43,293 bases of DNA from a virus: IMG/VR virus record IMGVR_UViG_3300025141_000209, positions 1 through 43,293 of that record; one strand, 5' to 3'. A model generated the notes under the pieces. That model was not told where the DNA came from, made no database searches, and saw only the letters and a program-made list of their open reading frames with translations. This document shows positions 1-43,293 of this stretch, piece after piece. The first letter of the stretch is position 1; every line of letters starts with the position of its first letter. Both the position numbers and the translations under genes were made by a program.

Positions 1-12
1 GGAAGTCGTTTG

Positions 13-34
13 ACGGGGGGTCCCCGTTTTCACA
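13..34 (-). repeat. 22-bp boundary repeat, copy 1
   Basis: Reads TGTGAAAA-CGGGGA-CCCCCCGT on the minus strand, a perfect match to both conserved 8-base boxes. It lies just beyond the stop codon of the small minus-strand gene that ends at position 48. The gene to its left is outside the window, so its relation to a gene start cannot be judged here. Confidence 0.9.
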
Positions 35-47
35 AAAAAATCGACTG

Positions 48-242
48 CTAATGTGTTACGGCGTCCTTGGCTCGCACGAGTGTTCCTAATAGACACCAGT
101 CGAGCGGAACCTTCCGTATGATCCCAGAGAAATCGATAACGTCAACCAAAGGCTTCTCACTCTCAAACCAGAAAACCTCTCCAAAGTAGGGGGCTTCGTT
201 GCCTGTGGGGTCGGCAACCAACACGCTTTGACCGATATGCAT
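48..242 (-). CDS. small hypothetical phage protein
   Basis: A 64-residue protein that I do not recognise. It has alternating hydrophobic and charged segments (GQSVLVADP, APYFGEVFWFES, PLVDVIDFSGI) that suggest a small beta barrel such as an SH3-like fold; this is an inference from pattern only. It starts with ATG at 242 and has a GGAG ribosome-binding site six bases upstream on the minus strand. It is the only minus-strand gene in the left arm and faces away from the replication operon, sharing a short control region (243-308) with it. In phages such a gene is often an early or regulatory gene, but nothing in the protein shows a DNA-binding motif. Confidence 0.6.
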   Translation of the reverse strand: MHIGQSVLVADPTGNEAPYFGEVFWFESEKPLVDVIDFSGIIRKVPLDWCLLGTLVRAKDAVTH

Positions 243-260
243 TTTTCACTCCGTGAATAC

Positions 261-289
261 TTGACAGTACGAATTGGTGAATCTAGTAT
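261..289 (+). promoter_or_regulatory. sigma70-type promoter of the replication operon
   Basis: A perfect -35 box TTGACA (261-266) is followed by a 17-base spacer and a -10 box TAGTAT (284-289, four of six consensus bases). Transcription would start near 296, almost at the GGAGG ribosome-binding site (297-301), giving a very short leader. The promoter sits in the divergent interval between the minus-strand gene at 48-242 and the replication genes. Confidence 0.75.
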
Positions 290-308
290 GCACCCTGGAG
301 GTTATCAA

Positions 309-614
309 ATGCAAGAAAGGGTTCTTTCTGTTCGCATTCGTGTGCTTGCGCTTGCCGGCGGCTGCTTGGAGGGTTGCTTTCTAAGTGAGGCTATCGATCG
401 TCAACGTGCGGTCGGTGTTGGTGAGTGGTGGGCTTGTACAATTGACGATTGGGCTGAGACGCTCGTTGTCGGTCGTCGGGTCGTCGAGCGATGCAGGCGA
501 AAGCTACGAACAGACGGTTTTTTAGAGGAGCGGAGACAGGGGCTGCCTGCGAAGCTGTTTTATCGGGTTGATTTGGCAGAGGTTGAGCGACGATTGGAGG
601 CTGATTTTGGCTAA
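309..614 (+). CDS. winged-helix replication-associated protein
   Basis: A 101-residue protein with the pattern of a phage replication winged helix. The segment IDDWAETLVVGRRVVERCRRKL followed by DGFLEERR and KLFYRVD matches helix, recognition helix and beta-wing, as in the N-terminal domains of replisome organisers. The frame is open from 228, but the promoter at 261-289 and the GGAGG site at 297-301 place the start at ATG 309. The gene overlaps the next one by eight bases, so translation is probably coupled. It could be a separate DNA-binding partner of the organiser encoded at 607, or a transcriptional regulator. The function is inferred from fold pattern and position. Confidence 0.7.
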   Translation: MQERVLSVRIRVLALAGGCLEGCFLSEAIDRQRAVGVGEWWACTIDDWAETLVVGRRVVERCRRKLRTDGFLEERRQGLPAKLFYRVDLAEVERRLEADFG

Positions 615-1569
615 ACGTCGATGGTCGCCCGTGCCAATCAGGCTGGCGAATGAGGAGCGGTTCCTAGAGTTGCCTGTCGAGGCGTCCGATCTGCTTTTGC
701 GTCTCTATTCTTGGGGGTGTGACAGTCACGGGCGGTTCCCAGCGGACAAAAGGGCCTTAAAACGAACGACTGGAATTGATCACAGCGTGGATCAGGCCTT
801 AGCGGAGATCCAGCGTAGAAATTTTGTCGAGTTGTACGAAATTGAAGGACGCAAGTTCGGACAAATTGTAGAATACGACTTGGATATACCGGCCAACCTT
901 ATCGCCAAACGAGGACAGCCTGAGTATCCAAAACGGCCAAACATGGACGAGACGCACGTCGTTTCTCCTGTTGGGGGAGAGTTAGGGGAGACTAAGGGGT
1001 CCCTAAGTCAGCCCCTAAACCTAAACATAAACGAAAACGTAAACAATATAAGAGAGAGCGCGGGCGCGAGCGCGTGTGAAAATGAAGTCCCCCCGAAGGC
1101 TCCTTTCACCTATCACCGCAGAATCAAGCCCACGATCGAGATGGTCAGGGAGGATTGCCGCGAATTTGCGTTGCAGTGGCTCCAAGAGCTAGACGAACAA
1201 CGGAAAACCGATCGGAGAGGAAAGGGCGTTAAAAACGCAGGCGTGCTAGGCAGTTTTGACACGATCGAGTCGCTGGGTACTCAGTACGCCGATCAGCTTG
1301 CGAAAATGGCGGATCGTGATCCGATGGCCTTTCGTCGAGGTGTTGAGAGCATGATCGACGGTGGGAAAGGCTGGATCATGAACCCGATCAAGTACCTTTC
1401 CGGCGCTTGCATGATCGCATCTGAGGGGAAGGGCAAGAAATCGAAGAAACGAGGTAAACGAGAGCGGAGAATCGGTCCACAGGGCGAAAATGTGACCGTT
1501 GAAAAGGTCGAGGTCGAGCAATACGACGATGAAGCGTTGGAATTTTTGGGAATTAGGGGGGACAAATGA
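607..1569 (+). CDS. replisome organiser / replication initiator with internal origin
   Basis: A 320-residue protein. The start is TTG 607, with GGAGG at 596-600 and a six-base spacer; an in-frame ATG at 568 would lie deep inside the previous gene. Residues 1-100 look like a winged-helix DNA-binding domain (ANEERFLELPVEASDLLLRL, then SVDQALAEIQRRNFVELYEI). An Asn-rich linker around residues 130-160 follows, then a helical C-terminal domain ending in a basic stretch. This two-domain build with a linker is typical of lambda O-like or DnaD-like phage initiators that recruit a helicase loader. The next gene is such a loader and overlaps by four bases. The linker DNA contains iteron-like hexamers and a copy of the 22-bp repeat. 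Confidence 0.75.
   Translation: MAKRRWSPVPIRLANEERFLELPVEASDLLLRLYSWGCDSHGRFPADKRALKRTTGIDHSVDQALAEIQRRNFVELYEIEGRKFGQIVEYDLDIPANLIAKRGQPEYPKRPNMDETHVVSPVGGELGETKGSLSQPLNLNINENVNNIRESAGASACENEVPPKAPFTYHRRIKPTIEMVREDCREFALQWLQELDEQRKTDRRGKGVKNAGVLGSFDTIESLGTQYADQLAKMADRDPMAFRRGVESMIDGGKGWIMNPIKYLSGACMIASEGKGKKSKKRGKRERRIGPQGENVTVEKVEVEQYDDEALEFLGIRGDK
982..1050 (+). other. candidate phage replication origin (iterons inside the initiator gene)
   Basis: Five consecutive hexamers CTAAAC, CTAAAC, ATAAAC, GAAAAC and GTAAAC fill 1015-1044 and run into AT-rich AATATA. Just upstream are TTAGGGG (982-988), CTAAGGGG (992-999), CCCTAAG (1001-1007) and CCCCTAAA (1012-1019), which form inverted CCCTAA-type motifs. 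They encode an unusual alternating X-Asn peptide in the interdomain linker. Lambda and many related phages keep their origin iterons in the same place, inside the initiator gene. A GC-rich block (1059-1074) and a 22-bp repeat copy follow. Confidence 0.6.
1075..1096 (+). repeat. 22-bp boundary repeat, copy 2 (inside replication gene)
   Basis: Reads TGTGAAAA-TGAAGT-CCCCCCGA: 15 of the 16 conserved positions match, with the last base A instead of T. It is the only copy wholly inside a coding sequence. It lies 30 bases downstream of the iteron hexamers, in the linker of the replisome organiser, where protein sequence constraint is low. Confidence 0.8.
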
Positions 1570-2471
1570 CTGAAATTAAAGGGCTTTTAAGGCTTCCAAA
1601 GCACATTTCTGAGCGGATGAACCCGAAAACACGGTTCAAATCGCTTTATGGGATCGATTTTGATGCAGGGCCATGGTTTTGTCCTTCGTGTGATCGCGAA
1701 TGGACCGAGAGCGACAGCGGAACGAGCATTTGCGAGTGCGGGAGGCCGCTTCAAACGACGTGCTGCAAATCGGGTTGTTCGAACATCGTAGAGCCTGTTT
1801 TCTACAAAAACGCCTGGTTCGAGCCCCAGCCCTATTGCGGGCCGTGCATTAATCAGAAAGCGAAGGAGCGACGGGGTGAAATTCTCGAACAATTGCCGAA
1901 AAGGTTGCTCGATCAAGCGGCGGGTGATTATTGGAGGGAGGATCACAGACACCGACTAGATCACACGCTCGCAAAATGGATTAAAAGTGATTGCGGCAGA
2001 GGCCAAAACGGGCATTCGACGGTTTACGTTTGGGGATCGGTTGGTGTCGGAAAAACGGTTAGCGTAACGCGGGCGGTTCATCATTTGGTCATGAGCGGTA
2101 AGGTGAGATCGCTTTTTTATTGTCGAGAGGCCGATCTGGTCATGGCGGCAAAGCAGCTTTACGGCGACGAAGGGCCAGCAAATCAGAGGATGATCAATCG
2201 TGCGAAGCGGGCCGAATTGCTATTCGTTGACGAAATGTTCGCATCGCCGGAATCGTACACGGATCACGTTGCACATGTTCTCGGTGACGTGTTCGCTTCT
2301 CGATTTGAACACGGGAGGCCATCCATTTTTACGTCGAACGAGGCTCCTTTATGGGGGGCAGTGTTCGATCAACGTGTTCGAAGTAGATTCGAGCTTGTTT
2401 CGATTGTCGATCAGGTCGTAGCGCCCGATATGAGGTCAACGCACGCTCAAAAAATCAGAAATCAGCAATAA
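1566..2471 (+). CDS. DnaC-type helicase loader ATPase with N-terminal zinc fingers
   Basis: A 301-residue AAA+ ATPase. Walker A is GSVGVGKT (residues 157-164), Walker B is LLFVDE (218-223), the sensor-1 region is SIFTSN (253-258), and Arg residues in QRVRSRFE (269-276) match the box VII arginines of DnaC/IstB-type proteins. The N-terminal 95 residues carry CxxC-type pairs (CPSC, CECG, CCKSGC, CGPC), probably two zinc sites. Such proteins load the replicative helicase at the origin, acting with the organiser encoded just upstream; the genes overlap by four bases. No replicative helicase gene is seen in the window, so the host DnaB is the likely client, or the helicase lies outside. Confidence 0.88.
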   Translation: MTEIKGLLRLPKHISERMNPKTRFKSLYGIDFDAGPWFCPSCDREWTESDSGTSICECGRPLQTTCCKSGCSNIVEPVFYKNAWFEPQPYCGPCINQKAKERRGEILEQLPKRLLDQAAGDYWREDHRHRLDHTLAKWIKSDCGRGQNGHSTVYVWGSVGVGKTVSVTRAVHHLVMSGKVRSLFYCREADLVMAAKQLYGDEGPANQRMINRAKRAELLFVDEMFASPESYTDHVAHVLGDVFASRFEHGRPSIFTSNEAPLWGAVFDQRVRSRFELVSIVDQVVAPDMRSTHAQKIRNQQ

Positions 2472-2484
2472 AAAGGGGGCAGCC

Positions 2485-3030
2485 TTGGATCAGTTTGTTT
2501 TAGACTTCACACCAATTGAAAAACGAACAAGGGATTTTGAATTGGTCGAATATGATGAAAAAACGCCATCGGAGATAGGGCCTTACACGGTCGTAAGTAT
2601 AGCGCGCCGGTATGTTGAAAAAAATGCCGCCGAGGGGGTGAATTGCCCTTGTTGCGGTCGATTGGTGAAGGAATACCGGCGAAAATTGAACGCGGGCATG
2701 GCTGCAACGCTTGTCTGGCTCGTTGGTGAGTGGCAAAGGACAAATCAGCAATTTGTGGATGTTCAGAGGCAAGCGCCAGCGCGGATCCTGCGTAGTCGGG
2801 AAATCGGGAAATTGAGACACTTTCGACTCGTTCAGCAAAAACAGGGCGCTTCGGCACTTTGGGCACCAACTCAGACGGGTGTTGATTTTGTAAATCGAAA
2901 AAACAGGCTTCTCAGTCACGTCGTTTTGAGAGATAACGTTTTTCAGCAATATGACGGCGACTTGATCACGATTGACGAGGCGCTAGGTGACAAATTCGAC
3001 TTGATCGAGCTTATGGAGGGGAGGATCTAG
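2485..3030 (+). CDS. hypothetical zinc-motif protein
   Basis: A 181-residue protein of unknown function. It starts at TTG 2485 behind a G-rich AGGGGG stretch. A single NCPCCGRL motif near residue 53 suggests half of a zinc site. The middle part (MAATLVWLVGEWQRTN, then LRSREIGKLRHFRLVQQK and ALWAPTQTGVDFV) has the spacing of a winged-helix fold, so a DNA-binding role is possible. It sits 13 bases after the helicase loader and two bases before the next gene, so it is co-transcribed with the replication genes. I would call it an accessory replication or regulatory protein with low certainty. Confidence 0.6.
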   Translation: MDQFVLDFTPIEKRTRDFELVEYDEKTPSEIGPYTVVSIARRYVEKNAAEGVNCPCCGRLVKEYRRKLNAGMAATLVWLVGEWQRTNQQFVDVQRQAPARILRSREIGKLRHFRLVQQKQGASALWAPTQTGVDFVNRKNRLLSHVVLRDNVFQQYDGDLITIDEALGDKFDLIELMEGRI

Positions 3031-3032
3031 CA

Positions 3033-3587
3033 ATGAAAAGCGCTAAAAAAGCAGCATCCGCTAAACCGGCGGGAACGAAACGAAAAAAAGCGACTCGCCC
3101 CAAAAAGGCAAAATCCGCTGGGAAAATTGGGTTTAGCCCCGATGCCCTTGATGGCGTACAGGGTGACACGGCGGAAATCCAGATCGCAGAGTTAATGGAG
3201 GACATTCAGAGAATTTTTCTCGAAGCGGTCCAAATTAACGAAAAAGCGCCGGATGCAATGGTCGAAATCGGAACGAAGGACATTTTGAGGCTTGCAGGTG
3301 TCACTCTGGCGCTAGCTCACCAAATGCACGAGTATGGACAGCAGGACCAATCTCGGATTCTCGAAGGTGCATGGTCGATCGTTGCCTCGCTCGTTCAAAA
3401 GCAAGGCGGGGAAATCACGGTAACCGCTGACGATTTAGAGGCCGTTTCAAACTTTCAGCTAAAACGAGACGTGAACGAGGAAAATTCTGCTTTGTTGCTT
3501 TCTATCGTTGAAATAGAGGAAACAGTCGAAGCGGAAACCGCAGAACCCGAGTCTGACGAGAAAATCGAGGAGAATCAGGATGTCTGA
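3033..3587 (+). CDS. hypothetical protein with histone-like basic N-terminus
   Basis: A 184-residue protein. Residues 1-33 are Lys/Ala/Pro-rich (KSAKKAASAKPAGTKRKKAT), like histone H1-type or nucleoid tails. A helical middle part follows, and the tail is strongly acidic (EIEETVEAETAEPESDEKIE). GGGAGG upstream of ATG 3033 is a good ribosome-binding site. The protein may bind DNA through the basic tail, but no catalytic motif is seen. It overlaps the next gene by eight bases and belongs to the same operon as the loader and RusA. Confidence 0.6.
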   Translation: MKSAKKAASAKPAGTKRKKATRPKKAKSAGKIGFSPDALDGVQGDTAEIQIAELMEDIQRIFLEAVQINEKAPDAMVEIGTKDILRLAGVTLALAHQMHEYGQQDQSRILEGAWSIVASLVQKQGGEITVTADDLEAVSNFQLKRDVNEENSALLLSIVEIEETVEAETAEPESDEKIEENQDV

Positions 3588-3930
3588 TCAAAACATGGAC
3601 GTGACAACCGAACATTTAGCCCTAGCAAACATTTGTATCAACCTGGCTTGTGCTGTTTCGAACTGGCCAGAGGAAATCGAAGGACAAATGAGAGATTTGC
3701 AGCGGCGATTCTCCTTGATCCAGGCGACAATGATGGAGCGGCACCGGGTTCTCATTGAGAAACAGGAACAAGAAAGGGCAGCAGCGGCAGCGGCAGCAGT
3801 TGAACCAAAGCCAGAGCCGTCCGATTTTGATTTGGATTCTGCGATTAAGGAAGCGGAAAACGAGATCAATCAGTTGTCTAAATCGTTTGGATCACGAGGT
3901 AGAAACGAGGGTGTATACTCAAACGAGTGA
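3580..3930 (+). CDS. small coiled-coil hypothetical protein
   Basis: A 116-residue protein without a recognisable domain. Residues 28-70 are predicted helical with heptad-like hydrophobics (EEIEGQMRDLQRRFSLIQAT), followed by a run of seven alanines and an acidic Pro/Glu segment. It overlaps the previous gene by eight bases, which indicates translational coupling. The gene ends six bases before a copy of the 22-bp repeat that precedes rusA. Confidence 0.55.
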   Translation: MSDQNMDVTTEHLALANICINLACAVSNWPEEIEGQMRDLQRRFSLIQATMMERHRVLIEKQEQERAAAAAAAVEPKPEPSDFDLDSAIKEAENEINQLSKSFGSRGRNEGVYSNE

Positions 3931-3935
3931 AATTC

Positions 3936-3957
3936 TGTGAAAAGGACTCCCCCCCGT
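3936..3957 (+). repeat. 22-bp boundary repeat, copy 3
   Basis: Reads TGTGAAAA-GGACTC-CCCCCCGT, a perfect match to both boxes. Its last two bases are the first two bases of the GTG start codon of the RusA gene (3956). The variable spacer supplies an AAGGA ribosome-binding site nine bases before that start. Confidence 0.9.
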
Positions 3958-4432
3958 GGATATTTTGTTTTCAGTTCCAGTCGAGCCCAAAGGAAAACCC
4001 CGAGCGATGCCCGTGCGTATGGGGAAATCCGTTCGAATGGTCAAAACGAAGGACGCTCGAAAATGGGCCGAGACTCTCGCTCAATATGCCGCCTTATACC
4101 TTCCAAACGAGATGATCGACGAGCCCGTGAGGGTTGATATTGTGGCGATCCACAAGCGCCCGGCCTACATGACTCGAAAGGACCGAGCAGGCGAATGGAA
4201 ATTCCCCGTGGGCGTTGTACCGTGTAAAAAAAAGCCGGATATCGATAATATCGTCAAGCACGTCTACGACGCGCTAAGGCGGTTTTGGACTGACGATTGC
4301 TTAGTTGTTGATGGTCGATCGGCAAAATTTTATGCTGAGTTAGACGGGGAACCCCGTATAGTTATCAGGATTCAATCGTTAAAGGACCTCCAGAGCGATC
4401 CGTGGGTTCAAGGCATGGTAAACCACCAATGA
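3956..4432 (+). CDS. rusA: RusA-like Holliday-junction resolvase
   Basis: A 158-residue endodeoxyribonuclease of the RusA family. It has the N-terminal VPVEPKGKPRAMP strand-loop, the KTKDARKW helix, and the catalytic acidic motif KPDIDNIVKHVYDAL with D95 and D97, followed by WTDDCLV (D113/D114). RusA dimers cut four-way DNA junctions symmetrically; in phages this resolves recombination or branched replication products before packaging. GTG 3956 is the start because the conserved N-terminal strand begins right there; it overlaps the 22-bp repeat. The stop codon overlaps the ATG of the terminase-small-subunit-like gene (ATGA), tying branch resolution to packaging. Confidence 0.92.
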   Translation: MDILFSVPVEPKGKPRAMPVRMGKSVRMVKTKDARKWAETLAQYAALYLPNEMIDEPVRVDIVAIHKRPAYMTRKDRAGEWKFPVGVVPCKKKPDIDNIVKHVYDALRRFWTDDCLVVDGRSAKFYAELDGEPRIVIRIQSLKDLQSDPWVQGMVNHQ

Positions 4433-5106
4433 CGACCAAAAAAGCCTCAAAACAGCCAAAAAAGGGCGAAAAACAGCCTGAAAAAAACAAAGGCGGACGG
4501 CCCACAAAGCTCAAGCCATCGGTACAACGAAAAATCGTTGAAGCAGTGCGTAGGGGAACCCCTTTATCGAGTGCCGCAGCCGCAGCGGGGATATCGTCGT
4601 CATGCGTTAAAAAGTGGATGAAATGGGGGCGTGAGGGCAAAGGGGGGTATGTAGCCTTCGAGGCCGCTGTTACGCGGGCGCGTGAGGCTGCCATCGATGT
4701 CTACGTGCGGAGCGTGTGGGAGGCGTCTGAGAATGACCATCGGGCGGCGGCTTGGATGCTGGCCAGGCTCGACCCACAGAATTTTGGCGACCCAGGGAAG
4801 CGGCAGGACCCAGATCGGGAGGGCAGAATCTACGAGGCCCAGGTGAAAAAACTAGAGGCCGAGGCTCAATTAGTGGCGGCAAAAGCAATGGCAGCCGAAC
4901 AAATGGCCAAGCGCCTTGAGAGCGGAGACGGCGCGCTAGAAAACGTGGTCGCCTTACTCGATGAAAACGACGCCCGCGAAGTGATTAGTGCCGCAATGCG
5001 AGCGGTAAAGCGGACTGACGTTAAGCCGAATAGCTGCGAGGCTGACGACTGCAACACCGACGAGAAGTGTGACAAGGGCGTTGATTGTGAAAAGGGCGGC
5101 AAATAG
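4429..5106 (+). CDS. terminase small subunit-like protein
   Basis: A 225-residue protein with a Lys-rich N-terminus, then a helix-turn-helix (GGRPTKLKPSVQRKIVEAV, TPLSSAAAAAGISSSCVKKW) near residues 22-65. A conserved helical segment (AVTRAREAAIDVYVRSVWEA, then AAAWMLARLDPQNFG) follows, typical of small terminase or HTH packaging proteins, and then a long coiled coil and a Cys/acidic tail (CEADDCNTDEKC). It would bind the packaging site and regulate TerL. The start at ATG 4429 gives an ATGA overlap with rusA; an in-frame GTG at 4402 is an alternative. Unusually, the large subunit is 3.6 kb away, beyond two fibre genes. A phage HTH regulator is a weaker alternative. Confidence 0.72.
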   Translation: MTTKKASKQPKKGEKQPEKNKGGRPTKLKPSVQRKIVEAVRRGTPLSSAAAAAGISSSCVKKWMKWGREGKGGYVAFEAAVTRAREAAIDVYVRSVWEASENDHRAAAWMLARLDPQNFGDPGKRQDPDREGRIYEAQVKKLEAEAQLVAAKAMAAEQMAKRLESGDGALENVVALLDENDAREVISAAMRAVKRTDVKPNSCEADDCNTDEKCDKGVDCEKGGK

Positions 5107-5117
5107 GCCCGGCCCCT

Positions 5118-5139
5118 TGTGAAAAATGGCTCCCTCCGT
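5118..5139 (+). repeat. 22-bp boundary repeat, copy 4
   Basis: Reads TGTGAAAA-ATGGCT-CCCTCCGT: 15 of the 16 conserved positions match (one C to T in the second box). It begins 11 bases after the stop of the terminase-small-like gene and faces copy 5 in the opposite orientation across a 108-base control region. Confidence 0.78.
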
Positions 5140-5156
5140 TCTGGAAAGTTGCAAGC

Positions 5157-5200
5157 AACCGACCGATCGGGCAATTCTGGAGCCGTGAAACCGACCGATC
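5157..5200. repeat. pair of 12-bp direct repeats
   Basis: AACCGACCGATC occurs exactly at 5157-5168 and again at 5189-5200, 32 bp apart start to start, about three helical turns. They lie between two oppositely oriented copies of the 22-bp repeat, upstream of the fibre gene at 5293. This geometry suits a regulator that binds twice on one DNA face, but the binding protein is unknown. Confidence 0.6.
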
Positions 5201-5206
5201 AGGCCC

Positions 5207-5236
5207 TTACACGCGGGCGCGTTACTATTTTATAAG
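5207..5236 (+). promoter_or_regulatory. possible promoter upstream of the first fibre gene
   Basis: An AT-rich island with TATAAG (5231-5236, five of six -10 bases) lies between two GGGCGCG direct repeats (5215-5221 and 5235-5241). The -35 region, TTACAC with an 18-base spacer, is poor, so activity may need an activator. The predicted start near 5243 would place repeat copy 5 directly downstream of the start site. Confidence 0.3.
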
Positions 5237-5247
5237 GGCGCGCTGAG

Positions 5248-5269
5248 ACGGGGGGTCCGCGTTTTCACA
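5248..5269 (-). repeat. 22-bp boundary repeat, copy 5
   Basis: On the minus strand it reads TGTGAAAA-CGCGGA-CCCCCCGT, a perfect match. It lies 23 bases before the ATG of the fibre gene at 5293 and is inverted relative to transcription. Confidence 0.92.
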
Positions 5270-5292
5270 GAAATTTCAACGGGTGATGACTC

Positions 5293-6348
5293 ATGGCAAA
5301 CGGCGGCGCGGCTCAGGTATTCGACTTCCCTCCAACATCTGGCCAACGGTTGCGGGATGTCACCGCTTCGAGTTGGGGTGATCTGGTTGTTGCGGTCAAC
5401 ATGGCAATTGCCGAGAGTGGAGCGCGGCGGGCGGTGGTGAGGTTGCCTGACTCCGACATGGTCATAACAAGGGCGCAGTTTATCGCTCAGACGACAATTC
5501 TAGGCCAAACAGGCTATGAATACTTGATCGCGGGAACCTTGACGAACGTCGTTGCACTTCGGGGGAACTTCACGGTTCACACTGCAATGACAGAGCCGCC
5601 GATCGTCGTTGACGGCGTGTTGAATGGGGGCGTTTTCACGTTCATGGGTGGAACCTTCAAAAGCAACGCAACCTCTCCGATGATCGAAGTGAAGGCGACA
5701 ACGAACGACGTTGTGATTGACGTTCAAGGCGGATCTACACTCTCAAGCGGTGCGGGCAAGGTCCTGAAAGTCACAACTGCCGACACGGTCAAAATCAACG
5801 GGTATGCCGGGGCGGATATCAAAGCGAATTCGATTGAGTCTGCATCCGGTCAAACCGTGTCGTTCGAGCAACTCGATTCGAGCGCGGATTTTGGAACGCA
5901 GGCGAACATGAACGGATCGCTTGAGGCGGGAACGTTTGACGTGACGGCGGACGTGATCGGGTTCACTCCCACGACGGCGGGAAATTGGAGCGGTTCGATC
6001 CCAACAATTCAGGCGGCGCTTGACCAACTCGCTTCAGGCGCAGCCGGGCCGGGTGCATCCGCTATCAGATCGATCACGTCGTCTGACAGCCCGTTTACGG
6101 CAGATTCGAACGACACGATGATCCTGGTTGACTCATCAGGCGGCGCGGTTACCGTTGTTTTGCCTGCAAAAGCGGCGGATCGTCGGATCACGGTGAAGGA
6201 TTCCAACGGTTCCGCGTCAACAAATCAAATCACTGTGCAGCCCGGTGGCGGCGGTGAATTAATAGACGGCGTGTCGAATTTCGTGATCGATATAGGCCGT
6301 GCAGCAATCTCATTCGTATGTGATGGATCAAACTGGCATGCATTCTAG
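5293..6348 (+). CDS. fibre- or decoration-like virion protein
   Basis: A 351-residue Ser/Thr/Gly-rich beta protein, probably a virion surface protein. The middle part (residues 75-190) has repeating short beta segments (VVALRGNFTVHT, PPIVVDGVLNGGVFTFMG, VVIDVQGGSTL) that suggest a beta-helix. The last 85 residues form a domain also found at the C-terminus of the next gene product: ILVDSSGGAVTVVLPA, RRITVKDSNGSA, QITVQPGGGGELIDG, FVCDGSNWHAF. Such domains often end phage fibres or spikes. No strong ribosome-binding site precedes ATG 5293. The gene is bounded on both sides by 22-bp repeats in the same orientation, so it may be an exchangeable cassette. Confidence 0.7.
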   Translation: MANGGAAQVFDFPPTSGQRLRDVTASSWGDLVVAVNMAIAESGARRAVVRLPDSDMVITRAQFIAQTTILGQTGYEYLIAGTLTNVVALRGNFTVHTAMTEPPIVVDGVLNGGVFTFMGGTFKSNATSPMIEVKATTNDVVIDVQGGSTLSSGAGKVLKVTTADTVKINGYAGADIKANSIESASGQTVSFEQLDSSADFGTQANMNGSLEAGTFDVTADVIGFTPTTAGNWSGSIPTIQAALDQLASGAAGPGASAIRSITSSDSPFTADSNDTMILVDSSGGAVTVVLPAKAADRRITVKDSNGSASTNQITVQPGGGGELIDGVSNFVIDIGRAAISFVCDGSNWHAF

Positions 6349-6382
6349 GACATAAAACCGACACGGGGAACGTCGGAGGGAA

Positions 6383-6404
6383 ACGGGGGGTAGGCACTTT
6401 CACA
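6383..6404 (-). repeat. 22-bp boundary repeat, copy 6
   Basis: On the minus strand it reads TGTGAAAG-TGCCTA-CCCCCCGT: 15 of 16 conserved positions, with the last A of the first box replaced by G. It sits in the 101-base gap between the two fibre-like genes, 45 bases before the start of the second. Confidence 0.85.
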
Positions 6405-6449
6405 ATTTTCTCTCTATTAGAAACCCGTGCGCGGGAAAGGAGCCCTTGA

Positions 6450-8561
6450 ATGGCTTACAAAATTTTTAGTGCTAACGATGTGAAGGCCGCAGCGGTTGAC
6501 GTGGCGGCGGATTCATTCGCAATCATCGATGCTAATGACAGCAACAAAACCCGAAAGGAAAGCGTTGCAGACTTGATCACGGCGGTTGCCGGGTCTGGAT
6601 TATCAGCGTCAAGTGGTGTGCTTGCAGTCGATCTCGGTGAGGTGACCGCTGCCACTGTTGACGTGTCCGCTGATCACTTTCTGTTTCTAGACGGTAGCGC
6701 TACTGGCGCAACTAAAAAGGACAGCATTGCGGACCTCATGACAGCCGTAGCCGGAACCGGGCTTTCTGCCTCCTCTGGCGCTCTATCGGTTGACGCTTCA
6801 CAGGCTCAAATCACGACCCTAGCAGGCTTGACCGCTGCCGGCGCTAACGGTAGCAGCCTAACGCTGACCTATGACGCCATGAAGCTGCAATCGGCTGATG
6901 CGAACGAGCCGGCGTTTACGCTCGAAAACACCAACGCTGATGCCAACGGTCCCGTTCTAAAGTTGAACAAGAACGGTACATCGGTCGCTGACAATGACAT
7001 CGCCGGTTCAATCCTTTTCTCGTCAGAGGATGACGCAAGCAACGCTACCGACTACGCAAAAATCGTCGGCGGTGTTCTTGATGCAACATCGGGTGAGGAA
7101 CAGGGCGCGTTGTCGTTCTGGGTTGCTGAGTATGACGGCTCGGCGACCATGGGGCTTGAGATGAAAGGGCTCGCGACCGACGGCGATATCACCGTTGACG
7201 TGAAAACCCATGACGGATCAGCCGGTGGATTGATGCTTGGTGGGTATCTGGTAACCTCGACCGCTGCTGAGTTAAACCTCATCGACGGCTCTAGTGCCGG
7301 GACCGTGGTTAATAGCAAGGCCGCAGTCTACGGATCAAGCGGGGAGTTAAACGCCACAACGCTCCAGATTGCCGGAACTTCGATCACTGCTACTGCTGCT
7401 GAACTTAACATCATGGATGGTGTTACTTCCACAGCCGCTGAGTTAAACATCCTTGATGGTGTGACCTCAACCGCAGCAGAATTGAATATCCTTGATGGAG
7501 TGACTGCAACAGCGGCAGAGCTTAACATCATGGATGGCAATGCTACCGTAAACAACAGCGTAACTGTTGCAGACGGTGACGGGCTTGTGTTCAACGATGC
7601 TGGAACCATGAAGCAACTCGACGTTCGTGCGTTGGCTGCTTACATGGATGACGAGATCACCTCGATGCCCAACCTCGTTGCATCCGGCGCTTTGAACAGC
7701 GGTTCAATCAGCAGTGGCTTTGGCAACATCGACAACGGATCGAGCACGCTTGATACCGGCGTCGCTACTGTTGCGAGCATGGTGTGTACTGCTGGTGCTA
7801 CCTTCGGCGGTGGTTACGGCTCAACTGGAGTGACCATCTCGACCGCTGGTGTTCTACAGGCTGACGGTGCTGGTACTTTCGGCGGTGCGTTGACTTGTGC
7901 AACTAGCCTCACGATCGGCAGTGCTGCAATGAGTGAGGCTGACCTTGAGCAACTCGACGGCATCACTGCTGGTACGGCTGCTGCAAGCAAGGCTCTCGTT
8001 CTCGATGCTAACAAGGATATCGGAACTATCCGAAACTTGACCATCGACGGCGTTTTCACTGACGGAAATTACACGTTCGACACTAGCGGAAATGTTTCCG
8101 GCCTCGGTACGGTTGCCTCTGGCGCTATCAGTTCGAGCGGTATCGTTCTCACAAGTGACGCAACGGATGCTAGCAGCACCACAGCAGCGGCTCTCAAGTC
8201 GGCTGGTGGCCTTGCTGTTGTCAAGAGTGCAATCGTCGGAAAAATGCTTGCTTGTCAGGCTATTTCGGTATCCGGTGTTGTCGCCAAAAGCGCTAACTTC
8301 ACGGTTGATTCCGCGTCTGGAACTTACGACGGTGTCATTCTCTGTGATTCGTCGAGTTCTGCGTTTACGATTACGCTTCCCGCAGTTACTCCCGGTCGCC
8401 GTGTCGTTATCAAGGATTCGGCTGGTTCTGCTGCAACCAACGCAATTTCGATTGCGACCCCTGGTTCAGAGACAATCGACGGTGCAAGCAGCTTTGATAT
8501 TGAAGTAAATTACGCCGCCGTGACTTGCATGTCTGACGGAACCAACTGGTTCATCATGTAA
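6450..8561 (+). CDS. large fibre-like virion protein with AAELN repeats
   Basis: A 703-residue protein rich in Ala, Ser, Thr and Gly. Residues 11-61 and 65-115 are a duplicated unit (VDVAADSFAIIDAND against VDVSADHFLFLDGSA; both end in LSASSG). Four tandem 13-residue units of the type TSTAAELNILDGV cover residues 313-364, with a divergent one near 270; this motif is common in structural proteins of environmental phages. The C-terminal 85 residues match the domain ending the previous gene product (RRVVIKDSAGSA, ETIDGASSF, MSDGTNWFIM). AAAGGAG lies seven bases before ATG 6450, and GCT/GGT/CTT-rich codon use suggests high expression. A strong terminator follows. It is probably a tail or head fibre; the receptor is unknown. 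Confidence 0.78.
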   Translation: MAYKIFSANDVKAAAVDVAADSFAIIDANDSNKTRKESVADLITAVAGSGLSASSGVLAVDLGEVTAATVDVSADHFLFLDGSATGATKKDSIADLMTAVAGTGLSASSGALSVDASQAQITTLAGLTAAGANGSSLTLTYDAMKLQSADANEPAFTLENTNADANGPVLKLNKNGTSVADNDIAGSILFSSEDDASNATDYAKIVGGVLDATSGEEQGALSFWVAEYDGSATMGLEMKGLATDGDITVDVKTHDGSAGGLMLGGYLVTSTAAELNLIDGSSAGTVVNSKAAVYGSSGELNATTLQIAGTSITATAAELNIMDGVTSTAAELNILDGVTSTAAELNILDGVTATAAELNIMDGNATVNNSVTVADGDGLVFNDAGTMKQLDVRALAAYMDDEITSMPNLVASGALNSGSISSGFGNIDNGSSTLDTGVATVASMVCTAGATFGGGYGSTGVTISTAGVLQADGAGTFGGALTCATSLTIGSAAMSEADLEQLDGITAGTAAASKALVLDANKDIGTIRNLTIDGVFTDGNYTFDTSGNVSGLGTVASGAISSSGIVLTSDATDASSTTAAALKSAGGLAVVKSAIVGKMLACQAISVSGVVAKSANFTVDSASGTYDGVILCDSSSSAFTITLPAVTPGRRVVIKDSAGSAATNAISIATPGSETIDGASSFDIEVNYAAVTCMSDGTNWFIM
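7386..7541 (+). repeat. four tandem 39-bp coding repeats
   Basis: Four units start at 7386, 7425, 7464 and 7503, each encoding a 13-residue T-x-T-A-A-E-L-N-I-x-D-G unit. The DNA differs mainly at third codon positions, so selection has kept the protein repeat rather than the DNA repeat. Confidence 0.9.
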
Positions 8562-8623
8562 GCCTGTGATAGGCTAATGCGAATAATCCTCTTTTATCTG
8601 TGACGGGTACTAGAGATTTCGCG

Positions 8624-8659
8624 ACCCTCGCTAGGTTCCGGCCTGGCGGGGGTTTTTTT
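8624..8659 (+). terminator. strong Rho-independent terminator
   Basis: A 12-base stem (8624-8635 with 8642-8653, including two G-T pairs) closes a six-base loop and is followed by a T run ending at 8659. It stops transcription of the abundant fibre gene before the large terminase gene. The 22-bp repeat copy 7 starts two bases after it. Confidence 0.9.
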
Positions 8660-8661
8660 GT

Positions 8662-8683
8662 ACGGGGGGTGGCAGTTTTCACA
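8662..8683 (-). repeat. 22-bp boundary repeat, copy 7
   Basis: On the minus strand it reads TGTGAAAA-CTGCCA-CCCCCCGT, a perfect match. It lies between the terminator and the ATG of the large terminase at 8705, so any transcript of that gene must start in or near it or read through the terminator. Confidence 0.92.
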
Positions 8684-8704
8684 GAAAGTCGCTACGATCC
8701 CGCC

Positions 8705-10237
8705 ATGGGAGTTGCTCACGATCAGCTAAAAGGTGCCATACATGCGTTGGCGTCTCTGGCCAATAGTAACCCGTCTACCTTTTGCGAGTTTGTTTTAAAG
8801 GATGAGCGATCCGGCAAGCGCATTGTAAACGGCGAGATGCACGAGGTCTGGCACAAGTTTGTGACCGAGAATGAGCGCGTTGTTATCTGGGCGTCTGTCG
8901 AAAGTGGCAAAACCCAGCAAATCACGATTGGTCGTACCTTGTGGGAGCTTGGGCACGACCCGTCTAAGCGTTGTCTCGTCGTAAGCAAGTCGAAAAATCA
9001 GGCTGAAAAGTTCATCCGACCCATGCGTCACTATATCGAAAGTTCTCAGGAGTTGCGCCTGGTGTTCCCCGAAATGCGCCCCGGTAAACGGTGGACAGAC
9101 GGTGCGTTTGATGTCGCCGGAAAAGGCGGTGCTGCGAAGGACTTTTCAGTCGAGTGCAGTGGTTTAGACGGAAACATCCTCGGTGCTCGTTACGATTTCG
9201 TTGTGATCGACGATTTGCTTGATTGGGAAACCACTAGGACCCGTTACCAGCGTGAAAAAGTGCTTTCATGGCTTCGGACAACTGTTTTTGGTCGTTTGAC
9301 CGCCGAGGCGAAGGTGATTTTCCTTGCAAACGCCTGGGAAAAGGACGACGCGGCGCACGTTTTTGCCAAGGAGGGCTGGGCTAGTATGCGTAGTCCGCTG
9401 ATCAACTGGGATACTGGCGAACTTGCATGGTCTAAGCAGTGGTCACGAGAGCGGATCGAGAAATACAAGAAGTCCAACCCAGCGGAATTCGACCGGCAGA
9501 TAATGTGTTTACCTCGAAAGCCTGGCGAACAGCGTTTTCGTGAGGAGTGGCTTTCAACCTGCTTGGAGCGTGGACGTGGTCGGACGCTTGTTTATGAGCT
9601 TGACGAAATACCGGAAGGGTATCGAACGGTTACCGGCGTTGACCTTGGTATCGGCGTGAAGGACCACCACGACGAGACAGCGATTTGCACGCTTTTGATT
9701 TCTCCGTACCGAGAGCGTGAAATTTTGTGGATTGAAGCGGGCCGATGGTCTGCACCCGAGATTGTGAAGCGCGTTTTAGAGCAGCACCGCCGTTTTGGCA
9801 GCGTGATTTTCGTTGAGAACAACGCCGCGCAGGATTTTCTGGTCCAATTTGCACGACTTGAGGGAGATAATGTCCCAATTCGGCGCTTTACTACGGGCCG
9901 CAATAAGTGGCATCCGAGTTACGGTGTTGAGGGTATAGCGGCAGAAATGAGTGCCGGGAAGTGGATTATTCCTAGCGGAAAGGGCTGGTTAGAGGAGGAT
10001 GTCCAGAAGTGGGTCGATGAGATGCGCTACTTTGACCCCGGCAGTCACACTGGAGATCGCCTGATGGCATCGTGGATTGCTCGTGAGGGTGCCCGTAGGG
10101 ATGAGGGTGTTCACCGCGTGGACTACATTCCAAGAGAGCCTGGGAAAACGGCACTGAACCCCGATTCTGACGATCCGGCTGGCGAACAGTTGTGGGAGGA
10201 TTTGCGTCAATTCATGGATCTAGACGATGATGATTAG
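8705..10237 (+). CDS. terL: terminase large subunit
   Basis: A 510-residue DNA-packaging motor and nuclease. The ATPase part has a Walker-A-like ASVESGKT (residues 63-70), an adenine-proximal region around residues 90-96 (CLVVSKS), and Walker B FVVIDD (165-170). A coupling-type segment VIFLANAW lies near 204-211. The RNaseH-like nuclease part has VDLG (D313), FVEN (E371) and TGDRLMASW (D451), the expected three acidic residues. The frame is open from 8600, but the terminator and repeat occupy that stretch, so ATG 8705 is chosen; it lacks a clear ribosome-binding site. It normally works with the small subunit (probably the gene at 4429) and the portal (18144), both unusually distant. Confidence 0.93.
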   Translation: MGVAHDQLKGAIHALASLANSNPSTFCEFVLKDERSGKRIVNGEMHEVWHKFVTENERVVIWASVESGKTQQITIGRTLWELGHDPSKRCLVVSKSKNQAEKFIRPMRHYIESSQELRLVFPEMRPGKRWTDGAFDVAGKGGAAKDFSVECSGLDGNILGARYDFVVIDDLLDWETTRTRYQREKVLSWLRTTVFGRLTAEAKVIFLANAWEKDDAAHVFAKEGWASMRSPLINWDTGELAWSKQWSRERIEKYKKSNPAEFDRQIMCLPRKPGEQRFREEWLSTCLERGRGRTLVYELDEIPEGYRTVTGVDLGIGVKDHHDETAICTLLISPYREREILWIEAGRWSAPEIVKRVLEQHRRFGSVIFVENNAAQDFLVQFARLEGDNVPIRRFTTGRNKWHPSYGVEGIAAEMSAGKWIIPSGKGWLEEDVQKWVDEMRYFDPGSHTGDRLMASWIAREGARRDEGVHRVDYIPREPGKTALNPDSDDPAGEQLWEDLRQFMDLDDDD

Positions 10238-10265
10238 ACGCCCGCAGTAATTCTTGGTAAAACTT

Positions 10266-10287
10266 TGTGAAAACATGGACCCCCCGT
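10266..10287 (+). repeat. 22-bp boundary repeat, copy 8
   Basis: Reads TGTGAAAA-CATGGA-CCCCCCGT, a perfect match. It lies in the 69-base gap after terL. AGAGG starts four bases after it and is the likely ribosome-binding site for the gene at 10307. Confidence 0.92.
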
Positions 10288-10306
10288 TCAGAGGTAGAAA
10301 TATAGC

Positions 10307-10702
10307 ATGAGCACGTACACAAAAGGCCCACATCGATTTCAGCTTACTGCTGCAAACAGTCATACCGTTGAGATCGGCAAAAACTCCGTGTCCGCTGACA
10401 GCGTAAGCCTCGGTGGATACAATTTCGACGAGTCGTACAACGTACACATTATCCGTGGCTGTACACTTGGGGCGGGTGATTCTATCGATGTTTACGGAAC
10501 GGGGATCGGCGGATCGGACGGCTACACGCTTATCGGAACGCTTTCCGCCGCTGCTGATTCGAACAGCTTTCTCGAAATTCACGGTGGGTACTGGAAAGGG
10601 TTCAAAATTGTCGGAACTTCCCTTACGGGAAGTAATGATATTTGGTTTACAAGCCGAGTTCCCGATCACGCCTCCGGCGTTAGTAACGGCAAATTAAGCT
10701 AA
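10307..10702 (+). CDS. small beta-rich virion-like protein
   Basis: A 131-residue protein with no family that I recognise. It has the pattern of a compact beta sandwich: FQLTAANSHTVEIG, YNVHIIRGCTLGAGDSIDVYG, GYTLIGTLSAA, GFKIVGTSL. A Gly/Ser-rich tail follows. No signal peptide or membrane segment is present. It could be a head decoration or tail-tip protein. The stop codon is directly followed by the ATG of the endolysin gene, so the two are co-transcribed. Confidence 0.65.
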   Translation: MSTYTKGPHRFQLTAANSHTVEIGKNSVSADSVSLGGYNFDESYNVHIIRGCTLGAGDSIDVYGTGIGGSDGYTLIGTLSAAADSNSFLEIHGGYWKGFKIVGTSLTGSNDIWFTSRVPDHASGVSNGKLS

Positions 10703-11626
10703 ATGTCTGAAAAATCGATCCTAAACCGCGAAAATGCGGGGGTGTATGGCTGGGATCCAACATGGTTTGATTTGCCACCCGATACGTGGGGGTTTGAACT
10801 TGAGGACGCAATAGCCGACTTTCAGGATGAATGGTCGATACCCATTGACGGTATTTGCGGCGATCTAACTTTTCGGCGCGTACAGCTTATGCGAGATCAT
10901 TTTCTCGATCTAGACCCCGATGAACCGTCAGAGGTGTGTGACTCAATTATCGTTGATGGTGAGCGCCTGCCCATCAAGTGGGACAAGGTATTGACCTATG
11001 AGGAGCAAGGCGGCTTCCGTGTCACAAAGGGCTTCAGCGACAAGCCCCGCACGGGCAAGGGTTGCGTTGTTCACTGGCCTGTCACCTACACCCCAAAGCA
11101 GACAGTGTCTGTGTTAAACAAAAGGGGCTATGGGACACATTTTGAGATTGGCCCACCCATTGGACCGAGTGGTGATGTCACGATCTATCAATATGTTGAT
11201 GCATCTATGCAGACATGGCACGCGGTTGGGGCCAATCACTTGGTTGGGATTGACATCACGTCTCCAGTTTACGCAAAACCAAAAATATTGAGCAAGCTAG
11301 AGGCGTTAGGTCACACCGAGCGCCCTATACTGAGCGGTTATAAGGTCAACGGCTGGAAAACCCCGACAATCGTGGGTTATCATGAGAATCAACTAAAAGC
11401 GTTATATGCTTTACTGGGAGCCCTGCATGTTCATTGCGGAATAGTGCTGGAAGCCCCCGCCCACACCGGAGATCCGATGCATATTCGGAGCCTTACAAAC
11501 AAGCGGTCAATTCGAAATGGTGTTTTTCACCACGCAGAGGTTGATATCGCTCGGAGGGGTAAGTGGGATACGGTGGGCGTTGATTTGAAAGAATCGGTAA
11601 ACAACGCAAACGACTTCCTTGTTTAA
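10703..11626 (+). CDS. endolysin: amidase with N-terminal peptidoglycan-binding domain
   Basis: A 307-residue lysis enzyme. Residues 30-62 (FELEDAIADFQDEWSIPIDG, then ICGDLTFRRVQ) match a peptidoglycan-binding type 1 domain. Residues 115-290 match the Amidase_2 fold of N-acetylmuramoyl-L-alanine amidases: VVHWPVT with H124, IYQYVDASMQTWHAVGANH, GVFHHAEV with H276/H277, and KWDTVG with D289 as likely zinc or active-site residues. It would cleave between muramic acid and the stem peptide. It has no signal peptide, so release probably depends on one of the holin-like proteins encoded just downstream. Confidence 0.88.
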   Translation: MSEKSILNRENAGVYGWDPTWFDLPPDTWGFELEDAIADFQDEWSIPIDGICGDLTFRRVQLMRDHFLDLDPDEPSEVCDSIIVDGERLPIKWDKVLTYEEQGGFRVTKGFSDKPRTGKGCVVHWPVTYTPKQTVSVLNKRGYGTHFEIGPPIGPSGDVTIYQYVDASMQTWHAVGANHLVGIDITSPVYAKPKILSKLEALGHTERPILSGYKVNGWKTPTIVGYHENQLKALYALLGALHVHCGIVLEAPAHTGDPMHIRSLTNKRSIRNGVFHHAEVDIARRGKWDTVGVDLKESVNNANDFLV

Positions 11627-11635
11627 GGCGGACTC

Positions 11636-11974
11636 ATGAGCAAGAAAAACCCCTGGTGGCAAGAGAACTTCTCCTCAATAATCAAGGCTATGTCCTTTTT
11701 AACTTTTGTCATCGGCGTGCTCTGGGGTGGCGGTGCGTGGATGGCATCACAGGACGCCCAGGCCCAAACGGCAAACAAAACATTAGAAAAAATTGAATCC
11801 CGTGTTGATGATGTGAACACTCGCATGACGAAAACGGAAGAGCAGATACGATCTCTGTCACGCGAATCGGAGCGAATGTACCGAAGCGCCGAGAAGCTAG
11901 ACACAGCCGTGACGGAGTTAAAAATAATAACCCATGAACTACAGGCCGTGGTTCTGGATAAGGATACGAGGTAG
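11636..11974 (+). CDS. membrane-anchored coiled-coil lysis-region protein
   Basis: A 112-residue protein. One membrane segment (residues 14-37, IIKAMSFLTFVIGVLWGGGAWM) is followed by a long coiled coil (EKIESRVDDVNTRMTKTEEQ to the end). This topology fits an inner-membrane spanin-like or holin-associated protein with the coiled coil in the periplasm; the short positive N-terminus supports N-in orientation. It starts nine bases after the endolysin stop. The exact lysis role cannot be settled from sequence. Confidence 0.65.
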   Translation: MSKKNPWWQENFSSIIKAMSFLTFVIGVLWGGGAWMASQDAQAQTANKTLEKIESRVDDVNTRMTKTEEQIRSLSRESERMYRSAEKLDTAVTELKIITHELQAVVLDKDTR

Positions 11975-11977
11975 AGC

Positions 11978-12265
11978 ATGGAAGCTATTCCAAAATGGGA
12001 TGAGATTGCAGTTGTCATCATGGTGGCAGCACTTGCGGCATACTCCGTCACATGGATTGTAAAGGCTGCCGCCAGGCAGAAAGAGGATAGCTCACCGTGG
12101 TGGCTTAGGGCCGTCTCCGTTCTTTCGGGTGCTGGTGCTGGTATGGCTGTTGGGGGCTGGCCGTGGGGCCTGGTGGCTGGTTTCGGCGCTGGCTCATTAA
12201 CGACAGCGCTTGTGGGTGTGATTAAGCGCCGCTTAAAGGCTAAGGCCGAAAAGCTGGAGTCGTAG
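11978..12265 (+). CDS. holin-like membrane protein
   Basis: A 95-residue protein with a first membrane helix at residues 9-30 (IAVVIMVAALAAYSVTWIV), a charged loop, and a Gly/Ala-rich hydrophobic stretch (residues 45-80, VSVLSGAGAGMAVGGWPWGL) that can form one or two further helices. It ends in a basic tail (KRRLKAKAEK). Size, helix number and charged C-terminus match phage holins, which make holes in the inner membrane so the endolysin can reach the wall. GAGG precedes ATG 11978 and the next gene follows directly. Confidence 0.72.
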   Translation: MEAIPKWDEIAVVIMVAALAAYSVTWIVKAAARQKEDSSPWWLRAVSVLSGAGAGMAVGGWPWGLVAGFGAGSLTTALVGVIKRRLKAKAEKLES

Positions 12266-12607
12266 GTGTTTCTTGTCAGCCTTTTCGAGGAAATTGGCCT
12301 CACTGGTGGGCTTCTTGCGGCTCTCATTCTCATTGGTTCAATGTTTATGGGGGAGAGGCGCAAAAGGCGGGCCGCTGAAGTGCGTGCGGAGACTGCTAGA
12401 AAGGGTGCGAGAGCTTCGGATGTCGCCAAGGACACCATTGTCGATTCGGCCATCCGGCGAGACGAAGAAGTAGACAAGGCCGAGGCAGAGGCGGATGTTA
12501 AGCGTCAAGAGGTGGACGAGAAAGCGGACGCTCTCGACAGTGCTGCCGTAAAAAGCAACTCCGCACTTGCGGATGCTTGGAATAGCATAATGAGCAGGAA
12601 GAAATAA
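12266..12607 (+). CDS. membrane-anchored charged protein, spanin-like
   Basis: A 113-residue protein starting at GTG 12266, immediately after the previous stop. Residues 9-30 form one membrane helix (IGLTGGLLAALILIGSMFMG), followed by a highly charged helical region (RRKRRAAEVRAETARKGARA, then DEEVDKAEAEADVKRQEVDE). It resembles inner-membrane spanin subunits in topology, but no lipoprotein partner is seen. It could instead be a second holin-like or anti-holin protein. Confidence 0.6.
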   Translation: MFLVSLFEEIGLTGGLLAALILIGSMFMGERRKRRAAEVRAETARKGARASDVAKDTIVDSAIRRDEEVDKAEAEADVKRQEVDEKADALDSAAVKSNSALADAWNSIMSRKK

Positions 12608-13237
12608 ATGTCCTACAACCTTACAAAAGGAAACCAGAAGTCTGGCGACATTACGTTCGAGGATGATTCTGATACCAAGCTGGATTTTGAGGCGGACTCG
12701 ATCGCGCTTGTCGTTGGTGGTGTTAACGCGCTGGTGGCCACGGATGATTTGGCCGGTCACTTTACGGGTTCAGCCGGCGACATTCTCAAGCTGGAGAATT
12801 CAACGGCATATGGTGTCACTTACGGGCAGTTGGTAAAAACAAGCCTGACAATTACCGGAAGTTCGCCAATAGACACGACGCTGGACCTTCCTGCTGCAAG
12901 TGTTATTGATGCGGTTGTTTTAAAGGTCACAACGGCTGGCGCTGTAAACAGCGGATCCGATTACAACATTACAAACGTGTCTTTGACAGCCGGAAGTTCA
13001 ACCAACTCTCTGGCAAGTAGCAGCCTCTCAGGCATGAGCCTTATTGGGTCTAGCTATGTCAGTTCTGGCACAATGTATTACATAAACAACACTGACCACA
13101 ACTACCCAGCCGGCGCGCACGGCATGTTGAATGTGGGAAGCACTTCGGACATCAAGGTCGATTATTCGTCCTCTGATGTTCGGAATAATGCTGTTGTGGA
13201 TGTTATCGTTTTCTATAAAAAATTCGATATGTCGTAG
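12608..13237 (+). CDS. hypothetical beta-rich virion protein
   Basis: A 209-residue Ser/Thr/Gly-rich protein without signal peptide or membrane helix. The pattern LDFEADSIALVVGGVNALVA, DTTLDLPAASVIDAVVLKVTTAG and VDVIVFYKKFDMS suggests a beta sandwich as in head or tail decoration proteins. AGGAAG precedes ATG 12608. Its place among lysis genes is odd; it may be a late structural gene that joined this operon. Confidence 0.6.
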   Translation: MSYNLTKGNQKSGDITFEDDSDTKLDFEADSIALVVGGVNALVATDDLAGHFTGSAGDILKLENSTAYGVTYGQLVKTSLTITGSSPIDTTLDLPAASVIDAVVLKVTTAGAVNSGSDYNITNVSLTAGSSTNSLASSSLSGMSLIGSSYVSSGTMYYINNTDHNYPAGAHGMLNVGSTSDIKVDYSSSDVRNNAVVDVIVFYKKFDMS

Positions 13238-13247
13238 GTTCATTTTT

Positions 13248-13269
13248 TGTGAAAACAGCCACCCCCCGT
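13248..13269 (+). repeat. 22-bp boundary repeat, copy 9
   Basis: Reads TGTGAAAA-CAGCCA-CCCCCCGT, a perfect match. Bases 2-4 (GTG, 13249-13251) are the predicted start codon of the next gene, so the repeat encodes the first seven residues of that protein's signal peptide. Confidence 0.92.
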
Positions 13270-13680
13270 TTTGTATGCCTTTTGGCGGTTATGCTTTTTG
13301 CGTTTCCGTTGCGTGCGGATGGTGGGGACTGCACTCGTGCCAGGTCTGTTGTTTTTAATCAGAAGGTGCCATGTAGCGGCCTTCTTGTTCCTGCTCACGA
13401 GGCGCACGAGCTTTTAAAGTGCGAGATCGAAAAGCTGCCAAAATGCTTTATTGATAGGGAGCTAGATCGAAAAAAGTGTGATGCGCGTACCAAAAGTTGG
13501 AAAGAAACGTTTGAAGCAGAGCGTGATCGTGCATACAAGTTGAATCAACTATTAGACGAGGCGACAAAAGTGTCGCCGCCAGAGGCACCGTGGTGGAAAC
13601 ACCCGGTTTTATGGGCAGCTATAGGAATGGCCGTGGGGGCGGCAAGTACATACGCAATTTTGAAATTAACGGAGGAGTAA
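13249..13680 (+). CDS. secreted, C-terminally anchored spanin-like protein
   Basis: A 143-residue protein. It begins with a clear signal peptide (MKTATPRFVCLLAVMLFAFP, likely cut after LRA near residue 23). A periplasmic part follows with the pattern VPCSGLLVPAHEAHELLKCE and paired cysteines, then a charged helical region. A C-terminal membrane helix (residues 118-138, VLWAAIGMAVGAASTYAIL) completes it. I recall similar proteins beside phage holin/endolysin genes, so a role in outer-membrane disruption is likely, but this is inference. GTG 13249 is the only start that keeps the signal peptide; it lies inside the 22-bp repeat and has no good ribosome-binding site. Confidence 0.68.
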   Translation: MKTATPRFVCLLAVMLFAFPLRADGGDCTRARSVVFNQKVPCSGLLVPAHEAHELLKCEIEKLPKCFIDRELDRKKCDARTKSWKETFEAERDRAYKLNQLLDEATKVSPPEAPWWKHPVLWAAIGMAVGAASTYAILKLTEE

Positions 13681-13681
13681 A

Positions 13682-14011
13682 TTGGGTGATTCCATCATTT
13701 CTCAACTTCTTGATTTCAGCGCCCTCGGACTGTTCGCTGCATTTTTGGTGTGGCAGCACATACAAATGCAAAAAAAGTTTGAGACGCTGGTGTCATCCTT
13801 TCAATCACAGCTAAAAGAAATCGATGCAGGCTATGAGCGTCGGATAGAAATAATGCGAGAGCGGTACGACCGGGTGATCACTGACATCCGTAAAGAGGCC
13901 CGTGAAAACGAAAATAAACTTCTATCTGAGCGACAGGTCTTGCAGAGTCAGCTTTTAGCACGAGAGAGGGAGTCTCTAGTAAACATTAGAAGGAAAGATT
14001 TAAGTGTGTAG
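13682..14011 (+). CDS. membrane-anchored coiled-coil protein
   Basis: A 109-residue protein starting at TTG 13682, behind GGAGG at the end of the preceding gene. Residues 9-25 (LDFSALGLFAAFLVWQH) form a membrane helix; the rest is a long charged coiled coil (LKEIDAGYERRIEIMRERYD, then IRKEARENENKLLSERQVLQ). This is the topology of an inner-membrane spanin or of phage proteins that tether a complex to the membrane. It overlaps the next gene by eight bases. Confidence 0.62.
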   Translation: MGDSIISQLLDFSALGLFAAFLVWQHIQMQKKFETLVSSFQSQLKEIDAGYERRIEIMRERYDRVITDIRKEARENENKLLSERQVLQSQLLARERESLVNIRRKDLSV

Positions 14012-14300
14012 AGAAACCTTAAAAAAAGTAATCGGGTGGAGAATAATATCTCTCGCCACCTCTAGCCTTTTGGCGTGGCCTTTTATGGACAGTTACACCC
14101 ATTCGTTAGGTGTTTCTTTGGTCCTTAATCCGGCGATGCTGTGTGTTCATTACGTGTTTGAGCGTTTTTGGAAATCGAAGTTTGAAACTAGTTCCCCGAC
14201 CCCTTTGATGGCGACTTACAAGAAGAGTCTGATTGAGCGGCAGGAGGCTTTGGCCGGCTTCGATAGTCGGTGGCGTACCAACCGCTTCCGCGAAGAATAA
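14004..14300 (+). CDS. DUF2061-like small membrane protein
   Basis: A 98-residue protein starting at GTG 14004. The segments KKVIGWRIISLATSSLLAWP, SYTHSLGVSLVLNPAMLCVH and YVFERFWKSKFE match the two-helix pattern I associate with DUF2061 membrane proteins (WR motif, helix, helix, Y..ER.W). The function of that family is unknown; some phages and bacteria carry one. The last 113 bases overlap the FmdB-like gene on the other strand, so transcription converges here. Confidence 0.65.
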   Translation: MCRETLKKVIGWRIISLATSSLLAWPFMDSYTHSLGVSLVLNPAMLCVHYVFERFWKSKFETSSPTPLMATYKKSLIERQEALAGFDSRWRTNRFREE

Positions 14301-14439
14301 AGCTCGTAGTCGATATTAGCCGATGTAAGCCGTTGGCCGCACCGCACTCTGTGCAGTCGGTCAGCGGCTCATCTTTTATGCCTTGAATTTTTTCGAGCTT
14401 CTTTCCACACGATTGGCATTTGTATTCGTAAATAGGCAC
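14188..14439 (-). CDS. FmdB-family zinc-ribbon protein
   Basis: An 83-residue protein starting at GTG 14439 with GAGG eight bases upstream. It begins PIYEYKCQSCGKKLEKIQGI and continues CTECGA...LHRLISTTSFIL, GSGWYATDY: the CxxC...CxxC ribbon and the conserved SxxSFxLxGxGWYxTDY tail of the FmdB family. These small zinc proteins are often called regulators, though their activity is poorly known. Here the gene is the last of a three-gene minus-strand unit and overlaps the DUF2061-like gene by 113 bases tail to tail. Confidence 0.85.
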   Translation of the reverse strand: MPIYEYKCQSCGKKLEKIQGIKDEPLTDCTECGAANGLHRLISTTSFILRGSGWYATDYRSRPKPPAAQSDSSCKSPSKGSGN

Positions 14440-14449
14440 AGCTTAGTCC

Positions 14450-14836
14450 TCACTCTTGAGCGTTATGCTCAATCCACAGCCAGTTTAAAATAACAAGAGC
14501 CGCTCTTCCAAGACACTCAGCCTTTGACTCAAAAACGGCCTTGCCTGAAACGTCATAAAGCGTTGCAAGGTAATTTCGGGCGTTTGGGTAATAGCTTATT
14601 TGGACAGTAAGGGCAGAGAAGTCATCTCTTAGGTTGTCCGACACCATTTTCCACATGCACCCGGCGGTGGCTGGGTCTGCTGTAACGGGGTAGCGTGTCT
14701 GGCCGTAATAAGTTCTTCCGCGAGCCCAAACCTCGCCCTCTTTGACCCTGTAAAACGACCCCGGTGCCCCGGCGTAGCACCACTGCATGCCTGGAACCCA
14801 CTTCCATTTATCGTGGCCTATTACGTCTTTAATCAT
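14450..14836 (-). CDS. hypothetical protein
   Basis: A 128-residue protein that I do not recognise. It is Trp/Tyr/Cys-rich (DKWKWVPGMQWCYAGAPGSF, TYYGQTRYPVTADPATAGCM) with a helical end (LGRAALVILNWLWIEHNA). ATG 14836 is chosen because it overlaps the stop of the methyltransferase gene by eight bases; a TTG two codons earlier is possible. It is encoded between a DNA methyltransferase and a zinc-ribbon protein and is probably co-transcribed with both. Confidence 0.6.
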   Translation of the reverse strand: MIKDVIGHDKWKWVPGMQWCYAGAPGSFYRVKEGEVWARGRTYYGQTRYPVTADPATAGCMWKMVSDNLRDDFSALTVQISYYPNARNYLATLYDVSGKAVFESKAECLGRAALVILNWLWIEHNAQE

Positions 14837-15461
14837 CGTCAAAACCTAAATCAATCTGACTTTTCGGAATGTTTGCCATTGACAGGTGTATGTCTTTCTC
14901 AAACTTACTTAGCGTAGGCCGATCTGCCCAGTCAACCCGTGTGTGTTTGCTTTTTTTAGGCATGTAAATTGTCCAGCAGTGTGTCTCTGATGGGCTTCCT
15001 TTTCCCGTGTATGATACGCGCCAGGGAAGGCGCAACAAAACGTCTGGCTTAAACCGCAAGTGTCGATCCTTGCCATCGTCAAGCCATTGCGTTCTCATGA
15101 GAATTGCACCAAAGACGCCATTTTCCCTGCAATGGTTATGTATTTTGTCTACAAATGGCTCTAAGTGTTTTCCGTATGGAGGGTTAGCTATAACGCCGCA
15201 CTCAGGGTCCCACGGGTGAGACAGGCTGTTGCATATGGTGACGTTATATCCACCCAACTTTAGATCAGTCTCGAAGGATTTGCATATTTCAAGAGTTGTC
15301 CATTTCGCCTTAAGTGGCTCTAGCCAGAAAGGCAATGCACCCCTGCCTGCTGCCGGATCAAGTATTTCACTTATCTTAATTCTTCGCCGCTTAATATATC
15401 TAAGCAGTGCTTTTGCGGCGCAAGCTGGTGTAGGGTAATAATCTATTGGCTCTATAAGCAA
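14829..15461 (-). CDS. N6-adenine-type DNA methyltransferase
   Basis: A 210-residue SAM-dependent methyltransferase. The start YYPTPACAAKALL is typical of phage adenine methyltransferases. Motif I for SAM binding is LDPAAGRGAL (residues 34-43) and catalytic motif IV is NPPY (93-96), the signature of amino-methylating DNA enzymes. No restriction enzyme or clear target-recognition domain is present, so it is probably a solitary methylase that protects phage DNA or alters regulation. It starts at TTG 15461 and heads the minus-strand unit. The start region faces the strong plus-strand promoter of the topoisomerase gene. Confidence 0.85.
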   Translation of the reverse strand: MLIEPIDYYPTPACAAKALLRYIKRRRIKISEILDPAAGRGALPFWLEPLKAKWTTLEICKSFETDLKLGGYNVTICNSLSHPWDPECGVIANPPYGKHLEPFVDKIHNHCRENGVFGAILMRTQWLDDGKDRHLRFKPDVLLRLPWRVSYTGKGSPSETHCWTIYMPKKSKHTRVDWADRPTLSKFEKDIHLSMANIPKSQIDLGFDDD

Positions 15462-15496
15462 ATACGCCCCCCATGACCAGCATATGTCCTTAACGA

Positions 15497-15524
15497 TTGC
15501 ACCCCGGCATATGGAAAGTATAAT
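15497..15524 (+). promoter_or_regulatory. sigma70-type promoter for the topoisomerase/head operon
   Basis: A -35 box TTGCAC (15497-15502), a 16-base spacer and a perfect -10 box TATAAT (15519-15524) lie 55 bases before ATG 15579. On the minus strand TATACT (15522-15517) overlaps the same bases, with TTTACG (15543-15538) as a possible -35 at a short 15-base spacing, so this may be a face-to-face divergent promoter that also serves the methyltransferase unit. Confidence 0.7.
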
Positions 15525-15578
15525 GACGAAGGCAGTTCGTAAAGAAAAGGATTTGCAGGGGCTAGGCGAGAGGAACTA

Positions 15579-18122
15579 ATGGGTCAAAAAAAGTCAATTA
15601 CACCTTACGTCGTTGCGGTTGAAAATCTTCGGAAGGGGAAGGTCTATCCGGTTGGAACCGTAAGGCTGCATGGCAAGAAGTATAAGCGTAAGACAACTCA
15701 TGGTTGGGTTGAAGTTCCGAAAAGGGAGCTTCGAGATGCATCTGGAAAGAAGGGTGGTCGCGCATTTTCTCAGAAGGTAAAGATCCTTGGGTCTGGCAGG
15801 GGCAGCAAGGAGGACTCAAAGCCTTCTGGTGTGGCGGCTCGTGGCGGCGGTGCCGTCGAAGACATTAAGGCCAAGTATGCAAAAAAGTATGCGCGTGTAT
15901 TGTCGGGTGACATGGGCAAGAGAGGCTTACACCCTGCGGTAAATCAGGTTAAGACTGAGGATGGTCCTGAAACTCGCGTCGAGTTTGGCGGGGCCTTTGC
16001 GATTGTGGATTTTAAGGGAGACGTAACCCTTCCAGAGGATCAGTCCAAGGTGTTGGCGGGCAAAGACTCGGATGCGGTCAAAAAATTTAATGAAGCGCGA
16101 AAAGAGTACGAGAAAGACCCAGACCGGAAAGATGTTGATAGGGAGCGAGAGGAAGAGATGTCCTCCCTTGCCAAGGTGGCTGAAGAGGGGAGCGTCGAGA
16201 AAGGGAGTCTGAACATGGTCATTGGTGTTGCTGGTAAATCACAGAATGGTGAGCGCGGGGAGGCGCTTTTCTACTCACTCCTGAGAGAGAAGATGGAAGA
16301 ATGGTATGATAAGGGGCGAACAGCCGTTCCAATTGGCACAAGAAAGACAAGAGCGGACGGCAGGACGTATATTAAGGTTGCTGCTGGAAAGTGGGCTCTT
16401 GCTCCAGAGGTGAAGAAAAAGAGGGGAAGGAAGAAGGGTGCCAAGGCAAAGCCGCACCACAAGAAGCCCGGCCCAAAGAGGAAACCCATTAGCAGTATAA
16501 AGAATAAGGCTAATGCTGATGTTCATCGGATTGGAAGGCTCATAGGTGCAACCGAGGGCGCTAAGTTGCTTGGCATTTCGGTTGAGAAGTTTAGAGAGTA
16601 CGCAACAAAGGACAGCAAGGGAAAGCACACAGGTCCAAAGGTTCCAGAAAAGCTCGTTCCAAAAGTTGTTGCGTTGCTGAAGATGGCAAAGTTTAACGAG
16701 AAGAGAGAGGATCGCGGTGCGCCAATGACGGACGATCCACAATCTGAAAAGGTTGGCTTGAGGTGGTTCAAGCGATCGAAGAGCGTCTTTTCCGACATTA
16801 TTAAGGCCATGCCAGAGGGGCCTGGGTGGGAGAAGGTGCCTCACCCAAGAACCGGGAAAATGGGCTTCCGTAGAAAAAAGGCAGGCGGGGGGTATGAGTA
16901 TTACTACCCTGATTCTGCGGCTAGGAGTGCGGCTAAGAAGATTAAGGATTCTGGACACAGGAGCGGGTTTAGGCGACCGGGCAAAGCCAAGGACGATAAG
17001 GCCGGGGCCAAGTTTAAGGGAACGCCCAAGAACAGAGAGCAGGTACTTGAAAAGTACGGGCACCTTGGCGTCATGGATCCTCCTCCAGAGAAGGCAAACT
17101 TCAAAAAAATCCAGTTCGAAGACATCGACCCCGAAGACCATGCGTCCAAGTATTGCTACAAGTGGAAGGACATGACTCGCGGCAAGAAGGACCCAAAAAC
17201 CGGAAAGCCTAAGGGTAAGTGGAAGTACGGGTATTCTGCCGAATACAAAAGATGCAGCGGTCGAGAAAAGTTTGATCGGATTGTCAAAGTCCTTGAGGTT
17301 CTTGAGGAGGCGCGAACTGTGTTCAGCGATGATACTGGAAACAAAAAGCTGTCAGACAAGGATCGATCAACGGCATGTGCGCTATCATTGATGGCGATGA
17401 CAGGAATACGAAAGGGGGGGATGGAGCACTTCGAGGAGTTTGGAACCCGTGGGGCGCTGACGATTGCAGCCAAAAACATCAAAATCAAAGGCGATGTTGT
17501 GTCTTTGGATTTTGTTGGAAAAAAGAAGCAGCAAAACATCTTCACGATTGAGGACAGGAACGTCGCTCAATACATGAAGCAAAAAATGAAGGGTAAGTCT
17601 GGTGATGACATGCTTTGGCCGGAGGTTAAGGAGAAGGACCTGGAGGTGATGAAGCAAAAGCACGGGTTTGGGAAGAGCATAAAAAACCACGACTTTAGAA
17701 CGGCTAATGCTACGCTTTATGCTGCCGAAGCGTTCGCGGCATTACAGGGGCCACCCCCTCCGCTTCCAAAAGGCGACAAGAAGCAGACCAAGCTACTCCT
17801 TAGCAAGATTACAGAGGTAAGCACGATTGTTTCTGATAAGCTAAACAACAGCCCAGCGGCAGCCGAGGAGTCCTATATACACCCGGCAGTCATATATGGA
17901 TGGCTAACCACTGCCGTGGGCGAAGAAAAGGCCAGGACCTTCTTCGGAAAGGCTAAGGGGATGGAAGGTTTAACCAAAAACAAGAAGGCCGCTTTGATTT
18001 TGGAGAAAATGATGTCTCTGAAGATGCCCGGCAAGAGATCGTGGGGCTGGACAAAAGAAGATGAAAACATTATCGAGCCAGACCAGATGGATTCGTACTT
18101 ACTTCCAGAGAGTCTTCTGTAA
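15579..18122 (+). CDS. type IB DNA topoisomerase with long basic N-terminal extension
   Basis: An 847-residue protein. Residues 525-780 form a poxvirus/bacterial-type topoisomerase IB domain: KWKYGYSAEYKRCSGREKFD, TGIRKGG (R611), FVGKKKQQN (K648-K650), KNHDFRT (R707) and SPAAAEESYIHPAVI with the nucleophile Y766. Such enzymes relax supercoils through a 3'-phosphotyrosine intermediate. The first 500 residues are Lys-rich and modular: GKVYPVGTVRLHGKKYKRKT (20-39), a second copy-like segment PIGTRKTRADGRTYIKVAAGKW (251-272), an HTH-like segment GATEGAKLLGISVEKFREYA, and GGGYEYYYP (437-444). Free topoisomerases IB are about 320 residues. The extension and the position beside the portal suggest a packaged, ejected protein, which is an inference. 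Confidence 0.88.
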   Translation: MGQKKSITPYVVAVENLRKGKVYPVGTVRLHGKKYKRKTTHGWVEVPKRELRDASGKKGGRAFSQKVKILGSGRGSKEDSKPSGVAARGGGAVEDIKAKYAKKYARVLSGDMGKRGLHPAVNQVKTEDGPETRVEFGGAFAIVDFKGDVTLPEDQSKVLAGKDSDAVKKFNEARKEYEKDPDRKDVDREREEEMSSLAKVAEEGSVEKGSLNMVIGVAGKSQNGERGEALFYSLLREKMEEWYDKGRTAVPIGTRKTRADGRTYIKVAAGKWALAPEVKKKRGRKKGAKAKPHHKKPGPKRKPISSIKNKANADVHRIGRLIGATEGAKLLGISVEKFREYATKDSKGKHTGPKVPEKLVPKVVALLKMAKFNEKREDRGAPMTDDPQSEKVGLRWFKRSKSVFSDIIKAMPEGPGWEKVPHPRTGKMGFRRKKAGGGYEYYYPDSAARSAAKKIKDSGHRSGFRRPGKAKDDKAGAKFKGTPKNREQVLEKYGHLGVMDPPPEKANFKKIQFEDIDPEDHASKYCYKWKDMTRGKKDPKTGKPKGKWKYGYSAEYKRCSGREKFDRIVKVLEVLEEARTVFSDDTGNKKLSDKDRSTACALSLMAMTGIRKGGMEHFEEFGTRGALTIAAKNIKIKGDVVSLDFVGKKKQQNIFTIEDRNVAQYMKQKMKGKSGDDMLWPEVKEKDLEVMKQKHGFGKSIKNHDFRTANATLYAAEAFAALQGPPPPLPKGDKKQTKLLLSKITEVSTIVSDKLNNSPAAAEESYIHPAVIYGWLTTAVGEEKARTFFGKAKGMEGLTKNKKAALILEKMMSLKMPGKRSWGWTKEDENIIEPDQMDSYLLPESLL

Positions 18123-18143
18123 AAAAAGGAAAGGGTGCATTAA

Positions 18144-19862
18144 GTGGCTAGAAATCGCCGTCGCGGAAAAAACAACAAGGGTAAGAAGGAGGAGTCTTCG
18201 CTTGGCCTGGACATACCAGAGCCAACAGCGTTTGAGATAGACCCTCATTATTATGAGCAGCTATACCTTGCCGAAACCCCTTCAACGGCCCACCCTGGGA
18301 CGTATGGCTTAAACTACGACCAGCTTTACTCGATGAGCCGTCTTCCGGTCATTGGCGCTATTATTCAGACAAGGATTCAGCAAATTGCTGAGTTTGCGGT
18401 TCCGCAGTCTAGCCCATATGGGAGCGGGTTTAGGGTTACTCTTCGCGATCCGAGTCAGAAGTCCAGCAAGGCCACAGACAGAATGTCACGCGAGATTGAG
18501 GATATGATTCTTCAGGCTGGCGGCAAATACGGCCAGGGTGGGTTTGAGGCGTTCGTTCGCGCATTGATGAGAGACAGTCTTACCTATGACCAGGCAAATT
18601 TTGAAGTTCTTAGAAGTCGCGGTGGAAGGCCCGTTGGCTTTGTTGCGGTTGATGCTGCTACAGTCCGAAGAGCGAAGCCGAAATCGGCTGACGCAGACAG
18701 GGGGCGAAGAACCCTCTTTGATGAAAAAGAAGCATCATACGTCCAAATGATACACGGCAAGGTTGTTGCTGATTTCCGACACGAGGAGATGGGGTGGGGG
18801 ATCCGGCGACCGAGGACGGCCCTGTGGGTTAACGGTTACGGATACCCAGAGCTTGAGGAGCTAATGAAGGTCATTACAGACCTTGCAAACGCCCAGACAT
18901 ACAACAGCGTTAACTTTACGAACGGTGTCCACACAAGCACTATTCTCGCGCTTAAAAGCAACATGACCGCACAGACTTTTCGGTCCTTTAAGCGACAGGT
19001 CATGTCAATGATGACGGGTGTTGCGAACGCCAAGCGGACACCGATTGTTCAGCTTGACCCAGAGCGGAAAGAGGAGATCCAGGCCGTCAACCTTAGTCAG
19101 ACAAACAAGGATATGGAGTACATGCAGTTTGTCGGCTTTCTTATGAAGCTGACTTGTGCTGTTTTCTCTATGGATGCGGCAGAGCTTGGGTTTGTGTTCG
19201 GGACGGAGAATCAGCAAGCCTCATTATCCCAGGGGGGTCCAGCCCAGAGGATCGTGGCTTCGAAGGAGCGTGGTCTTCGGCCAGTCCTCCGCTCTCTTCA
19301 GCAGTGGTTAAACAATTACTTTGTTTATCCATACCACGAAGACTTCCAGCTTGAGTTTGTTGGTCTTGATTCTGTGTCTGAGCAGGACAAGATCGAGATG
19401 GACCTAAAGGCTATTCGTAACTTTAAAACGATTAATGAGATCCGCCAGGAGCATGACCTTAAGCCGCTAGACAGTCCGCTGGCAGACATGATTCTTGACC
19501 CAACATACATGAACAGTGCCTTTGCAATGCTTCAGGAAGAGAAGATGGCAGAGCAGGGCGGCCCTGAAGGGATGGATCCAGAAGGGATGATGCCAGAAGG
19601 GATGATGCCAGAAGAGATGGAGGGCGGCCCCGAAATGGAGGGTGGTCAGGAGGGCGATCAACCCATGTTTGAGTTTGATGGCCAGGACGACCAGCCTGAC
19701 TTCTCTGGAGAGCAGGGCATGGACCTACTAACGCAGGCGCTGGTTGGAAAGGCCGAAGAATCAATTGGCTCAGGGAGCCTCACACCACTCACAGCACTCA
19801 AGAAGGGAGCAAAGAAGCAGCTTCGATATCGCGACAACAAAGCGTTTGTTGTGGAGGTGTAG
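18144..19862 (+). CDS. portal protein
   Basis: A 572-residue protein starting at GTG 18144. The segments SMSRLPVIGAIIQTRIQQIA, GGFEAFVRALMRDSLTYDQA, VGFVAVDAATVRRAK and FGTENQQASLSQGGPAQRIV, followed by LRPVLRSLQQWLNNYFV, are typical of HK97-like phage portals, including the glutamine-rich stretch before the C-terminal stem. Twelve copies would form the ring at the head vertex through which TerL packages DNA. Residues 470-530 are a Met/Pro/Glu/Gly-rich repeat region. It follows the topoisomerase by 21 bases and precedes the MuF-like gene, a usual head order. Confidence 0.88.
   Translation: MARNRRRGKNNKGKKEESSLGLDIPEPTAFEIDPHYYEQLYLAETPSTAHPGTYGLNYDQLYSMSRLPVIGAIIQTRIQQIAEFAVPQSSPYGSGFRVTLRDPSQKSSKATDRMSREIEDMILQAGGKYGQGGFEAFVRALMRDSLTYDQANFEVLRSRGGRPVGFVAVDAATVRRAKPKSADADRGRRTLFDEKEASYVQMIHGKVVADFRHEEMGWGIRRPRTALWVNGYGYPELEELMKVITDLANAQTYNSVNFTNGVHTSTILALKSNMTAQTFRSFKRQVMSMMTGVANAKRTPIVQLDPERKEEIQAVNLSQTNKDMEYMQFVGFLMKLTCAVFSMDAAELGFVFGTENQQASLSQGGPAQRIVASKERGLRPVLRSLQQWLNNYFVYPYHEDFQLEFVGLDSVSEQDKIEMDLKAIRNFKTINEIRQEHDLKPLDSPLADMILDPTYMNSAFAMLQEEKMAEQGGPEGMDPEGMMPEGMMPEEMEGGPEMEGGQEGDQPMFEFDGQDDQPDFSGEQGMDLLTQALVGKAEESIGSGSLTPLTALKKGAKKQLRYRDNKAFVVEV
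19550..19660 (+). repeat. low-complexity Met-Pro-Glu-Gly coding repeat in the portal gene
   Basis: Short repeats encode EGM-x-P-E-G-M-M-P-E and GGPEMEGGQEG near residues 470-505 of the portal. The repeated GATGCCAGAAGGGAT units are close copies at DNA level, suggesting recent slippage growth. Confidence 0.7.
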
Positions 19863-19863
19863 T

Positions 19864-20247
19864 GTGAAGATAAAGGTTGAGGAGTCTTTCCCAGGCGAAT
19901 TTGAAGATACGGACCCACTAGAGCTACTTGATAAGTGGGAGCGTGCCGCACACGCATGTCAACACCAGATGGAAGTAATGGTGCAGAAGGCCCTTGGCCT
20001 CCCGTCAGAATCAGAGGTGCCTGTAGATGCAACTGTCGATGCCATCACCGAGCTTGTTAGCAGGATGTCCAAGGCTTACGAGCAGAGGATGAAGACTATG
20101 GTTTCTGACATGGCAAAGGCTGTCGAGCAAGGGGGCGGTGTCGATAAGTCTGACGGCAAGGTTGCGTCGATATACTCCGACGACGATGTTCAGGCAATGG
20201 TCATGAGGGCCTTTGGCGGAATGAAGCCATGGCGGCGAAGCAGATGA
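19864..20247 (+). CDS. hypothetical helical protein between portal and MuF
   Basis: A 127-residue protein. The frame is open from 19744 inside the portal gene, but GGAGG close before GTG 19864 marks the real start, one base after the portal stop. It is mainly helical (ELLDKWERAAHACQHQMEVM, AITELVSRMSKAYEQRMKTM) with an acidic start. It overlaps the MuF-like gene by 19 bases. It may be a head-assembly helper; no family is recognised. Confidence 0.65.
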   Translation: MKIKVEESFPGEFEDTDPLELLDKWERAAHACQHQMEVMVQKALGLPSESEVPVDATVDAITELVSRMSKAYEQRMKTMVSDMAKAVEQGGGVDKSDGKVASIYSDDDVQAMVMRAFGGMKPWRRSR

Positions 20248-21272
20248 GTGCATTCGATGCAGGCGATGATGCCGCAAAGGTTGCGGCGCTGCACCACGAG
20301 GCGTTTCTTGTGGAGATGTTTGGCGAGTCATCAACGACGCCAGACCGTTTAAGTTTCTTAATCAAGAAGGGATACTTAAAACGGTCGGATGTCGGGAGGT
20401 TGGGGCTAAAGACAAGCGCCGGGCTCATGGACCCGGTTGAGTTTGTTATACAGATGAGCGCCGTAATGAGTTCAGCACCACCAGAATCCGTTCAAAAAAT
20501 GAGGCGCTGGCCAGTAAAAAAGTGGATTGGCATCATAGGGAGGGAGATAGCGTCACAGCCTGATGGGGGGGCTGAAGATACGATAGGTGTTCCCACAACA
20601 AACAAGCCGCTGCCGCCGGAAAGCGTAACTGAGCAAATGGCCGCCATGGTCCCAGAAAGGCTCGGCACTTCTCACCGCGCAGCGTATGAGCAGGCGAGAG
20701 AGCGAAGCGGCGAGTATGTCCGAGGTCTTGGAAACAAAATAAGCGAAGACGGACGGTCGATAGTCATGGAGGCCTGGAAGGAGGAGGACATCGTTCGCCC
20801 GGTAGATGAGCTAAAGAGGCAGGCCACCATTGATGAAATCAGGGCTGAGACTTCAGACGGCGTCTTGCGGGGAAAGGCGGCAAAAAAGGTTGCAAGCAAC
20901 CTTGGCCACAAGACCGGAGAGTGGAGCAGGGACTGGCTACGCATTGCACAAACAGAGATGCAGGGCGCTTACAATGACGGGCAGGTTATCGGGGCCGTGA
21001 AGATTTACGGCGACCGCGCTATGGTTGCGAGGGTGCCAGAGCCCTCTGCGTGTCAGCATTGCAAGTCTCTTTTTATACAAGAGGGAAAGCCTGCGGTATT
21101 TCTTGTTCGTGATCTTGTTGAGAATGGAACTAATGTTGGGCGGAAGGCACCCCAGTGGCAAGCAACAATCTGGCCGGTGCATCCAAATTGCCGATGTGAT
21201 ACACAGGTTGTACCGCCAAATTTTGCCTTTAATGATGACTGGATACTTGTGGCAGAGGTTTTTGATGAGTGA
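20229..21272 (+). CDS. MuF-like head morphogenesis protein
   Basis: A 347-residue protein. The C-terminal half carries the MuF signature: DWLRIAQTEMQGAYNDGQV (235-253), then VPEPSACQHCKSLFI with C275 and C278, and IWPVHPNCRCDTQVVPP with H318, C321 and C323, a Cys/His set that probably binds metal. MuF proteins are minor head components made next to the portal and are often ejected or involved in head assembly. The N-terminal 130 residues are helical and may contact the portal. It overlaps both neighbours slightly, so the three genes are translated together. Confidence 0.88.
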   Translation: MAAKQMSAFDAGDDAAKVAALHHEAFLVEMFGESSTTPDRLSFLIKKGYLKRSDVGRLGLKTSAGLMDPVEFVIQMSAVMSSAPPESVQKMRRWPVKKWIGIIGREIASQPDGGAEDTIGVPTTNKPLPPESVTEQMAAMVPERLGTSHRAAYEQARERSGEYVRGLGNKISEDGRSIVMEAWKEEDIVRPVDELKRQATIDEIRAETSDGVLRGKAAKKVASNLGHKTGEWSRDWLRIAQTEMQGAYNDGQVIGAVKIYGDRAMVARVPEPSACQHCKSLFIQEGKPAVFLVRDLVENGTNVGRKAPQWQATIWPVHPNCRCDTQVVPPNFAFNDDWILVAEVFDE

Positions 21273-21453
21273 TGAAGATAAAGGGGTTGGTAGTGACGGC
21301 GTCCTTTCAACCCAAAACGACATTTTAGGTTACTGGTCGCTAGGTCCAAAAGGGAGGGGCCGGGTTGACAGCCTTGTGCAGAAGTTAATTAAAAGCAGAG
21401 ATAATAACGAGGAAGCCCCCGATGAAAAGCCCGTTCAAGAAGGCGATAAGTAA
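21265..21453 (+). CDS. small hypothetical protein
   Basis: A 62-residue protein starting at ATG 21265, with AGAGG upstream, overlapping the MuF stop by eight bases and the helicase start by 32 bases. The segment DILGYWSLGPKGRGRVDSLV and an acidic tail are visible. The overlap pattern and ribosome-binding site support a real gene; the function is unknown. Confidence 0.5.
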   Translation: MSDEDKGVGSDGVLSTQNDILGYWSLGPKGRGRVDSLVQKLIKSRDNNEEAPDEKPVQEGDK

Positions 21454-24400
21454 CGCCACAGCGAATGCTGAATCGCCACACCCATCTTTCGATGAATTTC
21501 TTTATCGGGTGGTTCCGGTTGTTAAGTCAGAGGCTGCCGACGAAGACGGCCAGCATGAGGCTGTCGATACCCTTGATGCAGACTCAAACCCGTTCCTTTT
21601 CCTGATCGAAAAGGCTCGGACGCATAAGTATATTATGCGGATACCAAACAAAAGACCCCCTCCAAAGTATAGGTACATATACGACATTAAGCGTGGCAGG
21701 AAGTACGTTGGTGACGAGGAACACCTTAAGGAGGGAAACAAAATCAAGGTTAAGCATGAGGATGGCCATGCACACCTAGAGGTTTTGGAGTCAAAAGATG
21801 GCAAGGTAAAGGTTAAGCACAGTGAGACTGGGGATGTTACTGAGCATGACATGTCCGATTTGACTAAAAAGATTCAGGAAGACCACAAGGGTGCAATTAG
21901 CCACCACAAGAACAAGCTAAGGAAACGCATAGTTGACACCATGAGCTATGGATCTCCCGCCCAGCAAAGGGTGGCCATGGAAAACGCCGCTTCGTATGGC
22001 GTTTACAACATGAGCATGTTTGATTCCGAGAAAGCATGGGGTGGGGAAAAGGGTGAGGTTGCACAGACGCTTCACGACGACCTTGTTGGCGACATCGAGG
22101 TAAACCTACGAGATGATGTTCTAAAGTTTTCAAACCCCCAGGGCGCAAAAACGGGCTTAAGAAAGCACCAGGCAGAGGGCGCTCAAATGGCAATAAACTC
22201 ACTCGAAAAAAGAGATGCGTTTATGCTGCAAGATGAGACGGGGCTAGGCAAGACGGTTACAGCCCTTGCCACGATCAAGGAGTCGGCTCCAGATCGCACT
22301 CTCTATGTTGTACCAACCACAAATGCGGCCCAGCTAAAGGTTCAGTTGCAGGGTGATGCAAGCCTCTACGACATGGAGATAAAGAACGCCCTTGGTGAAG
22401 ACACGTCAAAGGGCGGCATATATACTGCCTCATACGAGGAGCTTTACGACACTGAGGCTGTTCTTGATGATGACGGAAACCCGGTAATGGACAAGAAGGG
22501 TGACCCCAAAAGGCGTCACATTCTTAGGGATGAGTTTAAGAACGGCTTCGACTTTATTGTCTTTGATGAGTCTCACAGCATGTCAAACCCTGACGGGGTT
22601 AGGGCGCAGGCGTGTGTGGAGTTACAGGGCTTGTCAGACAAGATCATGTATATGAGCGCAACTCCTTTTACGGATTTTAAAGACATGCACTACATGAGAA
22701 AGATGGGCATGTTCAGTGACGGTGCAGAGTTTACGTCCTGGGCGGCATCTTTGGGTGCAAGCGTTGGGGGAGGTGGGGAGCCTCCAGGCGACCTAACGTC
22801 AAACATAGGCAGGTCTGACGATCCGACACCGCTCGTCGCTGTTGCCGCATACATGACGCATAACGGTATGACCGTTCGACGTTCTCCCAACCTGGACAAA
22901 ACACTCAAGGCGAGCTTTCAGGAGATTAAGTCTGACAAGATGCGCCCAGAGCACTCAAAGGCTTTTGAGGTTGCTGAACAGATCCGTGACATTGCTATTA
23001 ATTCTGGAGTGAAGGCGTTCAACGCGGGGGCCATGATGAGCATCTGGCGTCGTCAGATGTGGGAGTGCGTTAAGGTTGAGGATGCAATCGGACATGCAAA
23101 AAAGGCAATAGATGAGGGCGGGAATGCTGCGTTGTATTTCTCTTTCAAAAAGTTTGATCATGCACCGTTAAAATCGTTTGCGAAGCAGCTTTCTAGCTCG
23201 GAAGGTCAGGCAAAATTTGGCATTGATCCCGAAAAAGGGAAAGAAGCGGCGGCTAGTATTAACGAGCTTATTGCTACGATGCCAGATTTTGACCCAATCG
23301 AAGAGGTCAAAGCGCAAATGTCGAAACACATTGGCGCAGACAAGATTGCAGAGATTCACGGAGCGGCAAAATCAGACGCAAAACAAGAGGCGGCTGATTA
23401 TCAGTCCAACAAGAAACAATTGATGATCTCAACAATATCTAAGGGCGGAACAGGCCTTAGCCTTCACGATGAAACTGGTGACAGGCCAAGGACGCAGATC
23501 AATCTGTCTCTTCCCTATACGGCGGTTGAGCACCAGCAGCTTGGTGGTAGATCCCACAGAATGGGAAGCATGTCAGACACAAACATGATCTATCTTGTTG
23601 GGGATCATGAGAGTGAGCAGCGCGTCGGCGAGGTTGTTGCGGCAAAATTAAGGACTATGGGCGCTGCCGTTGCCGGAGATGCTGGCTCAAACCCTGACGC
23701 TAGAGACTTGCAGAACTGGGAGTTTAGCAATTCAGAGGGTACTCACGACCAGCGAGTTGATGGTGTTGCTGCGGCCTCAACTGATGGTAAGACGGACGAC
23801 CCAGTGGCAGAACTGACTCGATCCGCCTTCAAGGACTACATGGAAAACCTGCAAGCTGGGGGAGACATTTTCCACCAGACAAGGCAGGCGGTTGGTCGCA
23901 CTCGCGAAGCAAAGCAAGACACGAAGCATCGAGAGTCTGCCGCAAAGATTCATGCTGCCGGGTTTGACATTAAAAGCCGTGGTGACGTTTGGACTGTTGA
24001 CTTCGACAACAAGACGCCGCACGGAAAGCTCCTGAACGACCACATTCGAAGCAGCCTCAAGAGAGGCACTCAATACGAAAAACCAGAAAGCGTAGAAAGA
24101 AGGCAGGGCTTTTATGCCAAGCCGGAAAAAGGTAAGGGCAAGGGAAAGCAAGTCGCTGTAATTAGAGACAAGCAGGCGTTTACCGAGCTTGCAAAGAAGC
24201 TCAACAAGAAAAATCTTGTGCCAGATGGCGACCATGGTGCTGTCCCTGGGTGGTCCGGTGAGCAGTTGTCTGACCACAAAGAAGGGCTTAAATCCGTAAA
24301 GAAAGCAGATTCGTCTTTTTCAACAATGCTTTTGGGTGCCGTCATGTCTGGCACAGCCGTTAAGAGGAAGAAGAAGAAAAAGGTGTCTAAGGCCGCAGAC

Positions 24401-24529
24401 CTTGTGGGACGAAAAATACGAAAACTGCTTGAAGAGGGTTACCCATACGAGCAAGCAATAGCTGTTGCTATTAGGATGGGTAAGAAGGAAAAACTTGTGA
24501 AAAACCGAACCCCCCGTCGAGAGGCATAG
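21422..24529 (+). CDS. SNF2/SF2-type helicase, large virion-associated protein
   Basis: A 1035-residue protein. A helicase core spans about residues 245-735: GLRKHQAEGAQMAI, motif I DETGLGKT (271-278), motif II FDESH (381-385), motif III SATP (412-415) and motif VI QQLGGRSHR (705-713), the set seen in SNF2-like ATPases that move on double-stranded DNA. The N-terminus has a KYRYIYDIKRGRKYVG module, and the C-terminus has basic tails and GRKIRKLLEEGYPYEQAIAV, a module resembling one in the gene at 25644. SNF2 helicases between MuF and protease genes fit the published idea of phage 'polyvalent proteins' carried in the virion and ejected to protect or remodel incoming DNA. Packaging is inferred from position and modules. 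Confidence 0.85.
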   Translation: MKSPFKKAISNATANAESPHPSFDEFLYRVVPVVKSEAADEDGQHEAVDTLDADSNPFLFLIEKARTHKYIMRIPNKRPPPKYRYIYDIKRGRKYVGDEEHLKEGNKIKVKHEDGHAHLEVLESKDGKVKVKHSETGDVTEHDMSDLTKKIQEDHKGAISHHKNKLRKRIVDTMSYGSPAQQRVAMENAASYGVYNMSMFDSEKAWGGEKGEVAQTLHDDLVGDIEVNLRDDVLKFSNPQGAKTGLRKHQAEGAQMAINSLEKRDAFMLQDETGLGKTVTALATIKESAPDRTLYVVPTTNAAQLKVQLQGDASLYDMEIKNALGEDTSKGGIYTASYEELYDTEAVLDDDGNPVMDKKGDPKRRHILRDEFKNGFDFIVFDESHSMSNPDGVRAQACVELQGLSDKIMYMSATPFTDFKDMHYMRKMGMFSDGAEFTSWAASLGASVGGGGEPPGDLTSNIGRSDDPTPLVAVAAYMTHNGMTVRRSPNLDKTLKASFQEIKSDKMRPEHSKAFEVAEQIRDIAINSGVKAFNAGAMMSIWRRQMWECVKVEDAIGHAKKAIDEGGNAALYFSFKKFDHAPLKSFAKQLSSSEGQAKFGIDPEKGKEAAASINELIATMPDFDPIEEVKAQMSKHIGADKIAEIHGAAKSDAKQEAADYQSNKKQLMISTISKGGTGLSLHDETGDRPRTQINLSLPYTAVEHQQLGGRSHRMGSMSDTNMIYLVGDHESEQRVGEVVAAKLRTMGAAVAGDAGSNPDARDLQNWEFSNSEGTHDQRVDGVAAASTDGKTDDPVAELTRSAFKDYMENLQAGGDIFHQTRQAVGRTREAKQDTKHRESAAKIHAAGFDIKSRGDVWTVDFDNKTPHGKLLNDHIRSSLKRGTQYEKPESVERRQGFYAKPEKGKGKGKQVAVIRDKQAFTELAKKLNKKNLVPDGDHGAVPGWSGEQLSDHKEGLKSVKKADSSFSTMLLGAVMSGTAVKRKKKKKVSKAADLVGRKIRKLLEEGYPYEQAIAVAIRMGKKEKLVKNRTPRREA
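24496..24517 (+). repeat. 22-bp boundary repeat, copy 10
   Basis: Reads TGTGAAAA-ACCGAA-CCCCCCGT, a perfect match. It lies inside the last codons of the SNF2 helicase gene, and GAGAGG right after it serves the GTG start at 24529. Confidence 0.92.
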
Positions 24530-24756
24530 TGAGAGAGCCAAAATTCCACATTGGAACGGTTCGGTGCGAGCATTGTGACGCAACGATCGGATCCTTCAGG
24601 GATGGTAAGCTCAAGATTACCGTTCGCAGCAGACTTGTCGCCATACGCAATGATGGGTTTGCCGAAACGCGCTGTCCTGAGTGTAAGTCGTCAACCGTTT
24701 TGCCGCTTGTTGCCTACAACGGCTCTGGCGGAAAGCGGAAGAGGGCAAGAGTTTGA
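24529..24756 (+). CDS. zinc-ribbon protein, Com-like
   Basis: A 75-residue protein starting at GTG 24529, which overlaps the helicase stop (TAGTG) and has GAGAGG five bases upstream. It has VRCEHCDATIG and TRCPECKSSTVLPLV, two CxxC pairs about 30 residues apart, and a basic tail. The layout is close to the small Com zinc protein of Mu, a translational regulator, but similarity is limited to the cysteine pattern. Confidence 0.65.
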   Translation: MREPKFHIGTVRCEHCDATIGSFRDGKLKITVRSRLVAIRNDGFAETRCPECKSSTVLPLVAYNGSGGKRKRARV

Positions 24757-24800
24757 TTTAGCTCCCGCCCTGTGCGGTACTATAAAAATATAGATACTCG
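24753..24800 (+). promoter_or_regulatory. possible promoter / short inverted repeat
   Basis: The 83-base gap before the gene at 24840 is AT-rich. CTATA-AAAA-TATAG (24780-24793) is a small inverted repeat that contains TATAAA. A weak -35 (TTGATT, 24753-24758) is 19 bases from TACTAT (24778-24783). It may be a promoter with an operator, but neither box is strong. Confidence 0.3.
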
Positions 24801-24839
24801 CTGTTGTATGTGTTGAAATAACAACCAATAATTTGGGAC

Positions 24840-25637
24840 ATGAACGTGAAAACAGACATATTTCAGTCATTCTTATTAAAGGGAAGGTCTTTTCCTATCG
24901 GGACTATCCGAACGCACGGCGGTGTAAAGAAGAAAAAAACCGCTCAGGGATGGGTCCCTGTTGCAGTTGGCAGGCCCACGGCAAAGCCTGAGGATGATCA
25001 TGAAGGGTCGAGCGCTGGGCCAGAGGTTGTTAGCACTGACGGCATTGAGGGTTTTAAGTACCTTATGGGCGAGGTAAGCCGTTTGCTTCGGGACGAGGCC
25101 TCTGCCGCTATTGCGGAGATGAAGGGGTCGAGAATCAGGGCAGAAAAGGAAGAACTAGCCGAGGATGCCCGTACGCTTCTTATCGACTCTCGCCTTGCAG
25201 GCAAGCTGGCGGGAAAGAAGAGCATCACCCTGAAGGATGCGACTGCGGCTAGGGATCTGGCCGAGGAGGCATCCTTGGTTTTGGCGGACGCCCCCGGCGG
25301 CGAAAACAGCAAGAAGAAGTGGAATGAAAAAACAAAAAAGGAAAAGGCCGCCACGAGGAATTATGGTCGGCTTGAGTTTCTTCGACACGACCTCAACAAA
25401 GAGATAAAAAAACAAAAAATGGGCAAGTCCCAGGAGTTAGAGATGAACAAGACAGATCGAATGACGCTTTTTGACGCTGTTCAGGTTGCCAAGGCTATGG
25501 ATGCTAACGGTGGCGCTGACGCTCCTTCTAAAATGTCTCCCAAGTATGATGGCGACGACATGAAGGGCGGCAAAAAGAAGAAAAAGAAGAAGAAGAAAAA
25601 ACGCTCTTGGAAGGTTCCAGGCGAAGTCCCGGCTTAG
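24840..25637 (+). CDS. basic hypothetical virion-associated protein
   Basis: A 265-residue protein. Its N-terminus, LLKGRSFPIGTIRTHGGVKKKKTAQGWVPV, repeats the module at the N-terminus of the topoisomerase IB (KGKVYPVGTVRLHGKKYKRK). The middle is helical and Ala/Glu-rich. The C-terminus has a run of ten or more lysines followed by RSWKVPGEVPA. No catalytic motif is seen. The module may mark proteins that enter the head or bind the packaged DNA. It is placed between the SNF2 helicase and the protease genes, which fits an internal head protein. Confidence 0.68.
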   Translation: MNVKTDIFQSFLLKGRSFPIGTIRTHGGVKKKKTAQGWVPVAVGRPTAKPEDDHEGSSAGPEVVSTDGIEGFKYLMGEVSRLLRDEASAAIAEMKGSRIRAEKEELAEDARTLLIDSRLAGKLAGKKSITLKDATAARDLAEEASLVLADAPGGENSKKKWNEKTKKEKAATRNYGRLEFLRHDLNKEIKKQKMGKSQELEMNKTDRMTLFDAVQVAKAMDANGGADAPSKMSPKYDGDDMKGGKKKKKKKKKKRSWKVPGEVPA

Positions 25638-25643
25638 TGGTGG

Positions 25644-26426
25644 TTGCTTTTGAGTGATCAAATATATTACGGCCCTCGTGGCGGAAAGTGGGAAGACCCT
25701 GAGCACACAAGGCCGTATCACGACCGATCCGACAAGCCGGGTGACGTGGTACAGGCTCTAATGGGAAGAGCTTCGCGTCTTTTGCAGTATGCTGATGAAG
25801 ATGAGGCCGTTAGGCGTCTTCTTGATGACGGATACACCAAGGACCAGGCATACCTTGCGGTTAAGGCAGGGAAGCTGTTGAACAGGTTTCGCCAACAACG
25901 GAGCAAGCCAGTGGAAAAATCAAAGGGTCCATTTCAGCAGAAGATGGAAGAGGTGTTGAAGCAAGTTCACCCCCTTCTTCCTGAAGCTAACGGTGAGCTT
26001 GCGGACTACGGAAACCCAAAGCACGCCCCTGGTGTTGGCTGGCTTCCGGTGAACGACGGCACTGGTGGATGGTTTAGGCGAAGCAGCAAGGGTACAGACT
26101 TGTTTGACGTTTGGTATCCAGAGCATGATCAGATCATAGATATCGGGCGTGCCGCAAAGCTCCCAGACAAGAAAGAGTATATGATCCCATCACTGTGCGG
26201 AACGATGCAGATTGAGATGATTGAAAACCGTCGCCAGGTTGAATACGCAAAGCAAAACGAAGACGTTGCTGTTTCTAGCGGGTTTAATGTTGTGAGGGTT
26301 GAGTCGGTTCTTGCCATATCCAAGTTGCAGAAAGTGATAGCTGGTTATCACAAGCAAAACTTTGAGCGGATGCTTGCGGTGAAACGGACGCAATCGTCTA
26401 TTCTTGGCCCACCGAGGCCGTTCTAG
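25644..26426 (+). CDS. hypothetical virion-associated protein with YYGPRGGKW module
   Basis: A 260-residue protein starting at TTG 25644 (a TTG at 25650 is also possible). The N-terminus IYYGPRGGKWEDPEHTRPY is a short module seen, from memory, in other phage head-region proteins. RRLLDDGYTKDQAYLAVKAG (residues 57-76) resembles the C-terminal LLEEGYPYEQAIAVAIRMG of the SNF2 helicase. The second half (GVGWLPVNDGTGGWFRRSSK, then DLFDVWYPEHDQIIDIGRAA) is a separate alpha/beta domain that I cannot name. It is the last gene before a promoter/terminator segment at 26458-26537. Confidence 0.65.
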   Translation: MLLSDQIYYGPRGGKWEDPEHTRPYHDRSDKPGDVVQALMGRASRLLQYADEDEAVRRLLDDGYTKDQAYLAVKAGKLLNRFRQQRSKPVEKSKGPFQQKMEEVLKQVHPLLPEANGELADYGNPKHAPGVGWLPVNDGTGGWFRRSSKGTDLFDVWYPEHDQIIDIGRAAKLPDKKEYMIPSLCGTMQIEMIENRRQVEYAKQNEDVAVSSGFNVVRVESVLAISKLQKVIAGYHKQNFERMLAVKRTQSSILGPPRPF

Positions 26427-26457
26427 CTGTCGTCGTGATGTTGCGGTTCTAAATTTA

Positions 26458-26487
26458 TTGACATCTGATATCGCACTGATTCAGTAT
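26458..26487 (+). promoter_or_regulatory. sigma70-type promoter before the capsid operon
   Basis: A perfect -35 TTGACA (26458-26463) is followed, after 18 bases, by CAGTAT (26482-26487). The same AGTATGC ending occurs in the promoter at 261-289. Transcription would start near 26494, about ten bases before a strong terminator hairpin. Confidence 0.6.
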
Positions 26488-26504
26488 GCTTTTCAGGCCA
26501 CTCG

Positions 26505-26537
26505 GGGGCGATCTTTAATGGTCGCCCCTTTTTTTTT
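26505..26537 (+). terminator. Rho-independent terminator / possible attenuator
   Basis: A seven-base perfect stem GGGGCGA (26505-26511) with TCGCCCC (26522-26528) is followed by nine T residues (26529-26537). It could end the upstream operon, but it lies downstream of the promoter at 26458 and only 11 bases before the protease start, so it can also act on the promoter's own transcript. Confidence 0.85.
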
Positions 26538-26548
26538 AGGATGTCCGT

Positions 26549-27316
26549 ATGATAGCTGGAGACATATTTAGGTTATGGTCGCCATTCGAACTGCATAACG
26601 CAGACGATGTGGAGAAGGCCGGTAAGAAGGCTAAGACTGGAAAGATCGGCGGTATTGCAAGTACCGAACAGATCGATGCAGACGGAGAGGTTGTCCTTCA
26701 GGAGGGGCTTGACTGGGAATGGTTTAAGTCTAACGGATACTTTACATACGAGCACCCGATGAGCGTCGGGAACATTGTTGGAGAGCCAACAAACATTAAG
26801 ACCACCGAGATTGACGGTGTTAAGGCAACAACTGTTGATGGTTTGATTTATCTGTCAGACCCTGTTGGAAAAACCGTATACGGCAAGGCCCTTGCAATGA
26901 AAAAGGCAGGCGGAACTCGTCGTCTTGGGTTCTCTATTGAGGGTCAAGTTGTTGAGCGTGATGGTGCCACCATCAAGAAGGCTAAGGTTTACAGTGTAGC
27001 CATAAGCCCGCGACCTAAAAACAATCTAACATGGTGGGAGCCGCTCATGCGTAGCGTTATGGCTGGTTATCCCGTGCCGCAGGGTGGTGTTAACCATACC
27101 GGCAGCTTTCAGCCCCTAATTCCTCAAAGCCTTCAGGGTGGAGAGGGTGGTCGTATCTCCACGGCCACTTTTGAGATCGGCTCTGTAAAGGAGCAGTTCT
27201 TAAAGGACCTCAGTGTTGAGGATCTGGAGGTAACTCGCGTTCTTAAGTCAATGCCTGGCTTAAGCTGGACGCAAGGTATTCAAGTAGTCGCCGCACTGCG
27301 GCATAAGAAATCCTAA
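26549..27316 (+). CDS. prohead maturation protease
   Basis: A 255-residue protein of the HK97-like phage prohead protease type. FTYEHPMSVGNIVGEPT contains the likely catalytic His (H69), DGLIYLSDPVGKTVYGKALA and TRRLGFSIEGQVVERDG follow with the catalytic Ser (S129), then KVYSVAISPRPKN. The enzyme cuts the scaffold and possibly internal proteins as the head matures. The C-terminal 90 residues are a tail that may be removed by self-cleavage. It is directly followed by the scaffold and capsid genes. Confidence 0.82.
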   Translation: MIAGDIFRLWSPFELHNADDVEKAGKKAKTGKIGGIASTEQIDADGEVVLQEGLDWEWFKSNGYFTYEHPMSVGNIVGEPTNIKTTEIDGVKATTVDGLIYLSDPVGKTVYGKALAMKKAGGTRRLGFSIEGQVVERDGATIKKAKVYSVAISPRPKNNLTWWEPLMRSVMAGYPVPQGGVNHTGSFQPLIPQSLQGGEGGRISTATFEIGSVKEQFLKDLSVEDLEVTRVLKSMPGLSWTQGIQVVAALRHKKS

Positions 27317-27327
27317 TTGGAGGTAGC

Positions 27328-28065
27328 ATGAGCAGCGCAACCGAATTGCGTAGGGCGCTTTCAGCAGCCAGTATCGACGCTCAAGTCGCGGACGACATCA
27401 TTGCCAAAGCCGTGAAAGCTGGCGAAGTTGTAGATGACGTAGTCACGCCTGGGCAGATTGATGCTGCTATGGAAGCCATCAAAAAGAGTCTCGGTGAAAT
27501 AACCGAGGAAGAAGAAGTTGTAACGACACCCGTCGAAACCGTGGAAAAAGCATACGCTGATGAAGATGCTGATGAGGCGGATGAAGACGAAGACGAAGAC
27601 GACGAAGAAGAAGAAGACGAAGACGAAGACGAAGATGAGGACATGGGTAAAGCATGGCCGCTTGTTGACGTTATCGCTAAGTCTGCTGACGCTATTGTTC
27701 GCGAAGTAGCCCAAGACCACCGTGCAATGGCTAAGGCCTACGGCACGATGGCTAACAGCGTAACAACGTTAGCTAAGGCTATGAAAGACCAGGCCGCTGT
27801 TATCAGCAGCCTTCGTAGCCAACTTGATGATGTCAGCAAAGCTCTCGGACAGCCCGTTCAACGGCGTTCCGTAGCCGAGTTAGATGTAATTGAGCAGCCT
27901 GCTCAGGCTGCTGTATCTGTTGAGGGTGATCTAGTTCAGAAAGCTCTTGGCGAATTGAAATTGCCAGAAACTAACGATGTGCGTAAGCGTCAACTCTATG
28001 ACGCGATTGCAGCGATGGAATCCGGTATAAACCCAGCCGCTATTGCCCAGCGGTACAGCCTCTAA
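27328..28065 (+). CDS. scaffolding-like protein with acidic tract
   Basis: A 245-residue protein located between protease and capsid protein, the usual scaffold place. GGAGG precedes ATG 27328. Residues 78-105 are almost only Asp and Glu; the rest is helical (VREVAQDHRAMAKAYGTMAN, AAVISSLRSQLDDVSKALGQ), as expected for scaffolds that form coiled coils. The C-terminal ELKLPETNDVRKRQLYDAIA may bind the capsid protein. The acidic tract could bind basic internal proteins or repel DNA during assembly. Assignment rests on position and composition. Confidence 0.72.
   Translation: MSSATELRRALSAASIDAQVADDIIAKAVKAGEVVDDVVTPGQIDAAMEAIKKSLGEITEEEEVVTTPVETVEKAYADEDADEADEDEDEDDEEEEDEDEDEDEDMGKAWPLVDVIAKSADAIVREVAQDHRAMAKAYGTMANSVTTLAKAMKDQAAVISSLRSQLDDVSKALGQPVQRRSVAELDVIEQPAQAAVSVEGDLVQKALGELKLPETNDVRKRQLYDAIAAMESGINPAAIAQRYSL
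27558..27645 (+). repeat. GAAGAC/GAT low-complexity coding tract
   Basis: Simple repeats of GAA, GAC and GAT codons encode the Asp/Glu tract of the scaffold-like protein. Slippage at such tracts can change length between related phages. Confidence 0.85.
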
Positions 28066-28075
28066 GGAGAGCATA

Positions 28076-29629
28076 ATGTTGACTCTAGATGGATTACAAG
28101 GTCTGGGTGGGAGCCAGGTTCCCGTTCGCGATCTTGTAGAACTTAATAAGGCCCTTCAAACACAGGGGCTCTACAAAGCTGGTGCTGCTGCTGGTCACCC
28201 GACGCCAATGACTACGTCGGCAAGCGACTTCGCACCTCTTATTCCACAGTCGATTCAGACTGTTCTTGACTCCGCAACCTTCACGGAAAGCATGGTTAAA
28301 TTCTTCCGCATGCTCCCCAAGGTTCCTGTCGGAAGCACCGTTCACGAAGCAATCGTGATGAACGAGCACGGCTCGCTACACCTTGACCCCTTCATCGCTG
28401 AAGGTGGAAAGAACATTCGCTCCAGTGCAGAATACGCACGTAAGAGCGTCAAGGTTCGCTACTTGGCCGAGCTTCGTGAAATCACGGACGTTGCAACCAT
28501 GGTTAACACCATTGGTGGCGGCGCTGTCAGCAAGCAGGGACTCGCTCTTGAGACTCAAGCTGGAACGACATCGCTTCTTGGTAAGCTAGAGCGTAGCCTT
28601 TTCTGGGCAAACTCTGGACTTAGCGACCTCCACTTTGACGGAATCTTTGGTCAGATTGGCGAGGTTTCTTTTCCCGGCGCTAACCAAACAGTAAGTGTTA
28701 AGGTTGGTGCTAACGATAGCAATTACGAAGACCTTAAGGGCGCTGCTCTTACTTCGCAGAAGCTGCTGGAAGGGATCTACAGCGTCTACTCCGCTCCAAA
28801 CTACGGAATCCCGACTGCCATTCTTGTTGAGCCACGTACTTACGCGGCACTACAGCAAGAGGCATTCAATAAGGCCCGTTTTGGACTGGAAGCAAACGTT
28901 GGGGCTCCTTTGACACTCTACCAAGGACAGCTTCAAATTGCTGGCCCAACTGGTTCTGTGCCAATCCATAGCTGCCCCCTCCTCCTGCCTCCGCAGACTC
29001 CTCCAAGTGCTGCAACTAATCCCAACTCAAGCGCTGCTTTGGCTAAACCTGCTGTTGCCCTTGCGGAACTGGATGCTGGTGCTCTTGCCGGACTTGGTGA
29101 TTACGGCGGTGCTGGTTCTAACGTGAACGGGCTTAAGGACGGCGCTGGAACGGCGGACGCTTCTGATGCTGGTGCTGTAAGCTACAAGGTTATGTCTGTT
29201 AATGCGGAAGGTCACAGTGAACCTTCTGATGTTGACACTGTAACTCTTGATGCTGATAGCCGTGGTGTGAGTTTGACCATTACAGACAACGGCTTGACCG
29301 TCACAAACTTGTACTACCGAGTATACCGAACCGCACCAGGCGGATCGACGAATGCTGGTGACTACAAGTGGGCATTTGATGTTCCTGCCAAGTCTGGTGG
29401 AAACACGGTCATTGTAGATGACTTCAAGATGCGTGCCGGAACTGCTCCTGCGTTCATCCTGCAAGCCACGCCTGATGTTATGATTTGGACACAGTTGCTC
29501 GACTTCTTGCGTCGTCCATTGGCGCAAACCAACACGAGCGTACCGTTCCTGCTTATGCTTTTCGGTTCACCGTTTGTTAAAGTTCCTTCCAAGAACTTCA
29601 TCTTCGGTAACTGCAAGGTTGGTATCTAG
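28076..29629 (+). CDS. major capsid protein with Ig/FN3-like insertion
   Basis: A 517-residue protein with AAGGAG before ATG 28076, followed by a strong terminator, and using the highly expressed type of codons (CGT, GGT, CTT, GCT). Residues 45-300 fit an HK97-fold capsid protein (FAPLIPQSIQTVLDSATFTE, VHEAIVMNEHGS, YLAELREITDVATMVN, IPTAILVEPRTYAALQ). Residues 365-455 look like a fibronectin-III/Ig-type domain (SYKVMSVNAEGHSEPSD, NLYYRVYRTAPGGSTNAGDY) placed before the last capsid strand (MIWTQLLDFLRRPLAQTNTS, NFIFGNCKVGI). Such domains decorate capsid surfaces. Removal of an N-terminal part by the protease is possible but not visible. Confidence 0.85.
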   Translation: MLTLDGLQGLGGSQVPVRDLVELNKALQTQGLYKAGAAAGHPTPMTTSASDFAPLIPQSIQTVLDSATFTESMVKFFRMLPKVPVGSTVHEAIVMNEHGSLHLDPFIAEGGKNIRSSAEYARKSVKVRYLAELREITDVATMVNTIGGGAVSKQGLALETQAGTTSLLGKLERSLFWANSGLSDLHFDGIFGQIGEVSFPGANQTVSVKVGANDSNYEDLKGAALTSQKLLEGIYSVYSAPNYGIPTAILVEPRTYAALQQEAFNKARFGLEANVGAPLTLYQGQLQIAGPTGSVPIHSCPLLLPPQTPPSAATNPNSSAALAKPAVALAELDAGALAGLGDYGGAGSNVNGLKDGAGTADASDAGAVSYKVMSVNAEGHSEPSDVDTVTLDADSRGVSLTITDNGLTVTNLYYRVYRTAPGGSTNAGDYKWAFDVPAKSGGNTVIVDDFKMRAGTAPAFILQATPDVMIWTQLLDFLRRPLAQTNTSVPFLLMLFGSPFVKVPSKNFIFGNCKVGI

Positions 29630-29635
29630 TTAATG

Positions 29636-29684
29636 CAGACATAGGGGCTGGTTTTTTAACTGGCCCCTATGTCTGTTTTTTTTT
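29636..29684 (+). terminator. strong terminator after the capsid gene
   Basis: A perfect 13-base stem (29636-29648 with 29663-29675) with a 14-base loop is followed by nine T residues (29676-29684). It limits transcription of the tail genes relative to the capsid gene. Confidence 0.95.
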
Positions 29685-29698
29685 GGGGGATTTGTGAC

Positions 29699-29983
29699 AT
29701 GAAGAAATTAAAATACATAGGGCCTCTTCCGCTTCCACGGAAGGTAAGCATTAAGGGTGTTTTGCACGAAATAGACGCCAGCGGTAACGTCTCTGGAAAT
29801 CCAGATCCCAGCAAGGCTGAAAGCATGGTTGAGGTTGCGCCCGAAAGCTGGAAGTTTGTAGAGTGCGAAGCGCCTGCAAAAAAGGAAGCTGCGCCAGCAA
29901 AGAAGCCTGCCGCAAAAGCAGAGCCACCAAAGAAGGCCGCACCCAAAAAAGCTGCCTCCAAAAAACCATTCAAGAAGAAATAG
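29699..29983 (+). CDS. small protein with histone-like Lys/Ala/Pro tail
   Basis: A 94-residue protein. The N-terminal half (MKKLKYIGPLPLPRKVSIKG, then ESWKFVE) looks like a compact beta domain. The last 40 residues are repeats of the type KK-A-A-P-A-KK, like histone H1 tails. An in-frame ATG at 29669 lies inside the preceding terminator, so ATG 29699, with GGGGGA upstream, is chosen. It is likely a head or neck protein whose tail contacts DNA. Confidence 0.72.
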   Translation: MKKLKYIGPLPLPRKVSIKGVLHEIDASGNVSGNPDPSKAESMVEVAPESWKFVECEAPAKKEAAPAKKPAAKAEPPKKAAPKKAASKKPFKKK

Positions 29984-29986
29984 AAC

Positions 29987-30235
29987 ATGGCTTGGCGACA
30001 CTTAAAAATGGCGCTTGCTACACTATTGGTGGGTAAAAATACCTACCAAATAGGTGCTGATGGTATAGTCAGACCCGACCCGGCAGAGGCGGACCTGCTT
30101 GACTTTCGCCGGATGCAAGACTTGGTAGATCTCGATGCCCCCGTAGAGGTAAAGGCACCGAAGGCTCAACCCGAAGCTAAAAGAACTCAAACAAAAACAA
30201 CGGTAAAGCGCAAAGCGCAAAAGAAGAAGGGGTAG
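29987..30235 (+). CDS. small protein with basic C-terminal tail
   Basis: An 82-residue protein starting three bases after the previous stop. The first half (KMALATLLVGKNTYQIGADG, then DPAEADLLDFRRMQ) resembles small phage proteins that follow the capsid gene. The end is Lys/Arg-rich (KRTQTKTTVKRKAQKKKG), like the neighbour, so the two may be distant duplicates or share a DNA-binding role. Confidence 0.65.
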   Translation: MAWRHLKMALATLLVGKNTYQIGADGIVRPDPAEADLLDFRRMQDLVDLDAPVEVKAPKAQPEAKRTQTKTTVKRKAQKKKG

Positions 30236-30238
30236 AAA

Positions 30239-38393: not shown

Positions 38394-39993
38394 GAACCGG
38401 CATCGTACCGTACTAGAGATAAAAACTGACCAGACGCAGGCAGAAATTGACATTAAGCGCCTGCAAGATATGGTTGACCAGCTTCAAAAAGCGGCAGCCA
38501 ACATTGGTTTTGGCGGTGGGGCTGGCGGCGGCGTGTCTGGTGCCAGCGGCGGGGCCGCACCGAATCCTCCCAGGACAGACTCTGGTGCAGGCGGTGCTGG
38601 CGGGGGTGCTTCTTCTGCCCCACCTGCCACGGGTGGAGGGCCTGGCGGCTCTCCAGCGGGAACCTCGGGGGCTTCGGCCCCAGGGGGGCCTGGGGTTGGA
38701 CCCGGCATGTCGCGTGGCGGTCCTGGTGGCGGCGGCGGCGCGAGGGGCGGTGGAGGCCGTGGAACTCTTATGGCTGGTGGTGTGGCTGGTGGCATGGCTG
38801 GTGGCCGCATGCTGGGTGGCCTGGGCCGGTTCTTGCCTGCCATTGGTGCGACGGCCATAGCTCATTCAGCGGCAGCGCGTTTTCTTAACCCTGAAGGATC
38901 TTACTTCTCACCCGGTGAGCAGTTTGGTTTTGACATGACATCCTTTATCCCTGGCTCTTCCGCGCTTAGGGCTGCCGGGGAGAGTTACGGTAAGGGCGCT
39001 TCGGAGGTGGGTCGTTTGATGGAGCAAGCCGGCCAGATAGACATGGCAGGCTTTAACACGGGCCTCTTGGGGCCTGGAGACTCGGTAACCCAAGACTTTT
39101 TAAATATGGGCTACGGGAACACGGATCGAATAAGGCTTGGTGGGCAACTGCTTTCATCTGCTGGGCGGTCTTTCTCAGACGTTAATGTTGGGTCTGCCGC
39201 AAGGATGACTCGCGGTGGTGCTGACGTAACGGCTATCGGTGCATTAATGCGCGCCCAAACGGAATATGGTGCCACAGGGGCGCTTGGTGACGACCCTGTT
39301 GACCTTCAGGGGAGGGTTGGTCTTGGCGGTATTGAATCCTTAATGGCGACAAACCAGCAATATGGATATACGGGTGCGGCCCTTGGTGAGTTAAGCAAGC
39401 AGCAGGCCCAGGCTGTTCTTCGGGCGGAAGAGGCGGGGCTTACAAGGGATGTTGGGGCCTTTGCGCAGACGCAGTCCGATTTAATGCGCCTTGGAATTAG
39501 CGGCTACCGTGGTGCCGATATGGCAAACAAGACGACCGGCATGGTTACAGACATGGTCAGTCAGCACACGTCTCCCTTTGGTGCGATCGGGAAGACTTTG
39601 CTTCAAGCAAAGGCGATGGAGGGGGCCGAAAGCTATGACGACATAATCAGGAACATGCAGGGCATGGACACAGCAGACATCGTTGAAACAATCCAGCAGG
39701 GGGCAGCAAGTCCAGAAGAGGGCGCTCTAGCCCTCGCAGACATGATGAAAGTAAGCATGGACGAGGCCGATCAGCTTATGAAGTTTGAGCGCGGTGCTGG
39801 AGATATTGAGTCCCAGGTACAGGTTCAGGGAGGGCTGGATGCAGCCAGGGCGAGGGCTCTGGGTGAAAAGGAAGAAACTGACACCATAGAGAAGGAAGAC
39901 ATAGCCAAGCTAATAAAGGCGCTTTCTGAAAACACCGTTGCAACTAGAAATGCGGGCAAGACAATTCACCGTGTGCTTGGTATTGGGAACTAA
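38386..39993 (+). CDS. tail tape measure protein
   Basis: A 535-residue protein after the chaperone pair. The N-terminal helix (LEIKTDQTQAEIDIKRLQDM) is followed by a Gly/Ala/Pro/Ser-rich region (residues 42-150), then a helical part (LMEQAGQIDMAGFNTGLL, ELSKQQAQAVLRAEEAGLTR, VETIQQGAASPEEGALALAD). Using the usual ruler ratio of about 0.15 nm per residue, the tail would be near 80 nm, short for a myovirus. The Gly-rich region is unlike the continuous helix of most tape measures. The assignment depends mostly on gene order. Confidence 0.72.
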   Translation: MAENRHRTVLEIKTDQTQAEIDIKRLQDMVDQLQKAAANIGFGGGAGGGVSGASGGAAPNPPRTDSGAGGAGGGASSAPPATGGGPGGSPAGTSGASAPGGPGVGPGMSRGGPGGGGGARGGGGRGTLMAGGVAGGMAGGRMLGGLGRFLPAIGATAIAHSAAARFLNPEGSYFSPGEQFGFDMTSFIPGSSALRAAGESYGKGASEVGRLMEQAGQIDMAGFNTGLLGPGDSVTQDFLNMGYGNTDRIRLGGQLLSSAGRSFSDVNVGSAARMTRGGADVTAIGALMRAQTEYGATGALGDDPVDLQGRVGLGGIESLMATNQQYGYTGAALGELSKQQAQAVLRAEEAGLTRDVGAFAQTQSDLMRLGISGYRGADMANKTTGMVTDMVSQHTSPFGAIGKTLLQAKAMEGAESYDDIIRNMQGMDTADIVETIQQGAASPEEGALALADMMKVSMDEADQLMKFERGAGDIESQVQVQGGLDAARARALGEKEETDTIEKEDIAKLIKALSENTVATRNAGKTIHRVLGIGN

Positions 39994-39995
39994 CT

Positions 39996-42194
39996 ATGGG
40001 TTCGGATGAAAAACTCGTTTCTTCACGTTGGCACAACTGGTCAGACGGCGGAAGCAGGCCCCACCTTGAGCTAATACACGTCAGGGGTGTCGGGACGGTT
40101 GTCGAGCCAGGAAACAACCCAAACCGCACTAAACAGCAAAACGAAGTGCATGGTAGGGCTAAAACTCGGCTTCATACAAGCACGATTCGGATTGACGACT
40201 ATGTAACGTCATGTAGTTGGTCATCATCCCTAACCCCACCATACGAAACTGCCACTGTTCACACTCGGGAGATCCCGTTTAGGGGTACGTTAAAGGATGG
40301 CACTTCCGTAGACCTGGGGGCACCAACCTATGCCTACCTTCGTGTTGTCGTTCCAAAGGGCGCGAAGGTTGACCCTGGTAGGGTGTTGTGGCTTGGGACG
40401 ATGACCACATATTCTGAAAACAATGAAAGCAACCCCGTTGGCTTGCAGGAAACAACGGTTTCGATGAATTTTGTTGGTTTTTACGACCTGGCGTCAGACG
40501 CAGATGTTTTGGCAATGCCGAGCGGGCTTGGGTCTGGGCAAGGTCACAATTACAGCACAATGATCTCTATGCAAGACGTGACAGCCATAAGCACGAGGGG
40601 GGCCTTATCGACAATGAAGACCAAAAAGCTAGGCTCTTACCTAGAGGCTGTTTGGAATGGGGGGTCTTACGAAGCATCCTACAAGCCAGGTCAGGGGGCG
40701 GGAGAGGGCGATAAATACACAGTGAGTTACAATGGTCTTGCCAGGATCATATGGCCCGCCATTGACATGTATGCGGTTACCGGAAACGTCAAGGGTGGCA
40801 ACTTTGGATATATGTACAAACAAATTGCTGTGCTGTGGAACAATGCCGGTGATGGCGCATACGCCAATGAGTCCGAAAAGAAAAACACGGGCATAGTTAT
40901 TAGCCCTGTGCCAGGAGTTGCCACGACTGCTGACGGTGGAAGCATAATGTCCACATTCAACAACTCCGCACAGATCGGCAGCCTTATCAGCGGCACATTT
41001 AAGTGCGACACAAACATGGTTGAGGTGTTCCCAACAATTATTTATGACGCAAAACAGGGGACATCTAGAGCAGCCCTTGTTTACAAGATGAAGCCATTTA
41101 GAAACACAACCGGGTCGGAGTTTATTAAATTCCAGAAGAAGTTCTCTGAAACTACCGCCGCAAAAAGACTGATGGCTGCCGGAAGAAACGCGAACCATAT
41201 GGCACTGTGGAGAAAGGCTTTGGCTGTTGCGGAAAGAAGGGCTGCCCTGCTTGATGAGGCCGGTGAAGGATTTCACGACATCCTTAGCAAGACGTTTGGT
41301 AAGCCTGTGTGGTCCGAGGCTAAAGAAATGGCCGTAAAGATCAAAAGAAACTTTATTTTCTCTATGAGCAGGAGCTACTCGCTAGGAAAGCAAATCAACA
41401 CAATCTCAGCAAGCCACATAATGCCATCCCCCACACATGAGCAGTCGATTGTTTCTGGGCTTCCCCTGATGTCTCGCCACCGAGCAGAGATGGAGGGCGT
41501 TAGGCACTTTAAGGCCCAATGGAAGCACTTGCTTTATGATGTTGATAAAGATCTCAAACCGATTGTGTATGAAGACCCAAAGACAGGCCGGAAAACGGTA
41601 AGGGTAAAGGCTTTTGGCGATCAGCTTCGTGCCGTTGCCCTAGAGGCCACCCATACGCTAATGAATGGTATGGATTATGCTCAGGGGACGTGCTCGGTTT
41701 CTTTTAACCCAGACATAAGGCCTGGCAGGGCTGTTTCCTTTCCCGGCCTTAACTCGGCTAGGGGCGACGGTTCATCAAATCCGTATGCGTATTGCGTTTC
41801 GGTTGAGCACAGGTTTGATGCCGATGAGATTGGCGGCCTTACTTTGCGAACAGTTTTTCAGTACGACTGGTTCTTGTCTGATGAAGGGCAGAGAGGGTAC
41901 TCTGAGACAGTCCTAAGCCCAGAAACGGCCCACACGGGCGCTGACGCTGATCGGGTTGAGTCCGAAAAGGTTCCGTTGAAGACCAGGGCACAAGAGCGGG
42001 CCGACAAAAAGGGCGCAATAGGGGAAGGGGAGTACGAAAAGAAGATGATGAAAAACAAGAAAGAAGGATCGGGCAAGATTGTAACGCATGGTGCTGGTGA
42101 CAAGATCGTTGATGTGTATAACGCCGCCAAAAATGCGGTCGGGGATGTTATCGTTAATCCTGGTAGTACGCCTGTGACAGGCATAAAGAAGTAG
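39996..42194 (+). CDS. baseplate hub-like tail protein
   Basis: A 732-residue protein. The first 180 residues are beta-rich (YVTSCSWSSSLTPPYETATV, YAYLRVVVPKGAKVDPGRVL), like the tube-derived domains of gp27-type hubs. The middle is helical, and residues 590-650 (YAQGTCSVSFNPDIRPGRAV, YCVSVEHRFDADEIGGLTLR) match the hub domain that closes the ring in phage baseplate proteins. The C-terminus is Lys-rich. It directly follows the tape measure, where the hub is usually encoded. No lysozyme or spike domain is visible. Confidence 0.68.
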   Translation: MGSDEKLVSSRWHNWSDGGSRPHLELIHVRGVGTVVEPGNNPNRTKQQNEVHGRAKTRLHTSTIRIDDYVTSCSWSSSLTPPYETATVHTREIPFRGTLKDGTSVDLGAPTYAYLRVVVPKGAKVDPGRVLWLGTMTTYSENNESNPVGLQETTVSMNFVGFYDLASDADVLAMPSGLGSGQGHNYSTMISMQDVTAISTRGALSTMKTKKLGSYLEAVWNGGSYEASYKPGQGAGEGDKYTVSYNGLARIIWPAIDMYAVTGNVKGGNFGYMYKQIAVLWNNAGDGAYANESEKKNTGIVISPVPGVATTADGGSIMSTFNNSAQIGSLISGTFKCDTNMVEVFPTIIYDAKQGTSRAALVYKMKPFRNTTGSEFIKFQKKFSETTAAKRLMAAGRNANHMALWRKALAVAERRAALLDEAGEGFHDILSKTFGKPVWSEAKEMAVKIKRNFIFSMSRSYSLGKQINTISASHIMPSPTHEQSIVSGLPLMSRHRAEMEGVRHFKAQWKHLLYDVDKDLKPIVYEDPKTGRKTVRVKAFGDQLRAVALEATHTLMNGMDYAQGTCSVSFNPDIRPGRAVSFPGLNSARGDGSSNPYAYCVSVEHRFDADEIGGLTLRTVFQYDWFLSDEGQRGYSETVLSPETAHTGADADRVESEKVPLKTRAQERADKKGAIGEGEYEKKMMKNKKEGSGKIVTHGAGDKIVDVYNAAKNAVGDVIVNPGSTPVTGIKK

Positions 42195-42203
42195 GGGGGA
42201 TCG

Positions 42204-43293
42204 ATGGCAACAATAGACGGAAGATCAGGCCATCCAGTTCAGCAGGCGTTGCGCGGTCGGGGGCTTACCCTCATGTACGTCGTTGGAAAGGGTGTTAGCT
42301 ACGATGGCACTATGACCGTTCGGTGTTTCGACCCAAGCACGCTTCAAACGGTCGATGCGGCGATGGTTTCGGCTACTCCTGGCGGAAGCACTCCGTACCC
42401 AAAGATATGCATTGGCTTTTCATATGAAGAGATTATGTCCTACCTAAACGGTGAGATTAAAAGTCTTAGCAAGGCCAAGCAGCAAAGGATTGCGGCCCAG
42501 TTGATCTATGCGGTTGTTGGGTATCGTGGGGACGGAGACGTTCCATATGTTCTTGGTTACATCAAGGCTACGTCGGACGTTAAGGGTTCTTCCACTGAGG
42601 ACTCAGACGAAAGAGAGGAAGTTGGAGAGCTAGACAAGGTTCGGCTTTGTACCGGGCTCGACAACTACTCCTTCCTGGGTGAAAGAGACGAGGTGCTCAG
42701 GTCGGGGAAAAACACAACCAAGTCTGTTTTTGCTGTTCGTGAGAACGGGGCTATTGGCGCAACAGCATCAAACAATTTTTTCAACCACCTCATGTATCCT
42801 GCAATCAAGAACAACAAAATTACAATTAAGGGCGAGCCTCTCTATACTGGGGTAAAGATTTGGCAGGAAGATAAAGCTGAATGCTCAGATGACGGGTGCC
42901 CACCCAGTCTAAATTATGTTGATTTTGAGGATAAAAACACTCGGCGCGTAAGAACGTCAGAGCTTTCATCTGGGTATTATAGGTTTGCTGCGGGGCTCGA
43001 CTGCAACACATGGGAAAGGGCTCTTTATGGCCGCAGGACCGTTGCGTATATAGCAAGGCTTGCTGCACAGGTAAGGATGCTGGCTGGGATTGTTGATGCC
43101 GGGTTGGCTCATTCTTTTTGGAACTTCCATCAAATAAACTCGTGGCAAGCTGCCGTTGTGCATAGTGAGACGGGAGTAGTAAAAAACGCGATAATATCGA
43201 AGATGAACGAGGCTGACGGCCTCACGTATGAAACCCAGCCCAAGCTAGACTTTTGGATACGGCCAGGTCAGAACGACCTCAACGCCAGCGTAC
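42204..43293 (+). CDS. baseplate/tail protein, 3' end beyond the window
   Basis: An open frame from ATG 42204 (GGGGGGA upstream) to the window end, at least 363 codons without a stop. The protein begins ATIDGRSGHPVQQALRGRGL and has VSYDGTMTVRCFDPSTLQTV, a beta segment typical of proteins that bind the hub, then ALYGRRTVAYIARLAAQVRM and FWNFHQINSWQAAVVHSETG. Several cysteines (CSDDGCPP) may form a metal or disulfide site. It could be a spike-related or baseplate wedge protein; I do not recognise the family. Confidence 0.75.
   Translation, partial: MATIDGRSGHPVQQALRGRGLTLMYVVGKGVSYDGTMTVRCFDPSTLQTVDAAMVSATPGGSTPYPKICIGFSYEEIMSYLNGEIKSLSKAKQQRIAAQLIYAVVGYRGDGDVPYVLGYIKATSDVKGSSTEDSDEREEVGELDKVRLCTGLDNYSFLGERDEVLRSGKNTTKSVFAVRENGAIGATASNNFFNHLMYPAIKNNKITIKGEPLYTGVKIWQEDKAECSDDGCPPSLNYVDFEDKNTRRVRTSELSSGYYRFAAGLDCNTWERALYGRRTVAYIARLAAQVRMLAGIVDAGLAHSFWNFHQINSWQAAVVHSETGVVKNAIISKMNEADGLTYETQPKLDFWIRPGQNDLNASV

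Follow-up and report, generated by a model that had tools for sequence, protein, structure and literature searches.

Head genes and recurring modules of the locus

The window analysed here is a whole stretch of 43,293 nucleotides, positions 1 to 43,293 of IMG/VR virus record IMGVR_UViG_3300025141_000209, and the features considered, all on the + strand, are collected in Table 1. The portal, prohead protease, scaffold and major capsid protein have homologues, arranged in the same order, in Herelleviridae such as SPO1 and Staphylococcus phage 812; unlike in SPO1, where none are found at this place, genes for putative cargo proteins sit between portal and protease. By Pfam, the cargo proteins of the window carry one recognised enzyme each. 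The topoisomerase IB is laid out, from N- to C-terminus, as M1, possible M1', M5 and catalytic domain, and the C-terminal domain of g25644 gave no usable model (AlphaFold pLDDT 46). The small ORF over the portal end is possibly an extra core protein. The coordinates and gene calls of the original prediction, made from the sequence alone, were right.

Table 1. Genes and features of the window; a slash marks a candidate cut position.
Feature	Position	Strand	Evidence
Topoisomerase IB, 847 aa	15579..18122	+	Pfam Topoisom_I residues 555-762, E 1.2e-16
M1 of topoisomerase	15627..15719	+	Behind candidate cut site NLRK19/G20; BLASTP E 7e-7 vs g24840; same place in a second search
Possible third M1 copy, topoisomerase	16311..16403	+	Behind YDK245/G246; BLASTP E 9.7; weak in HMM seeded with it
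M5 of topoisomerase (GPGWEKVPHPRTGKMGFRRKKAGGGYEYYYP)	16806..16925	+	Behind IIK409/A410; member of 22-copy family
Portal protein, SPO1-like	18144..19862	+	Pfam/PHROG portal; <=38% identity vs Herelleviridae-type portals
Small ORF over portal end	19744..20247	+	xxK[AS] sites: 4 vs 0.7 expected
MuF-like head protein	20229..21272	+	Pfam Phage_Mu_F E 0.001; PHROG minor head protein E 4e-7
SNF2-like helicase, M3 at N-terminus	21422..24529	+	Pfam AAA_34/ResIII/SNF2
M3 of SNF2 (HKYIMRIPNKRPPPKYRYIYDIKRG)	21602..21718	+	Behind LIEK64/A65; profile E 4.2e-16; HMM family
LLEEGYPYEQA segment, SNF2 C-terminal part	24416..24484	+	Unsupported as module; E 0.14-0.6; no further copies
g24840: N-terminal M1 behind LLK14/G15, then Lys-rich part without known domain	24840..25637	+	
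M1 of g24840	24873..24962	+	BLASTP match to topoisomerase M1
g25644: N-terminal M2 without preceding cut motif; M5-like segment mid-protein	25644..26426	+	
M2 of g25644 (YYGPRGGKWEDPEHTRPY)	25653..25727	+	Profile E 3.4e-17
M5-like segment of g25644 (PGVGWLPVNDGTGGWFRRSSKGTDLFDVWYPEH)	26028..26123	+	HMM i-E 1.3e-4; absent from HMM seed
Prohead (head maturation) protease, candidate enzyme for LxK/[AGS]	26549..27316	+	phrog_1028 E 2.3e-34
Capsid-protein N-arm copy in protease C-terminus (AGYPVPQ...FQPLIPQSLQ)	27062..27190	+	BLASTP vs major capsid protein E 0.004
Scaffold	27328..28065	+	LxK[AGS]-type sites: 9 vs 0.9 expected
Major capsid protein	28043..29629	+	phrog_752 E 9.2e-54
Candidate capsid maturation site GLYK45/AG (or LNK36/AL)	near nt 28148-28178	+	N-arm comparison

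Four classes of module recur, namely M1 (PVGTVRxHGG...GWV), M2 (GPYIGPRGGKWADPQHTIPW), M3 (HKYIRRVP...YRYYY) and M5 (PPGxGW...GGYRRR...YEYWYP), all with abundant aromatic and basic residues and Gly turns, M2 being weakly basic. They occur mostly within multidomain proteins, in approximately 97 (M2), at least 40 (M3), at least 22 (M5) and at least 11 (M1) non-redundant copies, the last three counts being lower bounds because the loci were fetched mostly by an M2 DNA pattern. This looser pattern matched 77 viral stretches, from which the M2 copies derive, whereas strict M1 and M3 patterns retrieved little; searches with single proteins returned near-identical contigs or one cousin only. The module-bearing phages comprise dozens of relatives, all uncultured. 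As a negative control, the M2 pattern was run against 84,980 bacterial and archaeal genomes and matched 87 stretches, two of which (L111 and L147) hold a real M2, both with a phage portal; the other 85 lack this context, and the modules were thus rejected as common bacterial motifs. GPRGGKW did not occur in any of the papers searched. At E <= 10 a phage collection yielded neither M2 nor M3 copies, and none was detected in phage 812.

The original prediction had described several short modules shared between neighbouring virion-type proteins, and profile searches strengthened the similarity for four of them. YYGPRGGKW, at the N-terminus of g25644, belongs to M2, KYRYIYDIKRG (SNF2 residues about 61-99) to M3 and GYEYYYP (topoisomerase residues about 410-446) to M5, while the segment common to the topoisomerase (residues 17-46) and g24840 (residues 12-41) is M1, with 53% identity (E = 7e-7, BLASTP among 11 neighbouring proteins). 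Further M1 copies were found in related contigs, three of them in the g24840 homologue of L005 and others in L041, L009, L067 and L025. A looser copy had been suggested near topoisomerase residue 251; its pairwise match is weak (BLASTP E = 9.7) and it joins the family only in an HMM seeded with it, although YDK/G precedes it. The M5-like segment of g25644 (HMM, E = 1.3e-4) had been overlooked. The proposed LLEEGYPYEQA/LLDDGYTKDQA module was lost in profile comparison: the window copies match each other at E = 0.14-0.6, and an HMM built from them gave no further match across about 80 related loci. The likeness may be chance or a small helical motif. In L005, the homologue of g25644 is without both M2 and the LLDDGY segment. 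The possibility of M2 as a self-folding beta-hairpin was also discarded, since AlphaFold gave a mean pLDDT of 62, zero strands and no confident fold, and a linear peptide is more likely on this model.

A lysine motif before the modules and in head proteins

The module classes are united by a preceding [LIVMF]-x-K-[AGS] motif, which the first reading had missed. In the form [LIVMFYW]xK[AGS], it stands directly upstream of 90.5% of 137 non-redundant M2 and M3 copies, compared with 7.9% of background windows from the same proteins. At the candidate P1 position before these copies Lys is enriched 11-fold and every other residue at most 1.5-fold, the residue behind it being Ala (77), Gly (28) or Ser (19). 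Leu prevails two residues ahead of the Lys and acidic residues are preferred ahead of the Leu, giving the fuller form [DE]-[DE]-L-[E/x]-K-[A/G/S] before most copies. The site also precedes 10 of the 11 M1 copies and 11 of the 22 M5 copies; within the tested interval the site is missing for approximately 10% of the M2 and M3 copies and for half of those of M5, and the spacing between motif and module differs by several residues among copies. The informative feature is position before modules only, as the total number of sites in the window topoisomerase, SNF2 and g24840 does not exceed that of shuffles, which keep composition and not secondary-structure periodicity. A short N-terminal segment followed by the motif is present in the topoisomerase, where it has 19 aa, in g24840, where it has 14 aa, and in relatives (for example MRFVLPLAK/A and MMDAIEGLVRMIK/G); g25644 begins directly with M2 and lacks such a segment. 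An R-h-V-h "targeting strand" noticed upstream by eye was dropped, being present in 7 of 124 copies (background 1.4%), too few.

The same motif is found in the proteins of head maturation. With Lys at P1, the scaffolds of 12 locus-set phages hold 133 sites where 16.8 would be expected (z 29), and in these scaffolds no enrichment was seen with R, E, D, Q, N, S or T at P1; proteases hold 102 against 26 expected, and other window genes 14 against 22. Glu at P1 is 1.2-fold before modules and 19 against 24.7 expected in scaffolds, which does not match the specificity of T4 gp21. Each of the 14 capsid proteins whose N-arm could be read has [L]xK[AS] at the end of its putative propeptide. The capsid protein of phage 812 has 463 aa, and its chains in PDB entries 9row, 9rox and 9roz span residues 25-463, so that the deposited chain, whose limits are those of the PDB entry sequence and not of N-terminal sequencing, begins after V-V-K24. 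The xxK/[AS] signature is shared with SPO1 (protease z 5.5, scaffold z 8.8) and phage 812 (protease 4.0, scaffold 5.2); in the scaffold of the Listeria relative LMTA-94 this motif was not clearly enriched (3 vs 1.6). Among the papers searched, none reports where the mature capsid protein of a SPO1-like phage begins. The protease C-terminus carries a copy of the capsid arm, mostly including the site, and the HMM of the major capsid protein matches the relatives' proteases (best E 6e-18); in the window copy, Arg replaces Lys at the site (LMR/SV). The modules had been suggested as protease-processing sites, and the sequences lend strong support to processing. The modules do not themselves look site-like, but the LxK/[AGS] before them equals the motif of the scaffold, capsid propeptide end and protease C-terminus, and this short motif is, as read from sequence, likely to be the cut site.

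Portal neighbourhood and putative cargo of the relatives

Nine contigs longer than 90 kb hold 44 M2/M3 copies, of which 43 are no more than 15 kb away from the portal gene, where 12.5 would be expected (p about 1e-22). This clustering strongly supports a link between the modules and the head genes and speaks against their equal occurrence in non-virion proteins. The locus set, most of it fetched through M2, shares head genes (46 portal and 43 MuF ORF matches). Modules are found before, between or after enzyme domains and, in examples with Pfam domains, outside these, such as in L018, in which an ART-PolyVal domain (residues 229-363) lies between copies at 190 and 377. The putative cargo domains of the relatives include zeta-toxin-like kinases, ART, PAPS reductase, ParB, InPase and SAM lyase, and polypeptides of L007, L018 and L008 carry at least two unrelated effector-type domains.

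Proposed processing of injected proteins

Repeated tags behind candidate protease sites on portal-adjacent enzymes suggest that large proteins enter the head and, before injection, are trimmed or cut up inside it. The best explanation, to which we give a probability of roughly 0.7, is that the modules are tags placed right behind prohead-protease cut sites on proteins injected with the DNA, and the cassettes of cut site and tag would then sit on injected polyvalent proteins. The segment ahead of the first site could be a targeting propeptide that brings the protein to the scaffold core and is then removed, as is the T4 capsid targeting sequence, and the SPO1-type prohead protease would cut after the Lys. 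During maturation, this protease would degrade the scaffold and would trim the cargo and the capsid protein as well as itself. The cargo enzymes, here topoisomerase IB and the SNF2-like helicase, would be set free, and the new N-terminus of each would begin with an aromatic-basic tag. In the least certain step, the tag may help to present the site or may keep the released piece on DNA or portal until ejection. With the chances about even, the protease that matures the capsid could double as a polyprotein processor in a large group of uncultured SPO1-like phages, with effector polyproteins being packed in the prohead and diced at LEK/A-tag junctions; capsid maturation and effector arming would be one event, and each effector would leave with a standard tag from the small set M1, M2, M3 and M5.

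Parts of this scheme have precedents. In T4, a short N-terminal propeptide of IPI-III and Alt is described as being cut by gp21 within the prohead, the cargo being ejected with the DNA (PMC3012670; PMC7411985). The module proteins appear to resemble this system in having a short N-terminal segment before a protease motif, in diverse cargo alike in the tag region only, and in the location of their genes in the head cluster. However, the candidate site ends in Lys and not Glu, the conserved tags lie behind the site and would not be removed, a single polypeptide can have several sites and tags between its domains, and the candidate protease is SPO1-type. In phage SPN3US, a single protease, gp245 (AXE motif), is reported to cut the capsid protein, the ejection proteins and itself, and its C-terminal propeptide has been proposed as the signal that directs it to the core; the motif differs, the propeptides are described as mostly long and N-terminal, and the available part of that account mentions no repeated tag modules. 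Polyvalent proteins, large and multidomain, many of them from phages with portal-terminase packaging, have been predicted to be packaged and injected (PMC5512222), and the architecture and overlapping domain types found here are similar; the accessible part of that source predicts metallopeptidase processing and describes neither such tags nor a Lys-specific prohead-protease code. For phage P1 DarB, the N-terminal 30 residues are reported as enough to bring a reporter into the capsid (PMC9024508). Both signals are N-terminal, a likeness by description and not by sequence, and the portion of the report available describes no repeated internal tags in DarB.

Other explanations were weighed. The modules could be DNA-binding tags that hold cargo on the packaged genome, with processing incidental, as would suit the aromatic- and basic-rich classes with their Gly turns and the lysine contacts of T4 internal proteins with DNA (PMC3012670). 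We consider this rather unlikely as the account of the modules, as M2 is weakly basic and the preceding cut motif is left unexplained. The evidence speaks neither for nor against DNA binding as such, which is compatible with tags behind cut sites, and both could hold. It is unlikely that LxK[AGS] and module form one docking peptide that binds scaffold or portal and is not cut. Gathering near the portal would fit, the many internal modules would suit repeated docking, and the same motif in the scaffold could reflect a coiled-coil-like self-association pattern; however, the motif is also found at the capsid propeptide end and before the start of the 812 capsid chain in PDB records, Lys with a small next residue resembles a P1-P1' preference, and the variable spacing between motif and module would be odd for a single binding peptide.

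Cutting might instead follow injection, carried out by a protease of the host or by metallopeptidase domains that the polyvalent proteins themselves contain, as zincin metallopeptidases have been proposed as processors of such proteins (Iyer et al. 2017, PMC5512222). This is very unlikely, given that the motif is common to the scaffold and capsid protein, which are described as prohead-protease substrates in related systems (PMC7411985), and that 15 relatives' proteins scanned gave no Pfam match to peptidase families at E <= 0.001, a threshold below which a weaker metallopeptidase is possible. Finally, modules placed before and between shuffled domains, together with their gain and loss in neighbouring genes (L005 compared with the window), could point to recombination linkers, DNA repeats that aid swaps of cargo domains between phages. 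This explanation is largely refuted and extremely improbable: third bases at four-fold degenerate sites agree at 0.34 among same-contig copies, no more than the 0.35 that codon usage predicts, indicating conservation at the protein level and little DNA-level homology for recombination.

If the modules are tags behind prohead-protease cut sites, a simple rule, [Leu]-x-Lys/[Ala/Gly/Ser] with any of the four tags behind it, would predict head-entering proteins, cut positions and injected pieces in many uncultured phages. Multidomain genes near portals that now have no annotation would become predicted injected effectors open to testing. The signals would also offer modular means for loading foreign proteins into capsids. 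The T4 concept of targeting plus cleavage would then also cover SPO1-type heads, where the specificity differs.

Module families in the head gene cluster

The centre of this 43,293-base IMG/VR virus record is a head gene cluster, whose portal shows up to 38% identity to portals from SPO1 and other Herelleviridae-type phages. In SPO1 the portal, protease, scaffold and capsid genes adjoin, whereas the window carries cargo genes between portal and protease. The predicted cargo of the window as a whole comprises a topoisomerase IB, with its catalytic domain after modules M1 and M5, and an SNF2-like helicase located after M3, while the genes starting at 24840 and 25644 (g24840 and g25644) are without known domains.

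Head gene cluster of the window in order, with associated features (arrow, candidate cut)
Feature	Coordinates	Site or sequence
Topoisomerase IB		NLRK↓G and IIK↓A
SPO1-like portal
Small ORF overlapping portal end	19744-20247	xxK[AS] sites, 4 (0.7 expected)
MuF-like protein
SNF2-like helicase		LIEK↓A
g24840		LLK↓G
Single stop between g24840 and g25644, both in the same frame	25635-25643	TAG
g25644
Prohead protease
Capsid N-arm copy in protease C-terminus	27062-27190	F-x-PLIPQS / GDGFALRxESLE
Scaffold
Major capsid protein

The original prediction that neighbouring virion-type proteins share short modules proved mostly real. Topoisomerase and g24840 have M1 in common, a 30-residue module (E = 7e-7, database of eleven neighbours) present in three copies in the g24840 homologue of the cousin contig L005, and the three "further modules" proposed are family members, YYGPRGGKW being M2, KYRYIYDIKRG M3 and GYEYYYP M5. 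Taken alone, the loose copy of M1 in the topoisomerase (residue 251) is weak, and the LLEEGY/LLDDGY pair was no better than chance (E = 0.14-0.6) and did not generalise. The protein g25644 also has an M5-like segment midway along its length (E = 1.3e-4). Among viral contigs, 77 stretches match a degenerate DNA pattern for M2, giving about 97 M2 copies once near-duplicates and three chance matches were removed; profiles found 40 M3, 22 M5 and 11 M1 copies in the same loci. The modules could have been recombination linkers or products of recent duplication, both contradicted by the third-base identity between copies within one contig (0.34 vs 0.35 expected from codon usage), and AlphaFold models of M2 did not support a self-folding mini-domain.

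A lysine motif upstream of the modules and in head proteins

Judged from the sequences, the element uniting the modules is a short motif directly upstream, [DE][DE]-L-[E/x]-K-[A/G/S], which the original prediction had overlooked. The pattern [LIVMFYW]xK[AGS] lies no more than about 13-15 residues ahead of 90.5% of the M2 and M3 copies (137 non-redundant), compared with a frequency of 7.9% in equivalent windows of the same proteins; when each of the twenty amino acids was tried at the third position, Lys alone was enriched (11-fold). No such motif precedes M2 in g25644, a protein that begins directly with M2. Its TTG start has no obvious ribosome-binding site before it; read-through of the TAG stop would supply it with upstream protein, and the L005 homologues of the two genes lie in different frames.

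The same motif is abundant in scaffolds from twelve locus-set phages (133 vs 16.8 expected from shuffles), where versions with R, E, D, Q, N, S or T replacing Lys are not enriched, and in the proteases (102 vs 26 expected), but not in genes outside the head cluster (14 vs 22 expected). The enrichment is common to the proteases and scaffolds of SPO1 and Staphylococcus phage 812; in a Listeria relative it is weak in the protease and not clear in the scaffold. In all 14 readable capsid N-arms, [L]xK[AS] ends a short N-terminal segment. The capsid protein of phage 812 has 463 residues, and since PDB chains 9row, 9rox and 9roz comprise residues 25-463, the deposited chain begins after V-V-K24. In known phages, the capsid protein and often the scaffold are substrates of the prohead protease, which in the systems covered also cleaves itself (PMC7411985). 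Because scaffolds, capsid N-arms (including the 812 chain start) and protease share it, the motif before the modules looks like a prohead protease site, a reading to which we assign a probability of roughly 0.7. A copy of the capsid N-arm, mostly with the site, lies in the protease C-terminus of the window's relatives, SPO1, 812 and the Listeria phage; the window protease deviates from Lys, having Arg at this site (LMR↓SV). The copy possibly serves for docking into the shell or as a self-cleavage site. The small ORF at the portal end may encode a second scaffold or core protein.

Cargo and distribution among relatives

Module-bearing proteins of relatives contain zeta-toxin-like kinase, ADP-ribosyltransferase (ART-PolyVal), PAPS reductase, ddrB-type ParB, inorganic pyrophosphatase, SAM lyase and SNF2 helicase domains, with modules before, between or after them; in contig L018, M2 copies at 190 and 377 flank ART-PolyVal (229-363). 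Several such proteins (L006, L019, L026, L030, L068, L081) share a zinc-ribbon-like C-terminal segment, CPxCKxxMxKSLxxCPxCG, with a KS site inside.

The locus set yielded 46 portal, 43 MuF-like and 25 protease ORF matches to window families, the loci having been fetched mostly via the M2 pattern and a few matches coming from loci fetched otherwise. Nine contigs exceed 90 kb; of their 44 M2/M3 copies, 43 are no more than 15 kb from the portal (12.5 expected, p ~1e-22), and the remaining one lies at 15.4 kb, provided its contig is circular. Searches of 50,697 phage records with short tblastn queries, which are of low sensitivity, detected neither M2 nor M3 at E <= 10, so the system seems limited to uncultured phages. 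Applied to 84,980 genomes of bacteria and archaea, the DNA pattern for M2 matched 87 stretches, of which only two are true modules, both beside a phage portal. Their contigs, L111 (Planctomycetota MAG, sharing its ORFs with viral contig L040) and L147 (Myxococcales MAG), are hints at hosts or mis-binned phage contigs.

Proposed processing of cargo in the head

The proposed mechanism builds on features legible in the sequences: the tags, the preceding Lys-specific motif, which recurs in scaffold, capsid protein and protease, and the clustering near the portal gene. Cutting, packaging, ejection and any tag function are inferences from these. A cargo precursor would be made with an N-terminal segment and enter the scaffold core, where the prohead protease would cut it after Lys while degrading the scaffold and trimming the capsid protein. 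The system would resemble the T4 capsid targeting sequence and its cleavage by gp21, though lacking the Glu specificity of T4, and also SPN3US head proteolysis. The relatives' proteins fit the polyvalent class, for which metallopeptidase processing was predicted (Iyer et al. 2017, PMC5512222). In the literature covered, which included few subscription papers, GPRGGKW appeared in no paper, and neither the tags nor their repetition between domains nor the Lys code was found.

On the cut-site reading, each freed piece would open with A, G or S and then carry an aromatic-basic tag. Full dicing of polyproteins is an even bet, rated below that reading. Separately, QLxLF peptides, which resemble the bacterial DNA sliding-clamp binding motif, number 17 in 94 module-bearing proteins (0.86 expected; including L007, L012, L016 and L067) and often adjoin LxK[AGS] sites, as in KAEQLGLFD; once injected, the pieces may attach to the clamp of the host.
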